Positions 1-64,000 of a DNA stretch of 64,000 nucleotides are shown here, piece after piece. Both the position numbers and the translations under genes were made by a program. Position 1 is the stretch's first letter, and every line of letters begins with the position of its first letter. A model generated the notes under the pieces. It worked only from the letters and a program-made list of their open reading frames with translations, was not told the DNA's origin and ran no database searches. Location: contig NZ_CM001484.1 in NCBI RefSeq assembly GCF_000243395.2, positions 850,089-914,088 on the forward strand. The letters run 5' to 3'. Origin of the DNA: Saccharomonospora glauca K62. Lineage in GTDB: Bacteria > Actinomycetota > Actinomycetes > Mycobacteriales > Pseudonocardiaceae.

Positions 1-2
1 TC

Positions 3-1184
3 GGTTGGGCGGTGCGACGCGCCCTTCACCTGAGCCTCAACCAGCGACCGGGCGTCACCGTGATCGAAGTCGATCACCATCTCGCTGCCGCCGAGGACGT
101 CGAGCGGGTGTCCCCGCCGGAGCCCCTGACGTGCGTCCCCGACGACCACACGATCCGGCGGGCGGTCGCCCTGCTGTCCCGCTCCGAGCGGCCTCTCATC
201 CTGGCCGGTGGCGGGAGCCGGGGTGCCGGGGAGCAGATCGTCGCCTGTGCGCGACGCTGGGGAGCCATGGTGCTCACCACGGCCGCCGGTCGTGGGGTCA
301 TCGACGAGACGCACCCGGCCTCGCTGGGCAACGCCGGCCTCTACGCCTCCCGCGAGACGGCCGACGTCGTCGCGCGGGCGGACGCGCTCCTCGTCGTGGG
401 CAGCGCCCTCGAGGAGACGGTCCGCATGGGATGGCCACGGCTCCGTTGCCTGCCGGTGGTGCAGATCGATCGCGATCCCTCGGCGTTCGGTCGAGCCGTC
501 CGGCCCGAGGTCGCCGTGTGGGGCGACGCGGGGAAGACCCTCCGGCTATTGCTCGACCACGGTGGAGTCGGGGAACGCCCCTACTGGGCGTCGTGCGAGA
601 TCCCGCCGAGGCGGGAGTCGCTGGCCGCCACGACCCTGCGCACGATCTGGTCGACGCTCGGGCGGGACGCCGTGTTGGTGCAGGAGAACGGGCTGCACGA
701 CATGTGGAGCTTCGACCGTTCCGCGATCGCCGTGCGCCAAGGCACGCCGGTGGTCACCCCGGGTGAGCAGACCACGATGGGCTTCGGAGTCCCCGCGGCC
801 ATCGGCGCCGCGACGGCCGCGCCGGGGCGGGACCTTCTCGTGGTGTGTGGTGACTCCGCCTGTGAAATCTCGATCACCGCGCTGCCCACCCTGCTGCACG
901 TCCACCCCAGCCCGGTCGTTGTGATGTTGTCGAACCGCGGCTGGGGTTGGCCACGCGCGGGCCGCGAGGAGAAGCAACGGGACCTCACCGTGGTGCATGA
1001 TCCGCTTCCGATTCGCGACATCGCTCGGTCGCTGGGGATGACCGTCGTCACGGTCCGCGCCGAAGGCGACCTCGATGAGGTCGTCGGGACCCGCCGGGTG
1101 GAGCCTCGGAAGCCGCTGCTCGTGGTGGTGGAGGTCGACGACCACGACGTCAGCCCCGGAGTCCACAGGGAGCTGGCCGGATGA
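3..1184 (+). CDS. TPP-dependent acetolactate synthase-like enzyme (5' partial)
   Basis: The reading frame is already open at base 3, so the N-terminal (PYR) domain lies outside the window. The visible 393 residues are the central and C-terminal TPP-binding modules of the acetolactate synthase/benzoylformate decarboxylase family. The TPP/Mg motif reads CGDSACEI about residue 280 and closes at LSNRGWG some 26 residues later, so the usual GDG is GDS. Family enzymes decarboxylate 2-oxoacids and transfer the aldehyde unit. The stop overlaps the start of the adenylating ligase by 4 bases, so the two are translated together, and the role is probably in the natural-product pathway rather than in valine synthesis. 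The substrate cannot be read from the sequence. Confidence 0.85.
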   Translation, partial: GWAVRRALHLSLNQRPGVTVIEVDHHLAAAEDVERVSPPEPLTCVPDDHTIRRAVALLSRSERPLILAGGGSRGAGEQIVACARRWGAMVLTTAAGRGVIDETHPASLGNAGLYASRETADVVARADALLVVGSALEETVRMGWPRLRCLPVVQIDRDPSAFGRAVRPEVAVWGDAGKTLRLLLDHGGVGERPYWASCEIPPRRESLAATTLRTIWSTLGRDAVLVQENGLHDMWSFDRSAIAVRQGTPVVTPGEQTTMGFGVPAAIGAATAAPGRDLLVVCGDSACEISITALPTLLHVHPSPVVVMLSNRGWGWPRAGREEKQRDLTVVHDPLPIRDIARSLGMTVVTVRAEGDLDEVVGTRRVEPRKPLLVVVEVDDHDVSPGVHRELAG

Positions 1185-2509
1185 CCGAGACGGGAACGGC
1201 TCGTTTCGGCCCGCTGTGGGTCGACGGCGTGCGCGTGGCGGAGACGGAACTGACCTCCCTGGCGGCCGTGATCCACCGGGGACTGCGGGGGTTGCCGTCG
1301 GGGTCGGTGGTCCAGTTGCCCGCCGAACCCCCGGTGGGTCTCGTGGCCAGGACGGTGGTCGGTGAGCTCGACCTGGTCCACGTCCTGGGCGAGGACACCC
1401 TTGCGTATGCCGGAATGGACGCCGCCGCCCTGATCGACGCCGACGGTGTGGTCCACCGTCGTGCGCCGGGGCTTCGGCCTCGGCGCCTGCCGGGCACGGC
1501 ACGGCTCGCGGCGACGTCGGGAAGTACGGGACACCCGGAGGCCGTCGCGCACGGGCGGGAGGCCATCACCTTCCAGGCGTCGGCACTCCAGGAACGGCTG
1601 CGTTTCGAGGCGGGCGAAGTGATGTTGCTGCCGCTGCAGACCGCCCACGCCTACGGCGCCTCGGTCGTGGAACTGTGGTCGCGCTACGGCGTCGGCCTGA
1701 TGCTGGAGCACACCAGTCCGCTTCGGACCTTCATTCCGAGACTCGTCGAACACAAACCGTCCAGTGTGGACCTAGTGCCCTCGATGCTCGCGATGTTGTT
1801 GTCGGCGGCACGACGGGACGACGCCGTCGCGGCGGGGATCGACCGGCTCCGGCTGCTCAACGTCGGCGGCGACGTCCTGCCACCGTCGTTGGTCGAGGCG
1901 GCACGCGCGGTGTGCGACCAACGTCTGCTCGACGGCTACGGCCTGACCGAGGCCGGGCCCAACGTCGCGGTCAACTGTCCCGAGTTCTACCGGGAGGGGA
2001 CCGTCGGGCGACCGTTGCCCGGGGTGCGGGTCCGTATCGACGACGGCCAGATCATGGTCAGCAGCCCGAGTGTGCTGCTCGGGTACGTGCGCGACGGGAA
2101 CGTCGTCCCGCAGACCGACGCGGACGGCTGGCTGGCCACCGGCGACCTCGGTTCGGTGGACGACCAGGGTTATCTGAAGGTCGTCGGACGCCGTAAGGAA
2201 GTCATCATCGTCCACGGCAGGACTTTCGCCCCGATCGCGGTGGAGGACGCTCTGCGTGCGGTGCCGGGCGTCGACGACGCCGGAGTCGTGGCCGTGCGGG
2301 AGGAACACGCGACGCGGGATCGGGTCCACGCGTTCGTGCGCGCGGAGTCGAACGGCACCGACGCCGACGAACTACGCCGTCGTTGTGTGGAGGCCCTGCC
2401 CAGTGGTCTCGGCCCGGTCCGGCTTCGGTTCGTCGACGAGTTGCCGTTGCTGCCGTCCGGGAAGTTGGATCGCAACGCGCTCCGCGAGGTGGTGCGGGCA
2501 TGTACGTGA
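1181..2509 (+). CDS. AMP-dependent acyl-CoA synthetase/adenylating ligase
   Basis: This 442-residue protein belongs to the ANL adenylating superfamily. It would activate a carboxylic acid as the acyl-AMP and pass it to CoA or a carrier. Visible motifs are the phosphate loop TSGSTGHPEAVAHG (about 110), YGLTEAGP (about 250), ATGDLG (about 318), the hinge GRRKEVII, and the catalytic lysine in PSGKLDR near 427. It is shorter than typical acyl-CoA synthetases (about 500-550) and has no fused carrier or reductase domain. It overlaps the upstream TPP enzyme by 4 bases and the downstream ketosynthase by 10. It probably loads a starter acid for the ketosynthase; the substrate is not predictable by eye. 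Confidence 0.88.
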   Translation: MTETGTARFGPLWVDGVRVAETELTSLAAVIHRGLRGLPSGSVVQLPAEPPVGLVARTVVGELDLVHVLGEDTLAYAGMDAAALIDADGVVHRRAPGLRPRRLPGTARLAATSGSTGHPEAVAHGREAITFQASALQERLRFEAGEVMLLPLQTAHAYGASVVELWSRYGVGLMLEHTSPLRTFIPRLVEHKPSSVDLVPSMLAMLLSAARRDDAVAAGIDRLRLLNVGGDVLPPSLVEAARAVCDQRLLDGYGLTEAGPNVAVNCPEFYREGTVGRPLPGVRVRIDDGQIMVSSPSVLLGYVRDGNVVPQTDADGWLATGDLGSVDDQGYLKVVGRRKEVIIVHGRTFAPIAVEDALRAVPGVDDAGVVAVREEHATRDRVHAFVRAESNGTDADELRRRCVEALPSGLGPVRLRFVDELPLLPSGKLDRNALREVVRACT

Positions 2510-3459
2510 CCGGACTGGCACTCGCCCCGATCGACGCCGCCGCACCGTGGACGGCGTGCCGCTCGGCGCTCGGGCAGGCCGGGCAGCAGGACCCCGCTCG
2601 GACCCAGTACGTCGTCGTCGGACACGGAGGGACCACGTCCGACGTGGAAGGAGCTGACGACGAGCTCGCGACGTTCTGTGGCGAGCTGGCGCTCACCTCG
2701 CTGCGGGAGCGGGGCGCGGACCCGGTGCTGCTGAACCACGCTTGCGCCTCCGTGCTGTTCGGCCTCGAATACGGGCAGGCCCTGATCCGGGCGAACCGGG
2801 CCGACCGCGTCGTCGTCACCGGCATGATCGGGCCGACCGGCTACGACCGGGCCGGCATGCGGGTGCTGCGGGCGTTGAGCACCGGTCGAGCACGCCCGTT
2901 CGCCCCGGACCGGGACGGCACGGCGCTCGGATCGGGACAGTACGCCGTGGTCTGTGACGGCGAGAGAACCGTCGAGGACCACGTCACGGCGGCGTTCGCG
3001 AGGATCGAGTCGATCTCCTGCCGGGTGGCCGCCGAGCCGCGTGCCGGGCTGCGGCCCGAGGCGGTGTACGACCGGATGGTCGATGCGTTGGACCGGGCCG
3101 GAGTCCGGGCCCCCGACCGCATCGAGGCCCACGCGACCGGAACGGTGGCGGGCGATGCGGCGGAGGAGGAGGCGATATCGCGGTTGCTGGCCGACCGTGG
3201 CATCCCCGCGGACACGGTGGTCGTCAGCGCGAGCAAGGCCACGACCGGACACCTGCTGCACGGCGCGGGTGCCGTGAGCTTGATCGAGGCCTGTCGCCAC
3301 GCCCTCGCCTCGAACGGCACGGTCCTGGTCAACGCGTTCGGCTTCAGCGGCAACTACGCCTGCGCGGTGGTGGGCCCGCCCACCCACGGCGTCCGCCACG
3401 ATCATGCTCTCGTGCCCGAACTGATTCCACACTCTGCTCCGGTAGGTGGCCATGCATAA
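2500..3459 (+). CDS. Beta-ketoacyl synthase-like protein, short form
   Basis: This 319-residue thiolase-fold protein carries the Cys-His-His set of FabF-type condensing enzymes: Cys82 in NHACAS, His211 in EAHATGT, Lys246 and His251 in SKATTGH, and a C-terminal NAFGFSGN in place of NSFGFGG. The usual length is about 410 residues. The shortfall is in the N-terminal half before the nucleophile. The ATG at 2500 lies inside the 3' end of the ligase gene, a 10-base overlap. The family condenses an acyl thioester with a malonyl unit, but no ACP, malonyltransferase, ketoreductase or dehydratase is visible nearby, so this is a discrete condensing step rather than a full PKS. Confidence 0.8.
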   Translation: MYVTGLALAPIDAAAPWTACRSALGQAGQQDPARTQYVVVGHGGTTSDVEGADDELATFCGELALTSLRERGADPVLLNHACASVLFGLEYGQALIRANRADRVVVTGMIGPTGYDRAGMRVLRALSTGRARPFAPDRDGTALGSGQYAVVCDGERTVEDHVTAAFARIESISCRVAAEPRAGLRPEAVYDRMVDALDRAGVRAPDRIEAHATGTVAGDAAEEEAISRLLADRGIPADTVVVSASKATTGHLLHGAGAVSLIEACRHALASNGTVLVNAFGFSGNYACAVVGPPTHGVRHDHALVPELIPHSAPVGGHA

Positions 3460-4294
3460 CCCCGAAGTCACGGTCGTCACGCCGACGATCGGCCGTCTCG
3501 ACCGGTTGCGGGCGGCGTTGCGTTCGGTCGCCGCCCAACGCGTCGCGGTCGAACACGTCGTCGTCGGTGACGACTGCGCCGCCCGTGGCTGTCGTGACGA
3601 GGTGGCGGAGATCGTCGCGTCGTTCGACCACGCCCGCTTCCTGGACGTCACCGCGGCCGATCTGCCCGAGGGCCTTCAGCCGTACCTGCCGGCCCGGCTG
3701 GCGTTCCTCCGCAACACCGGAGTCGCGGCGGGCAGCGGAGAGTTCGTCTGCCATCTCGACGACGACAACGCCTTCGAAGTCGACCACCTGAGCAGCCTGG
3801 TCGAGCTGTTGCGAGCGAACCCGGACGTACCCGTGGCGCACAGCTGGCGCCTGCTCGTCGACGACAACGACGTTCCGTTCGTCCCGGACGGGGTCGACCC
3901 CTGGTATCCCGAGCCGGACGGCCGCCGCGACTCCTACCGGAGGTTGGCGGAGCTGGGGGTCTTCGAGCCGGGGTCGGCGGTCGTGCGCGACCGGTTGTGG
4001 GCGGGGGACGAAGTGCTCGGCCGCATCGACACCGGCGAGTTCCTCATCCGCAGGACCTACGCCGAAAAGCACGGCTTCCCCCAGCGGTTCACGCCTCGGC
4101 AACAGGAGTTGGAGATCACGGAGGACATGGCCTACGCGCTGTCGATGGCTCGCCGCGGGGTCCGGCCACTGTGCACGGAGAAGGCGACGCTGCGCTACAC
4201 GATGGGTGGTTACTCCAACGCCGACTCCCTCGACAGCGCCACACCCAGGGTTGACCTGCGTAAGCAGACGGCCACCGGGGGGTCGATCCGGTGA
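3452..4294 (+). CDS. Family 2 glycosyltransferase
   Basis: This 280-residue GT-A fold glycosyltransferase opens with the nucleotide-binding strand EVTVVTPTIGR. It carries the acidic metal/nucleotide motif CHLDDDNAF near residue 95 and a later EITEDMAYAL that resembles the catalytic ED of GT2 enzymes. The ATG at 3452 is preferred over the in-frame GTG at 3446 because GGTAGG lies 6 bases upstream. It overlaps the ketosynthase by 8 bases and the MFS gene by 4. It has no transmembrane segment, so it is probably cytosolic. It could use the UDP-xylose made by the two genes at the end of the cluster, which is inference. Confidence 0.82.
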   Translation: MHNPEVTVVTPTIGRLDRLRAALRSVAAQRVAVEHVVVGDDCAARGCRDEVAEIVASFDHARFLDVTAADLPEGLQPYLPARLAFLRNTGVAAGSGEFVCHLDDDNAFEVDHLSSLVELLRANPDVPVAHSWRLLVDDNDVPFVPDGVDPWYPEPDGRRDSYRRLAELGVFEPGSAVVRDRLWAGDEVLGRIDTGEFLIRRTYAEKHGFPQRFTPRQQELEITEDMAYALSMARRGVRPLCTEKATLRYTMGGYSNADSLDSATPRVDLRKQTATGGSIR

Positions 4295-5604
4295 CCAACA
4301 CGGACAGTCCACCGAAACGTTCGAGGTCCACGTGGGCGGTGCTGCGGGAGAACCGGCCCCTGGCCTGGCTGACGGCGTCGATCCTCTTCCACCGCCTCTC
4401 GGGGTCCATGCTGGTGGTGGCGATCCCGTTGTTCGTCATCGACCGGTACGGACTGAGTTGGGAGGCCGGGCTGACCCTGGCCGCGCGACTGATCCCCAAC
4501 ATCCTCTTCGGGGTGATCGTCGGCCACATCGTGGACAAGTGGGAGCCGCGCAAGGTCGCGTGGGTGACGGCGGTCATGAACGCGGTGCTGCTCGCCTCGG
4601 TGCCGCTCACCCAGTCGTTGGTCCAGTTGCAGATCCTCATGTTCACGGCCGGTGTCGTGTACATGTTCGGCCTTCCCGCGCGGATGGCGCTGCGCCCGCT
4701 CGTCATCGCCAAGGGCGACGAGACACCCGGCAACGCCCTGCTGGTGACCGCCGAGCGGTTGAGCTCCATCGTGGGGCCGCTGCTGGTGGGCGTGATCATC
4801 GCCTCGGTGGGGGTCGAGGTGTCCTTCCCGATCCAGGGCGGTCTCGCGATGCTGGCCGCCGCGTCGGTGTGGGGGCTGCCGGCCCGACCGCTTCGGGAAC
4901 CGGAGCAGGCGGAGGCGGAGCAGAAGGAGAAGCCGGGACTCAAAAGCGAGCTCCGGAAGATGCTCGTCACCGGACCGGCCGTCCTGGTCCGGGCCGTGGC
5001 GGGCGACCGGATGCTGCGGGTCCTGGTCCTGACGGCCTTCACGTACGTCGGAGCGGTGGCCCTCGGTGAGGTCTTCGTCGTCGGGCTGGCGAAGGAGAAC
5101 TTCGCCGGTTCCCCCGGCGCGAACGGATGGCTGGTGTCGGCGATGGGAGCCGGGGGTGTGCTCGGCGCCTTGCTCAGCGCGTGGCTGAGCCGCTTCCGTC
5201 CCGGTCCGCTGTACTTCTTCGGCAACGTGCTGGAAGCGCTGGCCTGGCTCGTGCTGCCGTTCATCGGGGTGTTGCCGCTGGCCCTGGTCTGCATGGTGGC
5301 GGCGGGATTCCTCGAGTCCGTCGCGACCGTCGTCTACTTCGCCGAAGTCCAGAAGCGCCTGCCCAACGAGCTGACGGGCCGGTTCTACGCGTCGTTCATT
5401 CCCCTCACCGACGTGTTCGGCATGCTGGGCAGCCTGTCCGGCCCGGTGCTGCTCGCCGGTGCCGGGGTGACCGGAGGCGCGCTGGTGATCGCCGCGCTGA
5501 TCGCGGTGCCGGTCCTGTTGTGCGGAGTGACGCTGCTGCGGCCGGGCACGATCGAGATGCCTCTGACGGAATCCCCGGAGGAGAGCGCAGATGCCGACCG
5601 TTGA
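4291..5604 (+). CDS. MFS transporter
   Basis: This 437-residue major facilitator superfamily protein has about 10-12 hydrophobic segments. The loop VGHIVDKWEPRKVAW after the second segment is the position of the MFS motif between helices 2 and 3. A cytoplasmic linker rich in Glu and Lys (about 210-225) separates the halves. The GTG start overlaps the glycosyltransferase stop by 4 bases. In a biosynthetic operon the likely job is export of the product, giving self-protection. The substrate is unknown. The 3' end overlaps the FkbH-like gene by 14 bases. Confidence 0.85.
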   Translation: MTNTDSPPKRSRSTWAVLRENRPLAWLTASILFHRLSGSMLVVAIPLFVIDRYGLSWEAGLTLAARLIPNILFGVIVGHIVDKWEPRKVAWVTAVMNAVLLASVPLTQSLVQLQILMFTAGVVYMFGLPARMALRPLVIAKGDETPGNALLVTAERLSSIVGPLLVGVIIASVGVEVSFPIQGGLAMLAAASVWGLPARPLREPEQAEAEQKEKPGLKSELRKMLVTGPAVLVRAVAGDRMLRVLVLTAFTYVGAVALGEVFVVGLAKENFAGSPGANGWLVSAMGAGGVLGALLSAWLSRFRPGPLYFFGNVLEALAWLVLPFIGVLPLALVCMVAAGFLESVATVVYFAEVQKRLPNELTGRFYASFIPLTDVFGMLGSLSGPVLLAGAGVTGGALVIAALIAVPVLLCGVTLLRPGTIEMPLTESPEESADADR

Positions 5605-7690
5605 CCGCGAACGCCTGCGTCGAAGCCGGAAATGGGCGGTGGCCAGACTCGCGGGCCGAGACGTCGCGGTCGACGTCGTGGGCCTGGAACGACACGTGCT
5701 GCCGGAGCGAGCGGCGGAGTTGTTGACGTTCGCCGAGTCCCCGGTCTCGGCCGAGGACCTGGTCCTTCGACACGGCGGGGACCGCGCGGAGGCCGAGAAG
5801 CTCGTCGACCTGCTCGTCGCGACCGGCCTGCTCGTCGACCGGGAGGAGACCGAGGCCGACGAGCAGATCGAGCGGCTGATCCGGGTGGCCGAGACCCCGC
5901 CGCCGGAACGAGCATCCTCCGCCTACGGCGAGATCGACCACCTGGAGGACAGCGCCGTTCCCGCCCCGTGGCGAGGTCCTTTGCGGGTGCTGTTGCTCGG
6001 TGGGTGCGTCGTTCAGTTCGCGCGGGCCGCGGTCGAACGGAGGTTCCGCCTCGGTGGCTACGACGCGACGGTGCGGACGAGCTGGCCCGGCGCGTCGGTC
6101 CACGACCTGGTCGACACGATTCGCCGCGAGGACCCCGACGTCGTCGTGGTGATGCCGTACGTCGAGACGTTGCTGCGGGGGCTGTGGGACCTGGGGTACG
6201 CGGCGACGCCGCGGACCAGGGCGACCCGCACCCGCGCCCTGGCTCGGCTGCTCGCGAACCTGTTGGCCACCACCGCCGAGGCGGCAGGGGACCGGCTGGT
6301 GCTCATGCACAACGTGTCCGGCCCCGGACTATCGGCCTTCGGGCGCTTCGAGTACCTGCACGAGTGGCACCTTCGCGACAGCGTGGGTTTCCTCAACCAG
6401 GAGTTGGACCGCGCCGCACGACGGCACGACAACGTCGTGCTCGTCGACGAGGACCGCTTCGTCCGGGAATGGGGCGCGCGGCACCTCTTCGACGACCACC
6501 TGTTCCCGTTCGCGCACCACGGAGGCACGCCGAGCCCGGACCTCGACGTACCCAACCAGACGCCGTTGCTCAGCTCGGTCCTCGCCGAGGAGTACTACGC
6601 GTCCTACGCCGCGCACACCGCTGCCGACCGCATCAAGTGCCTCGCGGTCGATCTGGACAACACCCTGTGGCCGGGTGTCCTGGCCGACATGGACTTCGAC
6701 TGGTCCATGGCCGACACGACCAGCTCGTGGCTGCACCGAGGCATCCACCAGGCCCTGCGGATCGTCAAGCAGCGCGGGGTGCTGCTCGCGTCGGTGAGCA
6801 AGGGGGACGCGGACGCCACGCTCGCCGCGTGGCGGAGGCTGCCGTCTACGGACCTGCTCAGCCCGGACGACTTCGTCGCGCACTACATCGGGTGGGGGCC
6901 GAAATCGGCGTCGCTGCACCAGTTGTGCAAGGAGCTGCAGGTAGCGCCGGAAGCGGTCGCGGTTCTCGACGACTTCCACGTCGAGCGTGAGGAGATCCGA
7001 CGTTTCGGCCCTCCGGTGCGGGTCGTCGACGCGCCGGTGAGCGAGTTCCGGCGGTGGTTGCTCACCGAGCCGGGACTGCAGGTGCGCACCGTGACCCCGG
7101 AGGCCGCCAACCGCACCGAGACGACGAGGGCCGCGCTCACCGTGGCGAGGATGGCGGACTCGGCCGACGGCGACTACGGCCGCCTGATCCGCGACCTGCA
7201 CGTCCGGGTCGACGTCCGACCGCCACGGGAGTCGGAACTGACTCGCGTCGCCGAGCTGGTGACCCGGACGACACAGTTCACCCTCGGGGAACCGCCGCCG
7301 GGGCCCGACGAGTTCGCGGAGGCGGCGAGTCGCGACGAACTCCGTGTTCTCGAGGTCAGCGACGACCTCGCCAACTACGGAATCGTCGGGGCGTGCGTGA
7401 TCGGTGACGGCGTCGTCCGCGCGCTCGCGGTCTCCTGCCGGGTTCTCGCGCTCGACGTGGGACCGGTGTTCCTGACCGCCGCGCTGCTGGGACGGCCGAA
7501 CGAGACGTTCGTGGCCCACTACACCGCGACCGAGCGGAACTCACCCGCGAAGGACCTCCTGCGGCGGAGCGGTTTCCAACTCGTCGCCGAGCACGGCGCG
7601 CGGAGCGAATGGCGGCGTCGGGGGCCGGTGTCGGCCGCCGAGCTCGACGCCTGGCCACACGAGGTGTCGATCAGGGAGGTGACAGCGTGA
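5591..7690 (+). CDS. FkbH-like multidomain protein (HAD + GNAT)
   Basis: This 699-residue protein has three parts. Residues 1-110 resemble a small helical or winged PqqD-like domain. Residues about 130-340 form the SGNH-like N-terminal domain usual in FkbH proteins. From about 345 a HAD subfamily IIIC domain begins with VDLDNTLWPGVL (the DxDxT nucleophile motif), and residues 530-690 resemble a GNAT acyltransferase. FkbH enzymes load a glyceryl unit from 1,3-bisphosphoglycerate onto an ACP, but no ACP is encoded here, so the acceptor is encoded elsewhere or the enzyme acts on another carrier. The ATG at 5591 follows a GGAG and overlaps the MFS gene by 14 bases. Confidence 0.8.
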   Translation: MPTVDRERLRRSRKWAVARLAGRDVAVDVVGLERHVLPERAAELLTFAESPVSAEDLVLRHGGDRAEAEKLVDLLVATGLLVDREETEADEQIERLIRVAETPPPERASSAYGEIDHLEDSAVPAPWRGPLRVLLLGGCVVQFARAAVERRFRLGGYDATVRTSWPGASVHDLVDTIRREDPDVVVVMPYVETLLRGLWDLGYAATPRTRATRTRALARLLANLLATTAEAAGDRLVLMHNVSGPGLSAFGRFEYLHEWHLRDSVGFLNQELDRAARRHDNVVLVDEDRFVREWGARHLFDDHLFPFAHHGGTPSPDLDVPNQTPLLSSVLAEEYYASYAAHTAADRIKCLAVDLDNTLWPGVLADMDFDWSMADTTSSWLHRGIHQALRIVKQRGVLLASVSKGDADATLAAWRRLPSTDLLSPDDFVAHYIGWGPKSASLHQLCKELQVAPEAVAVLDDFHVEREEIRRFGPPVRVVDAPVSEFRRWLLTEPGLQVRTVTPEAANRTETTRAALTVARMADSADGDYGRLIRDLHVRVDVRPPRESELTRVAELVTRTTQFTLGEPPPGPDEFAEAASRDELRVLEVSDDLANYGIVGACVIGDGVVRALAVSCRVLALDVGPVFLTAALLGRPNETFVAHYTATERNSPAKDLLRRSGFQLVAEHGARSEWRRRGPVSAAELDAWPHEVSIREVTA

Positions 7691-8700
7691 TCGATCGCTG
7701 GAGCAGGGCCGATCGCGCGGCTCACGCCGGGAAGGTTCCGGTCTCCGCGCTCCGTGCGGACGCCGAGAGGGTCGTGGCGAGTGGCGTGGACGCCCAGGAG
7801 CTGTACCGGCGCTGGGAGCAGCAGCACTGGACCGTCGGCGACCTGCGACTCGACGAGGACAGGGCGAACTGGGACCGCGTTCCGGCGGCCAGTCGTGAGG
7901 TGCTCCTCCGGCTGTTCACGTCCTTCTACGTCGGCGAGTACACCGCGGTGGACGGGCTCGCGGCGGTGATGGCCGGTGCGCCCGACGAGGACGAGTTGGT
8001 GTTCCTCGCGACGCAGAGCGCCGACGAGGCTCGGCACGTGGCGTTCATGAACCTCGTCGACCGCGAGCTCATGGACGGGACGGAAGGGCTGAAGGCGCGG
8101 CTGCCGCAGCTGTGGGAGCAGCTCACGCCGGCCTACCGCGCGTTGCAGCGGATCGAGGACGCGTTCGCCGAGGACGTGTTGCGGCGTCCGGACATCGATA
8201 CCTGGCTGCGGCTCGTCTCCGTCTTCCACCTCCTGACCGAGGGCGTCATGGCCATCAACGGCCAGCAGGCGGTCCTCAGGGCGCTTCGCGCCCACACGGA
8301 GCTACCGCAGGTGGAGGCCGGATTCATCGGCATGATGCGCGACGAGTCCCGGCACATCGCCTACGGCACCCAGGCGGCCCGCCGCTGGGTGAAGCGAGGG
8401 TTCGAGGAACACGTGCTCGAAGCCATGGAGCTCGCCGTCCCGCACGTGGTGCACATCGACGACCGGCCGGGCGCTTCCAATCCGTTGGCCGCCAAGCAGC
8501 TGGCCAAGCTCGTGGACCGGCGGCTGGCCGCGGTCGGCGTGTCGCGGAAGGGACGCGAGCACATCGCCGCGGTGGCACGTCGCACCTACTCGATCGAGGG
8601 CGACGCGGCCGACGGCTCCGAGACCCAGGTGTCCGGCCACCCCGGTCGGGACGCGGAGGAGAGGGGAGGTGACGGATCGATGCAGAGCAAGGCCATCTGA
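7687..8700 (+). CDS. R2-like di-metal (ferritin-like) oxidase
   Basis: This 337-residue four-helix-bundle protein is of the ribonucleotide reductase R2-like class. All six metal-ligand positions can be followed: Glu in VGEYTAVDG, Glu and His in DEARHVAF, Glu in LLTEGVMA, and Glu and His in DESRHIAYG. R2-like oxidases use a Mn/Fe or di-iron centre for two-electron oxidation. No NrdE/NrdA partner is present, and the cluster context points to oxidation of the metabolite rather than dNTP synthesis. The GTG start overlaps the FkbH-like stop by 4 bases. The C-terminal 40 residues are polar and probably disordered. Confidence 0.82.
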   Translation: MIDRWSRADRAAHAGKVPVSALRADAERVVASGVDAQELYRRWEQQHWTVGDLRLDEDRANWDRVPAASREVLLRLFTSFYVGEYTAVDGLAAVMAGAPDEDELVFLATQSADEARHVAFMNLVDRELMDGTEGLKARLPQLWEQLTPAYRALQRIEDAFAEDVLRRPDIDTWLRLVSVFHLLTEGVMAINGQQAVLRALRAHTELPQVEAGFIGMMRDESRHIAYGTQAARRWVKRGFEEHVLEAMELAVPHVVHIDDRPGASNPLAAKQLAKLVDRRLAAVGVSRKGREHIAAVARRTYSIEGDAADGSETQVSGHPGRDAEERGGDGSMQSKAI

Positions 8701-8740
8701 ACGGGCTGAAAGCCGTTCTTGCACAAGCAAGATGACGCGT

Positions 8741-8773
8741 GTCGTGGGTGCCCGCGCGTCGGGCACCCACGAC
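8741..8773 (+). terminator. Strong GC hairpin between two cluster genes
   Basis: GTCGTGGGTGCCC pairs perfectly with GGGCACCCACGAC across a 7-base loop. There is no T tract after it, so it may be an attenuator, an mRNA-stabilising stem or a weak terminator. It ends about 20 bases before the GTG of the condensation-like gene and only 7 bases before that gene's AAGGGGA ribosome site. Confidence 0.5.
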
Positions 8774-8791
8774 ATCGACCAAGGGGACAGT

Positions 8792-10090
8792 GTGAGCGAA
8801 GAACCGTTCAGTCGCCCCGCCTACGGCTTCCAGAGGCGGGTCGGGCAGCTCGGAGAGGTCGACGAGCAGGGCTATCTCGTCTCTCATCCGCAGGAGCCGT
8901 TGTGGGACATCTACACGGTGACCGCGGAGGTGGACCTCGACCAGCTCCGGACGGCGTGGCGGGCGGCCACCGCCGACATCGACACGTTGAACTTCCGGCT
9001 GCGTCGGGTGGGCGATCGCGTCCTCACGGAGCGGCTCGCGCCCGTGCCCGCCGGGTTCGACGTCCACTCGGTTCCGAAGGCCTTCGCCGACGGGGCGTTG
9101 CACCCCGATGTCGTCGCCTTGGTCGACCCGCTCGTCACCGGACGGCACTGCGCTCCCGGAGCGCCGACGGCGTGGCTGCGGGTCGTGCGGGACGGTGAGA
9201 ACACCCTGCTCACCATCGTCGTGGACCACACCGTCGGTGACGGTTGGTCGTTGGCGTTGCTCGTCAGAAGGTTCGCGATGGCACATCGCCTGCTGCGTGC
9301 CGGCAAGCCGCTGGAACTACGCCCGCTGGGCGGGTTCGCGGACTTCCTCGACCGGCTTCCCGACGCCCCCACGCGCCGCCGGAACCTGGACCGCTGGCGG
9401 GAGCTGCTGGCCGACACGACACCGCCGGGGCCGCCCACCCTGTTCGAAAAGGACGGCCCGGACCCCGATCGCGCGTTCCTGTTGGACACTCATCACGTCT
9501 TCCCGGTCGAGCCTCGCGCCACCCGTGCCGCCAATGTGCTGGCGCAGCGGTACGGCACCAACCCGGCCGAAATCTGGGTGGCCGCGGCGATCCTCGCCGC
9601 GACCCGGAACTCGCGGGGACCACAGCCCTCCATCACCATGCACCACGGACGGACCCGGCGCGCCGACTTCCGGGTCTTCGGCCCCCTCACGGAGGCGCAC
9701 GTGACTCCCGCGGTCCCCGCCGACCGCACGCTGGAGGATCAGTGGCGCCTCGGCAGGGAGTCGCCTCCGCTGTTCGGCGAGACGTTGCGGGAGGAAGGGC
9801 TGTTCACCCAGCGGCGCTTCGCCATCGACCACGTGCCCGTGTCCCCGCCGCTGGTGCTCGACCGGGAGGTTCGTGGCCGTTCGTTGACGGGGAAGGAACT
9901 GGAGCCTCTCAAGCCACCCAGCAAGGAACCCATCCCTTCCGCGGCGAGCGTGTGGATCACGATCTACCCGCTGGGCGTTGAGCGCGCCGAGGTCCTGGTG
10001 GAGGCAGCCTCCAGTGCCCTGCCGGAGCCGGAGTCCATCGTCGCGGCCATGCGGGACGCCCTGGTGAGCGCCGCGGGCGACGTCGACTGA
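8792..10090 (+). CDS. Stand-alone condensation-domain-like acyltransferase
   Basis: This 432-residue protein belongs to the condensation/BAHD-like fold superfamily. The signature HHxxxDG appears as DHTVGDG, so the first His is Asp while the catalytic second His (about 146) and the DG are kept. It has no adenylation or carrier domain. Members join an acyl or aminoacyl thioester to an amine or alcohol. Here it could transfer the acyl chain made by the ligase and ketosynthase. The GTG at 8792 is chosen because AAGGGGA lies 5 bases upstream. A 91-base spacer with a strong hairpin separates it from the oxidase gene, so it may be expressed at a different level. Confidence 0.78.
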   Translation: MSEEPFSRPAYGFQRRVGQLGEVDEQGYLVSHPQEPLWDIYTVTAEVDLDQLRTAWRAATADIDTLNFRLRRVGDRVLTERLAPVPAGFDVHSVPKAFADGALHPDVVALVDPLVTGRHCAPGAPTAWLRVVRDGENTLLTIVVDHTVGDGWSLALLVRRFAMAHRLLRAGKPLELRPLGGFADFLDRLPDAPTRRRNLDRWRELLADTTPPGPPTLFEKDGPDPDRAFLLDTHHVFPVEPRATRAANVLAQRYGTNPAEIWVAAAILAATRNSRGPQPSITMHHGRTRRADFRVFGPLTEAHVTPAVPADRTLEDQWRLGRESPPLFGETLREEGLFTQRRFAIDHVPVSPPLVLDREVRGRSLTGKELEPLKPPSKEPIPSAASVWITIYPLGVERAEVLVEAASSALPEPESIVAAMRDALVSAAGDVD

Positions 10091-10157
10091 CGGGAACGTC
10101 CGGCACTCGATCGCGGCTTCGTCAACGGCAGTCAGCAATCAAGAAGGTGACGGTGTG

Positions 10158-11102
10158 ATGCACCAACAATCGCAGCGCTGTGCCCTCGTGGTCGGAGGGG
10201 CCGGGTTCATCGGCAGCCACCTCGTCGACCGACTGTTGGCACGAGGCGATCGGGTCTACTGCGTCGACAACCTGCTCACCGGGCGCGTCGAGAACCTCGC
10301 GCAGTGCGAAGACCACCCCGACTTCACGTTCCTCCAGGCCGATGCCGCCGACTTCGAGATCCCGGAGCCGGTGGACGCGGTGTACTACCTGGCGTCGCCC
10401 GCGTCGCCGAGAGCGTATCGGCGTTACCCGCTGGAGACGTTGGCGGCCGGGTCGACCGGGGTTCGCCACAGCCTCGACGTCGCGCGGCGACACGGTGCGC
10501 GCTTCCTGCTCACGTCCACGTCCGAGGTGTACGGGGACCCGCAGGTCCACCCGCAGCGCGAGGACTACCACGGCAACGTCAATCCCGTCGGGCCCCGGAG
10601 CATGTACGACGAGGCGAAACGCTTCGCCGAGGCACTGGTGACCGCCTACTCGGCGACGTTCGGCCTCCAGACGCGGATCGCCCGCATCTTCAACACCTAC
10701 GGACCGCGCATGGACAGCGAGGACGGCCGTGTCGTCCCGACCTTCGTCCGGCAGGCCCTCGCCGGGGAGCCGTTGACCGTGGCCGGGAAAGGCGAGCAGA
10801 CCCGCTCGTTGTGCTACGTCGACGACACGGTGGCCGGTCTGCTGGCGCTGCTGGACAGCGACGAGTCCGCCCCGGTGAACATCGGCAACCCGCACGAGAT
10901 CACCGTGCTCGAACTCGCCCGGACCGTGCTCTCGCTCTGCGGGCGAAAGCCCGACGACATGGTCTTCGTGCCGTTGCCGCCGGAGGACCCCCAGCGGCGG
11001 TGTCCCGACATCACGCGGGCCACCTCGGCGTTGTCCTGGCGCCCCACGGTGGGCCTGGAGCAGGGGCTGCGGTTGACGATCGCCGCCGCGCGGAACGGGT
11101 GA
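10158..11102 (+). CDS. UDP-glucuronate decarboxylase (UDP-xylose synthase)-like SDR
   Basis: This 314-residue extended short-chain dehydrogenase/reductase has the NAD motif GGAGFIGSH at its N-terminus. It has the UXS-type signatures ASPASP, STSEVYGDP and the catalytic YDEAKR following a GNVNP segment. The family oxidises and decarboxylates UDP-glucuronate to UDP-xylose; close relatives are dTDP-glucose dehydratases, but the ASPASP and GNVNP blocks favour UXS. Either GTG 10155 or ATG 10158 could start it. GAAGGTGA lies 7 bases before the ATG. Paired with the UDP-glucose dehydrogenase downstream it would supply UDP-xylose, presumably for a glycosyltransferase in the cluster. Confidence 0.87.
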   Translation: MHQQSQRCALVVGGAGFIGSHLVDRLLARGDRVYCVDNLLTGRVENLAQCEDHPDFTFLQADAADFEIPEPVDAVYYLASPASPRAYRRYPLETLAAGSTGVRHSLDVARRHGARFLLTSTSEVYGDPQVHPQREDYHGNVNPVGPRSMYDEAKRFAEALVTAYSATFGLQTRIARIFNTYGPRMDSEDGRVVPTFVRQALAGEPLTVAGKGEQTRSLCYVDDTVAGLLALLDSDESAPVNIGNPHEITVLELARTVLSLCGRKPDDMVFVPLPPEDPQRRCPDITRATSALSWRPTVGLEQGLRLTIAAARNG

Positions 11103-11195
11103 CGGAGCTGCGGTCGAACGGGCTCCCGGTCCGGCGGCCCGCGTGAGAGCTGGGCGTGAGGTCGATTCGCCTCAGGGGAAAGGAAACACGTCGCG

Positions 11196-12560
11196 ATGCG
11201 CATCACCGTCATTGGTCTCGGGTACTTGGGCGTGACCCATGCCGCCTGCATGGCCGAGCTGGGTTTCGAGGTGCTGGGGCTGGACTCCGACGCGGAGCGG
11301 GTCGCGATGCTGTCGGCCGGTTCGCTGCCCTTCTACGAGCCGGGGCTGAGCGAGCTCGTGTCCACCCACACCGCCACCGGGCGGCTGCGCTTCACCACGT
11401 CGTACGCCGACATCGCCGAGTTCGGCGCGGCCGCCTCGGACGGCGTCGTGCACTTCCTGTGCGTGGGAACTCCCCAGCAGGCGCACTCCGAGGACGCGGA
11501 CCTGTCCTCCCTGTTCTCCGCGGTCGAGCGGCTGACCCCTCATCTCGTCGGCCGCTGCGTCGTCGTGGGCAAGTCGACGGTGCCGGTGGGCACTGCGGCC
11601 GACGTGGTCGAGCTGCTGGCCGCGCACGCCCCGGCCGGAGCCGACCCGGAACTGATCTGGAATCCCGAGTTCCTGCGGGAGGGCAACGCCGTCCGGGACA
11701 CGCTCCGTCCGGACCGGATCGTCTTCGGGGTGCGGGAGAGGCCCGGCCGGGAACCCGAGAGCGAGGGCCTTCGGCTCCTCCGCCGCGTGTATGCCGAGGT
11801 GATCGCCGCGGGGGTGCCCGTGGTGGTCACCGACTACGCGACCGCGGAGCTGGTGAAGGTCAGCGCCAACGCGTTCCTGTCGACGAAGATCTCGTTTCTC
11901 AACGCGGTGGCGGAGGTCTGCGAGGTCACCGGGGCGGACGTGAAACAGCTGGCGGAGGCCCTCGCTCACGACCGACGCATCGGCGGCGGCTATCTCAGCC
12001 CCGGAATCGGTTTCGGCGGGGGCTGCCTGCCCAAGGACCTTCGGGCGTTCGCGGCGACGGCCGAGAAACTCGGGCTGGAGTCGCTGGGGTTCCTCCGGAG
12101 TATCGACGCGATCAACCTCGCCACCCGTCGTCGTGCCGTGTCCCTGACCGTGGAGGCCTGCGGTGGGGACGTGGCCGACAAGCGGATCGCTGTGTGGGGT
12201 GCCGCGTTCAAACCGGACTCGGACGACATCCGGGACTCACCGGCACTGTGGATCGCCGCGGCGCTGCACGACGTGGGCGCGACCGTGGTCGTCTATGACC
12301 CGCAAGCCATGGACAAGGCGCGCAAGGCACACCCGCAGTTGTCGTACGCCGACTCGGCCACGGACGCCGCGGTCGGTGCTCACGCGATCGTGCACCTGAC
12401 GGAGTGGGACGAGTTCCGTCACGTGTCGCCCCGTGCCCTGAGCGAGGTGGTTCACGCGCGCAACATCGTGGACGGCCGCAACGTCCTCGACGCGCGCGAC
12501 TGGTGTGCTCACGGCTGGACGTACCGGGCGCTGGGGCGGCCGGTCGTGTCGGCGACCTGA
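11196..12560 (+). CDS. ugd: UDP-glucose 6-dehydrogenase
   Basis: This 454-residue nucleotide-sugar dehydrogenase has the NAD motif GLGYLG at residues 7-12, the conserved GKSTVPVGT and NPEFLREG blocks, and the catalytic Cys277 in GGGCLPKD. It oxidises UDP-glucose to UDP-glucuronate with 2 NAD+, the precursor step for the decarboxylase encoded 93 bases upstream. A GDP-mannose dehydrogenase is possible, but the pairing with a UXS-like enzyme favours UDP-glucose. GGAAAGGAAA lies 8 bases before the ATG. It is the last + strand gene of the cluster and converges on the methyltransferase, 34 bases apart. Confidence 0.88.
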   Translation: MRITVIGLGYLGVTHAACMAELGFEVLGLDSDAERVAMLSAGSLPFYEPGLSELVSTHTATGRLRFTTSYADIAEFGAAASDGVVHFLCVGTPQQAHSEDADLSSLFSAVERLTPHLVGRCVVVGKSTVPVGTAADVVELLAAHAPAGADPELIWNPEFLREGNAVRDTLRPDRIVFGVRERPGREPESEGLRLLRRVYAEVIAAGVPVVVTDYATAELVKVSANAFLSTKISFLNAVAEVCEVTGADVKQLAEALAHDRRIGGGYLSPGIGFGGGCLPKDLRAFAATAEKLGLESLGFLRSIDAINLATRRRAVSLTVEACGGDVADKRIAVWGAAFKPDSDDIRDSPALWIAAALHDVGATVVVYDPQAMDKARKAHPQLSYADSATDAAVGAHAIVHLTEWDEFRHVSPRALSEVVHARNIVDGRNVLDARDWCAHGWTYRALGRPVVSAT

Positions 12561-12594
12561 CGGCCGGCCTTGCCCGCACGGTCGCGGGGGACCG

Positions 12595-13371
12595 TCAACC
12601 GGGCTTGCGGGCCACGCAGAGCACCGACTGGCCGAAGGGCACGGGCAGGTACTTCTCGATCGCCCTGGTGACCGGGACCACGAAACGGTCGTAGAGCGAG
12701 ACCAGCCGTGGATTCGGAGAGGTGGTGCCGCCCTTGCGCACGGCGGCCCACCAGGCGAAGGCGCCCAGGAAGTTCACCGGTCGGGCGGTCTCCACCACGA
12801 GTCCGGCCTCCCGCGCGGTGGCGGCGACGGTCGTGGGGGTGTAGCGACGGAAGTGGCCCACCTTGCGGTCGAACTCGCCGTAGAGCTGCTGGTAGCCGGG
12901 GACGAACAGGACGATGTTGCCCTTCGGGGTCAGCGACTCCGAAAGCCGGCGCAGGGCGCTGATGTCGTCCTCGATGTGCTCCAGGACGTTGATCGCTATC
13001 AGCGTCTCCACCGGCCGGTCGAGCTTGGTGCCGCCGTCGATGTCGTACTGCTGTACCTCCACCTCGGGCCGGTCGCGGAACCGTTCCTTCAGCTTTCGCA
13101 CGGCGCCGGAGTCGACGTCGGTGACGACGTAGCGGTCGAAGCCGGTGAAACCGGAGGCGAACTCGCCGAGCCCCGCACCGACCTCCAGCACGGTACGTCC
13201 ACAGTGAGGTCGGATGAGCTCTCTCTGGTAGGCGAGGTAGCGCGGCTTGCCGTGGTCGGCCTCCAGGTCCCGGCCCGTGGCCGCGGTGAACGCGGACGTC
13301 GAATCGGGCGCCGCGTCACCGTCTCGTTGGGGATCGTCGTGGGGTTCGAGGTGGGACTTTTCCGTCGGCAC
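12595..13371 (-). CDS. Class I SAM-dependent methyltransferase
   Basis: This 258-residue Rossmann-fold methyltransferase has motif I VLEVGAGLGE, an acidic end to strand 2 (VTDVD) and the post-motif NVLEHIEDD, typical of small-molecule methyltransferases of the UbiE/Methyltransf_11 type. The GTG at 13371 is preferred because GGGAGGGC sits just upstream. It is on the opposite strand to the biosynthetic cluster, converging on ugd, so its link to the pathway is positional only. It may be a late tailoring enzyme or an unrelated gene at the cluster border. Confidence 0.82.
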   Translation of the reverse strand: MPTEKSHLEPHDDPQRDGDAAPDSTSAFTAATGRDLEADHGKPRYLAYQRELIRPHCGRTVLEVGAGLGEFASGFTGFDRYVVTDVDSGAVRKLKERFRDRPEVEVQQYDIDGGTKLDRPVETLIAINVLEHIEDDISALRRLSESLTPKGNIVLFVPGYQQLYGEFDRKVGHFRRYTPTTVAATAREAGLVVETARPVNFLGAFAWWAAVRKGGTTSPNPRLVSLYDRFVVPVTRAIEKYLPVPFGQSVLCVARKPG

Positions 13372-13742
13372 GTGCCCTCCCGTGCTCCAGTCGAGTAGAT
13401 CCGTTATCCCGCTGTGTCCCGACCGTAATGTACAAGGGTGTCGAGGTGGTGACGCCACGCGGTCACTCCCGTGGCGGAAGGCCGCGTACCGGGGAGCCGA
13501 GTGGGGAGGATACGGGAGAAAACAGGCACGCCCCCGGCCGAAACCGGGGGCGTGCCTGGAGGAGAAAGCACCGGTACGCATTCGTCGCCTCGCGGCGAAA
13601 GGCGCGACGCGGCTCCAGCCGAACGGTATTCCGCGAAGGCAATTGAGATGGGGCCCGGGGACAGTCAATGCGCACCGGCACCGGATTCAACACCGATCAG
13701 GGCGTCGGTGTTTCCGCTTGCCGGATGACGTGCCTCACAACG
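13372..13742. other. Intergenic region without a convincing gene
   Basis: This 371-base stretch lies between two minus-strand genes. It holds the terminator at 13513-13556 and, presumably, the promoter of the methyltransferase. Short open frames occur, but none has coding-like third-position bias together with a ribosome site. Confidence 0.6.
13513..13556 (-). terminator. Rho-independent terminator of the whiB-like gene
   Basis: GGCACGCCCCCGG (13525-13537) pairs perfectly with CCGGGGGCGTGCC across a CCGAAA loop. Read on the minus strand, the stem is followed by TGTTTTCTCC, so it terminates the whiB-like transcript, leaving a 3' UTR of about 190 bases. Confidence 0.8.
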
Positions 13743-14012
13743 TCAGGCGGCCTCGTCCTCGACTCGGTCGGCCCGGCGATTCCGGTGGACGAGGGCGCGC
13801 CGTTCGTGCTCGGTCAGACCACCGAATATGCCGTGGTCCAAGCCGTTTTCCAAGGCATGGTTGAGGCATGCGTCCCGAACGGGACACCGTGCGCACACCG
13901 CCTTCGCGCGAGCGGTCTGCTGTGCGCCCGGTCCCATGTCCGAGATGGGGAAGAACAGTTCGGGATCTTCGTCGCGGCAGGCGGCACTGTGCCACCACTC
14001 ACTATTCGTCAT
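13743..14012 (-). CDS. WhiB-family iron-sulfur transcription factor
   Basis: This 89-residue protein has the four conserved cysteines of the Wbl family: one in AACRDEDP and the CxxCx5C set in CARCPVRDAC plus the preceding Cys, which bind a [4Fe-4S] cluster. They are followed by the beta-turn GIFGGLTEHER (usual G[VI]WGG) and a basic tail that contacts DNA. Wbl proteins act with the housekeeping sigma factor in redox, antibiotic resistance or developmental control. AAAGGAGG lies 8 bases before the ATG. It is 80 bases downstream of RNase Z on the same strand and ends in a strong terminator. The Phe in the turn is unusual. Confidence 0.93.
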   Translation of the reverse strand: MTNSEWWHSAACRDEDPELFFPISDMGPGAQQTARAKAVCARCPVRDACLNHALENGLDHGIFGGLTEHERRALVHRNRRADRVEDEAA

Positions 14013-14092
14013 AGGCGTGCCGCCTCCTTTCTCGATCTTTTCGGGCTTTCGGGTCGGCGAGCCCGTAGAGGCAACGCGCTGTCGTCGTTCGC

Positions 14093-15013
14093 TTATTCCG
14101 GGCGTGACCTCCGCGGCACCGGAATTCGCGCGAGATCATGCGCGATGACGAGTTCGCCGTCGAATACCTCTGCCGCTTGGGCGCGGAACTCGGCCATATT
14201 CGAATATCGTTGTGAGAAATGTGCCAGGACCAGCGTGTGGACGCCGCTTTCTCGTGCCACCCGCGCGGCCTGCCGGGCCGTCAGGTGCCCGTACCGCTCG
14301 GCCAGGTCCGCTTCCGAGTCGAGGAACGTGGCCTCGATCACCAGCAGGTCGGCGTCCTCGGCGAGCGCGAAGGCGTTGTCGCACAGCCGGGTGTCCATCA
14401 CGAACGCGAACTTCTGCCCGCTGCGCGGCACGCTCACGTCCTCGACGGTCACAGTGTTCCCACCGACGGTGAGCGAGCCCTCCCGCAGCAGGGTCCCGAC
14501 GTCGGGGCCGTGGACGCCGTGACGCTGCAACAGTCGCGGCACCAGGGACCGCCCATCAGGTTCGACGAGCCGGTATCCGTACGCCTCGACGGGGTGGTCG
14601 AGACGCAGGGCCGACAGCTCGCCGAACTCGCCGTCCGCCACCACGCCGTCCCCGCCGATGGGCCGCTCCACCAGCTCGGTCGTCTCGTGGAACACGCTCG
14701 CGTGGCGCAGCCGCTCGAAGTACGCCCGCCCGGACGCCGGGTAGTGCGCGTGCACCCGCTCCACGCCGTCCAGCGACAGGCGCTGCACGACACCGGGCAC
14801 CCCGAGGCAGTGATCGCCGTGGAAGTGCGTGAGGCAGATCCGGTTGATCGCGCTCACGGGCACACCGGCGAAGATCAGCTGCCGTTGCGTTCCCTCGCCG
14901 GGGTCGAACAGCAAGCCCATCGAGTCCCAGCGCAGGAGGTAACCGTTGTGGTTACGCGCGCGGGACGGCACCTGACTCCCGGTGCCCAGCACGATCAGCT
15001 CACGGTTCGACAC
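14093..15013 (-). CDS. rnz: Ribonuclease Z (metallo-beta-lactamase fold)
   Basis: This protein of about 306 residues processes tRNA 3' ends. It has the zinc motif [10 protein letters not shown], a later [10 protein letters not shown] and the C-terminal AHFSQRY (HEAT/His region) typical of RNase Z, with an N-terminal [11 protein letters not shown]. Two starts are possible. The GTG at 15013 matches the family N-terminus but has no clear ribosome site; an ATG at 15049 adds 12 residues. A small upstream open frame ends at 14995, overlapping the GTG by about 20 bases, so translational coupling would explain the missing ribosome site. Confidence 0.9.
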
Positions 15014-15327
15014 GCGACGACGGTACGGCGTGGACGGTGGCCGCCGCATCCGATTTCCCGAGTGCTGTTCCGCACCCGACCTCGGTCAGCGGTCCTTTCG
15101 TGCCGCGGAGACCTCCCTCGCGAGGAGGGCTGCCCCGTGCCACGGCGGGCACTCGGCGTCCGGCGGACCCGGAACGCCCCGACGCCACCGTCACCGACCT
15201 CGTCGTCCGGGTGAGTCACGTCCTCGTCGAGGTCGTCGCGCCTTCTGCGGGCGGCGTCGCGCACGGGAGCATCGCCGACCGGGGCGACGGCCCCCCGGGG
15301 CGTCAGCTCCCGGACGAGCTGTGCCAT
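14995..15327 (-). CDS. Small hypothetical protein upstream of RNase Z
   Basis: This 110-codon frame begins [12 protein letters not shown] and is preceded by a very good ribosome site (GGAAGGAG, 4-5 bases before the ATG). The first 65 or so codons have strong G/C third positions and encode an acidic segment rich in Asp and Glu. The remainder loses codon bias and becomes Arg/Ser rich, which suggests either a non-conserved tail or a frameshift near 15120. It overlaps the start of rnz. No family is recognised. It could be a coupling leader peptide for rnz. Confidence 0.4.
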
Positions 15328-15448
15328 GGGTCTCCTTCCCTCGTCCGCTGTCCACCTCACCCGGACGGGTACCCCGGCGACCCGCCGTTCTACCCACCTT
15401 TTTCGCGTGGGCTGGCCGACTCGGCGCGGGAGGCACATACTGCCTGAC

Positions 15449-16480
15449 GTGTCCACAACGGACTGGGTGCTGCACGTGGACCTCGACCAGTTCATCGCGG
15501 CGGTGGAGGTCGCGCGGCATCCCGAGCTGAAAGGCAGACCCGTCGTCGTCGGAGGGGCGGGCGATCCGACCCAACGCGGGGTGGTGGCCACCGCCTCCTA
15601 CGAGGCCAGGGAGTACGGCGTGCACTCCGGCATGCCGTTGCGCACGGCCGCCCGCCGCTGTCCCGACGCGGTGTTCCTCGCCTCCGACCCGCCCGCGTAC
15701 GAGGAGGTCTCCGAGCGGGTGATGGCGGTGCTGCGGGAATTTCCGGTGGTGGTCGAGGTCGCGGGCTGGGACGAGGCGTTCCTCGGGGCGCGAACCGACG
15801 ATCCGTGGTCGCTGGCGAGGGAGGTCCGGCGGGCGGTGGCCGACCGTACGGGATTGTCGTGCGCGGTGGGGATCGGCGACAACAAGCACACCGCCAAACT
15901 CGCCACTGGCTTCGCCAAACCGGGCGGGGTGTACTGCCTGACCAGGGAAAACTGGGGAGAGGTCATGGGGGATCGACCTCCCGACGCGCTGTGGGGCGTG
16001 GGGGCCAGGACTCGCCACAAGCTCGCCGAACTCGGCATCACCACCGTCGACGACTTGGCCGCGGCCGACCGGGGCGTGTTGGCGGCGGAATTCGGTCCCA
16101 CGCTCGGGCCGTACTTCCGTGCCCTGGCTCACGGCCTGGGCGACCGGGAGGTCACGGCCACGCCGTACGTGCCGAAGTCCCGCGGGCGCGAGACGACGTT
16201 CCAGCGGGACGTCGCCGACGTGGGGGAACTTCGCGTCCAGCTCGCGCGTTTGGCCGCCAGGGTGGCGGACGACGTCGCCGCCGAGGGGCGGCTCGCCGCA
16301 CGCGTCGCCGTGAAGGTCCGTTTCGCACCGTTCGTCACGCAGACACACGGTGTGACGTTGCCCGTGCCCACGAGGGACGCCGCGGTGCTGGTACGTGCCG
16401 CCGAGGAGGCGTTCGGACGCTTCACGGTGGACCGTCCCGTGAGGCTGCTCGGCGTGCGGGCGGAGTTCGTCCGGGAATGA
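15449..16480 (+). CDS. dinB2: Y-family DNA polymerase IV, DinB2 type
   Basis: This 343-residue translesion polymerase has the catalytic acids in HVDLDQF (Asp11, Asp13) and in AGWDEAFL (Asp, Glu). The GWDEA form, instead of SIDEA, matches the mycobacterial DinB2 (Rv3056) subgroup, as do GIGDNKHTAKLATG and the little-finger end DRPVRLLGVR. The residue after DQF, which acts as steric gate (Phe or Tyr in most Pol IV, Leu in mycobacterial DinB2), is Ile16. A polymerase able to use ribonucleotides is therefore expected. The C-terminus has no beta-clamp motif that I can identify. The start is GTG 15449. Confidence 0.9.
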   Translation: MSTTDWVLHVDLDQFIAAVEVARHPELKGRPVVVGGAGDPTQRGVVATASYEAREYGVHSGMPLRTAARRCPDAVFLASDPPAYEEVSERVMAVLREFPVVVEVAGWDEAFLGARTDDPWSLAREVRRAVADRTGLSCAVGIGDNKHTAKLATGFAKPGGVYCLTRENWGEVMGDRPPDALWGVGARTRHKLAELGITTVDDLAAADRGVLAAEFGPTLGPYFRALAHGLGDREVTATPYVPKSRGRETTFQRDVADVGELRVQLARLAARVADDVAAEGRLAARVAVKVRFAPFVTQTHGVTLPVPTRDAAVLVRAAEEAFGRFTVDRPVRLLGVRAEFVRE

Positions 16481-16624
16481 CACCGGACACACCGGCGTTG
16501 CACCACACGCGCGTCGCCGCTGTCGTTACCCTGCACTACGCTGATGCGGCACTCGAACAGTTGACCGAAACTGCTCGGCGCGTCCGTCACGATTCCGCGT
16601 ATCACGACCTGGGAGAGCGACCAC

Positions 16625-18682
16625 GTGACTGCCTCTGCTGAGAACCTCTACGGGGCCGATGACCTCACGCACCTCGAAGGTCTCGAAGCGGTGCGCAAGC
16701 GGCCCGGCATGTACATCGGGTCCACCGATAGTCGCGGGGTCAACCACCTGTTCACGGAGATCGTCGACAACTCCACCGACGAAGGTGTCGCGGGTCACGC
16801 GACGAAGATCGTGGTGACGTTGCACGCCGACGGCAGTGTGGAGGTGGCCGACGACGGTCGTGGCATCCCCACCGACGTCCACGCCAAGTCGGGACTGAGC
16901 GGTGTGGAACTCGTGCTGACCCGCCTGCACGCCGGCGGCAAGTTCGGCGGCTCCGGGTACAAGACCTCCGGTGGCCTGCACGGGGTGGGCGCCTCGGCCG
17001 TCAACGCGCTGTCGCTGCGGTTCGACGTCACGGTCCGGCGGGGCGGCAAGGTCCACGAGATGTCGTTCGCCCGAGGCGTGCCCGGCGTCTTCGACGGCCC
17101 CGGCCCGAAGGCGAAGTTCACGCCGCAGTCCGGGCTGCGCTTCGTACGGAAGATGAAGCGCGGGGAGTCCACCGGCACCACCATCCGCTACTGGCACGAC
17201 GCCCGCTACTTCGAGAAGGGTGCGGCGCTGGACGTGGAGCTGGTGCGCACGAAGCTGCGCCACACCGCGTTCCTCGTGCCCGGCGTCACGTACGTGCTGC
17301 GCACCGCCACCGACTCGGCCATCAACGAGGAGACCTTCCACTACCCGAACGGCCTCGCGGACATGGTGGAGTTCCTCGCTCCTGCGGGCGACCGCGCCGT
17401 GTGCGACACCCAGGTCATCACCGGCGAGGGCACCTACAAGGAGAACGCCGCCGATGCCAACGGTGTCATGCAGTCCAACGTGGAGCGTCGGGCCGAGGTC
17501 GAGGTGGCGCTGCGCTGGGGCACCGGCTACGAGCGCACCGTCGAGTGCTTCACCAACACCATTCGCAACGTCCACGGTGGAACGCACCGCAAGGGCTTCG
17601 AGCGCGGACTGGTGCGCGCGGTGCACGACGCGATCTCCCGGACCCGCGGGCTGCTCAAGGCCAAGGAGGACCTGCCCATCCTCGACGACGTGTGCGAGGG
17701 CCTCACCGCGGTCGTGCACGTACGTATCCCGGAACCGCAGTTCACCTCCCAGACCAAGGACGAGCTGTCCACCGCGGGCATCACCAAGGTGGTGCAGGGA
17801 CTCGTCGAGAAACACCTCAAGGCGTGGGCCGACAACCGTAGGACGCGGGCCGAGGTCAAGACGGTCCTGCAGAAGATCGTCGATGCCTCGCGGGTGCGGC
17901 TGACCCAGAAGCAGCAGAAGGACGCCGCTCGCCGCAAGACCGCTCTCGAAGGCGCGGCCATGCCGCCGAAGCTCGTGGACTGCCGCAGCACCGGGGTGGC
18001 CCGCAGCGAGCTGTTCCTCGTGGAGGGTGACAGCGCGCTCGGTTCGGCGCGGATGGCGCGCGTGTCGGAGTACCAGGCGTTGCTGCCGTTGCGCGGCAAG
18101 ATCCTCAACGTTCAGAAAGCCAACCTCGGCGAGGCGCTCAAGAACGCCGAGATCGCCTCGATCGTGCAGGTGCTCGGCGCCGGGACCGGCCGTACGTTCG
18201 ACATCTCCGCGATGCGCTACGGCCGGGTGATCCTCATGGCCGACGCCGACGTCGACGGCTCGCACATCCGGACGCTGCTGATCACGCTCTTCGCGCGGTA
18301 CATGCGCCCGGTGATCTCCGAGGGCAGGCTGTACGCGGCCATGCCGCCGCTGCACAAGATCGTCACGAAGGGCCGCAACCCGGAGACCTTCTACACCTAC
18401 ACCGAGCGTGAGATGGAGGCGAAGGTCGCCGAGCTGGAGCAGGCGGGCAAGCAGGTCGTCAAACCGGTTCCCCGGTTCAAGGGGCTCGGCGAGATGGACG
18501 CCGACGAGCTGTGGGAGACCACGATGAACCCGGCCACGCGCTCGGTGCGGCGCATCACGTTGGACGACGCCGACGCCGCCGAGGCCGCGCTGGAACTGCT
18601 CATGGGCGAGAAGGTCGAACCCCGCCGCAAGTGGCTCATCACCTCGGCCGCGCGGGTCGACCAGGCCGCGATCGACATCTGA
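16625..18682 (+). CDS. parE: Type IIA topoisomerase subunit B (topoisomerase IV ParE-like)
   Basis: This 685-residue GHKL ATPase/TOPRIM subunit has the ATP-binding blocks EIVDNSTDE, DDGRGIP and GGLHGVGAS, and the TOPRIM signatures LVEGDSA and MADADVDGSH. With the GyrA/ParC homologue 27 bases downstream it forms an A2B2 enzyme that decatenates or relaxes DNA. Actinobacteria keep gyrB-gyrA near the origin and, in some lineages, a second pair elsewhere. The isolated setting beside dinB2 and rluA fits topoisomerase IV, but naming it GyrB from sequence alone cannot be excluded. The GTG start is 8 bases after GGGAGAG. Confidence 0.9.
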   Translation: MTASAENLYGADDLTHLEGLEAVRKRPGMYIGSTDSRGVNHLFTEIVDNSTDEGVAGHATKIVVTLHADGSVEVADDGRGIPTDVHAKSGLSGVELVLTRLHAGGKFGGSGYKTSGGLHGVGASAVNALSLRFDVTVRRGGKVHEMSFARGVPGVFDGPGPKAKFTPQSGLRFVRKMKRGESTGTTIRYWHDARYFEKGAALDVELVRTKLRHTAFLVPGVTYVLRTATDSAINEETFHYPNGLADMVEFLAPAGDRAVCDTQVITGEGTYKENAADANGVMQSNVERRAEVEVALRWGTGYERTVECFTNTIRNVHGGTHRKGFERGLVRAVHDAISRTRGLLKAKEDLPILDDVCEGLTAVVHVRIPEPQFTSQTKDELSTAGITKVVQGLVEKHLKAWADNRRTRAEVKTVLQKIVDASRVRLTQKQQKDAARRKTALEGAAMPPKLVDCRSTGVARSELFLVEGDSALGSARMARVSEYQALLPLRGKILNVQKANLGEALKNAEIASIVQVLGAGTGRTFDISAMRYGRVILMADADVDGSHIRTLLITLFARYMRPVISEGRLYAAMPPLHKIVTKGRNPETFYTYTEREMEAKVAELEQAGKQVVKPVPRFKGLGEMDADELWETTMNPATRSVRRITLDDADAAEAALELLMGEKVEPRRKWLITSAARVDQAAIDI

Positions 18683-18709
18683 CGAGGACAGGAAAGCGAC
18701 GACTAAGTC

Positions 18710-21193
18710 ATGGCACGGCGCAAGAACTCGACCACCCGCGTCGACCCCTCCGCCTTCGACCAAGCGGGCGCGCGGGTCTTCGACAACCCGGTGAAGACCG
18801 AGATCGAGGACTCGTACCTGGAGTACGCCTACTCGGTCATCCACTCCCGCGCGCTGCCCGACGCACGCGACGGCCTGAAGCCGGTGCACCGCCGCATCCT
18901 CTACTCGATGCACGAGAACGGGTACCGGCCGAACCACGCGTACGTGAAGTCCTCCCGCGTGGTGGGCGACGTGATGGGCCGCTACCACCCGCACGGCGAC
19001 ACGGCGATCTACGACGCCATGGTGCGGTTGGCGCAGGACTTCTCCATGAACGTGCCCCTGGTGGACGGGCACGGGAACTTCGGAAGCCCGGACGACGGCC
19101 CGGCCGCCTCGCGGTACACCGAGGCCCGCATGTCGCCCGAGGCGATGCTGCTCGTGGGCGAGCTCGGTGAGGAGACCGTCGACTTCCGGCCGAACTACGA
19201 CGGATCGCTCGCCGAGCCGTCGGTGCTGCCCGCCGCGTTCCCGAACCTGCTCGTCAACGGCACGTCGGGCATCGCGGTCGGCATGGCCACCAACATGATC
19301 CCGCACAACCTCGGCGAGGTCGTGGCCGCGGCTCGGTGGCTCATCAACCACCCGAACGCCTCGCTGGACAAGCTCATGGAGTTCGTCCCCGGCCCCGACC
19401 TGCCCACGGGCGGGCAACTGCTCGGCCTCGACCAGGTGCGCAAGGCCTACGAGACCGGGCGCGGGGTCGTGCGGATGCGCGCGAAGGTCACCACCGGTCC
19501 CATCGAGGGCAGCCGGAGGCAGGGCATCGTCGTCACCGAACTGCCCTACGGCGTCGGACCCGAGAAGGTGATCGAACGCATCACCGACGAGGTCAACAAG
19601 ACCAAGCGACTCACCGGCATCGCCGACGTCAAGGACCTCACCGACCGCGAGAACGGCACGAAGCTCGTGATCGAGTGCAAGGTGGGCGTCAACCCGCAGG
19701 CGCTGCTCGCCGACCTCTACCGGCTCACGCCGCTGGAGCAGTCGTTCGGCATCAACAACCTGGTGCTGGTCGACGGGCAGCCGCGCACGCTGGGGCTGAA
19801 GGAACTGCTGGAGGTCTTCCTCGCCCACCGATACGAGGTCGTCACGCGGCGCACACGCTACCGGCGTCGCAAGCGCGAGGAGCGCCTGCACCTCGTCGAG
19901 GGCCTGCTGATCGCCCTGCTCGACATCGACAAGGTGATCAAGCTGATCCGGGGCAGCGAGAACGCGCAGGCCGCCAAGGAGGGCCTGATGAAGCGGTTCA
20001 AGCTGTCGGAGACCCAGGCCGCCTACATCCTCGACACGCCGCTGCGCCGGCTCACCAAGTACGACAAGCTCGAACTGGAGGCCGAGCAGGAGCGACTGCG
20101 CGACGAGATCGCCGAACTGTCGGCCATCCTCGACGACGAGAAGGTGCTCAAGCGCGTCGTCTCGAAGGAACTGGCCGCGGTGGCCAAGGAATTCGGAAGG
20201 CCCCGCCGTACCTCCCTCATCGACGGTGACCTCAAGGAAGTGCTGGAGGCCTCGAAGCCCGCGGGTCCGCTGGAGGTGGCGGACGACCCGTGCCAGGTGA
20301 TCCTGTCGGCCACCGGCCTTGTGGCCAGGACGGCGGCCGAGTCGGAGGAGGCCGTCGAGGGACGTCGTCGCAGCGGCCGGGCGAGGCACGACGCGATCGC
20401 CGCAATGGTGCACACCACGGCCCGAGGTCAGGTCCTGCTCGTGACCAACCGGGGTCGGGCATTCAAGACCGACGTGTTGCCGCTGCCCGTGCTGCCGGAG
20501 TCGTCCGGCACCGTGTCGCTGCGCGGCGGAATGACCGTGCGCGAACTCGTGCCCCTGGAGGGCGACGAGAGGGTGGTGGGGCTCGCGCCGCTCGGCGAGC
20601 AGGCGGAAGGCTCGCCGGGACTCGCCCTCGGTACCCGGAAGGGCGTGGTGAAGGTCTGCGCTCCCGACTGGCCGGTGCGTGCCGACGAGTTCGACGTCAT
20701 CAGCCTCAAGGACGGTGACGAGGTCGTCGGTGCCACGTGGCTCACCGACGGGGCGGAGACGTTGACGTTCGTGACGTCGCAGGCGGCGCTGCTGAGGTAC
20801 GACGCGTCGCTGGTGCGGCCGCAAGGACTGCGCGGTGGTGGGGTCGCCGGCATCAACCTGGGCAAGGACGCCGAGGTGGTGTTCTTCGGGGCCGTGCGCA
20901 CCGACGATCCCGAGCACGGCGAGCCCCTGGTGGTGACGGCCACCGGCGAGACCGTGAAGGTCACGCCCTTCTCGCAGTACCCGGCCAAGGGCCGGGCCAC
21001 CGGTGGGGTGCGCGCACACCGTTTCCTCAAGGGCGAGAACCGACTCGTGCTCGCGTGGGTCGGACCCCGACCCGTGGGCTCGTCGAAGCGGGGCGAGGCC
21101 GTCGAGCTGCCCGAGGTGGACCCGAGGCGGGACGGTTCCGGTGCCGCGCATCCCGGACCGGACGTGGTGGGTCGCCAGATCGAACGACCGTGA
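18710..21193 (+). CDS. parC: Type IIA topoisomerase subunit A (topoisomerase IV ParC-like)
   Basis: This 827-residue DNA-cleaving subunit has the active-site Tyr136 in AASRYTEARM, the quinolone-region helix HPHGDTAIYDAM upstream of it, and a long coiled coil about residues 380-500. The C-terminal domain lacks a clear GyrA box (QRRGGKG), which favours the ParC assignment. It is co-transcribed with parE (27-base gap containing GGACAGGAAAG). The last 25 residues are basic and Pro/Gly rich. The gene converges on the pseudouridine synthase; a shared hairpin sits at the junction. Confidence 0.88.
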   Translation: MARRKNSTTRVDPSAFDQAGARVFDNPVKTEIEDSYLEYAYSVIHSRALPDARDGLKPVHRRILYSMHENGYRPNHAYVKSSRVVGDVMGRYHPHGDTAIYDAMVRLAQDFSMNVPLVDGHGNFGSPDDGPAASRYTEARMSPEAMLLVGELGEETVDFRPNYDGSLAEPSVLPAAFPNLLVNGTSGIAVGMATNMIPHNLGEVVAAARWLINHPNASLDKLMEFVPGPDLPTGGQLLGLDQVRKAYETGRGVVRMRAKVTTGPIEGSRRQGIVVTELPYGVGPEKVIERITDEVNKTKRLTGIADVKDLTDRENGTKLVIECKVGVNPQALLADLYRLTPLEQSFGINNLVLVDGQPRTLGLKELLEVFLAHRYEVVTRRTRYRRRKREERLHLVEGLLIALLDIDKVIKLIRGSENAQAAKEGLMKRFKLSETQAAYILDTPLRRLTKYDKLELEAEQERLRDEIAELSAILDDEKVLKRVVSKELAAVAKEFGRPRRTSLIDGDLKEVLEASKPAGPLEVADDPCQVILSATGLVARTAAESEEAVEGRRRSGRARHDAIAAMVHTTARGQVLLVTNRGRAFKTDVLPLPVLPESSGTVSLRGGMTVRELVPLEGDERVVGLAPLGEQAEGSPGLALGTRKGVVKVCAPDWPVRADEFDVISLKDGDEVVGATWLTDGAETLTFVTSQAALLRYDASLVRPQGLRGGGVAGINLGKDAEVVFFGAVRTDDPEHGEPLVVTATGETVKVTPFSQYPAKGRATGGVRAHRFLKGENRLVLAWVGPRPVGSSKRGEAVELPEVDPRRDGSGAAHPGPDVVGRQIERP

Positions 21194-21198
21194 CGAGG

Positions 21199-21225
21199 CC
21201 GGGCGGGTCGTTCAGGCCCGCCCGG
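21199..21225. terminator. Bidirectional hairpin between parC and the pseudouridine synthase
   Basis: CCGGGCGGG pairs perfectly with CCCGCCCGG across a 9-base loop. The TGA stop of the minus-strand gene lies in the loop (21212-21214). No T tract is present on either side. Confidence 0.55.
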
Positions 21226-22156
21226 ACAGCCACGCCGGGAAGTCCGACCACGCCGCCAGCTTCCGTCGGCTCTCGAAACGACGTCGCTCGCCCGTGAGCG
21301 GGTCGTCGAATTCGAGGACCTTGGCGAGCAGCTGGAGCGGCCGGGTGAAGTCGTCGGGCGCGGTCTCGCGGACCTCGGGGTAGAAGGTGTCGCCGAGGAT
21401 CGGCACGCCCAGGCTCGTCATGTGCACGCGAAGCTGGTGGGTGCGGCCGGTGGTGGGCCGCAGCCGGTACCGGCCGAGCTCGTCGGTGTGGTCGAGCAGG
21501 TCCACGTGGGTCTCGGCGTTGGGCGCGCCCGGCACCTCGCGGGCCTGCAGGACGCCGCGCTTTTTGAGGATGCGGCTGCGCACCGTGCGCGGCAGCTCCA
21601 GGTCGGGGTCGTACGGCGCGATCGCCTCGTACTCCTTGCGGACCAGGCGCTGTTGGAAGAGTTGTTGGTAGGGCGCGCGGAGTTCCCGCCGGGTCACGAA
21701 CAACACCAGGCCCGCGGTGACGCGGTCGAGCCGATGCACCGGCGTGAGGTCGGTGATCCCGAGGGCGTGGCGCAGGCGTACCAACGCCGTCTGTCGCACG
21801 TGGCCGCCGCGCGGAGTGGTGGCGAGGAAGTGCGGCTTGTCGGCCACGACGATGTCGTTGTCGGAGTACACGACCTCGATCTCGAACGGCACCGGCACCT
21901 CGTCGGGCAACTCGCGGTGGAACCAGACGAGGGCGTTCGGCAGGAACTTCGCGTCGGGTGCGACGGGGCCGTCGAGAGTGACGAAGCGCCCCTGCCGGAG
22001 CATCTCGTCGATGCGTTCGGGTGCCAGGCGGTTGAGCTTGACCACGAGATAGTCGCGCACCGTCTCCCAGGGCCCGCGGGCGGGAAGCCGGATGCGGGCG
22101 GCATCGAGCCCGTCGCGTTGCGGCAAGGGGGAAGGCGGTCTGCGCCCACGTCTCAT
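21212..22156 (-). CDS. RluA-family pseudouridine synthase
   Basis: This 314-residue protein has the RluA-type catalytic block PVHRLDRVTAGL with the active Asp, an RTHQLRVHM block and a C-terminal KVLEF segment. It isomerises uridines in rRNA or tRNA; the exact target is not readable. Residues 30-80 may form a degenerate S4-like region. The ATG at 22156 is chosen over 22180 because TACAGT lies 7 bases upstream, so the transcript may be leaderless. A 21-bp repeat array (22190-22300) lies directly upstream of the promoter area. Confidence 0.85.
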   Translation of the reverse strand: MRRGRRPPSPLPQRDGLDAARIRLPARGPWETVRDYLVVKLNRLAPERIDEMLRQGRFVTLDGPVAPDAKFLPNALVWFHRELPDEVPVPFEIEVVYSDNDIVVADKPHFLATTPRGGHVRQTALVRLRHALGITDLTPVHRLDRVTAGLVLFVTRRELRAPYQQLFQQRLVRKEYEAIAPYDPDLELPRTVRSRILKKRGVLQAREVPGAPNAETHVDLLDHTDELGRYRLRPTTGRTHQLRVHMTSLGVPILGDTFYPEVRETAPDDFTRPLQLLAKVLEFDDPLTGERRRFESRRKLAAWSDFPAWLSGRA

Positions 22157-22189
22157 GGCCCGCACTGTATCGGGGACCACCCCGCCACC

Positions 22190-22300
22190 GTGTCCGCAGG
22201 TTGTGCACGCGTGTCCGCACTTGGCGTACGGGTGTTCGCATCGTGCGGCGCGAACACGCGTACCACAAGTGCGAACACCCGTACGTAGCCTGCGGACACG
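22190..22300. repeat. GTGTCCGCA repeat array 1 (head-to-head)
   Basis: Two and a half 21-bp units reading GTGT(C/T)CGCA...GTACGS run rightward and meet a centre GTGTTCGCA-N8-GCGAACAC. From there two and a half units run in reverse, ending CCTGCGGACAC. The whole forms an imperfect palindrome of about 110 bases with arms of about 50. It lies between the 3' end of the LamG gene and the 5' end of the pseudouridine synthase gene, both on the minus strand. It belongs to the same family as the arrays at 47296, 47920 and 55720. Confidence 0.9.
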
Positions 22301-22310
22301 ATGTGGGGGT

Positions 22311-23270
22311 TCAGCGGCGGGTCATCCAGTGGTACTGCTTGAGTACCTCGGCGGGGGTGAGTGCTCGGTCGAAGAACATGAGGCTGTCGAACCGGCAGTC
22401 ACACGGATTGCGTTCCTCGGTGTTCTGTGGGTAGCTTCCTCCGATCTTGATACCGCGTGGTGCGGTGTCCGACGTCCGGTCGGGCTCCGGCGGGCCCTCC
22501 ACCTCCCAGGGATCGTCGTCGCGGGTGTAGAAACCCGGCAGCGGACGTCCGTTGCGGTAGAGCGCCATCGTCCCGTCGTCGAAGTCGAACGTCGCGGTCA
22601 GGAACACCCATTCGCCGCGGGGCAGCAACGTCCGCCAGTCCTGTGCCGCGGCGAACGTCTGCGACTCCCCGCCGTCGAGGCGGCGGCCCAGGGCGACGAG
22701 CCGGAGTTCCCCGTCCACCTCGATGAGCTCCAGCAGAGCTCGGACCCCGTGGCCATCCGAGTCTCCCGACAGGACCCCGGCCAGGCCCACGGCGTTGTAG
22801 CGGTCGCCTTCCTCGGGGGTCGTGGAGTCGGGAGCCGGAAGGTCGCCGGTCACCTTCACCCAGCCCGCCACCGTGGCCTCGGTGGCGGAGCCGAAGGCAC
22901 GCAGGCTCTCGACGCCGTCCACGTCGAACACCCCGGCCTTCCAGTCGTCGTTGCCCGCCTCGGTGGGGGAGACCTGCCGGGTTTCGAGGGACCGGCGACT
23001 GCCCGCGTGCGCTCCGTCGCGGACCCGCATCCCGGCGCCACCGTTGACCAGCTCCAGCGTCGTGCCCGAGCGACCGAGGTCGACCTCCTTCGCGGGGTCT
23101 CCCGGCAGCGGGTGCTCGAAGTCGTAGTGGGCCACGAGCGACGCCCGCAGCGGCGGGAACACCGCTTCCGTGCCGCCTCCGTCGCCGGGGACCGCCGACG
23201 CGAGCCCCGGCAGGACGGAGGCGGTCCCGAGCACGACGGTCAGTGCGAGCGCGCCCCTGGTCGCTCTCAC
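22311..23270 (-). CDS. Secreted LamG/concanavalin-like domain protein
   Basis: This protein of about 319 residues starts with a Sec signal peptide (Arg, then a hydrophobic stretch, cleavage likely after LASA near residue 26). The rest is one beta-sandwich LamG/pentraxin-like domain, with VAHYDFEH at the start, WVFLTATFDFDDGTMALYRNG in the middle (shown as the classical LamG core) and SLMFFDRALTPAEV at the end. Such domains bind carbohydrate or protein. The GTG start forms a GTGA overlap with the stop of the sugar dehydrogenase upstream, with GGAGG before it, so the two are coupled and probably act together outside the cell. Confidence 0.82.
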   Translation of the reverse strand: MRATRGALALTVVLGTASVLPGLASAVPGDGGGTEAVFPPLRASLVAHYDFEHPLPGDPAKEVDLGRSGTTLELVNGGAGMRVRDGAHAGSRRSLETRQVSPTEAGNDDWKAGVFDVDGVESLRAFGSATEATVAGWVKVTGDLPAPDSTTPEEGDRYNAVGLAGVLSGDSDGHGVRALLELIEVDGELRLVALGRRLDGGESQTFAAAQDWRTLLPRGEWVFLTATFDFDDGTMALYRNGRPLPGFYTRDDDPWEVEGPPEPDRTSDTAPRGIKIGGSYPQNTEERNPCDCRFDSLMFFDRALTPAEVLKQYHWMTRR

Positions 23271-24733
23271 GGCTTCCTCCACTGGGCGCCGGTCACCTTC
23301 CAGACCGTGCCGTTGGCCTTCGAGAGGATGTAGAGCTCGCCCTCGGAGTCGGTACCGAACCGCAGGTCCACCCGCTCGTCACCGGCCAGGTCCCGCATCG
23401 TCAGCACGTCGCCGTCGGCGTCGTAGATACGCATCGCGTAGAGCGGTGCGAGGTCGGTGCGGTCCTTCACGCCCCGGTGCATCTGGTGCGCGTTCGTGTA
23501 GAACAGCCGGCCGTCGACGCCGTCGCCGAATAGGTACTTGCCCCGCAGCAGCGGTACGTCGTCACCGCGGTAGACGAAGCCACCGATCACGGCGCGACCC
23601 ACGTCGCTGCAGTAGCCCTCCGGCGCGTCGTGATCGTACGCCGCGACGGGGTAGGTGTAGCCGTAACGACGGTCGTTCGGCGGCAGCGGGTAGACCGCGC
23701 ATCCCTCGGAGGCCCACTTGTAGACGAACGGCCCCTCGCGCTCGCTCCAGCCGAAGTTGTCGCCCGCGCGCACCTCGTAGATCGACTCGACCTGGTGCTC
23801 TCCGATACTGCCCAGGTACATCTTCCCGGTTCGCGAGTCCCAGCTGAAGCGGTGCGGGTCACGCAGTCCGTAGGCGTAGATCTCGCCCAACGCGTCGTCG
23901 CGCCCGACGAACGGGTTCGACTCGGGGATGCCGTACTCGCCGTTGGCGCTGTCGTCGCCCAGCGGGTCGATGCGCAGGATCTTGCCCGCCGGGACCGAGA
24001 GGTCCTGGGGGACGTCGCTGTAGACGCCCGCGCCGCCGTCACCCACGGCGAGGTAGAGCAGCCCGTAGTCGGGGTCGCCGGGCCTCGCGGTGGGGTTGAA
24101 GCCGATCTGCTGGACGGCGTGGATGAAGGTGGGGAAGGACAGGCGCAGAATCTCGCGCCGGGTGCCGCTGAACGTGTTGGCGGACGGGTCGTCGGCCGTC
24201 CACTCGGTGATGACGCTGTGCACCACGGACTCGTGCCGGTTGGGCAGGTCCGGTTCCTTGTCGGTCAACGCGTCACGGGCCTCGGTGTGGACGGTGTAGA
24301 CCTTGCCGTTGTCCTCGAAGTCGGGGTGGAACGTGATGAAACCCGCCCCGCTGCCCATGCCCTGGCTCGCCCAGAAGTCCGGCGAGAACTCGGCCTTGAG
24401 GTCGAGGTACTCGTGGATCTCCCCGTCGTCGACCACGTACATGGGGCCGTTGAGGTCGGGGATGTAGAACCGGCCCGAGCCGTCGGGAAGCTCGCCGAGG
24501 TAGTTGATGCGGGCCCACCGTTGGATACGCGGGTCGGTCGGGGGAACCTCCGGTTCCGATTCCGGGAGGGTGAACAGTTTCTCGACCGTGATGCCCAGGC
24601 CCGAGACCTTCGCGTCGGGGAGGGGGTCGGCGATGGGTTCGTCGGTCTGCGCGCTCGCCTGCGGTAGCAGGAGTGCCGTGAACAGGGCGGCGGCAGAGGT
24701 GGCGGTCAGGGTACGTCGTCCGAGCTTCGGCAT
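23267..24733 (-). CDS. Secreted PQQ-dependent sugar (glucose/sorbosone) dehydrogenase-like protein
   Basis: This 488-residue exported beta-propeller of the soluble aldose/GDH-B family has a signal peptide (residues 1-28, ending ASAQ). Blocks such as GSGAGFITFHPDF, LYLAVGDGG, GLRDPHRFSWD and DNFGWSEREGP are typical of the family's PQQ/calcium-binding face. It would oxidise sugars or polyols in the periplasm-like space. The ATG at 24733 has GAGGTGAGC before it; an upstream in-frame ATG at 24778 would put the operator inside the gene. It is followed by the LamG protein with a 4-base overlap. A LacI-type operator lies 27 bases upstream. Confidence 0.87.
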   Translation of the reverse strand: MPKLGRRTLTATSAAALFTALLLPQASAQTDEPIADPLPDAKVSGLGITVEKLFTLPESEPEVPPTDPRIQRWARINYLGELPDGSGRFYIPDLNGPMYVVDDGEIHEYLDLKAEFSPDFWASQGMGSGAGFITFHPDFEDNGKVYTVHTEARDALTDKEPDLPNRHESVVHSVITEWTADDPSANTFSGTRREILRLSFPTFIHAVQQIGFNPTARPGDPDYGLLYLAVGDGGAGVYSDVPQDLSVPAGKILRIDPLGDDSANGEYGIPESNPFVGRDDALGEIYAYGLRDPHRFSWDSRTGKMYLGSIGEHQVESIYEVRAGDNFGWSEREGPFVYKWASEGCAVYPLPPNDRRYGYTYPVAAYDHDAPEGYCSDVGRAVIGGFVYRGDDVPLLRGKYLFGDGVDGRLFYTNAHQMHRGVKDRTDLAPLYAMRIYDADGDVLTMRDLAGDERVDLRFGTDSEGELYILSKANGTVWKVTGAQWRKP

Positions 24734-24759
24734 TCGCTCACCTCGCTGTGATGGCGGCC

Positions 24760-24773
24760 TGAAAGCGCTTTCA
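24760..24773. promoter_or_regulatory. LacI-family-type operator before the sugar dehydrogenase
   Basis: TGAAAGCGCTTTCA is a perfect 14-bp palindrome centred on CG, the form bound by LacI/GalR-family regulators. It lies 27 bases upstream of the dehydrogenase ATG, where a bound repressor would block the promoter. No LacI-family gene is in the window. Confidence 0.65.
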
Positions 24774-24871
24774 CACATGCACGACTGCCCAGGGTACCGA
24801 CGTGATCACACGAAGGGCAAGGTGGCGGAAAGGTCGAAACGGGTCGGGTTCGTTTGCTCGAGGGGCCGGGA

Positions 24872-25855
24872 TCAGGTTCGGGGTGGGCGGCGTTCGGCCA
24901 GTTCGAGGACCCGCAGGGCCGTGTCGTGGTCGGTGACGAGAGTGGTCACCATGCCCGAACGCAGCACCGCGTCGACGGCCTCCGCCTTCGGCGTGGTGTA
25001 GCCGATGGCGATCACCTCCGGCACGCGCCGCAGTTCCTCGTGGCTGATGGCCAGGACGTGGTGGGAGAGCCCGGTGTCGAGTGCGTTGCCGTCGGCGTCG
25101 AACAGCAGGGCCGTCATCTCGGCGATCGCGCCCCGGCGCGCAATGGAGTCGCGTTCGGCCTCCGGCAACGCATCGTACACAGTGGACTCTCCCGCTTGCC
25201 AGGCGCCGATGCTCACCACCGCCTTGGTGAGGTCGCGGAAACGACGGAACGTCTCGACGATGCCCGGTTGCCTGCGCAGGATGTTCGTGGTGCGCCGATC
25301 GGGTAGCACGAGCGGCGCGTAGATGGGGTATGCCTCGCCGCCGGACACTCCCGCGAGCCGGGAGACGGTCTCCACGGAGCGGTCGCGTCGATCGGTTCTC
25401 GCGTGCACGCCGCAGAGTTGGACGATCGGGCAGCGGGGCAGCGCTCGGATGTGCTCGGTCATGACGTTCACCGACCGCGCCCACGAAAGCCCGATGACGT
25501 CGTCCTCGGTGGCGATGTCCGACAACAGTTGCGCGGCGAGCGCGCCGATGCGCTGGCGTAGTTCGGGACGGGACTCGGTTCTGTTCGCTCGTTCGAGTAC
25601 GAGGACGTTGCGGAGTCCGTACGCCGCACGGAGTTCCTCCGACACCCCGATCTCCATGGGGGCCGGCAGGGAGAACTCGATTCGCACGAGGCCCTTCTCC
25701 AGGGCCTTGTCGAGGAGACGAGCGACCTTGAAGCGGCTTATCCCCAGGTCGTTGGCGATGTCCAGTTTCGTTTCGCCGCGAACGTAGAAGCGGTAGGCGA
25801 TGGTGGCGGCCTCGATCGTGTCGAGTAAGGGCCAGGAACGGTTCCGTGCGCTCAC
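24872..25855 (-). CDS. SorC/DeoR-type sugar-binding transcriptional regulator
   Basis: This 327-residue regulator has an N-terminal helix-turn-helix (YYRGETKLDIANDLGIS-like region, residues about 20-55) followed by the SorC effector-binding domain with GLSWARSVNVM, CPIVQLCGV and a final TTPKAEAV/ALRVLEL end. Family members bind phosphorylated sugars or polyols. It is divergent from the polyol dehydrogenase/ABC operon it probably controls. The GTG at 25855 is chosen because TATAAT ends 7 bases upstream, which makes the message leaderless. The start codon lies inside a palindrome matching the one in front of the operon, suggesting autoregulation. Confidence 0.87.
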   Translation of the reverse strand: MSARNRSWPLLDTIEAATIAYRFYVRGETKLDIANDLGISRFKVARLLDKALEKGLVRIEFSLPAPMEIGVSEELRAAYGLRNVLVLERANRTESRPELRQRIGALAAQLLSDIATEDDVIGLSWARSVNVMTEHIRALPRCPIVQLCGVHARTDRRDRSVETVSRLAGVSGGEAYPIYAPLVLPDRRTTNILRRQPGIVETFRRFRDLTKAVVSIGAWQAGESTVYDALPEAERDSIARRGAIAEMTALLFDADGNALDTGLSHHVLAISHEELRRVPEVIAIGYTTPKAEAVDAVLRSGMVTTLVTDHDTALRVLELAERRPPRT

Positions 25856-25861
25856 ATGAGC
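25850..25861. promoter_or_regulatory. Putative SorC-regulator operator, regulator side
   Basis: GCTCACATGAGC differs by one base from the core GCTCATATGAGC of the palindrome on the operon side. It overlaps the regulator's GTG start codon and sits just downstream of its TATAAT box, so binding would repress the regulator's own transcription. Confidence 0.6.
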
Positions 25862-25867
25862 ATTATA
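25862..25867 (-). promoter_or_regulatory. -10 box of the leaderless regulator transcript
   Basis: Read on the minus strand this is a perfect TATAAT, six bases before the GTG at 25855. No good -35 is seen 16-18 bases further upstream. The spacing places the transcription start at the start codon. Confidence 0.55.
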
Positions 25868-25949
25868 AAGCCGGTTTATTGGATCAGTGTTGACGAAGAG
25901 TCCGATTAAGTCGTTCAATGCCTGCACATCTGAGTCGAGAGCATACTAT

Positions 25950-25969
25950 ATCCGCTCATATGAGCGGAT
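25950..25969. promoter_or_regulatory. Putative SorC-regulator operator, operon side
   Basis: ATCCGCTCATATGAGCGGAT is a perfect 20-bp palindrome. It directly follows a TACTATAT-like -10 region and ends 14 bases before the dehydrogenase ATG, overlapping its ribosome site. It shares the core GCTCAYATGAGC with the site at 25850. Confidence 0.7.
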
Positions 25970-25983
25970 GGAAGGTGGCTTGT

Positions 25984-26982
25984 ATGCGTGCCGCTGTCGT
26001 GGACCAACCCGGAACCGTCAGGGTTGGCGACGTGCCGGACCCGAAGCCCGGCCCCCGAGACGTCGTCGTGAAGGTGGGCGCGTGCGGCATCTGCGGAACC
26101 GACGTGCACATCGCCGACGGTCATTTCCCGCCGACCCCCTACCCCATCGTGCCGGGGCACGAGTTCTCGGGCGAGATCGTGGAAGTGGGACCGGAGGCGC
26201 CCGGCGGTTGGGCCGTCGGTGACCGGGTGGCCGTCGACCCGTCCCTGTTCTGCGGTTACTGCGGCCCCTGTCGGGCCGGGCACGGCAACCTCTGCGACAA
26301 CTGGGCGGCCACGGGCGACACCGTGAACGGCGCGTTCGCCGAGTACGTCGCCGTTCCCGCCGACACCTGCTACCGCATGCCCGACGACATGACCTACGCG
26401 CAGGGAGCGCTGGTGGAGCCGGTGTCCTGCGCGGTGCACGGCGTCCGACGGGTCGGGGTCGAGGCCGGGGAACGCTTCCTGATCATGGGCGCGGGCACGA
26501 TGGGGCTGATCATGCAGCAGCTGCTCCAGCGCGCGGGTGCCCACGTCACCGTGGTGGATCGCAACGCCGACCGCCTGCCGCGCGCGAAGTCCCTCGGCGC
26601 CGCTGCGGTCGCGGCCGATGCCGCGGAGTTGGACGGCGAGACGTTCGACGTGTCGGTGGACTGCACCGGTGCCGCTCCCGCCATCGAGGCGGCGTTCGAC
26701 AAGTTGCGCCGGGGCGGGCGGCTGCTGGTGTTCGGCGTCGCGCCGGAGCAGGACCGGGTGTCGTTGTCGCCGTTCCGCATCTACAACGACGAGATCACCA
26801 TCGTGGGATCGATGGCGGTCCTGCACAGCTACGGCGCGGCGCTCGACCTGGTCGCCCAAGGCGCCGTCGACAGCGACGCGCTGGTGACTCATTCGTTACC
26901 GCTGGAGCGTTTCCCCGAGGCGCTCGACCTCATGCGGAGCGGCGCGGGACTGAAGATCCAGGTCGTGCCGGGAGGGGAGTGA
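25984..26982 (+). CDS. Zinc-dependent polyol/alcohol dehydrogenase
   Basis: This 332-residue medium-chain dehydrogenase has catalytic zinc ligands in GICGTD (Cys) and PGHEFSGE (His, Glu), the four-Cys structural zinc loop CGYCGPCRAGHGNLC, and a Rossmann motif GAGTMGL. Relatives oxidise sorbitol, L-threonine or other secondary alcohols with NAD+. The neighbouring polyol-type ABC transporter and SorC regulator favour a sugar alcohol. The ATG at 25984 is chosen because GGAAGGTGG lies about 6 bases upstream; starts further upstream would place the operator inside the gene. Three bases separate it from the binding-protein gene. Confidence 0.88.
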   Translation: MRAAVVDQPGTVRVGDVPDPKPGPRDVVVKVGACGICGTDVHIADGHFPPTPYPIVPGHEFSGEIVEVGPEAPGGWAVGDRVAVDPSLFCGYCGPCRAGHGNLCDNWAATGDTVNGAFAEYVAVPADTCYRMPDDMTYAQGALVEPVSCAVHGVRRVGVEAGERFLIMGAGTMGLIMQQLLQRAGAHVTVVDRNADRLPRAKSLGAAAVAADAAELDGETFDVSVDCTGAAPAIEAAFDKLRRGGRLLVFGVAPEQDRVSLSPFRIYNDEITIVGSMAVLHSYGAALDLVAQGAVDSDALVTHSLPLERFPEALDLMRSGAGLKIQVVPGGE

Positions 26983-26985
26983 GCG

Positions 26986-28347
26986 ATGCTGCGAGCACCG
27001 GGCGGACGTCGACGGAGCCGCGTGCCCCTGCTCCTGCTAGCCGTATTGCTCACCCTCACGGGGTGCGCGGGCGCGGGTGCGCTCGCGGGTGGCGAACGAA
27101 CCCTCGTCATCGCCATCGTGGCCAATCCTCAGATGAACGACGCCATCACGCTCTCCGACCGTTTCGAGCGGGAACACGGTGTCGAGCTGAAATTCGTGTC
27201 GTTGCCCGAGAACCAGGCGAGGGCGAAGATCACGGCGTCGACCGCCACGCAGGGCGGCGAGTTCGACGTCGTGATGATCAGCAACTACGAGACGCCGCAG
27301 TGGGCGGCCAACGGATGGTTGACCGATCTCGGGCCGTACCTGGAGGCGAACCCGGACTACGACGCCGACGACTTCATTCCCAGCATCCGTGAGTCGCTGT
27401 CGTACGAAGGCTCGATGTACGCGGTGCCGTTCTACGGCGAGTCGTCGTTTCTCGCCTACCGCAAGGACCTCTTCGCGAAAGCCGGACTCACGATGCCGGA
27501 GCACCCGACGTGGCAGCAGATCGCCGAATTCGCCGCGGTGCTGGACGACGACGAGGCGGGCATCGCCGGGATCTGCCTGCGCGGCAAGCCCGGCTGGGGC
27601 GAGAGTCTCGCACCGCTCACCACGGTGGTGAACACGTTCGGCGGGCGGTGGTTCGACGAGGACTGGAACGCGCAACTGACGTCCCCGGAGTTCCGTGAGG
27701 CGACGAAGTTCTACGTCGACCTCGTACGCGAGTACGGGGAAGTGGGGGCGTCCAGCGCGGGGTTCTCCGAGTGCGGAACGCGGTACGCGCAGGGACAGGC
27801 GGCGATGTGGTACGACGCCACGGTCATGGCGGGCACGAACGAGGACCCCGCCAGCAGCAAGGTGGTCGGCAAGTCCGGCTACGTCGCCGCTCCGGTCGTC
27901 GAGACGGAGGCGAGCGGGTGGCTCTACACGTGGGCGCTGGCGATTCCGGCGAGCACCGACAACGCCGACCTCGCGTGGGAGTTCCTGAGCTGGATGACCG
28001 ACAAGGACTACGTGCGTCTGGTCGGTGAGGAACTCGGGTGGAACCGCGTGCCACCGGGCTGCCGCCAGTCGACGTACGAGATTCCCGAGTACCGGCGGGC
28101 CGCGAGCGCCTACGCCGACGCGACGCTCGACGGCATCCGTCACGCCAATCAGGACGACACCATGACGCGCCCCGTGCCCTACGACGGCATCCAGTTCGTC
28201 GGCATCCCCGAGTTCCAGGACCTGGGCACCAGGGTGAGTCAGCAGATCTCCGCCGCTATCGCCGGACAGCAGACCGTCGACGAGGCGCTGCGGCAGTCCC
28301 AGTCCTATGCCGAGACCGTCGGCGAGTCGTACCGGGAGACCCGATGA
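26986..28347 (+). CDS. ABC transporter sugar-binding lipoprotein
   Basis: This 453-residue extracellular family 1 solute-binding protein has a signal peptide ending in a lipobox (TLTGC, Cys near 26), so it is anchored on the outer face of the membrane. Blocks such as FDVVMISNYETPQWA, YAVPFYGESSFLAYRKDLF and the C-terminal AYADATLDGI resemble polyol (sorbitol/mannitol, SmoE-like) binding proteins. GGAGGGGA lies before the ATG. The gene runs 3 bases after the dehydrogenase and overlaps the first permease by 4. Confidence 0.88.
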   Translation: MLRAPGGRRRSRVPLLLLAVLLTLTGCAGAGALAGGERTLVIAIVANPQMNDAITLSDRFEREHGVELKFVSLPENQARAKITASTATQGGEFDVVMISNYETPQWAANGWLTDLGPYLEANPDYDADDFIPSIRESLSYEGSMYAVPFYGESSFLAYRKDLFAKAGLTMPEHPTWQQIAEFAAVLDDDEAGIAGICLRGKPGWGESLAPLTTVVNTFGGRWFDEDWNAQLTSPEFREATKFYVDLVREYGEVGASSAGFSECGTRYAQGQAAMWYDATVMAGTNEDPASSKVVGKSGYVAAPVVETEASGWLYTWALAIPASTDNADLAWEFLSWMTDKDYVRLVGEELGWNRVPPGCRQSTYEIPEYRRAASAYADATLDGIRHANQDDTMTRPVPYDGIQFVGIPEFQDLGTRVSQQISAAIAGQQTVDEALRQSQSYAETVGESYRETR

Positions 28348-29273
28348 CGACGACACTGTCCGAGAAGACCACCACCTCGGCGCCGCCGCACCGGAACGCG
28401 CGGCGTCGGGGGAGCGGATGGAAACGGCGGGCGCCGCTGCTGCCCGCGCTCGTGTTCACCATCGCGGTGACGCAGGTGCCGTTCCTGCTGACCGTGATCT
28501 ACTCGTTCCAGTCGTGGAACCTGGTGCGACCGGGTTCGCAGCACTTCGTGGGGTTCGACAACTACGTCGACGTGTTGACCGACAGCCAGTTCCGGGGCGC
28601 GATGCTCAACACGCTGCTGCTGACGGTGGTGTGCGTGTTCGTGTCGATGGTGCTGGGGCTCGGCCTGGCGCTGTTGCTCGACCGGGCGTTTCCGGGCAGG
28701 GCGGTGGTGCGGACACTGATCATCACGCCGTTTCTCATCCTTCCCGCGGCGGGCGCGCTGCTGTGGAAGACCACGATGTTCGACCCGACGTACGGGTTGG
28801 TGAACTTCGTGTTCGGCACGGACGTCGACTGGCTGTCGGAGTTCCCGCTGGCGTCGGTGATGGCGCAGATCGTGTGGCAGTGGACGCCGTTCATGACGCT
28901 GCTGATCCTGGCGGGCTTGCAGGCGCAGTCGAAGGAAGTGCTGGAGGCGGCGCAGATGGACGGCGCGGGGCGGTGGCGCATCTTCGCCTCGGTGACGTTG
29001 CCGCAGCTCGCCCGGTACCTGCAACTGGCGGCGCTGCTCGGCGCGATCTACATCGTCAACTCGTTCGACGCGATCTACCTCATGACCCAGGGCGGGCCCG
29101 GTACGGCGAGCACCAACCTGCCGTTCTACATCTACCAACGGGCCTTCGAGGGCTTCGACATCGGCCAGTCGTCGGCGATGGGCGTCATCGTGGTGGTGCT
29201 GACCCTGGTGATCGCCACGTTCGCCCTGCGCCTGATGTTCCGGTCGTTCGACGTGAGCGGAGGCGTGAAATGA
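28344..29273 (+). CDS. ABC sugar permease, MalF/SmoF type
   Basis: This 309-residue inner-membrane protein has six predicted membrane segments. The cytoplasmic EAA loop reads EVLEAAQMDGAGRWRIFASVTLP, where the ATPase docks. An N-terminal extension of about 35 polar residues precedes the first segment. The start overlaps the binding-protein stop as ATGA. It pairs with the next gene to form the polyol channel. Confidence 0.9.
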   Translation: MTTTLSEKTTTSAPPHRNARRRGSGWKRRAPLLPALVFTIAVTQVPFLLTVIYSFQSWNLVRPGSQHFVGFDNYVDVLTDSQFRGAMLNTLLLTVVCVFVSMVLGLGLALLLDRAFPGRAVVRTLIITPFLILPAAGALLWKTTMFDPTYGLVNFVFGTDVDWLSEFPLASVMAQIVWQWTPFMTLLILAGLQAQSKEVLEAAQMDGAGRWRIFASVTLPQLARYLQLAALLGAIYIVNSFDAIYLMTQGGPGTASTNLPFYIYQRAFEGFDIGQSSAMGVIVVVLTLVIATFALRLMFRSFDVSGGVK

Positions 29274-30079
29274 AGTTGTCCCGCGCGTCGCTGACCGCGT
29301 TCACGTGGCTGGTGGCGGTGCTGTTCGTGTTCCCCGTGGTGTGGATGGTGATAACGGCGTTCAAGCGGGAGGCCGACGCCTACACCGACCCGCCCTCGGT
29401 GGTGTTCACCCCGACCTGGGAGCAGTTCGCGGGTGTCGTCGAGCGAGGTTTCCTGCCGTATCTGGCGAACTCGGCGTTCGTGACGGTGACCTCAACGGTG
29501 TTCGTGCTCCTGCTCGGCATCCCCGCCGCGTACGCGCTGTCGCTCGCGCCGATCAAACGCACCGAGAACGCGCTCGGGTTCTTCCTGTCCACGAAGATGC
29601 TGCCGATCGTCGCGGCGATCATCCCGCTCTACGTCATCTCGCAGAACGTGCGGCTGCTCGACCACGTGTGGGCACTCGTCATCCTCTACACCGCGATGAA
29701 CCTGCCGCTGGCGGTGTGGATGATGCGGTCGTTCCTGCTGGAGGTGCCCAAGGAGATGATCGAGGCGGCGCGGATCGACGGGGCGTCGTTGCCGACCTTG
29801 CTGCGCCGCGTGGTACTGCCCGTGGTGGCGCCCGGTATCGCGGCCACGGCACTGATCTGCGTGATCTTCGCGTGGACGGAGTTCTTCTACGCGATCAACC
29901 TGACGGCGGCCCGCGCGGGCACGGTGCCGGTCTTCCTGGCGGGCTTCATCACGAGTGAGGGCCTGTACTGGGCGCAGTTGTCCGCCGCCGCGTTGCTCGC
30001 CTCCCTCCCGGTGATGATCGTCGGCTGGATCGCGCAGAAGCACCTGGTGCGGGGGCTGTCGATGGGCGCGGTGAAGTAG
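29270..30079 (+). CDS. ABC sugar permease, MalG/SmoG type
   Basis: This 269-residue second permease has six membrane segments and the EAA loop EMIEAARIDGASLPTLLRRVVLP. It starts in an ATGA overlap with the first permease and is the last gene of the operon. No ATP-binding subunit follows. In actinobacteria a single shared ATPase (MsiK type) often energises several such importers, and that is the likely arrangement here. Confidence 0.9.
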   Translation: MKLSRASLTAFTWLVAVLFVFPVVWMVITAFKREADAYTDPPSVVFTPTWEQFAGVVERGFLPYLANSAFVTVTSTVFVLLLGIPAAYALSLAPIKRTENALGFFLSTKMLPIVAAIIPLYVISQNVRLLDHVWALVILYTAMNLPLAVWMMRSFLLEVPKEMIEAARIDGASLPTLLRRVVLPVVAPGIAATALICVIFAWTEFFYAINLTAARAGTVPVFLAGFITSEGLYWAQLSAAALLASLPVMIVGWIAQKHLVRGLSMGAVK

Positions 30080-30088
30080 CCACCGAGT

Positions 30089-30129
30089 CCGGACCTCGGC
30101 GTGGCAGGGTTGATCGCGCCGAGGTCCGG
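30089..30129 (+). terminator. Hairpin terminator of the polyol operon
   Basis: CCGGACCTCGGCG pairs perfectly with CGCCGAGGTCCGG across a 15-base loop, starting 9 bases after the last permease stop. There is no T tract. Confidence 0.65.
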
Positions 30130-30176
30130 GAATCCGGTGGGCGTCGCCGTGTCGAACGACGGGAGGTGAGCCGGCC

Positions 30177-30548
30177 GTGCGCGTGGTCGTCGTGGCGTTA
30201 CTCGCCTTCTCGGTCGTGGGCCTTGCCGCCTGCTCCGACTCCGGCGGCCCGGACGCCCCGCCCCCCGGCCGGCCGTCCGCGACCACTCCCGAGCGGCCGG
30301 AGACCCGGTCCACGCCGGGGGCCGAGGTGACCTTGCGCGGCACCGTCACGCGCGGGGTGGAGCCGAACTGCCTGGTACTGGCGGCCGAGGGGCGAGAGTA
30401 TCTACTGCTGGAGACGGGACCCGAGGTGCGGTCGGGGCTGGAGGTCACGGTACGCGGGACGGTGCGGCCCGATGTCGCCACCACCTGCATGCAGGGGACG
30501 CCGTTCGTCGTCGACGACGTCGAGCTCGTCGGAGGGGGCTCGACGTGA
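30177..30548 (+). CDS. Small secreted lipoprotein, unknown function
   Basis: This 123-residue protein has a signal peptide and lipobox GLAAC (Cys near 19). A Pro/Thr-rich linker (about 20-48) leads to one small beta-rich domain with two cysteines (PNCLVL and TTCMQG), which may form a disulfide; the domain looks OB-like. The GTG start has GGGAGGTGA 8 bases upstream. It stands alone between the polyol operon and the stress genes. No family is recognised with confidence. Confidence 0.75.
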   Translation: MRVVVVALLAFSVVGLAACSDSGGPDAPPPGRPSATTPERPETRSTPGAEVTLRGTVTRGVEPNCLVLAAEGREYLLLETGPEVRSGLEVTVRGTVRPDVATTCMQGTPFVVDDVELVGGGST

Positions 30549-30742
30549 CTCGGTGTCGCCTTCGCGAGCGAGCCACCTCCACGGGGTACGGCCGCGCCGG
30601 GCCGGTCGAGGGAGTTCCGTTGATCGTCACGTCGTTCGTACTCGACTACCGTGACGACGAGGCCGGGTCGGCGCTGTCGGTCGCCGCGTCGGGGTTCGAC
30701 ACCGACACGCGACGGCGCGGCCGGACCGGAGCTACTCGGTAG
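30545..30742 (+). CDS. Possible small ORF overlapping the lipoprotein stop
   Basis: This 65-codon frame starts at a GTG that overlaps the lipoprotein stop (GTGA) and ends 8 bases before the universal stress gene. Third positions are mostly G or C, but the product is Arg-rich and matches no family known to me. The coupling geometry is the main argument for it. Confidence 0.3.
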   Translation: MTRCRLRERATSTGYGRAGPVEGVPLIVTSFVLDYRDDEAGSALSVAASGFDTDTRRRGRTGATR

Positions 30743-30750
30743 GAGGTCAC

Positions 30751-31683
30751 ATGACGACGGCGTGGTCGGCCTCTGACGCACGGGGCGCGATACTGGCGTG
30801 CTTCGACGGCTCCGACGGCGGTCGGCGGGCCGTGTGGTGGGCCGCGGGGGAAGCGGCGGCCGCGAAACGCCCGTTGGTGATCGTGTGGTCGCTGGAGTGG
30901 GACGCGTCGCGGGCACCTCGGGGAGCGGACGCGGGGAACGTCGAGGACGAGGAGATCGTCGAGACCGCTCGGCGGGAGCTGGGACGGGTCGCCGACGACT
31001 GCCGGTCGCTGTATCCCCGACTGACCGTGCTGACGGCCGTCCCCGAGGGGGCTCCCGAGGTCACGGTGACGCGGCTCGCGGACGAGATCGCACCGGTCAT
31101 GGTGGTCGCGGGCGCGTCGGGGCGGGGAGCGTTGTCGCGGATGCTGCTGGGGTCCACGGTCGCCTACTTCGCCAGGTTCCTCTCGCCACCCCTCGTGGTG
31201 GTGCGGGGCGAGCCCGCGCCCCCGGAGGCTCCCGTGATCGTCGGTGTGGACGGTTCGGGGACGAGTGTCCGAGCCGTCGAGTTCGCGCTGGCTTTCGCCG
31301 AGCGGCACGGTGTCGGGGTACGGGCGGTGCATTCGTGGACGGAGTGGCCGCTGGACATCTACGCCACCGCGCCTCCCGCGCAAGCCGGGCTCTACCACGT
31401 CGACGACTCCGTGCAGCAGGCGGCGCGAGAGGACTTCGAGCGGGCCGCGCGCAGGTATCCGGACGTGGCGGTGGAGTGGGAGGCCGTCACCGACCGGCCC
31501 ACGCACGCGCTGCTCGAACGCGGGGAAGGCGCGCGCCTCCTCGTGGTCGGCAGTCACGGCCGGGGGCCGGTGACGAGAGCGCTGCTGGGTTCGGTGAGCC
31601 ACGCCGTGCTCTACCACGCGCCCTGTCCCGTGGCGGTGCTGCGCAGCAGGGCGGAGGACGACGAGTTCCTCGACGCGCACTGA
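30751..31683 (+). CDS. Universal stress protein with two UspA domains
   Basis: This 310-residue protein consists of two tandem UspA domains (about 10-150 and 163-303). Each begins with a GVDGS-type strand (CFDGSDGG, GVDGSGTS). The C-terminal copy carries the ATP-binding motif GSHGRGPVTRALLGSVS; the first copy has the related GASGRGALSRMLLGST. Such proteins bind ATP and are induced by starvation or hypoxia in actinobacteria. AGGAGG lies 6 bases before the ATG. The membrane protein gene follows 22 bases later and is probably co-transcribed. Confidence 0.92.
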   Translation: MTTAWSASDARGAILACFDGSDGGRRAVWWAAGEAAAAKRPLVIVWSLEWDASRAPRGADAGNVEDEEIVETARRELGRVADDCRSLYPRLTVLTAVPEGAPEVTVTRLADEIAPVMVVAGASGRGALSRMLLGSTVAYFARFLSPPLVVVRGEPAPPEAPVIVGVDGSGTSVRAVEFALAFAERHGVGVRAVHSWTEWPLDIYATAPPAQAGLYHVDDSVQQAAREDFERAARRYPDVAVEWEAVTDRPTHALLERGEGARLLVVGSHGRGPVTRALLGSVSHAVLYHAPCPVAVLRSRAEDDEFLDAH

Positions 31684-31705
31684 ACAGGTGTGAGGAGGGC
31701 GGACC

Positions 31706-32146
31706 ATGGCTGCCGCACCGGGGCTGTACACGAAGGAGATCCGGACGTCGCTTCGCAACAACTCGGGCGCGTTCGGCTACTCGGTGATGATCACCTGCGC
31801 GCTGGCCATGTTGTCGGCGCAGCACTCGTCGCCGAATCCGTTGCAGATCATGTTGTTCGCTCTCGGCGCGGTCCTCAGCTTCCTCGTCGTGGAGGCGGTC
31901 GCCACGAACGTGTTCCGTCGTTCCCTCGGCGGGGAGGAACAGACCAAGGTGATCGCGCTGGGAAGCTCCATCGCCGTGTTGTCGGTGGGGTTGGCCCTGG
32001 GGGCGACGGCCGCGGTGGGTGCCTGGTTGCCCGCCACGGTGGCGTGGCTCGTCGGCTCCTTCGTGGCGTCCACCGTCTACCTGCTGCTCAACGCCGTGGA
32101 GATGGTCCTCGCCCGGCGCGTGGAGGAGACCCGCCGGCTGGCGTGA
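31706..32146 (+). CDS. Hypothetical four-helix membrane protein
   Basis: This 146-residue protein has about four hydrophobic segments (centred near 30, 50, 85 and 110) and short charged ends. GAGGAGGG precedes the ATG. It lies 22 bases after the universal stress gene, which suggests a role in the membrane stress response, but no family is recognised. It converges on the AI-2E family transporter gene. Confidence 0.7.
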   Translation: MAAAPGLYTKEIRTSLRNNSGAFGYSVMITCALAMLSAQHSSPNPLQIMLFALGAVLSFLVVEAVATNVFRRSLGGEEQTKVIALGSSIAVLSVGLALGATAAVGAWLPATVAWLVGSFVASTVYLLLNAVEMVLARRVEETRRLA

Positions 32147-32155
32147 CGGGGGCCT

Positions 32156-33283
32156 TCAACGTTCGGTGTCGCCGGGCTCGGGTTCGGTGTCCGGTTCGGT
32201 CTCGGGTCCGGCCCGCTCCCGCTGTTCCCGCTGTTCCCGCGCCGCGTTGTGTTCGGCCACGGCGAGGACCACGCCGCGGACCGCGGCCACCACGGGAACC
32301 GCGAACAGCGCTCCCGCTATGCCGCCTTCCGCGCCCCCGATCACCAGCGCCACGAGCACCACGGCGGGGTGCAGGTTGCTGAAGTTGCCCTGCAGGAGGG
32401 GGTGCAGCACCTGGCCTTCGAGCTGCTGTACCGCCAGCACCACGCCGAGGATGATGAGCGCGGCCACGAGCCCGTTGCTGACGAGCGTCACGGCCACCGA
32501 GAGGAAGCCCGAGACCACGGCGCCGATGTACGGGATGAACCCGCCGATGAACGTCAGTGCCGCGAGTGGCACGGCGAGCGGTACCCCCACCACCGCGAGG
32601 CCGATGCCGATGCCGAGCGCGTCGATGAGCGCCACAAGTGCCGTCACCCGCACGTACAGCACCACGCCGCGATAGGCCCGACGCCCGGCGTCGTCCACGA
32701 CGGCACGGGTGCTGGGCCGCCACGGCAGCAGCGTCGCCGCCCACAGCCGTGGACCCGCGTAGAGGAACATGATGAACAGCACCAGGGCGATCACGAGGCC
32801 GACCAGGAACGCCCCCACGGTGCTGAACGCCGTGAGCGCCTGGGTGATCACCTGGCCTTGGTTGCCGCCGAGCCACTCCTGTACCCGGCCCAGTAGTTCA
32901 CCGCTGCGGGGGAAGGGGCCCTGCGCCAACCAGGACTCGACGCGTTCGATGCTCTCCAGCACTCTCAAACGGAGTTCGTCGTAGGAGTCGATGATCGAGA
33001 ACACCACGAAGGCGACGATCCCGCCCACGACGACGAACCCCAGGACGAGCGCGGTGAGCACGGCGAGGGAGCGGGGCCAGCGGCGTTTGGTGAGCCACCC
33101 GACGACGGGTTCCAGCATCGCCGTCAGCAGTAACGCCGTGAACAGCGGGATGAGGACGTAACTGAGGTGCTTGGTGATGTTTCGCAGGGCCCACAGCGCT
33201 GCGAACAGCACGAGGAACTGGGCGGCGATGACGGCTGCGCGACGGAGAGTGCCCGAGGTGAACCTCACGGCGGTCTCGGACAT
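32156..33283 (-). CDS. AI-2E family transporter (YdiK/PerM-like)
   Basis: This 375-residue membrane protein has about seven or eight segments. The family core is visible in PLFTALLLTAMLEPVV, LPWRPSTRAVVDDAGRRAYRGV, FIPYIGAVVSGFL and LEGQVLHPLLQGNFSNLHPAVVL. Members export autoinducer 2 or act as Na+/H+ antiporters; most actinobacterial copies are uncharacterised. The ATG at 33283 follows GGAGGTG. A C-terminal acidic tail (from about 345, repeats of Glu/Pro) is polar. Confidence 0.87.
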   Translation of the reverse strand: MSETAVRFTSGTLRRAAVIAAQFLVLFAALWALRNITKHLSYVLIPLFTALLLTAMLEPVVGWLTKRRWPRSLAVLTALVLGFVVVGGIVAFVVFSIIDSYDELRLRVLESIERVESWLAQGPFPRSGELLGRVQEWLGGNQGQVITQALTAFSTVGAFLVGLVIALVLFIMFLYAGPRLWAATLLPWRPSTRAVVDDAGRRAYRGVVLYVRVTALVALIDALGIGIGLAVVGVPLAVPLAALTFIGGFIPYIGAVVSGFLSVAVTLVSNGLVAALIILGVVLAVQQLEGQVLHPLLQGNFSNLHPAVVLVALVIGGAEGGIAGALFAVPVVAAVRGVVLAVAEHNAAREQREQRERAGPETEPDTEPEPGDTER

Positions 33284-33384
33284 GACACCTCCAGCGACAC
33301 CCCACGAACTTCGGGCCGGGTAACCGCTGTCGAAGAGATCAAAACCCGGATGGGAGCGAGTGCACGACGCCGGGTGAGGTGACT

Positions 33385-33409
33385 GTTTGTCATCGCCGGA
33401 ACGGGGTAG
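33385..33409 (+). promoter_or_regulatory. SigB/SigF-like promoter
   Basis: GTTT (33385-33388), a 15-base spacer and GGGTAG (33404-33409) match the actinobacterial general-stress sigma consensus GNNT-N14-16-GGGTAY. It lies 10 bases before the start codon of the 91-residue frame and upstream of DUF3040. Confidence 0.6.
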
Positions 33410-33418
33410 CCCCGCGGT

Positions 33419-33694
33419 ATGGGCCCGGTGACGAGCGCGTTTCGGCGAGCGTGGAGGACGCGCGGCCGTTACGAAGGGTGGACGTCCCGGCCGTTGGGTG
33501 GACATGCGGGCGGGCCGGCGCCGTATGCGGCCGTCACGACGTCGACGGCGGTGGAGCGTGCGGAAAGGATGCGGCACGTCGTGGGCGGGGTGGCGACCAC
33601 CATGCTCACCGCTGTCGCGGCACCCGACCTACTCGGCTATGACGGGAGCGGGCGGCTCCCGCACGCGGCCGGCTCGAAAGCCAACGGGGACTGA
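33419..33694 (+). CDS. Small hypothetical protein (91 aa)
   Basis: This frame has nearly 80% G/C third positions, as real genes here do. It ends 23 bases before DUF3040. Its ATG lies about 10 bases after the -10 of a SigB/SigF-like promoter, so translation would be leaderless or nearly so; no ribosome site is visible. The product has a hydrophobic patch near residues 52-68 and no recognised family. Confidence 0.5.
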   Translation: MGPVTSAFRRAWRTRGRYEGWTSRPLGGHAGGPAPYAAVTTSTAVERAERMRHVVGGVATTMLTAVAAPDLLGYDGSGRLPHAAGSKANGD

Positions 33695-33717
33695 GCGTCT
33701 TTTCTCGGGAGTACGTC

Positions 33718-34008
33718 ATGTTGAGCCACCACGAACGGCGGGAGCTGGAACGGATCCAGGAGTGGTTCGAGCGCGACGACCCGCACCTTGCCAGGGCTCT
33801 CGGACAGGTCGGCGGCCCCGGTGGGTGGGCGCGCTCCCGCGCCCTGCGGTACACGATCGACGCCCTGGCACTCGGCCTCATCCTGTTGGGCGCGGTGACG
33901 CTCAACTTCGGATTGATCTTCTTCGGGGCGGTGTGCCTCGCGGCGGCGGCGTGCCTGCACGTCACCCGGTGGAACGACACCGCGCCCCGGCACCGACGGT
34001 TGGACTGA
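33718..34008 (+). CDS. DUF3040 family membrane protein
   Basis: This 96-residue protein has the DUF3040 layout: an amphipathic N-terminal helix LSHHERRELERIQEWF, then two adjacent membrane segments (about 45-80) and a basic tail. The family is restricted to actinobacteria; its function is unknown. GGGAG lies 6 bases before the ATG. It probably shares the SigB/SigF-like promoter 310 bases upstream with the 91-residue frame and converges on purC. Confidence 0.85.
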   Translation: MLSHHERRELERIQEWFERDDPHLARALGQVGGPGGWARSRALRYTIDALALGLILLGAVTLNFGLIFFGAVCLAAAACLHVTRWNDTAPRHRRLD

Positions 34009-34035
34009 CGCGGCCCGGTGCGGGGCGGGCGGGGA

Positions 34036-34878
34036 TCAGGCGTTCCAGGTTCGACCGGTGAGCCGCTCGTACACCTCGATGTAGCGTCGCCGTGTGGCCT
34101 CCACCACCTCGGGCGGAAGTGCCGGTCCCGGCGGGGTCTTGTCCCAGCCGGTGGAGGTGGCCCAGTCGCGCACGTACTGCTTGTCGAAGGAGTACTGCGG
34201 CCTGCCGGGTTCCCACTCGTCGGCGGGCCAGAAGCGGGAGGAGTCGGAGGTCAGGACCTCGTCGGCGAGCGTGAGTCGGCCGTCGGCGTCCCAACCGAAC
34301 TCCAGTTTGGTGTCGGCCACGATGATGCCGCGTTCGGCGGCGTAGCGGGCGCCTTCGCGGTAGATGCGCAACGTCAACTCACGCAGCTGTTCGGCGGTCT
34401 CGCGACCCTCCTGCGCGACGACGTCGTCGAACGTGATCGGCAGGTCGTGGCCGGAGTCGGCCTTGGTGGTGGGAGTGAAGATCGGCTCGGGAAGTTTGCT
34501 GCCCTCCACGAGACCGGGAGGCAGCGGCACCCCGCACACGCTGGAGGAGCGTCGGTACTCCGCCAGTCCCGAGCCGGTGAGATAGCCCCTGGCCACGCAC
34601 TCGACCTTGATCATGTCGAGCGGGCGGCAGCGCACGGCCCGACCCGCGAACTCGGCGGGGACGTCGGTTGCCGAGATGAGGTGGTTGGGCACGAGGTCGC
34701 GGAACCGCTCGAACCACCACACCGACAGTTGTGTCAGCAGCTTGCCCTTGTCGGGGATGGGAGTGGGCAGCGGCACGTCGTACACCGACACGCGGTCGGA
34801 GGCGACGAGCAACAACTCACCTCGGTCCTCGTACAGATCGCGGACCTTGCCCGCATGCAGGTGCTTCACCCGCGTCAT
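34036..34878 (-). CDS. purC: SAICAR synthase (purine biosynthesis)
   Basis: This 280-residue phosphoribosylaminoimidazole-succinocarboxamide synthase has the N-terminal GKVRDLYE, ASDRVSVYDV, the substrate loop VECVARGYLTGSG and VADTKLEFGWD with the metal-binding acids. It joins CAIR and aspartate with ATP. The length is typical of the long actinobacterial form. The ATG at 34878 is the family start. It stands alone, converging on DUF3040. Confidence 0.97.
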   Translation of the reverse strand: MTRVKHLHAGKVRDLYEDRGELLLVASDRVSVYDVPLPTPIPDKGKLLTQLSVWWFERFRDLVPNHLISATDVPAEFAGRAVRCRPLDMIKVECVARGYLTGSGLAEYRRSSSVCGVPLPPGLVEGSKLPEPIFTPTTKADSGHDLPITFDDVVAQEGRETAEQLRELTLRIYREGARYAAERGIIVADTKLEFGWDADGRLTLADEVLTSDSSRFWPADEWEPGRPQYSFDKQYVRDWATSTGWDKTPPGPALPPEVVEATRRRYIEVYERLTGRTWNA

Positions 34879-35143
34879 CGTAGTTGGCCCCGGTTCGGGC
34901 TCCTCGGGGACGTGGCCCCCGAACTGTGCGGCAGATCACGTCCTGCCATTGTGGACTGACGCGGTGTGCCGCAGTCTGACGCGCCACTGTGGACTCGTTT
35001 CGGAATTTTCCGCTCTGTTTCAGGAAAGTGTGGGTTTTCCGTGATCGTGACACAGAGCGTTCGGTTGAATACGTGAAGAGTTTCCAACCAGTAGGATTTG
35101 GCTGTCGGTTCGGGGGACTGAAACCTCGGCGCGCGTGGTGCCG

Positions 35144-35989
35144 ATGGATCTTGAGGAGGCGTGCTCGGACGTGGCAATGCCCCAGGGAGCGCTGGACCCG
35201 GACGGGGCGGCCGGTGAGGTCGTCCCCAACATTGCTCGTATCAGGCACTTGTGGTTGGGCGGCGATCGTCACAGGCCCGACGACGGCGAGATGGCACGGC
35301 GTATCGAGTTGTGCGGTCCGCACATCCCTTACCTGGTCCGCGAACAGCGTGCGCTCGTCCGGCGCCAGGTGCGCTTTCTCGCGGAGCGGGGGATCACCCA
35401 GTTCCTCGATCTCGGTTCGGGGCTGCCCGACCAGGGCTACGTGCACCACACGGCGCGAGAGGTGAACCCCGAGTCCAGGGTGGCGTACGTGGACATCGAC
35501 GGCTCGATCGCGTCCGATGCCGCGGCACTGCTCGAAGGTTCGGCGAATGCGCGGTTCGTGGTGGCGGACTGCCGTGACGTCGCCGGTGTGCTCGACCACC
35601 CCGACGTGCGCGCGGTGCTCGACCCCACCGAGCCGTTCGCGGTGCTGATGACCGAATTGCTGTTGCACATACCCGACTCCGAGAACCCGGAGGGGTTCGT
35701 GGCGTCCTGGGTGGAGGCCATGCCGTCGGGGAGTTACCTGGCCATGTCCCACTTCGGTGAGGACGACCAGGTGCTCGAAGGCTTCCAGATCTTCGAGAGC
35801 CTGAAGTTCGGGCGGTTCCCCAGAGTGAACCTCCGTTCCAGGGAGCGAGTGGCGGAGTTCTTCACCGGGCTCGAACTCGTCGAACCGGGTGTGGTGCCCG
35901 CGCCGTTGTGGCGTCCCGAACCGAACACGGAGACGGTGCGCAACCCGGCCGAGGTGCGCATGTACGCGGGGGTGGGGCGGAAGGGCTGA
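35144..35989 (+). CDS. SAM-dependent methyltransferase, DUF574 (Methyltransf_19) type
   Basis: This 281-residue protein shows the DUF574 pattern: N-terminal IARIRHLWLGGDRHRPDD (normally NxARxxDYxLGGxxNxxxD), then LDLGSGLP as motif I, VAYVDID as the strand 2 acid and DPTEPFAVLM. These actinobacterial methyltransferases are numerous; their substrates are mostly unknown. ATG 35144 and GTG 35135 are both possible starts; neither has a strong ribosome site. The 265 bases upstream are less GC-rich than the rest and separate it from the divergent purC. Confidence 0.85.
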   Translation: MDLEEACSDVAMPQGALDPDGAAGEVVPNIARIRHLWLGGDRHRPDDGEMARRIELCGPHIPYLVREQRALVRRQVRFLAERGITQFLDLGSGLPDQGYVHHTAREVNPESRVAYVDIDGSIASDAAALLEGSANARFVVADCRDVAGVLDHPDVRAVLDPTEPFAVLMTELLLHIPDSENPEGFVASWVEAMPSGSYLAMSHFGEDDQVLEGFQIFESLKFGRFPRVNLRSRERVAEFFTGLELVEPGVVPAPLWRPEPNTETVRNPAEVRMYAGVGRKG

Positions 35990-36000
35990 GCCCGGGGGCT

Positions 36001-36906
36001 TCACCTCACCAGAGCGATACCCACGATCGCCAGGTCCGCCACCAGCACCATCGGCATGGCGGTGACGCGGAGCCGATGGGAACTCACCGAGGCACCCGCC
36101 GCGACCCGGCGGCTCAGCGTGACGGTCGAGGCGGTGAACACCGCGTGCCCCGCCGCGCCCACGGCCGCCGCGAGCGCCCCGGCCGACCACCACAGTCCCC
36201 ACACGAGGACCGCGAGACCGAGCGACAGCAGCAGACGGGCCACGTGCAACGCGCCCACGGCACCACGGCGCACACTCGTCGTTCGCTGCCCCGCCGCGGC
36301 GTCGGCGTCGCGGTCGGGAACCGACCACCACACCACGCGCCCCACGGCCAGCACGGTCAGCCCGGTGAAGACCAGAGCGGTCGGTGTCGGCACGTCGGCA
36401 CGCAGTGCGGAGTGCGTGAGCAGACACGGCAACATGACGGCGCCGCAGGCGAACACCACGGCGCCCGCGAGCCCTCGCGACTTCAGGCGTACCGGTTCGA
36501 CGTTGTAGAGCACGTGGGCGACGCCCGTTCCCGCGGCAGCCAGCACCACGCCGAGATGCCCGGTATGGAGGGATACCGCGAGCGCGAGGAGCAGTCCCAT
36601 TGAGGCTTCGCCCGCGGCGAGCCGCAGCGCGCCCCGCCTGCCGAGCCGGTGCGCGGCGGAGGCGAGCCGCGAGCGTTCGGCGTGGCGGGAGTCGCTGTCG
36701 AGGTCGGCGGCGGTGTTGAGCACCAGGCCCGCCTCCATGAGCAAGATCGCGGCGGCGACGGCGGCCAGCGCGGGCCAGGTCAACACGTCCGCGGGCGCCG
36801 CCGCGGCGAAACACACGCCCCACAATGCCTGGCACAGCGTATTGAGCCAGAACGGGAACTCCAGCCGGTGAACGGCCGCGAGCTCTCGTGCCGTCAGTCG
36901 TGGCAT
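36001..36906 (-). CDS. UbiA-family prenyltransferase/terpene synthase-like membrane protein
   Basis: This 301-residue protein has eight or nine membrane segments and two Asp-rich motifs: NTAADLDSD at 64-72 (family NxxxDxxxD) and PDRDADAAAG near 190. These bind Mg-prenyl diphosphate. It overlaps the P450 gene by 13 bases and is the third gene of the diterpenoid operon. UbiA relatives attach prenyl chains to aromatics, but some (PtmT1 of platensimycin biosynthesis) act as class I diterpene synthases. With a class II cyclase two genes upstream and no other class I synthase in view, the latter role is plausible and is my inference. Confidence 0.82.
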   Translation of the reverse strand: MPRLTARELAAVHRLEFPFWLNTLCQALWGVCFAAAAPADVLTWPALAAVAAAILLMEAGLVLNTAADLDSDSRHAERSRLASAAHRLGRRGALRLAAGEASMGLLLALAVSLHTGHLGVVLAAAGTGVAHVLYNVEPVRLKSRGLAGAVVFACGAVMLPCLLTHSALRADVPTPTALVFTGLTVLAVGRVVWWSVPDRDADAAAGQRTTSVRRGAVGALHVARLLLSLGLAVLVWGLWWSAGALAAAVGAAGHAVFTASTVTLSRRVAAGASVSSHRLRVTAMPMVLVADLAIVGIALVR

Positions 36907-38150
36907 GCCGTGACCTTCACGCGCAGCCGGGACGACGGCGCCATCGCGTGCCCCCGCAACTGCAGTTTCCCGGCGGAGGGGTTCACGAGGCGCCACTCGC
37001 GGCGCCGCAACACCGTCGCGGTGATCACGCGGAGTTCCAGCAGCGCGAGCTGGCTTCCGAGGCACCGCCTGCTGCCGCCTCCGAACGGCAGGTAGTGCGA
37101 CGGCGAGAACTTGCGGCCGAGGAACCGCGTGGGGTCGAACCGCAGCGGGTGGGGGAACACGTCGTCCTGCCGGTGGGCGAGGTAGATGCTCGTCGTCAGG
37201 GTGGTTCCCGCGGGCAGCGTTCGGCCGAGGAGCTCGGTGGGCTCGCGCAGGCGCCGGTTCTCGGCGACCGTCACCGGGGGAGCCAACCGTAGTGCCTCGG
37301 AGATCACGGAGTTGAGCAACGGTACCGCCGAGGCCGGGGGCGCGTCGTCGGTGGTGGAGTCGAGCTCGGCGAGCACGTCCCGGCGCAACGACTCGTCACG
37401 GGCCAGCCAGTACAGGGTCCACGCCGCCGCCGATGCCGTGGTCTCGTGCCCGGCGAAGAGCAGCGACACGAGTTGATCCCGCAGCTCGGCCGAGTCGTCA
37501 CCGAGTCCGGACAGCGGGCCCTCGGCGTTCAACAAAAGCGAACCCAGCGTCGGTGGTTCGTGGCCGCGTCCCTCGCGGGCCCACGCCACGAGCCGGGCGT
37601 CCAGGTCCGGTCCGGAACGGGGCAGTCCGCCTCGCAGGAAACGATGCGCCAACGTGCGGGGCCGGGAGCCGAGCGCGTCGTCGATCCAGGTGGTGAAGTC
37701 GTCGAGGATCGTGCCGGTGCGATCGTCCACGTCCCCGAGCACGAGCCGGGCGATGACCCGCAGGGCGACGTGCCGGGTCCAGTCGGCCAGCGCCACGGTC
37801 CGTCCCACCCGCAGCGAGTCCACCGCCCGGTGCACGGTCTCGGAGATCAGCGGTGTGTAGGCCGTCAGCCGGCGTCCGCGCAGCGGCGGTCCGAGCAGTT
37901 TCCGGTAGGCGGTGTGCCGGGGGCCGTCCACCCACAGCAGCGAGTGGTCGCCGAACAGCGGTTTGAGGCTGCGGCTGCCCGGATGGTCGAGTTCGGAGTC
38001 CGCGCCGAACAGCGTGCCGATGGTCTCGGGCTCCCAGACGAGCAGCTTCGGCGGATCGTCCGCCAGCCGCACGTGTCGTGCCGGATCGGTCCGGTGGGCG
38101 TCCAGAAACGGCAGTGTCCGCAGCGCCATCCGCAATTCGGTGCGATTCAT
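36894..38150 (-). CDS. Cytochrome P450
   Basis: This 418-residue class I bacterial P450 has the I-helix oxygen-binding motif FAGHETT, the ExxR in SEALRLAP, a PTRFLG meander block and the heme loop FGGGSRRCLG with the cysteine ligand. It overlaps the cyclase gene as ATGA and the UbiA-type gene by 13 bases, so the three are one transcript and the substrate is probably the cyclised terpene. No ferredoxin or reductase gene is adjacent. Confidence 0.93.
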   Translation of the reverse strand: MNRTELRMALRTLPFLDAHRTDPARHVRLADDPPKLLVWEPETIGTLFGADSELDHPGSRSLKPLFGDHSLLWVDGPRHTAYRKLLGPPLRGRRLTAYTPLISETVHRAVDSLRVGRTVALADWTRHVALRVIARLVLGDVDDRTGTILDDFTTWIDDALGSRPRTLAHRFLRGGLPRSGPDLDARLVAWAREGRGHEPPTLGSLLLNAEGPLSGLGDDSAELRDQLVSLLFAGHETTASAAAWTLYWLARDESLRRDVLAELDSTTDDAPPASAVPLLNSVISEALRLAPPVTVAENRRLREPTELLGRTLPAGTTLTTSIYLAHRQDDVFPHPLRFDPTRFLGRKFSPSHYLPFGGGSRRCLGSQLALLELRVITATVLRRREWRLVNPSAGKLQLRGHAMAPSSRLRVKVTACHD

Positions 38151-39757
38151 ACCGTTCTCGTCGATACCGTCAGGTCGTCCTCGGTCAACATCGGCGCGGT
38201 GCGGGGGTCGGTGTGTGCCGCGTAGAGGGCCGCCAGCATCTCCGTGCGGATGATGCGGGTGGGCGTGTAGACGTCCTTGTCGTGCCACAGCGGCGGGTGA
38301 GGACTGGCGTCCTCCCAGTGGTCGAGCAGGTACCGCGCCCCGCGCGCGGCGGCTCGCGCGACGGCCTCGTCGTCCTCTGCGCCCGCGACGAGGAGTGTCC
38401 GCACCGCGTACGCGGTCTCCTCGCGGGTGCCGAACCACCGGCCCCAGACGCCGCCCTCGCGTTCGGTGGCGAGGACCCAGCTCACGGCACGTCCCAGGGC
38501 GGCTCGAGCGGCCGCGCCACCGTGACGAGCGAGCGCGACCGTGCAACAGAGGGTGGCGTAGTAGGGGGACGCGTGCCACTTGTCCGTCCAGCTTCCGTCC
38601 GGGAGCTGGTTTTCGACGAGCCATCCCACCACGGTGACGAGGCTGTCGGAGCACCACTGTCGTCGGGAGTCGTCGAGGGGAGAGGTGTCGGGTGGAAGGG
38701 CGAGCAGGGTGCCCAGTGCCTGCGCGACGTGGGCGTTGGCGCTGGTGGACGGAGTGCGTTCCTCGGGGAAGCAGAAGAAGTGGTCCTCCCGGTAGAACTG
38801 CCGCAGGCAGTCCGGCGAGCGGGGGCTGCCGAGCAGGGCCAGGGCGTGCAGGCCGACCGCCGTGTCGTCGACGTCGACGGGCAGTCCCGCGCCCCCGGCC
38901 GCGCCGTCGTCGCCGAACGCGTCGTGCAGGCTTCGGAGGAGTTCGTCCGTCACCGACCGTGGAGCCGTGAGAGGCACTCCGGTTTCGAGCAGTGTGGACA
39001 GAATCCACGAGCGTTCGAACAGCGTCAGGGGCGCGGCGACGGGGACGCCGCCGTTGTCGTGCTGCACCGACAACAGATACGCCACGCCGGGGTGCTGCCC
39101 TTCCCGCAGTACGTCGTCGCCCAGCCAGGCCGCCGTGGCCGCGGGGGAGCAGCCCACGAGGCGACCGTCGACGGGCCGTACGGAGGCGGCGCCGCGCGCG
39201 GCCGGTCCGAACAGTTCCAGGGAGTGCCACAGTTTCTCGGGCAGGTCGTGGCCCTGCGCCAACGCGTCACGGATCGCGTCGAGCAGGTCGGGTCGCGTGC
39301 CGGGGGGCTCGGGCAGTGGGGTCCGCCCGAGCCGCGTGAGGTGCGCGTTGATCTCGGACAGCAGCGCAGGGACGACGAGTTCCACGGCGACGGTGTCCGG
39401 CAACGCGCCCGCCAGGGCCAGCCGACGGGACAGGGCCTCCACACCGCGGTCGGCTGCCCGGCCCACCTCCGGGTCGGCGCCCGGCCGTCCCCGTTCGGTG
39501 AGCAGTGCCTCCGTGGCGCTCAGGGTGGTGACGACGTCGTACTCACCCGGACCGCCCCAGTGGCCGTCTTCCCGTTGCGTGCGCAGCAGGAAGTCCACTC
39601 GCTCCCGGTGGTGTGGCAGCGAGGGAGCCAGGGTGACGAGTCGTCCGGTCTCGTAGACGCACGGTTCGTACTGACCGTTCGGGTCGGAGGCCATGTCGGT
39701 GAGCAGGGCTCGTACTGTCTCGGCCGTACGGTCCAGCCAGGACACACGCGGTGTCAT
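38147..39757 (-). CDS. Class II diterpene cyclase (copalyl diphosphate synthase-like)
   Basis: This 536-residue alpha-barrel protein of the squalene/oxidosqualene-type cyclase fold carries the DxDD proton-donor motif DVDDTAVG near residue 293, but no class I DDxxD motif that I can identify. Repeated QW-like blocks (QREDGHWG, QHDNGGVP, LPDGSW) support the fold. Bacterial relatives of this length cyclise geranylgeranyl diphosphate to copalyl-type diphosphates. The ATG at 39757 has GAGGAG 7 bases upstream. It heads a three-gene operon with a P450 and a UbiA-type protein; no GGPP synthase is present, so the precursor comes from elsewhere. Confidence 0.88.
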   Translation of the reverse strand: MTPRVSWLDRTAETVRALLTDMASDPNGQYEPCVYETGRLVTLAPSLPHHRERVDFLLRTQREDGHWGGPGEYDVVTTLSATEALLTERGRPGADPEVGRAADRGVEALSRRLALAGALPDTVAVELVVPALLSEINAHLTRLGRTPLPEPPGTRPDLLDAIRDALAQGHDLPEKLWHSLELFGPAARGAASVRPVDGRLVGCSPAATAAWLGDDVLREGQHPGVAYLLSVQHDNGGVPVAAPLTLFERSWILSTLLETGVPLTAPRSVTDELLRSLHDAFGDDGAAGGAGLPVDVDDTAVGLHALALLGSPRSPDCLRQFYREDHFFCFPEERTPSTSANAHVAQALGTLLALPPDTSPLDDSRRQWCSDSLVTVVGWLVENQLPDGSWTDKWHASPYYATLCCTVALARHGGAAARAALGRAVSWVLATEREGGVWGRWFGTREETAYAVRTLLVAGAEDDEAVARAAARGARYLLDHWEDASPHPPLWHDKDVYTPTRIIRTEMLAALYAAHTDPRTAPMLTEDDLTVSTRTV

Positions 39758-39883
39758 GCGGCACTCCTCGGCAGCCACGTCGGGTCGGTCGCTTCAAGAT
39801 CTAGTAGCCGATCGGCCACCGAACGTAGCACCGTTCCCCGCTCCGCGAAATGATCTTGGTACGAACGGAGCAGCCGCCCGTGC

Positions 39884-41965
39884 TCACCCGTCGGACGTCA
39901 CGACCCGGAACTCCGCGCTCGTGCCGGTGAACTCCCGTACCGTTCCGGACAGGCTCTTGGCGTCTCCGTAATAGCGGATGCGGTAGGTGCCCTCCGGGGT
40001 GTCCGAGGGCACGTCCCAGGACACGGTCACCTCCGAAGCGGACACTCCGCGGCGTTTCCAGCGCAACGTGGTCGACCAGTCCCCGTCGTCGGCGACTCGC
40101 CGCCATTGGCCCTCGACGAGCCGTTGCACCTCCAGGTACGTGGCCCCTCGGTGCAGATCGTTGCCGGGATGCGCGCCCGCGAAGACGGCCGTGGCCCGCT
40201 CGCCGGGAAGATAGACCGACCTCGGTTGGGTCAGCACGTCACCGAACTGCTTGCCCAGCGGGGGAGTGTCGAGGACGACGCCGGGTTGCAGCGTGAGCTG
40301 TCGGTCCGACAGGTCCGGAGGCGCGGTGCCCACGGGCGGGGTCTCCCCGTCGCGCAGCGCGGTGGCCAGGTCGTGGGCGGTCTGCCGGAAGGCGTCGAGT
40401 TCCCAGCGGCCGAACAGCGTCGAGCCGCCCTCGTAGTGCTGGGCGTCGTACTCCTCGGGGGTGGTGACGTAGTGGATGTAGCCGTTGCTGTACCCCGCGA
40501 CGAGCACGTCGCGTACGTCCGCCCCCACCACCTCGGCCACGGTCCGGCGCAATCGCAGGCCCGCCGTGATCGTCACCTCGCCGGGGATGGCCACCAGGTA
40601 CAGCGAACCGATGCGAACGAGCTGCACCGGCACCGTCTCCGCCACCCACGGGTACAGGTCGTTCATCGCGCCGATCGGCACCGCCACCCCCTTGGGGGCC
40701 TGGCACTGCCTCAGTTCGGGCGAGACCTCGTAGAGAATCTTGTCCGACACCGCGTCGAGCACCGGGTTGTCGCCCTCGGCGAACAACGGGAACGCCGGAC
40801 CGTCCTCGGTGCTGCCCGCCGCCATGGCGGCTCCGACGGCCGGGTCGCAGGTGCGGTGTTCCCGGCCGTCGGCGGTGAACTCCGGGCGCACGGTGACGTC
40901 GGAGAGGTCGACGTAGACCGTGGCGGCGTCGAGGCCGCCGTGCAGGTGGGTGCCCGGATCGTCGAGTTGGCCCGAGGCGGCCCGGTACTGCCGTAGTCCG
41001 ATCTCGTGCGTGCGATGCCGGTCCTCCGGGGTGGACGGCGGGGTGAGATCGAGGTTCGGGGTCATGTCACCCGCGTTGGTCTGCGCGAACGCGGCCACGA
41101 AGTCGGGGGTGTCGTCGGAGAGGTAGTCCACCCCCTTCACCTCGCGTTCCCAGTGGTAGGCGGCGTAGCCCTTGTTGTCGGCGCTGATGAGCCGGTTGTC
41201 GCCCGACATGCTCGTGTTGTGTGTCGGGAACCAGTTGATCGCGCCCACCACGTCGTCCCCGCGCTCGATCCGCACCAGGGTGGTCTGGGGGTCGATGGCG
41301 TCGGGGAAGAACGCGCGTTCGGCGTCGGGGTTGCGGTCGAACGCCTCCTTCGACCGGTTGGCGCTCGCGTTGGTCAGTTGGGAGTGGGTGAGCCGTAGCT
41401 CCGACGGGGCGAGGTCCTCATGCGCCCGGCGCACCGACTCGACGATGCCGTCGGTGATCGCCTCGAAGGTCTTGGCGTGGTAGCCCAGCGTGGTGAGGTT
41501 GTAGAGCAGGTGGTGCGAGTACCCGCCGGGTCCCGAGTGGGTGTGGGTGGCGGTGAGGAGCACGTTCTGCTCGGTGTAGAGGTCGCCGTACTCGTCGGCG
41601 AGCCTGGCGAGTACCTCCCGGTGCACGCTGGAGAAGATCATTGGTGAGTCGAGCACGACCAGCAGCACCCGTTCGTCGGTGGCCGCGTCGACGATGACGA
41701 AGGATCGCGCGCGCAGTCGGGTGTGGAGTCCTTCGGCCTGTTGGTCCAGGCGTCCGTAACCCATCATGCCGACCTCGGCGATCTCGCCGGTCACGTCGGC
41801 GATCCCCCGCCCGACGAGGTAGCTCGTTCCGGACGCGACGCCGTGGGAGACGGCGGGTGGGGTGGTCGCCTGCTGGGCGTGTCCCGGTGTCGTCCCGGCG
41901 AGCGTGACCATGGCGAGTGCCGCCGCGACGGTGGCGGTGGTCCGCCGTCGAACCCGTTTCCGCAT
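39884..41965 (-). CDS. Secreted neutral/alkaline ceramidase
   Basis: This 693-residue exported hydrolase of the neutral ceramidase family would cleave ceramide-type N-acyl lipids with a zinc-bound water. It has a signal peptide (1-31, ending GHAQ), a zinc-site segment TATHTHSGPGG with two His, and FPTHNTSMSGDN. A C-terminal Ig-like domain starts about residue 560. The block that normally reads NAGD-x-SPN with the family nucleophile Ser reads NAGDMTPN here, so Thr (about 302) replaces Ser. It lies upstream of the terpene operon on the same strand; a small palindrome sits 26 bases before its ATG. Confidence 0.93.
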   Translation of the reverse strand: MRKRVRRRTTATVAAALAMVTLAGTTPGHAQQATTPPAVSHGVASGTSYLVGRGIADVTGEIAEVGMMGYGRLDQQAEGLHTRLRARSFVIVDAATDERVLLVVLDSPMIFSSVHREVLARLADEYGDLYTEQNVLLTATHTHSGPGGYSHHLLYNLTTLGYHAKTFEAITDGIVESVRRAHEDLAPSELRLTHSQLTNASANRSKEAFDRNPDAERAFFPDAIDPQTTLVRIERGDDVVGAINWFPTHNTSMSGDNRLISADNKGYAAYHWEREVKGVDYLSDDTPDFVAAFAQTNAGDMTPNLDLTPPSTPEDRHRTHEIGLRQYRAASGQLDDPGTHLHGGLDAATVYVDLSDVTVRPEFTADGREHRTCDPAVGAAMAAGSTEDGPAFPLFAEGDNPVLDAVSDKILYEVSPELRQCQAPKGVAVPIGAMNDLYPWVAETVPVQLVRIGSLYLVAIPGEVTITAGLRLRRTVAEVVGADVRDVLVAGYSNGYIHYVTTPEEYDAQHYEGGSTLFGRWELDAFRQTAHDLATALRDGETPPVGTAPPDLSDRQLTLQPGVVLDTPPLGKQFGDVLTQPRSVYLPGERATAVFAGAHPGNDLHRGATYLEVQRLVEGQWRRVADDGDWSTTLRWKRRGVSASEVTVSWDVPSDTPEGTYRIRYYGDAKSLSGTVREFTGTSAEFRVVTSDG

Positions 41966-41990
41966 CGCGCCTACCTACTTCGTCGTAGAT

Positions 41991-42005
41991 GTGAATGAGA
42001 TTCAC
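41991..42005. promoter_or_regulatory. Putative operator before the ceramidase gene
   Basis: GTGAATGAGATTCAC is a perfect inverted repeat (6-bp arms, 3-base centre), 26 bases upstream of the ceramidase ATG. The layout resembles operators of metal- or TetR-type regulators, but the regulator cannot be named. Confidence 0.4.
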
Positions 42006-42054
42006 GATTGTGACGAGCGGTGGCAGGCGGCACAAGAGGCGAAACGGGGGAGGT

Positions 42055-43401
42055 TCACACTCCCCAGTCCGGGCGCAACGGCATGGACGACACCCCCGAC
42101 GCCGACGTCTTCACACCCAGCACCTGGTGCAACTCGATGTGACGGCGCTCGAACGCCAGCCGGGACGCCGCCATGTAGAGCGCCCACACACGCGCCCGTC
42201 GGATGCCGGCCTCCCGCACGGCCTCCTCCCAGTTCGCGTCGAGGTTCGCGCACCAGGCCGCGAGGGTCCTCGCGTAGTGCTCGCGGAGGTTCTCCTCGTG
42301 TCGCACCTCGAAGCCGTTGTCCTGCATGGCCGACACGATGGTGCCCACGCCCTCCAACTCGCCGTCGGGAAAGACGTAGCGGTCGATGAACGGGCCCGTG
42401 CGATGCCGCGTCCGGGTGTCGGGGCGGGTGATGCAGTGGTTGAGCAGCCGCCCGCCCTCACGGAGCCGGGCGGCCAGGAACCGGAAGTATCCGGGCAGAT
42501 TACGAGCGCCCACGTGTTCGGTGAGGCCGATGGAGGACACGGCGTCGAACCCGGTCTCGGTGACGTCGCGGTAGTCGCCGTGCCGCACCTCGGCGCGGTC
42601 CGAGAGCCCGCGTCGCCGCAGTTCCCGCTGTGCCCACGTCGCCTGCTCGCGGGACAACGTCACCCCCACGGCCCGCACCCCGTAGTGCTCGGCCGCGTGC
42701 GCCACCATGCCGCCCCAACCGCAGCCGACGTCGAGCAGGCGCATGCCCGGCCGGAGGCCGAGCTTGCGGCACACGAGGTCGAACTTGTGGAACTGCGCCT
42801 GCTCCAGGCTGGCCTCGTCGGAGGGGTAACACGCGCAGGTGTAGGCCATCGACGGACCCAACACGAGTTCGTAGAACCGGTTCGACACGTCGTAGTGCCG
42901 GGTGATCGACATGCTGTCGCGCCGCTTCGAGTGCCGCAGTCCGCGCAGCACCCTCCCGACCCGGCTCGGTGCCTCCTCCGGGGGCACGGGCACCCGGCGC
43001 AGATAGCGGGGACCGAGGTCGCGCACGAGTCCCCACACCTGGGTCGGCCGGAGCCCCTCCACCACGCTCCTCGCCGCGCGCAGCACCTCGTACAGGTCTC
43101 CCGTGACGCCGAGTTCGCCGGTCACGTACGCGCGCGCCAGACCGAGCTCGCCCGGCGCCGAGAGCAGGTAGGACAGCGCCAGGGGCGAGCGCACCTCGAT
43201 GCGAAGAGGTGCGGAGGGATCACCCGCGCTGCTTCCGTCGTACGCGGTGACGGCCACGGGAGAGTCGGGGGGCAGCAGGCGGGCGATCGGTGAACACACC
43301 GTCGAGTCCGAACTCCTCGGCGCTCGCGTGGTCCTCCGTCCCTCGCCACGCGGTGGCGGGGACAACTGATGCCACGTGGTGCTGGGTGCCGCGTTGCCCA
43401 T
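42055..43401 (-). CDS. tmsB: Fatty acyl methyltransferase (tuberculostearic/10-methyl lipid), CFA-synthase family
   Basis: This 448-residue SAM-dependent enzyme is of the cyclopropane fatty acid synthase family. It has DVSNRFYELVLGPSMAYTCA, motif I LDVGCGWGGM, and GVTLSREQATWA, with FIDRYVFPDGEL later, all typical of CFA/UfaA1 proteins. Its partner 48 bases upstream is an FAD-dependent reductase, the arrangement of the tms/bfa locus: this enzyme methylenates an oleoyl chain at C10 and the reductase makes 10-methylstearate. The ATG at 43401 has AAAGGAG 10 bases upstream. The N-terminal 100 residues are the usual extension. A plain cyclopropane synthase is the alternative. Confidence 0.85.
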   Translation of the reverse strand: MGNAAPSTTWHQLSPPPRGEGRRTTRAPRSSDSTVCSPIARLLPPDSPVAVTAYDGSSAGDPSAPLRIEVRSPLALSYLLSAPGELGLARAYVTGELGVTGDLYEVLRAARSVVEGLRPTQVWGLVRDLGPRYLRRVPVPPEEAPSRVGRVLRGLRHSKRRDSMSITRHYDVSNRFYELVLGPSMAYTCACYPSDEASLEQAQFHKFDLVCRKLGLRPGMRLLDVGCGWGGMVAHAAEHYGVRAVGVTLSREQATWAQRELRRRGLSDRAEVRHGDYRDVTETGFDAVSSIGLTEHVGARNLPGYFRFLAARLREGGRLLNHCITRPDTRTRHRTGPFIDRYVFPDGELEGVGTIVSAMQDNGFEVRHEENLREHYARTLAAWCANLDANWEEAVREAGIRRARVWALYMAASRLAFERRHIELHQVLGVKTSASGVSSMPLRPDWGV

Positions 43402-43448
43402 CCGACTCACACTCCTTTCCCCCGTCGTCGGGGCGGTGTCGTTCGGCG

Positions 43449-44906
43449 CTATTCGGATTTGACGCACTTGGCGTAGAGATCCAGCAGGCGACCTCGGGGA
43501 TCGTAGCGGTGTTTGAGCCGCGCGTAGGCCGTTCCGTTGTACAGCCGCCAGAACGTCCGTTCGTCGTAGAACGCCTCCGAGTACAGCGACTTCCGGCCCC
43601 CGAGCTCGGTCACCTTCGCCTCGACCGCCCGGTTGTGCTCGCCGCGGGGCGCGTCCTTCCGCACCGGCACCGTGCCCCAGAAACCGAAGTTGACGTACAA
43701 CGTGTGTGGGTCGAGTTCGTAGAGCGGCCACTGCCGGTCGGGATGCCGCTGTCGCACCGGGCAGATCCACACGGGACTGATGCGGATGTCGCGGTGCAGG
43801 AAGTCGAGGAACTCCGGCGCGGCGTCGACGGGTATCTCGACGTCCTGCACCACGGGCTCCCGGCGTGGTCTGCCCAGCAACCGGTTCACGCGATTGGACA
43901 GGTCGTACCGGCGGTCGAACGCCACGACCTTCCAGTACACGTCCGACCGCAATCGCTGCGGCCCCAGCAGCAGCCGCACCGGACGGTGTTGCACGCCCAG
44001 CGCGCGGGAGCACCAGAACCAGTCGGTGTCCCACCGCCAGAGGTAGTCCCGCGTGTGCAGGTAGTCGATGTCGCGTTCCCGGATGGACCGGTAGTAGATG
44101 TCCAGCCACGTGTAGTCGCTGAGCTTGGGGGCCTCGTCGGTGAACGTGCCCAGCGTCAGGTACAGCTCGTCCGGACCGAACACCGTGCCGTCGACGAAGT
44201 CCGCCGTGCCTTCCGCGCAGACCCTGGCCAGCTCGGCGAAGTAGGAGCGGGGATCGGTGTGCCGTAGGTGCCGCAGCCGTACGTAGGGCCGTACCGGTTC
44301 CAGCTCGATACGGGCCCGCAGCGCGTAGCCGAGAGTGCCGTACGAATTGGGGAACCCGAAGAACAGCTCGGCGTGTTCGTTGTCCGGTCGAGCGACCACC
44401 ACCTCGCCGGACCCCGTGAGGATCTCCAGTTCCAGCACCGACTCGTGGGGCATGCCGTTGCGGAACGACGACGACTCGATGCCGAGACCCGTGATGGCTC
44501 CCCCGATGGTGATGGTCTTCAGTTGCGGCACCACCATCGGCATCAGTCCGTAGGGCAGGGTCGCGTCGACCAGCTGTTCGTAGGTGACCATGCCTTCCAC
44601 GTCGGCCGTACGCGCCACGGGGTCGACGTGGAGGACGTGCGTCAGCTCCGAGACGTCCAACCCCGGCGTGTCACGGCGCGATCGGGAACGGAAGAGGTTC
44701 GAGGTCCGCTTGGCCAGTCGCACCGGGAGGTCGGGAGGCTGCTCGGCGAATTGGGCTCGCAGTGCCTCCACGCGTTCCGGGTGTCCGGGAACGACGGAGA
44801 GAGACCGGGACGTGCCCGGTTCCGGATACGACGCCGACCGGTTGTCCAGCACCATGCACCCATGGTCACCCGTGGAGGTGGTCATTGCCAGACGAGTGGG
44901 CGGCAT
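43449..44906 (-). CDS. tmsA: FAD-binding oxidoreductase, 10-methylene fatty acyl reductase-like
   Basis: This 485-residue FAD_binding_4 (DprE1/sterol reductase-like) enzyme has the flavin-binding stretch TITIGGAITGLGIESSSFRNG and a C-terminal substrate domain with YVNFGFWGTVPV. Next to the CFA-type methyltransferase it fits the TmsA/BfaA reductase that converts 10-methylene to 10-methyl fatty acyl chains. The start is uncertain: ATGs at 44906, 44885 and 44855 are all in frame, and only the first has a nearby GGAG (4 bases away). The same orientation and a 47-base gap indicate one operon with tmsB. Confidence 0.83.
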   Translation of the reverse strand: MPPTRLAMTTSTGDHGCMVLDNRSASYPEPGTSRSLSVVPGHPERVEALRAQFAEQPPDLPVRLAKRTSNLFRSRSRRDTPGLDVSELTHVLHVDPVARTADVEGMVTYEQLVDATLPYGLMPMVVPQLKTITIGGAITGLGIESSSFRNGMPHESVLELEILTGSGEVVVARPDNEHAELFFGFPNSYGTLGYALRARIELEPVRPYVRLRHLRHTDPRSYFAELARVCAEGTADFVDGTVFGPDELYLTLGTFTDEAPKLSDYTWLDIYYRSIRERDIDYLHTRDYLWRWDTDWFWCSRALGVQHRPVRLLLGPQRLRSDVYWKVVAFDRRYDLSNRVNRLLGRPRREPVVQDVEIPVDAAPEFLDFLHRDIRISPVWICPVRQRHPDRQWPLYELDPHTLYVNFGFWGTVPVRKDAPRGEHNRAVEAKVTELGGRKSLYSEAFYDERTFWRLYNGTAYARLKHRYDPRGRLLDLYAKCVKSE

Positions 44907-45120
44907 TCACTCCGTGCTGTTACCGGTTGGTCCTTCCGGGTGGCCGAATCCCGTCCGTCGATTCCGCCGCAAGCCGTGAAACACGGACGGTTGTGAATCC
45001 ACATAGGACTATGCGGACGAGGGCGGCGCGCGCGACGTGCCCGGCAATCACACGGATGCAGGCTGCGGAGCCGGATGGGACGGGCCGATTTCCAACGGAT
45101 CGGGAACGCGAGGCGAACGT

Positions 45121-45144
45121 GTTTTCCGCCTCCCCACCGGGTAT
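45121..45144 (+). promoter_or_regulatory. SigB/SigF-like promoter of the 49-residue gene
   Basis: GTTT (45121-45124), a 14-base spacer and GGGTAT (45139-45144) fit the general-stress sigma consensus well. The transcript would begin near 45152, about 30 bases before the ATG. Confidence 0.7.
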
Positions 45145-45183
45145 ATCCGCAAGATCGTTCAGCGTGCGCGAGAGGAGCGAGCG

Positions 45184-45333
45184 ATGCGCGACATCGACAT
45201 CGACCCCACCCGGAACGACGCCGACCCCGGCGACGCCACCTCCGGAGCCTCCACCGTGAGTGGGCGCGTCGACGCCGCCGCGTTCGACGATGACGACGAC
45301 CTGGAACCCACCATCGTCAGGGGTCTCGACTAG
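45184..45333 (+). CDS. Tiny acidic protein (49 aa)
   Basis: The start is supported by GAGAGGAG about 6 bases before the ATG and by a SigB/SigF-like promoter. The product is strongly acidic (15 Asp/Glu in 49), begins MRDIDIDPTRND and ends with an Asp run followed by LEPTIVRGLD. It has no cysteine and no hydrophobic segment, so it is a soluble, probably disordered peptide. A hairpin follows the stop. No family is recognised; a precursor peptide is possible, but no modifying enzyme is adjacent. Confidence 0.65.
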   Translation: MRDIDIDPTRNDADPGDATSGASTVSGRVDAAAFDDDDDLEPTIVRGLD

Positions 45334-45340
45334 GAAACGG

Positions 45341-45383
45341 CCCACCACGGTGCCGATCCGCCGTGGTGGCGGCCCGTGGTGGG
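45341..45383 (+). terminator. Alternative hairpins after the 49-residue gene
   Basis: CCCACCACGG (45341-45350) can pair with CCGTGGTGG (45361-45369) or, as a perfect 10-bp stem, with CCGTGGTGGG (45374-45383). The stem likely ends transcription from both sides, since the 57-residue gene approaches from the right. Confidence 0.6.
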
Positions 45384-45439
45384 CGGTACGTCTTCGGGGC
45401 GGGGCTCAACCGCGTCGACGGCGCTCCCCGACGTCGAGG

Positions 45440-45613
45440 TCAGGACTCGGGTTCCTCGCCGAAGGGCGGAGTCGCGGGGTCGTCGTCGGCGGGCGGTTCC
45501 GGATCGCGCCACTCCTCGGCACGGTTCGGGCGGTTGGCCTTCAACATGCCCTGCATCTCGGCCTTCAGCTCCTCGTCCTCACGAGGGCCGTGCGTGTCGC
45601 TCTCCCGGTGCAT
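45440..45613 (-). CDS. Conserved small acidic protein (57 aa)
   Basis: This short gene reads MHRESDTHGPREDEELK at the N-terminus and RAEEWRDPEPP in the middle, a pattern I know from small conserved actinobacterial proteins of unknown function (RESDKHGPR...DEELK...AEEWRDPEP). AGGGAGG lies 6 bases before the ATG at 45613, and a SigB/SigF-like promoter lies 25 bases upstream. It is soluble, acidic and rich in Pro towards the C-terminus. The function is unknown; the setting is general stress. Confidence 0.8.
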   Translation of the reverse strand: MHRESDTHGPREDEELKAEMQGMLKANRPNRAEEWRDPEPPADDDPATPPFGEEPES

Positions 45614-45637
45614 GTGCGCCTCCCTTCGTGGTCCCGC

Positions 45638-45663
45638 CTACCCGGTGTCCACCCGCGTGAAAC
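45638..45663 (-). promoter_or_regulatory. SigB/SigF-like promoter of the 57-residue gene
   Basis: On the minus strand GTTT (45663-45660), a 16-base spacer and GGGTAG (45643-45638) match the stress sigma consensus. It lies back to back with the + strand promoter at 45668. Confidence 0.65.
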
Positions 45664-45667
45664 GCCG

Positions 45668-45692
45668 GGTTGACCCTCGCCCGCTCGGGTAT
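45668..45692 (+). promoter_or_regulatory. SigB/SigF-like promoter of the DUF6480-like gene
   Basis: GGTT (45668-45671), a 15-base spacer and GGGTAT (45687-45692) fit GNNT-N14-16-GGGTAY. It lies 45 bases before the ATG. Confidence 0.55.
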
Positions 45693-45736
45693 CCGGGAAC
45701 GGTCCGCAGCCGATCCGCAAGGAGGGAGGGGAAGAC

Positions 45737-45973
45737 ATGACCTCACCGAACCCCGACCCCGATCCGCGGACCACCCCCGGCCTCGAACCGGGAGGCGGCG
45801 TGAGCCCCGGCGACACGCCACCGGACTCGGGACAGACGTCCGGACTGTCCCACCGGGAACCACGACCGAGCCGCAAGATGTCCATCGCGTGGCTCGTCAC
45901 CGTCATCGTGGTCGTCGCGCTCATCGCGGGGTTCTTCCTCACCTACCTGATCGTCTACCTGACGGGCGACTGA
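45737..45973 (+). CDS. Small single-pass membrane protein, DUF6480-like
   Basis: This 78-residue protein has a Pro/Gly/Ser-rich N-terminal half (SPNPDPDPRTTPGLEPGGGV) and one membrane helix at about 50-72, the layout of DUF6480 proteins of actinobacteria. AAGGAGGGAGG precedes the ATG. It sits behind a stress-type promoter and 24 bases before the NADH dehydrogenase gene, so the two may be co-transcribed. The function is unknown. Confidence 0.82.
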   Translation: MTSPNPDPDPRTTPGLEPGGGVSPGDTPPDSGQTSGLSHREPRPSRKMSIAWLVTVIVVVALIAGFFLTYLIVYLTGD

Positions 45974-45997
45974 CCCACGGTCGAACGGGAGGTTCGG

Positions 45998-47293
45998 GTG
46001 CCGAAACGCATTCTGATCGTCGGGGGCGGCTACGTCGGCCTCTACACCGCGCTGCGGCTGCAACGGGGACTACGGCCCGGTGAGGCCGAGGTGACGGTCG
46101 TCAACCCCGAGAACTACATGGTGTACCGGCCGCTGCTGCCCGAGGTGGCCTCCGGAACCCTCGAACCGAGACACGCGGTGGTGCCGCTGCGGGCGGTGCT
46201 GAGGAAGGCGCGGTTCGTCTCCGGTGCGTTGACCGGCCTGGATACTGTCCGCGCGACCGCCACGGTACGGCCCATGGCGGGGCCGGAGCTGGAGCTGGAC
46301 TACGACGAACTCGTCCTGGCAGTGGGTGCGACGTCCAAGCTCCTGCCCGTGCCGGGGCTGGCCGAACACGGTATCGGGTTCAACTCCCTCGCCGAGGCGG
46401 CACACCTGCGCGACCACGTGCTGAGGCAACTGGAGATCGCCTCGGCGACCCCCGACCCGAAGCTCCGGCGCTCCGCGTTGACCTTCGTCTTCGTCGGCGG
46501 TGGCTACACGGGGGTGGAGGCCATCGCCGAGCTTCAGGACATGGCCGTCGACGTCCTGGAGGGGTACCCGGAGATCGACCGGTCGGAAATGCGGTGGGTG
46601 CTCGTCGAGGCGATGGACCGCATCCTCGGCACGGTCAGCGCCGACCTCGCGGAACTCGCCACGACAGAACTCACCGCCCGAGGCATCGACATCCGCACCG
46701 GAACGCTGCTGGAGTCGGCCGAGAACCGCGTGATGCAGTTGTCCGACGGGACGAAACTGCCGGCCGACACGCTCGTGTGGGTCGCCGGGACACGACCCCA
46801 GCCGATCCTCGGCGAGTTGGGGCTGCCGGTCGACGAGCGCGGCAGGCTCGTCGTCGACGACACCATGCGGGTCGACGGCCACGCCAACATCTGGTCGGCT
46901 GGCGACTGCGCGGCGGTACCCGACCCGGAGAAGGGCGGGACCTGTCCGCCCACCGCGCAACACGCGGTGCGGCAGGCGCAGCAGCTCGGCGAGAACCTGC
47001 TGTTGACGTTGCGCGGGCGCGCCGGGAAGCCGTTCCGGTACAACAGCCGGGGCGAGTTCGTCACGCTCGGCAAGAACAAGGCCGTGGGCGAGGTGCTCGG
47101 CCACAAGGTGGACGGCGTCCTGGCGTGGACTCTGCGCAGGGCCTACTACGCCACCCAGATCCCGACGTGGAACCGCACGGTGCGGGTGCTCGGCGACTGG
47201 GCCGTGGGCATGCCCTTCGGCCACGACGTCGTCAACTTCGGCTCCCGCGAGGAACCGCGTGGCGCCTTCCGCCAAGCCGCCGAGACCAAGTAA
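45998..47293 (+). CDS. Type II NADH dehydrogenase-like flavoprotein
   Basis: This 431-residue pyridine nucleotide-disulfide oxidoreductase-fold protein has the FAD motif GGGYVGLYTA at the N-terminus, the NADH-binding GGGYTGVEA near 165, and the flavin-closing ANIWSAGDCAAVPD. The family passes electrons from NADH to quinones at the membrane without pumping protons. The C-terminal amphipathic part WTLRRAYYATQIPTWNR fits membrane attachment. The GTG start has GGGAGG 5 bases upstream. The stop codon is followed 3 bases later by repeat array 2. Confidence 0.9.
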   Translation: MPKRILIVGGGYVGLYTALRLQRGLRPGEAEVTVVNPENYMVYRPLLPEVASGTLEPRHAVVPLRAVLRKARFVSGALTGLDTVRATATVRPMAGPELELDYDELVLAVGATSKLLPVPGLAEHGIGFNSLAEAAHLRDHVLRQLEIASATPDPKLRRSALTFVFVGGGYTGVEAIAELQDMAVDVLEGYPEIDRSEMRWVLVEAMDRILGTVSADLAELATTELTARGIDIRTGTLLESAENRVMQLSDGTKLPADTLVWVAGTRPQPILGELGLPVDERGRLVVDDTMRVDGHANIWSAGDCAAVPDPEKGGTCPPTAQHAVRQAQQLGENLLLTLRGRAGKPFRYNSRGEFVTLGKNKAVGEVLGHKVDGVLAWTLRRAYYATQIPTWNRTVRVLGDWAVGMPFGHDVVNFGSREEPRGAFRQAAETK

Positions 47294-47295
47294 CC

Positions 47296-47380
47296 GTGTC
47301 CGCAGCCTGTGTACGCGTGTCCGCAGGTTGTGCACGCGTGGTCGCAGCTCGTGTACGCGTGGTCGTGTCGGACTCCGCGA
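47296..47380. repeat. GTGTCCGCA repeat array 2
   Basis: Three tandem 21-bp units (47296, 47317, 47338) read GTGTCCGCAGCCTGTGTACGC-like; the third begins GTGGTCGCAG. A fourth degenerate unit runs to a CGCGAAC near 47380 that may be the remnant of a reversed arm. The array begins 3 bases after the stop of the NADH dehydrogenase gene and precedes the DUF664 pseudogene. Confidence 0.88.
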
Positions 47381-47402
47381 ACGGCCTGTTCAACGGATCG
47401 AC

Positions 47403-47910
47403 ATGCCGATCCAACGTCCCGCGCCCCCCGGTTGCGGGGAGGCGAACGGGAGACCTTACGCGCGTTCCTCGACTATCACCGCGCCACGCCGGCGTGGAAG
47501 TGCGAGGGCCTGTCCGACGAACACTGCGCCGCCGCTCGATGCCGCCGTCAACGCTGTCGCTGCTCGGGCTCGTCCGGCACATGGCCGAGGTGGAACGGGC
47601 GTGGTTCCGCCGGGTGATCAACGCCGAGGACGTTCCGCTGGTGTGGTCGGCCGACGACGATTACCAGGTGGTATACGACGCGAGCACGGCGACGCGGGCG
47701 GAGGCGTTCGAGGCATGGGAGGCGGAGGTCGAGCGCTCCCGGCGCATCGAGCGCGAGGCGGCCTCGCTCGACGTCACGGGGTACGACCCGCGATCGGGTA
47801 AACAGGTGTCGCTATGACCCGTGATGTCGCACCTCATCCACGAGTACGCGCGACACAACGGGCACGCCGACTTCCTGAGGGAGGGAGTCGACGGCACCGT
47901 CGGGGTATGA
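47403..47910 (+). pseudogene. Decayed DUF664/DinB-family (mycothiol-dependent type) gene
   Basis: The pieces of one DUF664 protein occur in three frames: MPIQRPAPP, then GERETLRAFLDYHRAT...WKCEGLSDEH, then MPPSTLSLLGLVRHMAEVERAWF through SGKQVSL. An in-frame TGA at 47815 follows, where relatives read LRWV, and the same frame continues [21 protein letters not shown] to a stop at 47910. Two single-base losses (near 47430 and 47522) and one nonsense codon are needed to explain this. It is flanked by repeat arrays 2 and 3. Confidence 0.82.
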
Positions 47911-47919
47911 CGAACCGCC

Positions 47920-48008
47920 GTGTCCGCAGCCTGTGTACGTGTGTTCGCGTCGCACGCTGCGAACACGCGTACGCAACCTGCGGACACGCGTGCACAACCT
48001 GCGGACAC
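47920..48008. repeat. GTGTCCGCA repeat array 3 (head-to-head)
   Basis: One full unit (47920-47940) and a half unit GTGTTCGC meet a centre of 10 bases and GCGAACAC. Two reversed units follow (47967-47987, 47988-48008), each ending CCTGCGGACAC. It lies between the DUF664 pseudogene and the 3' end of the greA-like gene, a convergent junction. Confidence 0.9.
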
Positions 48009-48014
48009 GGCGGG

Positions 48015-48476
48015 TCACTCGGGGAGGTGGAGCTTGACGATCTGGGCGGTGGCTTCACCTCGTGGCGTGCGATAGGTGACCGTGTCGCCCTCCGACTTGC
48101 CCACGAGCGCGTGCCCCAACGGGCTGTCGGCCGTCAACGCGGACGTGTCGTCCTCGGCTTCGTCGGCGAAACCAACCACCACCATGTCCTCGGTGCTGCC
48201 GTCGTCGAAGCGCAGCGTGACACGAGTGCCGGAGGGGAGCCCGGTCTCCTGCTCGGCGGCCGGACCGCCGTACAGCAGGTTGGTGACCTCGCTGATGCGT
48301 CGGTCCAGCCGCGACACCACCTCCGCGCGTTCCAGCAGATCCGCTTGGTCGGCGCTGTCACCGAGTGGGTCCTCACCGAGCTTCGGCGCCAAGGACTCGC
48401 GCTGCTGGCGGAGCGTTTCGAGCTCACGTTCCAGCCGCGCGCGAGTGGCCGGGCTCAAGCCTGGGGTCGACGTCAT
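48015..48476 (-). CDS. GreA/GreB-family transcription factor
   Basis: This 153-residue protein has an N-terminal coiled coil (SPATRARLERELETLRQQRESLAPKL region, residues 6-60, described rather than fully quoted) and a C-terminal FKBP-like GreA/B domain with SPLGHALVGKSEGDTVTYRTPRGEA. It binds RNA polymerase in the secondary channel; family members rescue backtracked complexes or modulate transcription. It is more divergent than canonical GreA and lacks an obvious DDE tip, so it may be a second paralogue. The ATG at 48476 is chosen; its stop lies 6 bases from repeat array 3. Confidence 0.85.
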   Translation of the reverse strand: MTSTPGLSPATRARLERELETLRQQRESLAPKLGEDPLGDSADQADLLERAEVVSRLDRRISEVTNLLYGGPAAEQETGLPSGTRVTLRFDDGSTEDMVVVGFADEAEDDTSALTADSPLGHALVGKSEGDTVTYRTPRGEATAQIVKLHLPE

Positions 48477-48523
48477 TGCCCCATTGTCGGGCCAGGCCGC
48501 CCGGCTCGCCACGCGCCGAGAAC

Positions 48524-50872
48524 TCAGACTCGGTAACCGGCCTTGCGCAGTGCCTCGGCCATCGCGCCCCCGGCGGGCGGCCGCCCGTCCCGGTGGCGTC
48601 CCTGCCTGCCTTGCCCCTGCTTGCCCTTGCCGGCACGGCCCTGACCTCGTCGACCGTCGCCCCGGCGGCTGGGCCTGCGGCCGTCCCCGGCCGCGCCGGG
48701 CTCGTCGTCGAGCCGCAGGGTGAGCGAGATGCGCTTGCGCGTCACGTCGACGTCGAGCACCTTGACCGTCACCACGTCACCGGATTTGACGACGTCGCGC
48801 GGGTCGGCGACGTAGTCGTGGGACATGGCGGACACGTGCACGAGACCGTCCTGGTGAACGCCGATGTCGACGAACGCGCCGAACGCCGCCACATTGGTCA
48901 CCACGCCTTCCAACCGCATGCCCGGCTTGAGGTCGGCCAGGGTGTCGACGCCCTCGGCGAACGTCGCCGTCTTGAACTCGGGCCGCGGGTCCCGGCCGGG
49001 CTTCTCCAGCTCGGCGAGGATGTCGGTGACCGTCGGCAGGCCGAACTTCTCGTCGACGAACGTCTCCGGCTGCAGCGAGCGCAGAGTGCGGGAGTCACCG
49101 ATGAGTTCGCGAATCCCCAGGCGGGTGTGGTCGAGGATGCGCCGCACCACCGGGTACGACTCGGGGTGGACGGCCGAGGCGTCCAGCGGGTCGTCGCCGT
49201 CGGGGATCCGCAGGAAGCCCGCGCACTGCTCGAACGCCTTCGGGCCGAGCCTTGGTACGTCCTTGAGCGCCGTCCGGGTGCGGAAGGGACCGTTCGCGTC
49301 GCGGTGGGCGACGATGTTCTCCGCCAGTCCGGTGCCGATGCCCGACACACGGGCCAGCAGAGGAGCCGACGCGGTGTTGAGGTCGACCCCCACCGCGTTC
49401 ACACAGTCCTCCACGACGGCGTCGAGCGACCGCGACAGCTTCGACTCGGCCACGTCGTGCTGGTACTGCCCGACCCCGATGGACTTGGGGTCGATCTTCA
49501 CGAGCTCGGCCAAGGGGTCCTGGAGCCTGCGGGCGATGGAGACGGCGCCGCGCAGCGACACGTCGAGGTCGGGCAGCTCCCGCGCCGCGTAGGCGGACGC
49601 CGAGTACACCGACGCGCCCGCCTCCGACACCACGATCTTGGTGATGCCGAGATCGGGGTGTCGTTTGACGAGTTCACCCGCGAGCTTGTCGGTCTCGCGC
49701 GACGCGGTGCCGTTGCCGATGGCGATCAGCTCGACGGCGTGTGCGCGCGCCAGACGTTCCAGGGTCGCCAGCGCCTCCTCCCAACGGCCCTGCGGCTGGT
49801 GCGGGTAGATCGTGTCGGTGGCGACGACCTTGCCGGTGCCGTCGACGACCGCCACCTTGACGCCGGTGCGGTAGCCGGGGTCGAGCCCCATGGTCGGCCG
49901 GGTCCCGGCCGGCGCGGCGAGCAGCAGGTCGCGCAGGTTGGCGGCGAACACGCGCACGGCCTCGTCCTCGGCCGCCTGCCGCAGTCGCATGCGCAGGTCG
50001 ATACCGAGGTGCAACAGGATCTTCGTGCGCCACGCCCAGCGCACCGTGTCGAGCAGCCAGCGGTCGGCCGGGCGGCCCTCGTCGGAGATGCCGTTGCGCT
50101 CGGCGATGCGGGTCTCGTAGTGGCCGGCCTCGCCGCCGGGCTCGGTGGGTTCGGTGGTGAGGTCGAGGATCTCCTCCTTTTCCCCACGGAACAGCGCGAG
50201 GACGCGGTGGGACGGCAGCTTCGACAGCGGCTCCGCGAAGTCGAAGTAGTCGGCGAACTTGGCGCCCTCGGTCTCCTTGCCCTCCCGGACCTTCGACGTC
50301 AACCATCCTTGCGACCACATGGTCTCGCGGAGCTCACCGATGAGGTCGGCGTCCTCGGCGAACCGCTCCACGAGGATGGCGCGCGCGCCGGCGAGCGCGG
50401 CGTCGACGTCGGCGACGCCCGCGTCGGGATTCACGTACGCCTCGGCGGCGGTCTTCGGGTCTTGGGTGGGATCGGACAGCAGGCCGTCCGCCAACGGTTC
50501 GAGCCCGGCCTCGCGGGCGATCTGAGCCTTCGTGCGCCGCTTGGGCTTGTAGGGCAGGTAGATGTCCTCCAGGCGGGCCTTCTCCTCGGCAGCCATGATC
50601 CTGGCTTCGAGTTCCTCGGTGAGCTTGCCCTGCGAGCGGATGGATTCGAGGATCACCGTGCGCCGTTCCTCCAGCTCGCGCAGGTACCGCAGGCGCTCCT
50701 CAAGGGTGCGAAGCTGGGTGTCGTCGAGGCCGCCGGTCACCTCCTTGCGGTAGCGCGCGATGAACGGCACCGTCGAGCCGTCGTCCAGCAGGGCCACGGC
50801 GGCGCGGACCTGCTCGGGGCGGACGCCGAGCTCGCCGGCGATCTTGTCATGAAGGGACGTCCTGTCTGCCAC
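48524..50872 (-). CDS. tex: Tex-family RNA-binding transcription accessory protein
   Basis: This 782-residue protein has the Tex order: N-terminal helical region, a YqgF-like nuclease-fold domain, two helix-hairpin-helix elements ([29 protein letters not shown]), and a C-terminal S1 RNA-binding domain ([31 protein letters not shown] region). An Arg/Gly-rich basic tail begins about 715. Tex binds nucleic acid and affects transcription and RNA turnover. GTG 50872 starts it, 44 bases from the divergent ilvD. Confidence 0.95.
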
Positions 50873-50916
50873 GACACCGAATTGTGCCTGCCGGGCCCGG
50901 CGCTCATGATGACCCC

Positions 50917-52605
50917 ATGGCCGAAACCGGCGTGGCGCGTCCGGCCGAGGGCAAGCCACGCAGCCACGAAGTCACCGACGGCCCCGAACGCACGGCGGCT
51001 CGGGCCATGCTGCGCGCCGTGGGCATGGGTGACGCCGACTTCGCCAAGCCCCAGGTGGGCGTCGCCTCGTCGTGGAACGAGATCACCCCGTGCAACCTGT
51101 CGTTGCGCCGCCTCGCGGAGGCGAGCAAGCAAGGGGTCCACGCGGGCGGCGGCTACCCGCTGGAGTTCGGCACGCCGTCGGTCTCCGACGGGATCAGCAT
51201 GGGGCACCGCGGCATGCACTTCTCCCTCGTGTCGCGGGAGGTCATCGCCGACTCGGTGGAGACCGTGCTGGAGGCCGAGAGGCTCGACGGCGCCGTGTTG
51301 CTGGCGGGGTGCGACAAGAGCCTGCCCGGAATGCTGATGGCGGCCGCCCGTGTCGACGTGGCGGCCGTGTTCGTGTACGCGGGCTCCACGCTTCCCGGCC
51401 GCCTCGACGGCCGGGAGGTCACCATCGTCGACGCGTTCGAGGCGGTCGGTGCGTGTGCGCGCGGGTTGCTGAGCAGGGAGGAGCTCGACCGGGTGGAGCG
51501 CGCCGTGTGCCCCGGCGAGGGCGCGTGCGGCGGCATGTACACCGCCAACACGATGGCGTGTGCCGCCGAGGCCCTGGGGATGTCGCTGCCGGGCTCGGCG
51601 AGTCCACCCTCGGTGGACCGCCGCCGTGACGGCTTCGCCCGCGCGAGCGGGGAGGCGGTGGTCGAGTTGCTGCGCCGGGGGATCACCGCACGCGACGTCC
51701 TCACGCGGGAGGCGTTCTGCAACGCCATCGCGGTGGTGATGGCGTTGGGTGGGTCGACCAACGCGGTGCTGCACCTGTTGGCCCTCGCGCACGAGGCCGA
51801 GGTTCCCCTGTCGCTCGACGACTTCTCGCGGATCGGGGACCGGGTCCCGCACCTGGCGGACGTGAAACCGTTCGGGCGGCATGTCATGACCGCCGTGGAC
51901 CGGGTCGGCGGGGTCCCGGCGGTGATGAAGGCGTTGCTCGACGCGGGACTGCTCCACGGCGACTGTCTCACCGTCACGGGGAGGACGGTGGCGGAGAACC
52001 TGGCGGAGGTGGCGCCACCCGAACTCGACGGCACGGTGCTTCGTCGGCTGTCCGACCCGGTGCATCCCACCGGCGGTGTCACGATCCTGCACGGCACCCT
52101 GGCCCCGGAGGGCGCCGTGGTGAAAAGCGCGGGTTTCGACCGGCCCCGGTTCGAGGGACGGGCACGGGTGTTCGACGGCGAGCAGGCGGCGATGGACGCG
52201 TTGCCGGACCTGAGGGCGGGCGACGTGGTGGTGATCCGCTACGAGGGACCACGCGGAGGGCCGGGCATGCGCGAGATGCTGGCCGTCACCGGGGCCATCA
52301 AGGGGGCGGGGCTCGGCCGCGACGTGTTGTTGCTGACCGACGGCCGGTTCTCCGGGGGCACCACGGGGCTGTGCATCGGCCACGTCACTCCGGAGGCCGC
52401 CCACGGCGGGCCGATCGCGTTCGTCCGGGACGGCGACCCCATCATCGTCGACCTGTCGAGTCGGACCCTCGATGTGCTGGTGGACGAAGCCGAACTGGCC
52501 CGGCGACGACACGGCTGGAGGCCACCGGAGATCGCCCACCGCGGGGTGCTGGGCAAGTACGCGCGGCTCGTGCGCTCGGCCTCCGAGGGCGCGGTGTGCT
52601 CGTGA
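50917..52605 (+). CDS. ilvD: Dihydroxy-acid dehydratase
   Basis: This 562-residue iron-sulfur enzyme dehydrates 2,3-dihydroxy-isovalerate and -methylvalerate in valine, leucine and isoleucine synthesis. The cluster cysteines lie in AGCDKSLPG and [12 protein letters not shown], and the C-terminal [19 protein letters not shown] is the family end motif. The ATG at 50917 matches the family N-terminus. It stands alone, divergent from tex, with its stop 6 bases from the convergent AAC(3) gene. The enzyme may also act on sugar acids (EDD type), but the length and motifs favour IlvD. Confidence 0.95.
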
Positions 52606-52611
52606 CGCCGG

Positions 52612-53460
52612 TCAGCCGCCCAACTTCTCCTCGATCCACCTGACACCGAAGTCCACGACGTCGGCCGCCTCGAACAGGTGGCTGCGCGCGGCTCCCACGA
52701 GACCGCTACGGCCGAACCCGGCCTTCACCAACTCCGCGCCGATCACGCCGAACGGGTCCTCGCCCGCCGGCACGACGGAGGAGTAGTCGAAGGCCCCGTT
52801 CTCCGAGTCGATGTCGGAGAACCGTCGCCACACCCGCTGTCCGTCCACCTCGATGGGCATCTCGTAGGAGACGAAGATCTTGTTCGGGGCGTCGGCGATG
52901 GCCTCCGCGTGGTGCAGCAGCGTCAGGGTCTCCAGCGGCGCGCCGAGCAGCAGCACCCGACCTCCGGCCGCCACCAGCCGGGCGAGCGGACTGCCCGGAC
53001 CGTGCGGGTCGTCCCACGGGTGCTCGGCCGTCAGCTCCTCCGCACGCGCCCCCAATGCCGCAAAGCTCACGTCCGGATGCCTGCTGCGCACTGCGCCGGG
53101 CCGGCGACGCAGCACCTCCGGGAGGCGACCGTTGTCGTGATCGGACTCGCTGAGGTCGGGGTCGAAGGCGGGGTGTTCCGCCCGGACGCGCTCCCGCCAC
53201 GGTCGGGGCCAGGTGAGGAAGTCGTACGGCGGCGCGTCGTTCCAGCCGCAGGGGACCAGCAGGGTCCCTCGGGAACCGACCACGTCCAGCAGCGCGTTGA
53301 TGAGCGTGGTGGGTCCACCCGCGACGTAGCCGACGGCCGACAGGCGTGTGTGGAACATGACGGTGTCACCCTCCCGCAGCCCGAGGTCCGCGAGGTCGGC
53401 GGCGAGTCCGCTGCGCGTCACGGGACCACCGGAGCGGTGGAGCAGGGCGGATACGTCCAT
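52612..53460 (-). CDS. AAC(3)-family aminoglycoside N-acetyltransferase-like protein
   Basis: This 282-residue antibiotic_NAT-fold protein has the AAC(3) signatures HTRLSAVGYVAGGP, the SRHPDVSFAALG block with the catalytic His, and LLGAPLETLTLLHHAEAIA. It would acetylate the 3-amino group of aminoglycosides with acetyl-CoA, or a related amine; chromosomal copies in actinobacteria often have other substrates. The ATG at 53460 is the family start. It converges on ilvD and has no mobile-element neighbours, so resistance cannot be assumed. Confidence 0.88.
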   Translation of the reverse strand: MDVSALLHRSGGPVTRSGLAADLADLGLREGDTVMFHTRLSAVGYVAGGPTTLINALLDVVGSRGTLLVPCGWNDAPPYDFLTWPRPWRERVRAEHPAFDPDLSESDHDNGRLPEVLRRRPGAVRSRHPDVSFAALGARAEELTAEHPWDDPHGPGSPLARLVAAGGRVLLLGAPLETLTLLHHAEAIADAPNKIFVSYEMPIEVDGQRVWRRFSDIDSENGAFDYSSVVPAGEDPFGVIGAELVKAGFGRSGLVGAARSHLFEAADVVDFGVRWIEEKLGG

Positions 53461-53599
53461 GGTGCGGAGTGTAGGTGCCGCGGTCGCCCCGACCGGATGA
53501 ATTCGGTTCTCGGGCTCCGGACACGCGCTCGGACGGCCCGGTTCTGTCCGCCCCACCTGATAGTCAATTTCCACCACGGCACCACACAGGGGAGGAAAC

Positions 53600-53986
53600 A
53601 TGGTGAAGGCACTGGTGGCCACGTCGGCGACGCAGGGGTTCCGGGACAACGACTACCACTGGTGTGTCGAGGGGGAGTTGGTGTGGATCGCGCCGACGTG
53701 TGAGAAGGACCGTAACGATCCCGACGGCGGTTGTGGTTGCGGGCGCGGCTTCGCCGGCCTGTCGTCCCACCGCGCCACCACCACCGCGATGGTGCGCACC
53801 CTGCCCGGCATCACTCGCGAGGACTACATCATGGTGCTTCGGTCCAGTGTGGAGGAACAGGGCTACGACATCGCCGACGTGGAGGGGTTGGCCGACTCGC
53901 TGCTCGATCTGGTGGCGGACCTTCCCGACGGCGTCGTGTTGGAGCACCGGCTGGACTACGTGCAGGTCAGGCAGGGCGTTCCGTGA
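53600..53986 (+). CDS. DUF7715-like small protein
   Basis: This 128-residue protein has an N-terminal Cys-rich part (HWCVEGELVW, then a TCEKDRNDPDGGCGCGRGF stretch with four Cys) and a C-terminal helical half. The cysteines could bind a metal. GGGGAGGAAAC precedes the ATG. The family name is given from memory of similar actinobacterial proteins; the function is unknown. Its 3' end overlaps the decayed PPOX-type frame on the other strand. Confidence 0.75.
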   Translation: MVKALVATSATQGFRDNDYHWCVEGELVWIAPTCEKDRNDPDGGCGCGRGFAGLSSHRATTTAMVRTLPGITREDYIMVLRSSVEEQGYDIADVEGLADSLLDLVADLPDGVVLEHRLDYVQVRQGVP

Positions 53987-54235
53987 TCCCCGCCGTCGGG
54001 GCGGCCGTCGAACATGCGGAACATCGGCGCGATGCGTCCGTGGTACCGAAAGGTGCGCGGTGGTCGCGGTGCCGCTGCCGGTGCAGTCGGGATGGACGAC
54101 TCGGTGATCACCGAGGACGGCGAAGCTGCCCGCGAGGCCCTTCGGTGACACGGTGATGTCCTTCGTCGGGGTCGTGCCGACGAAGGACATCGGCTGGAAG
54201 AGCAGGAATTCCCGCATCCGGTCGTGCACCTTCAC
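53956..54235 (-). pseudogene. Truncated, frameshifted PPOX (pyridoxamine-phosphate oxidase-like) gene
   Basis: The N-terminus MKVHDRMREFLLFQPMSFVG and the block ITVSPKGLAGSFAVLGDHRV...TGSGTATTAHL match the PPOX-type flavoproteins whose relatives read VNVSPKG...FAVL...TGSG.ETIAHL. After TTAHL the family sequence continues one frame over (YHGRIAPMFRMFDG), so one extra base lies near 54050. The frame then ends at 53956, only about half of the usual length of about 180, with the 3' part replaced by the DUF7715-like gene. Confidence 0.72.
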
Positions 54236-54363
54236 GGGGCTCCTCCCAGCCGCCCGGTGAGCCTGTGGTGGGCCCGGACGTCGGTGGCCCGAGGCGACGC
54301 CTCCGGCGCTTCCCGAGGTTGTCGTGTCGCACGTGCGTTACGGTCGGCCGGGAGGTGCCGAGC

Positions 54364-55734
54364 ATGGTCGTGGGAATCCCCAGAATCGTCGTCGCGGCAC
54401 CGGGCACGGGGCACGGCAAGACGAGCGTGGCCACCGGATTGATGGCGGCGTTGCGTGCCCGAGGGACGGCGGTGTCCGGACACAAGGTCGGCCCCGACTT
54501 CATCGACCCCGGCTATCACGCGCTGGCCACGGGCCTGCCGCCACGCAATCTCGACCCCGTCCTGCAGGGGCCGGAGCGGGTCGCGCCGTTGCTGGCGCAC
54601 GGAGCCCGTTCGGCCGAGTTGGCCGTGATCGAGGGCGTCATGGGGATGTTCGACGGTGCGCTCGGTACCGGGGGTCGCGCGTCCACGGCACACGTCGCGA
54701 CACTGGTGTCGGCGCCCGTGGTCCTCGTGGTGGACGCGTGGACGGCCAGCCGCAGCATCGCCGCGACGGTGCTCGGGTTCGCCCGGTACGACCCCGACGT
54801 CCGGCTCGCCGGTGTGATCCTCAACCGCGTCAACGCGCGAGCGCACGAGGACGAGATCCGCGAGGCGCTGGAGCCCACGGGCATCCCGGTGCTGGGTGTC
54901 CTGCCGTACGACGAGTCGCTGCGGGCACCGGACCGGCACCTCGGGTTGGTGCCTGCGGGGGAACGGGGCGCCGGTGCCCGAGCCCTCGTGTCCGCGTTGG
55001 CCGCGTGGGTGGAGTCCGGAGTGGACCTCGATGCCGTCGTGCGGGTGGCGCGGTCGGCGCCGTCGTTGTCGACCGTGGCGTGGGAACCGGCCGAAGACAT
55101 GCCCGCCTCCCGGCGGCGCCGCGTGGTGGCGGCTGCCTCGGGGGCGGCGTTCACGTTCCGCTACACCGAGACGGTGGAGTTGCTCGACGCTGCGGGCATC
55201 GACGTGGTCGACCTCGACCCGTTGCGCGATGAGAAGCTGCCCGAAGGCTGCGCGGGCCTGTACTTCGGGGGCGGGTTCCCCGAGGTGCACGCTCGGGAGC
55301 TGGCGGACAACGCCGGGCTGCGGGCGAGCGTCGCCGACGCCGTGAGGGGTGGCATGCCGGTGGTGGCCGAGTGCGCGGGCCTGCTGTATTTGTGTCGCGA
55401 GCTCGACGGGGCTCCGATGGTCGGCGCGCTCGACGCGGTGGGACGGACCACCGGCGGGGGCGGCCTCGGCTACCGGGACGCTACCTCGCCCGGTGATTCG
55501 CTGCTGGCGGAGCGGGGACAGCGGGTGAGCGGACACGAGTTTCACCGCACGGTGGTCGAGCCGCGTCACGGGGATACTCCGGCGTGGGAGTGGGACGGCC
55601 GGGCGGAGGGCTTCGCGTCACCGAGCCTGCATGCCTCCTATCTGCACCTCCATTGGGCGGGCCACCCGGAGGTGGCGCGTCGCTTCGCGACGGCCGTGCA
55701 CAACTGGCCCGCAAACGCCGTGTCCGCAGGTTAG
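54364..55734 (+). CDS. cobB: Cobyrinate a,c-diamide synthase
   Basis: This 456-residue amidotransferase of the cobalamin pathway amidates the a and c side chains of cobyrinate using ATP and glutamine. The N-terminal P-loop reads PGTGHGKTS and is followed by KVGPDFIDPGYH; the C-terminal glutaminase has the nucleophile Cys in VAECAGLLYL and a late His in LHASYLHLHW. GGGAGGTG lies before the ATG. The last four codons and the TAG stop are formed by the first unit of repeat array 4, so the native C-terminus has been altered. The cobS-cobT-cobU genes run toward it from the other side. Confidence 0.95.
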   Translation: MVVGIPRIVVAAPGTGHGKTSVATGLMAALRARGTAVSGHKVGPDFIDPGYHALATGLPPRNLDPVLQGPERVAPLLAHGARSAELAVIEGVMGMFDGALGTGGRASTAHVATLVSAPVVLVVDAWTASRSIAATVLGFARYDPDVRLAGVILNRVNARAHEDEIREALEPTGIPVLGVLPYDESLRAPDRHLGLVPAGERGAGARALVSALAAWVESGVDLDAVVRVARSAPSLSTVAWEPAEDMPASRRRRVVAAASGAAFTFRYTETVELLDAAGIDVVDLDPLRDEKLPEGCAGLYFGGGFPEVHARELADNAGLRASVADAVRGGMPVVAECAGLLYLCRELDGAPMVGALDAVGRTTGGGGLGYRDATSPGDSLLAERGQRVSGHEFHRTVVEPRHGDTPAWEWDGRAEGFASPSLHASYLHLHWAGHPEVARRFATAVHNWPANAVSAG

Positions 55735-56040
55735 GGACGAGTGTCCGCAGTCTGTGTGCTTGTGTCCGCAGGTTGTGTGCGGGTGTTTGCAGCCTGTGTA
55801 CCTGTGTCCGCGGGTTGGGGACGGGTGTTCGCACTTCTCGTACGGAGGTTTGGAGGTCTAGGGAGCGTGTCCGCGCCGGAGGTCGCGGACACGCGTGCGG
55901 GAAGTGCGGACACGCGTGCGGGAAGTGCGGACACGCGTGCGGGAAGTGCGGACACGCGTGCGGGAAGTGCGGACACGCGTGCGGGAAGTGCGGACACGCG
56001 TGCGGGAAGTGCGGACACGCGTGCGGGAAGTGCGGGAGGT
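55720..56040. repeat. GTGTCCGCA repeat array 4 (long head-to-head)
   Basis: About seven 21-bp units run rightward (55720, 55741, 55762, 55783, 55804, 55825; the seventh at 55846 is decayed), all different in the last 11 bases. They meet a palindromic centre GTGTCCGCG-N8-CGCGGACAC (55867-55892). Six identical reversed units GCGTGCGGGAAGTGCGGACAC-like (55893 to 56018) and a partial seventh follow. The left arm begins inside cobB and supplies its stop codon; the right arm ends 6 bases from the cobS stop. The identity of the right arm suggests recent slippage expansion. Confidence 0.93.
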
Positions 56041-56045
56041 GGGGG

Positions 56046-56819
56046 TTAGGCGGCGGAGAGGGTCGCCAGGACCACCACCGTGGTGAGTTCGACGCAGGCG
56101 CCGAGGACGTCTCCCGTGATTCCTCCGAACCGGCGGATGGCGCGCGCGAGCAACGCCCCCGCGCAGGCCCAGCCGAGGAGAAGCGCCACGGGGCCGTGCC
56201 ACCACGCGAAGCCCGGCACCGCGGCGGCGGCGAGGAGACCTGTCGCGACCAGAGTCGCAGCCGCCCGCGGCGGTACGGTGCCCGCGACCGCCGCGCCGAG
56301 CCCCTCGGGGCGGGCCGAGGGCACCGCCCGCACACAGCACAGCGGCAGCACCGCGCGGCCCGCGAGCACCGCCGTGGCCACGGCGGCCACCCCCGTCCCC
56401 GACGCCACGGCGGCCGCGAGAGCCGCCACCTGCCCGAGTAGGACGAGCACCAGGGTGACGACCCCACTCGGGCCCACGTCGCCGCGCCGCATCACCTCCA
56501 GCGCCCGCTTCCGGTCGTAGGAGGCGGCGAGACCGTCGGCGACGTCGCCCAGCCCGTCGAGGTGCAGACCACGGCTGCCGAGCGCCACCGCGCCGATCGC
56601 GGCGACGGCCGTCACCGACGTGGGCAACCCGAAGCCCGTTCCGGCGAGGACGACCAGCGCCGCCACCACCGCCAGCGGAAGCGAGGCGAGTGGAGCGAGC
56701 ACCATCGCCGTCCCCGCCACCCGGCGGTCCACCACCGACGGCGCGGGGACGGGCAACACCGTCAACGTGCCCACCGACATCAACATGCCGTCCCGCAGGA
56801 CGGAGCGCCGCCGACTCAC
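56046..56819 (-). CDS. cobS: Adenosylcobinamide-GDP ribazoletransferase
   Basis: This 257-residue integral membrane enzyme joins adenosylcobinamide-GDP and alpha-ribazole, the last step of cobalamin assembly. It has the family block [35 protein letters not shown] (cited by its ends LHLDGLGD and KRALEVM) with the Mg-binding acids, and about six hydrophobic segments. The GTG start overlaps the cobT stop as GTGA. The order cobU-cobT-cobS is one operon. Its stop lies 6 bases from repeat array 4. Confidence 0.93.
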
Positions 56820-57875
56820 GAGAGTTCGGCGAGGGTGCTCATGTCGGCGATCACCGTCCTGGCCGCACGGAGCACGGGCACGGCTTGGATCGCGCCGCTG
56901 CCCTCGCCCAGGCGCAGCCCCAGATCGAGGATCGGTTTCAGGCCGAGCGAGGCGAGCGCGAGCCGCTGCGCCGGTTCGGTCGAGGCATGCCCGGCCAGCC
57001 ACCACCGCGGGGCGTCCGGGGCGAGGTCGCGGGCCACGAGCGCCGCGGCACACGAGAAGACCCCGTCGAGCTCCACCGGCGTCGATCCGCACGGCCGCCT
57101 GCACCAGGAACCCGGCGGTCGCCGCGGCGCAGGCGCTGCCGAGCGCGGTGAGCCGATCGAACGGGGCACCGACCCGGCTCCCGGCGCGGCGCAAGGCCCG
57201 GTCGACCGTCGTCACCTTGTGGGCACGTCCCGACTCGTCGATCCCGGTCCCGGTGCCCACGACCTCGTGCGCGGGTAGGCCGAGCGACGCCCCGACCAGG
57301 GCGGCGGCCACCGTGCTGTTCCCGATGCCCATGTCTCCGGGGACGAGCACGTCCGCGCCGGCGTCGATCTCCTCGTCGGCCACGGTACGGCCCACCGAGA
57401 AGGCCTTCTCGGCCTCGCCCGGCGACAGCGCGTCCTCCACGTCGATCGAACCGGAACCACGCCTCACCTTGTGGGCGACGACTTCTTCGGGCACGTCGTC
57501 GAGATCGGCGTCCACGGCGATGTCCAGCGCGCGGACCCGCGCGCCGACCTCCCGCGCGAGCACGGTGACGCCGCTAGTGCCCGCGCAGAAGACGCGCACC
57601 ATCGCCGCCGTGATCTCCCTGGGATACGCCGACACGCCCGGCGCCGTCCTCGACACGCCGTGGTCACCCGCGAACACCACGACGCGCACGTCGTCCAGCG
57701 GACGTGGCGGGACCGTGCCGTGGGCGCCGCACAGCCACGCGGCGAGCTCCTCAAGCCTGCCGAGCGAGCCGACAGGTTTGACCAGCTCGTCGAGCCGCCG
57801 CCGGGCCCGGCGTTCCGCCGTCGCGTCGGGCAGCGGAACGGGAACGGGGAACGTCGCTTTCGCAACCGCCTTCAC
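56816..57875 (-). pseudogene. cobT: Nicotinate-nucleotide-dimethylbenzimidazole phosphoribosyltransferase, frameshifted
   Basis: Both halves of CobT are present but in different frames. From GTG 57875 the frame reads normally through VVFAGDHGVS, GDMGIGNST and [21 protein letters not shown]. At about 57086 the family sequence jumps one frame to [17 protein letters not shown]...[13 protein letters not shown]...LRLGEGSGA and ends at 56816. Removing one base near 57086 restores a full protein of about 352 residues that activates dimethylbenzimidazole. The start overlaps cobU and the end overlaps cobS, so the operon geometry is intact. A sequencing error, a recent mutation or a recoding event are all possible. 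Confidence 0.85.
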
Positions 57876-58498
57876 AGGCGCACCACCCGCCCGGCGACGA
57901 TGAGCCGCACCGAGTCGGAGCCCGCCGCGACGGCGGTGTTGAGGGCACCCAGGACGTCTCGGAACACGCGGCCCGCGTGGGTGGCCGGGACGACGCCCGA
58001 GCCCACCTCGTTGCTGACTGCCACGGCGGGGACCTTGGTGGAGTGCCAGGCGTCGACGAAGTCCTGCAACCGCTCGTCCACCGCGCGCTGCCAGCCGTTG
58101 CGCTGTTCCCACGCGCCCACCTCGTCGAGCACCCTGGTCAGCCAGGTGCCGAGGCAGTCCACGAGCACGGGCGCGGTCGTGGTCCGGAGCACGTGGGCGA
58201 TGTCCATGGTCTCGACGGTGCGCCAGTGAGCGGGTCGTCTGGCGCGGTGAGCCGCCACCCTCGCCGCCCACTCGGGGTCGTCGCCGGTGGGAGGCGCGCT
58301 TCCCGCCACGTAGACCACGTACCGGTATCGTGACATGAGCTGCTCGGCGTGGCGGGACTTGCCGGATCGGACCCCACCCAGAACGAGCGTGCGCGGCCCG
58401 CCACGGGCACGGCGGCCGTACCTGCGTAGGAGCAGGGCGCCTGCCTCCAGCCGTTCGGCCACGAACTCGGTGACCCGCCGCCTCGGATCAATCATCAT
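57872..58498 (-). CDS. cobU: Adenosylcobinamide kinase/guanylyltransferase
   Basis: This 208-residue bifunctional enzyme of the cobinamide salvage/assembly pathway has the P-loop GGVRSGKSRHAE, the segment ETMDIAHVL, VDCLGTWLT and SNEVGSGVVP, all CobU hallmarks. It phosphorylates adenosylcobinamide and adds GMP. About 35 extra N-terminal residues precede the P-loop, so an internal start is possible, but none has a good ribosome site. It is the first gene of cobU-cobT-cobS; the stop overlaps the cobT start as GTGA. Confidence 0.92.
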   Translation of the reverse strand: MMIDPRRRVTEFVAERLEAGALLLRRYGRRARGGPRTLVLGGVRSGKSRHAEQLMSRYRYVVYVAGSAPPTGDDPEWAARVAAHRARRPAHWRTVETMDIAHVLRTTTAPVLVDCLGTWLTRVLDEVGAWEQRNGWQRAVDERLQDFVDAWHSTKVPAVAVSNEVGSGVVPATHAGRVFRDVLGALNTAVAAGSDSVRLIVAGRVVRL

Positions 58499-58597
58499 GG
58501 TGGGTCATTCTTGTCCACAACGGGGCTCTCGCGCTGCGGTCGCGGGCGATACGGGGCGATCGTGTCGTTCACCTCGCTCGCCCGCGACCGTTGCTTC

Positions 58598-60049
58598 TCA
58601 CGCGATGGGACGGTCGGTGGGGGCAATGGGCGCCGGCAGCACGTCGCGTCCGGTGAGGTAGGCGTCGACCCCGGCCGCGGCCGAACGGCCCTCCGCGATC
58701 GCCCACACGATGAGCGACTGGCCCCGGCCCATGTCACCGGCGACGAACACCTTGTCCACGCTCGTGGCGAACGACGCGTCGCGAGCGACGTTGCCTCGGG
58801 CGTCCAGCTCGACGCCGAGCTGCTCCAGCAGCCCTTCCCGCTGCGGGCCGACGAACCCCAGCGCGAGCAGCGCGAGCTGGGCGGGAAGTTCCCGCTCGGT
58901 GCCCTCCACGGGGACGAACCGGCCGTCCTCGCGCCGCACCTCCACCAGCTTCAGCGCCCGCAGCTTGCCCTCGTCGTCGGCGAGGAACTCCTGCGTGTTC
59001 ACCGAGTAGAGACGCTCACCGCCCTCCTCGTGGGCCGAGGACACCCGGTAGATCATCGGGTAGGTCGGCCACGGGTGCGCCTCCGAGCGAGACAGCGGCG
59101 GCTTCGGCATGATCTCCAACTGCGTCACCGAGCGCGCGCCCTGCCGGTGAGCGGTGCCGACGCAGTCGGCGCCCGTGTCACCACCGCCGATCACCACCAC
59201 GTCCTTGCCCGCCGCGTCGATGGGTGAGGACGTCAGCGCGCCGGAGGCGACGCGGTTGGCGAACGGCAGGTACTCCATCGCCTGGTGCACGCCGGGCAGC
59301 TCTCGTCCCGGTATCGGCAGGTCCCGAGCCGCCGTCGCCCCACCGGCCAGGACCACCGCGTCGTGGTTCGCGAGCAGCTCGTCGGCGGAGAGGTCCACAC
59401 CGACATTCACGCCGGTGCGGAACTCCGTGCCCTCCGCCCGCATCTGTTCCAGCCGGCGGTCGAGCCGGAACTTCTCCATCTTGAACTCGGGGATGCCGTA
59501 GCGCAGCAGCCCGCCGATGGCGTCGGCCCGCTCGTACACCACGACGTCGTGACCGGCGCGGGTCAACTGCTGGGCCGCCGCCAGTCCGGACGGACCGGAG
59601 CCCACCACGGCGACTCGCTTGCCCGTCTTCGTCCTCGGCGGTTGCGGGGTGATCCACCCCTCGTCCCACGCGCGGTCGACGATCGAGATCTCGACACGCT
59701 TGATCGTCACCGGATCGTCGTTGATCCCCAGCACGCACGCCGCCTCGCACGGCGCCGGGCACAACACCCCGGTGAACTCGGGGAAGTTGTTCGTGGCGTG
59801 CAGGCGCTCGATGGCGTCCCGCCAGTCGTCACGCCACGTCAGCGTGTTCCATTCCGGGATCAGATTGCCCAGCGGGCAGCCCTGGTGACAGAACGGGATG
59901 CCACAGTCCATGCAGCGTCCGGCCTGCTTGGTGAGCTTCGAGGCCTCGAACTCCTCGTAGACCTCCCGCCAGTCGCGAATGCGGACGTCCACGGGACGGG
60001 AGCGAGGTACCTCGCGTCGGGTGGTCAGAAAGCCCTTGGGATCAGCCAT
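58598..60049 (-). CDS. gltD: Glutamate synthase small subunit
   Basis: This 483-residue subunit supplies electrons from NADPH to the large subunit. N-terminal cysteines CMDCGIPFCHQGC and CPAPCEAAC bind two [4Fe-4S] clusters; VVGSGPSGLAAAQQL binds FAD and VIGGGDTGADCVG binds NADPH; the end reads VFVAGDMGRGQSLIVWAI. GGAGGTGG precedes the ATG at 60049. It follows gltB with a 71-base gap whose ends carry a 19-base duplication. Confidence 0.97.
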   Translation of the reverse strand: MADPKGFLTTRREVPRSRPVDVRIRDWREVYEEFEASKLTKQAGRCMDCGIPFCHQGCPLGNLIPEWNTLTWRDDWRDAIERLHATNNFPEFTGVLCPAPCEAACVLGINDDPVTIKRVEISIVDRAWDEGWITPQPPRTKTGKRVAVVGSGPSGLAAAQQLTRAGHDVVVYERADAIGGLLRYGIPEFKMEKFRLDRRLEQMRAEGTEFRTGVNVGVDLSADELLANHDAVVLAGGATAARDLPIPGRELPGVHQAMEYLPFANRVASGALTSSPIDAAGKDVVVIGGGDTGADCVGTAHRQGARSVTQLEIMPKPPLSRSEAHPWPTYPMIYRVSSAHEEGGERLYSVNTQEFLADDEGKLRALKLVEVRREDGRFVPVEGTERELPAQLALLALGFVGPQREGLLEQLGVELDARGNVARDASFATSVDKVFVAGDMGRGQSLIVWAIAEGRSAAAGVDAYLTGRDVLPAPIAPTDRPIA

Positions 60050-60120
60050 TGGCCACCTCCTGTGTCCTGCGGGGCACCCGCACCCGGTCGGCGGCCATGG
60101 CCGGGTAAAGGTAACCATTC

Positions 60121-60139
<19 letters not shown>
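60042..60139. repeat. 19-base direct repeat at the gltB-gltD junction
   Basis: TCAGCCATTGGCCACCTCC occurs at 60042-60060 (gltD ribosome site and start) and at 60121-60139 (last codons and stop of gltB). The 60 bases between the copies match neither gene. The layout is that of a duplicated junction with an insert. Confidence 0.85.

Positions 60140-64000
<3,861 letters not shown>

Follow-up and report, generated by a model that had tools for sequence, protein, structure and literature searches.

The closest described parallels to the arrays considered here are three families of intergenic repeats and one DNA-binding protein. REP/BIME sequences are abundant, opposed intergenic repeats that are species-specific and have been proposed as protein sites and to have a role in transcription termination (PMC2817692). 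The STAR elements of staphylococci are intergenic direct repeats with spacers that are locus-specific, expand and contract, and occupy different loci in different species (PMC3532100). The BrickBuilt MITE of Porphyromonas gingivalis contains a 23-nt tandem unit in a dispersed intergenic element with inverted ends, lies 49-591 nt from genes and has promoter activity (PMC4596501). The developmental regulator BldC is a single protein that assembles head to tail into an oligomer on direct repeats, the number of which varies (PMC5859096). The 21-bp arrays described below share with REP/BIME their abundance, intergenic location, opposed orientation, species specificity and proposed roles as protein sites and in termination (PMC2817692); however, their unit is no palindrome, their arms run head to tail at a fixed 21 bp, they are anchored at stop codons, and Saccharomonospora glauca has no Y1_Tnp. 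Like STAR elements they are intergenic direct repeats with spacers that expand and contract (PMC3532100), but many S. glauca array positions are shared with S. piscinae and with the actinomycete MAG DX1.bin91, and opposed phase-locked arms are not mentioned in the available part of the STAR description (PMC3532100). They differ from BrickBuilt in lying mostly 2-28 bp from stops and in having opposed arms and a conserved core with a variable spacer. BldC may by analogy offer a working model for binding to such an array, with the difference that the 21-bp sites lie at gene 3' ends.

The array that drew attention to this family lies in a 64-kb stretch of the S. glauca chromosome, referred to as the window, between cobB (54364-55734, plus strand; Pfam GATase_3 and CbiA) and the convergent cobS (56046-56819, minus strand, start approximate; PF02654). 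Its rightward arm (55720-55866, plus strand) consists of six units at 55720, 55741, 55762, 55783 (GTGTTTGCA), 55804 (GTGTCCGCG) and 55825 (GTGTTCGCA), together spanning 55720-55845, and a degenerate unit at 55846-55866. The palindromic centre GTGTCCGCG-N8-CGCGGACAC (55867-55892), with a centre unit at 55867, places the innermost pair at a fixed 17-bp register. It is followed by a leftward arm (55893-56018, minus strand, cores 55905 to 56018) of six identical 21-bp units directed away from the cobS end, in which identity reaches 56035 (TRF 55885-56035, 7.2 copies, 100% match). The layout described in an initial sequence-only reading was confirmed in the assembled sequence and by Pfam: a palindromic centre is followed by six leftward units of identical sequence, and the flanking genes cobB and cobS are convergent. 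The seven rightward units counted in that reading are recognisable if the centre unit is taken as the seventh, and one further decayed unit has to be added. The same reading had the first unit supply the last codons and stop of cobB. The TAG (55732-55734) does lie inside that unit, but this looks like a lineage accident: in the relative G009 (genomes are given by our labels, S. glauca being G000), whose CobB is 90% identical, a TGA stands shortly before the array, and the S. glauca stop apparently falls within unit 1 because its lineage lacks ~20 bp present in G009, as judged by eye from these two sequences.

Within the window there are 24 occurrences of the core GTGTYCGCA where 2.3 would be expected, a number reached by none of 100 shuffles. 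The window holds three further arrays of the family: a one-armed array (47296-47346, plus strand) 2 bp past the stop of a pyridine nucleotide-disulphide oxidoreductase gene (45998-47293), a two-armed array (47920-48008) between convergent genes of which the minus-strand one, of the GreA/GreB C-terminal family, ends 6 bp away, and a two-armed array (22190-22299) with a minus-strand gene end 11 bp to its right and no called co-directional gene end on its left. A search of window positions 55000-57000 against Rfam 15 gave three matches, each scoring well under the gathering cut-off of its family and lying off the array. Elsewhere in the window, cobT (56816-58271, minus strand) looks frame-shifted near 57100, since pieces of it lie in two frames (ORFs 56046-58271 and 56816-57169), for which a sequencing error and a real break are both possible, and 52612-53460 (minus strand) encodes an aminoglycoside 3-N-acetyltransferase family protein (PF02522, E 9e-72).

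The repeat is by no means limited to the cobB-cobS locus. In the S. glauca genome GTGTYCGCA recurs at exactly 21 bp in 244 places (104 forward, 140 reverse; control 0). Among 61 genomes searched such pairs are found in 8 of 12 Saccharomonospora genomes, at 31 to 341 places each, and in none of 25 genomes of other genera of the family or 24 others of the order; S. piscinae, Saccharomonospora sp. NB11 and DX1.bin91 are the named matches among those listed. The Saccharomonospora counts leave out 14 of at least 120 matching loci, which belong to other organisms; the six of these inspected (Sandaracinus, Dorea, Streptomyces) appear to be unrelated minisatellites. Those of the Sandaracinus MAG (L010, L067, L096, L105) and the Dorea MAG (L011) are 21-bp minisatellites that look unrelated, carry GTGTCCGCA or its complement and often sit at contig ends. 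A link of the arrays to phage was looked for and gave no match. A replichore strand bias is suggested by the matches listed, which omit minus-strand pairs found elsewhere (L135), and nothing is claimed from it. Full-text literature searches returned no description of 21-bp gene-end arrays, in keeping with the earlier remark that no element of this layout was known.

The unit has a strict anatomy. Neighbouring units on the same strand are exactly 21 bp apart in 518 of 546 cases, and head-to-head innermost pairs fall at 17 mod 21 (17, 38, 59, 80, 101) in 50 of 65. Conservation was scored on 150 middle units lying between two exact cores, which were not picked by their own core and from which recent duplicates were excluded: positions 1-9 are conserved at 98-100%, G16 at 100% and position 19 at 99%, while agreement with the genome consensus is 29-61% at positions 11-15. 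C at -1 is retained by first units (97-100%), as is G16 by the last units of one-armed arrays (85-96%), a pattern that places one site at about -3 to +19, with sites two helical turns apart. We read the conservation and phasing as pointing to DNA recognition. The unit length of 21 bp had been thought to matter as seven codons, allowing arrays to be read through in frame. This is not supported, given the position of the arms, 123 of the 130 with a nearby stop starting after it, the S. piscinae units that hold TAG in one frame, and a constraint that falls on the 9-bp core and one distant G with the register fixed between opposite strands, which looks like DNA recognition. The fixed opposite-strand register has no obvious RNA-level reason; it could also reflect descent from one ancestral two-armed element. 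Tail-to-tail pairs are rare (five), each flanking a separate hairpin. In these cases (L163 7126-7231, L165 9767-9852, L164 9827-9911, L084 5561-5667, L042 4258-4342) outward-reading units surround a long hairpin built as TGCGGACACGCCGG...CCGGCGTGTCCGCA. Those of L163 and L165 (S. glauca and G002) have flanking genes of the same two lengths and so are probably the same place after a ThiF-rhodanese gene.

Placement was examined with a simple codon-usage gene caller, whose starts are rough and which possibly missed some genes. An unselected sample of S. glauca, made up of the window and 20 stretches of 20 kb at even spacing (464 kb), contains 16 arrays. They occupy 9 of 70 convergent junctions, 6 of 266 tandem ones and 1 of 70 divergent ones, and 0 of the 16 are intragenic. 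Convergent junctions are thus preferred over the others (9/70 versus 7/336, Fisher p 3e-4), and 9 of 26 convergent gaps of at least 60 bp hold an array; most gene ends are without one. A wider survey took in 191 arms from Saccharomonospora loci (S. glauca, S. piscinae, DX1.bin91, NB11), most of them fetched because they matched. Of these, 130 have a called co-directional stop within -25 to 60 bp, and 123 of the 130 begin 2-56 bp after it, with modes at 4 bp (29 arms) and 2 bp (12 arms), the remaining 7 beginning within the gene; at the 4-bp distance the stop codon is followed immediately by the C-R-Y-C often seen in front of the first core. The other 61 of 191 arms are without a called co-directional stop nearby, as are 7 of the 26 arms in the unselected sample. 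Arrays usually read outward from the gene, and one-armed arrays before a co-directional downstream neighbour point with transcription in 25 of 34 cases and against it in 9 (p=0.009). No solitary core lies beside a co-directional stop in the 464 kb of S. glauca, and only 1 of 42 S. glauca arrays has fewer than three units.

A preference for convergent ends, together with phasing by whole helical turns, is also what would be expected if the arrays served to bring in a topoisomerase or nucleoid protein where positive supercoils collect, a role comparable to that of BIME-2 and gyrase in E. coli. This explanation, drawn by analogy, is quite unlikely: 6 of the 16 unselected arrays end tandem genes, and a sharp 9-bp core with clade versions suits a specific protein more than a general topoisomerase.

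The reading we favour, tentatively and at less than an even chance, is that the arrays are cooperative sites, placed at gene 3' ends, for a DNA-binding protein specific to the clade, which on binding would block transcription or terminate it. Each 21-bp unit, equal to two turns of DNA, would be one asymmetric site of about R-Y-C-GTGTYCGCA-N6-G-N-A read by this protein, which would line one face of the helix cooperatively; since at least three units are normally present, binding is probably cooperative. The bound array would then halt RNA polymerase just past the stop codon, with two opposed arms on a common centre serving both convergent genes and a single arm serving other ends. The sites are well supported, with their placement, phasing, preferred polarity, constrained core, clade versions and persistence at many loci, whereas the protein, its cooperativity and the transcription block are what we infer.

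Termination could instead be a property of the RNA, if opposed arms form a long transcript hairpin that ends transcription both ways. Two-armed arrays do fold strongly (49 arrays, median z -7.8 and -7.5 on the two strands, 47 of 49 below -2 on either strand), and the centre retains complementary halves with C/T and G/A variants. However, folding is slight in the 85 one-armed arrays (median z -1.1 and -1.5, with 26 and 31 of 85 below -2). Mirrored spacers pair at 8.45 of 12 positions, slightly better than the 8.12 of non-mirrored opposite-arm spacers in the same array, but no better than spacers within an arm (8.52) or from other arrays (8.66); selection for the long hairpin is accordingly not supported, the small advantage being confined to the non-mirrored same-array control. 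A hairpin inside the unit was rejected, in that strong mutual information joins neighbouring or near columns and not columns across a stem. At convergent ends the best hairpin has a median of -15.1 with a one-armed array (12/68 below -20), -18.0 without an array (154/397) and -20.1 where there is a free gap of at least 60 bp (67/133), the one-armed ends being weaker than either array-less set (p=3e-5 each); with a two-armed array the median is -16.6 (21/55). Judged by a stable GC hairpin after the stop, one-armed arrays do not qualify as intrinsic terminators, while two-armed arrays do fold. It is as if arrays replaced hairpin terminators, an effect that the space occupied by the array may also explain. 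Altogether an RNA-level terminator appears unlikely.

Arrays persist at many loci. The 3' end of cobB has a GTGTYCGCA array in six genomes (G000, G009, G010, G002, G001 and G004), and it is kept in G009, G002 and G001, where the next gene, judged by eye, is not cobS; in G008 there is no array at the cobB end and a same-strand reading frame, also by eye, overlaps the cobB stop. Among S. piscinae orthologues 15 of 21 array-bearing ends also have an S. glauca array, versus 5 of 59 ends without one, and among those of DX1.bin91 9 of 10 versus 3 of 36, in comparisons whose S. glauca set includes stretches chosen for their arrays; in unselected stretches the figures are 4/7 versus 2/11 for S. piscinae (p=0.14) and 4/4 versus 1/20 for DX1.bin91. 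Close reading of two junctions showed that the main arm had changed strand between the species. Cores of orthologous arms are 95-96% identical, a figure that is partly by construction since units are detected by their core, and the six variable positions are 48% and 46% identical versus 39% and 40% for random pairs. The array is thus kept while its spacers become nearly randomised.

One sub-class, which includes the cobB-cobS array, behaves differently, in that it has been copied within genomes and apparently between them. Over 295 bp the window array shares 99.3% identity with an array at 697.6 kb of S. glauca (L174), and this sister copy has 12 identical right-arm units versus 6 in the window, which agrees with the proposal that one arm is old and the other newly expanded. 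A second related pair of long arrays lies at 617 and 1192 kb, and centres similar to that of the window number nine in G010 and three in G004. In this long class the arm lying to the TGCGGACAC side of the centre consists mostly of identical units, which differ between arrays, and its counterpart has diverged. One copy in G010, at a different gene end, matches the window at 98.8% identity across 171 bp even though the CobB proteins are only 78-82% identical. Some members of the family therefore move or recombine, perhaps from one species to another. A subset of arrays is also copied to new gene ends, and the number of identical units rises and falls. As a separate observation, four same-orientation matches of one unit pair each lie ~3.5 kb apart in G009 (C1 652276, 655861, 659326 and 662868), three with identical spacers, an arrangement that resembles a tandem duplication of a gene together with its array.

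Such copying, together with the limited host range, supports the main rival of the protein-bound signal, a close one: that the arrays are selfish or neutral dispersed repeats, non-autonomous and of MITE or REPIN type, spread by an enzyme that recognises the core and surviving where insertion is harmless, mainly at gene 3' ends. This is a real possibility, short of being probable. Of the terminal inverted repeats expected of a MITE, the inverted cores that end two-armed arrays are a candidate, but many arrays are one-armed. In 60 two-armed arrays no target-site duplication was found, end repeats of 4, 5, 6 and 8 bp occurring in 4, 1, 1 and 0, which is the level of shuffled partners (5 bp: 1 seen versus 1.1 expected), and a target-duplicating MITE was therefore ruled out. 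Membership of the RAYT-linked REP/BIME elements was rejected as well, given the absence of covariation across a stem, one-armed arrays that hardly fold and 0 matches to Y1_Tnp/RAYT (PF01797) in the S. glauca genome; of the eight genomes with the GTGT core three have one PF01797 match (G002, G003, G008) and five have none. Anchoring 2-4 bp from stops, a preferred polarity, the fixed register and the nearly randomised variable positions beside conserved cores also argue against selfish repeats. Core conservation would follow equally if the core were read by a transposition enzyme, so it cannot alone separate a host signal from a selfish repeat, and both may hold; persistence and anchoring favour a host role, and long-class copying favours mobility.

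The core itself differs among clades. CGCGAGTYG recurs at 21 bp in 113-236 places in G005, G006, G007 and G011, congeners that are without GTGTYCGCA pairs, and in the eight GTGTYCGCA congeners it does so nowhere except in G003 (2) and G009 (1), genus controls being 0. The non-coding DNA of G006 has 21 as its strongest period, and one opposed array there lies between convergent stops; in period scans of G011 (41 kb) and G005 (19 kb) 21 is not among the top periods, although pattern counts over their whole genomes are high. A tree of CobB places G008, which is rich in the first core, with the second-core genomes G006 and G011 (support 94/93, slightly short of the mark of the tool). Outside the genus, G014 has 48 CGCGAGTYG places at 21 bp, with 21 the strongest non-coding period, and G025 has strong 21-bp arrays with the core C-GAGWTCCGC and opposed arms. 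At L250 of G014 (979-1049 and 1498-1637) there are 21-bp repeats with a further core, about C-GTGTCCTGCGTTC, in addition to the C-GAGTYGCAC arrays of this genome. Stretches of at least 20 kb from 20 of the 25 other genera of the family, mostly just 20-80 kb each, show a clear 21-bp signal in these two, a weak one in G017, G027 and G032, and no clear one in the remaining genera sampled. Seven arrays were scored in G005-G007 and G011 (4 convergent, 2 scored intragenic, 1 divergent), two in G014 and nine in G025, where 5 of 11 arms start near a co-directional stop. Aligned by eye, the dialect cores look related.

Clade-specific and nearly exclusive cores are also a feature of DNA uptake signals, those of Neisseria having clade dialects and often being paired at gene ends. 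These are mostly solitary, and we know of no tandem phasing among them. In the loci examined, solitary GTGTCCGCA outside arrays is in no strong excess, with 10 seen versus 5.9 expected in S. glauca, 17 versus 11.0 in S. piscinae and 2 versus 2.6 in DX1.bin91, and an uptake function is very improbable. An avoidance of the core elsewhere was considered separately, with only 7 solitary cores, yet Markov and permutation controls show no avoidance.

Branches differ in their version of the unit but arrange it in much the same way, and this suggests a hitherto undescribed DNA signal for marking or ending transcription. It is conceivable, and put forward here as well short of probable, that part of the Pseudonocardiaceae has a gene-end signal of its own, in which phase-locked 21-bp arrays bind a cooperative protein that halts polymerase after the stop, and in which signal and reader have changed together to give the dialects C-GTGTYCGCA, C-GAGTYGCCA, C-GAGTYGCAC and C-GAGWTCCGC. 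Even if selfish, the arrays are a repeat family anchored at stop codons with phase-locked opposed arms, and the question is directly testable in culturable actinomycetes. If the arrays do end transcription via a protein, bacteria would have a 3'-end system that is modular and specific in sequence, in contrast to termination by hairpins or Rho, and its dialects would let a DNA signal and its reader be watched changing together.
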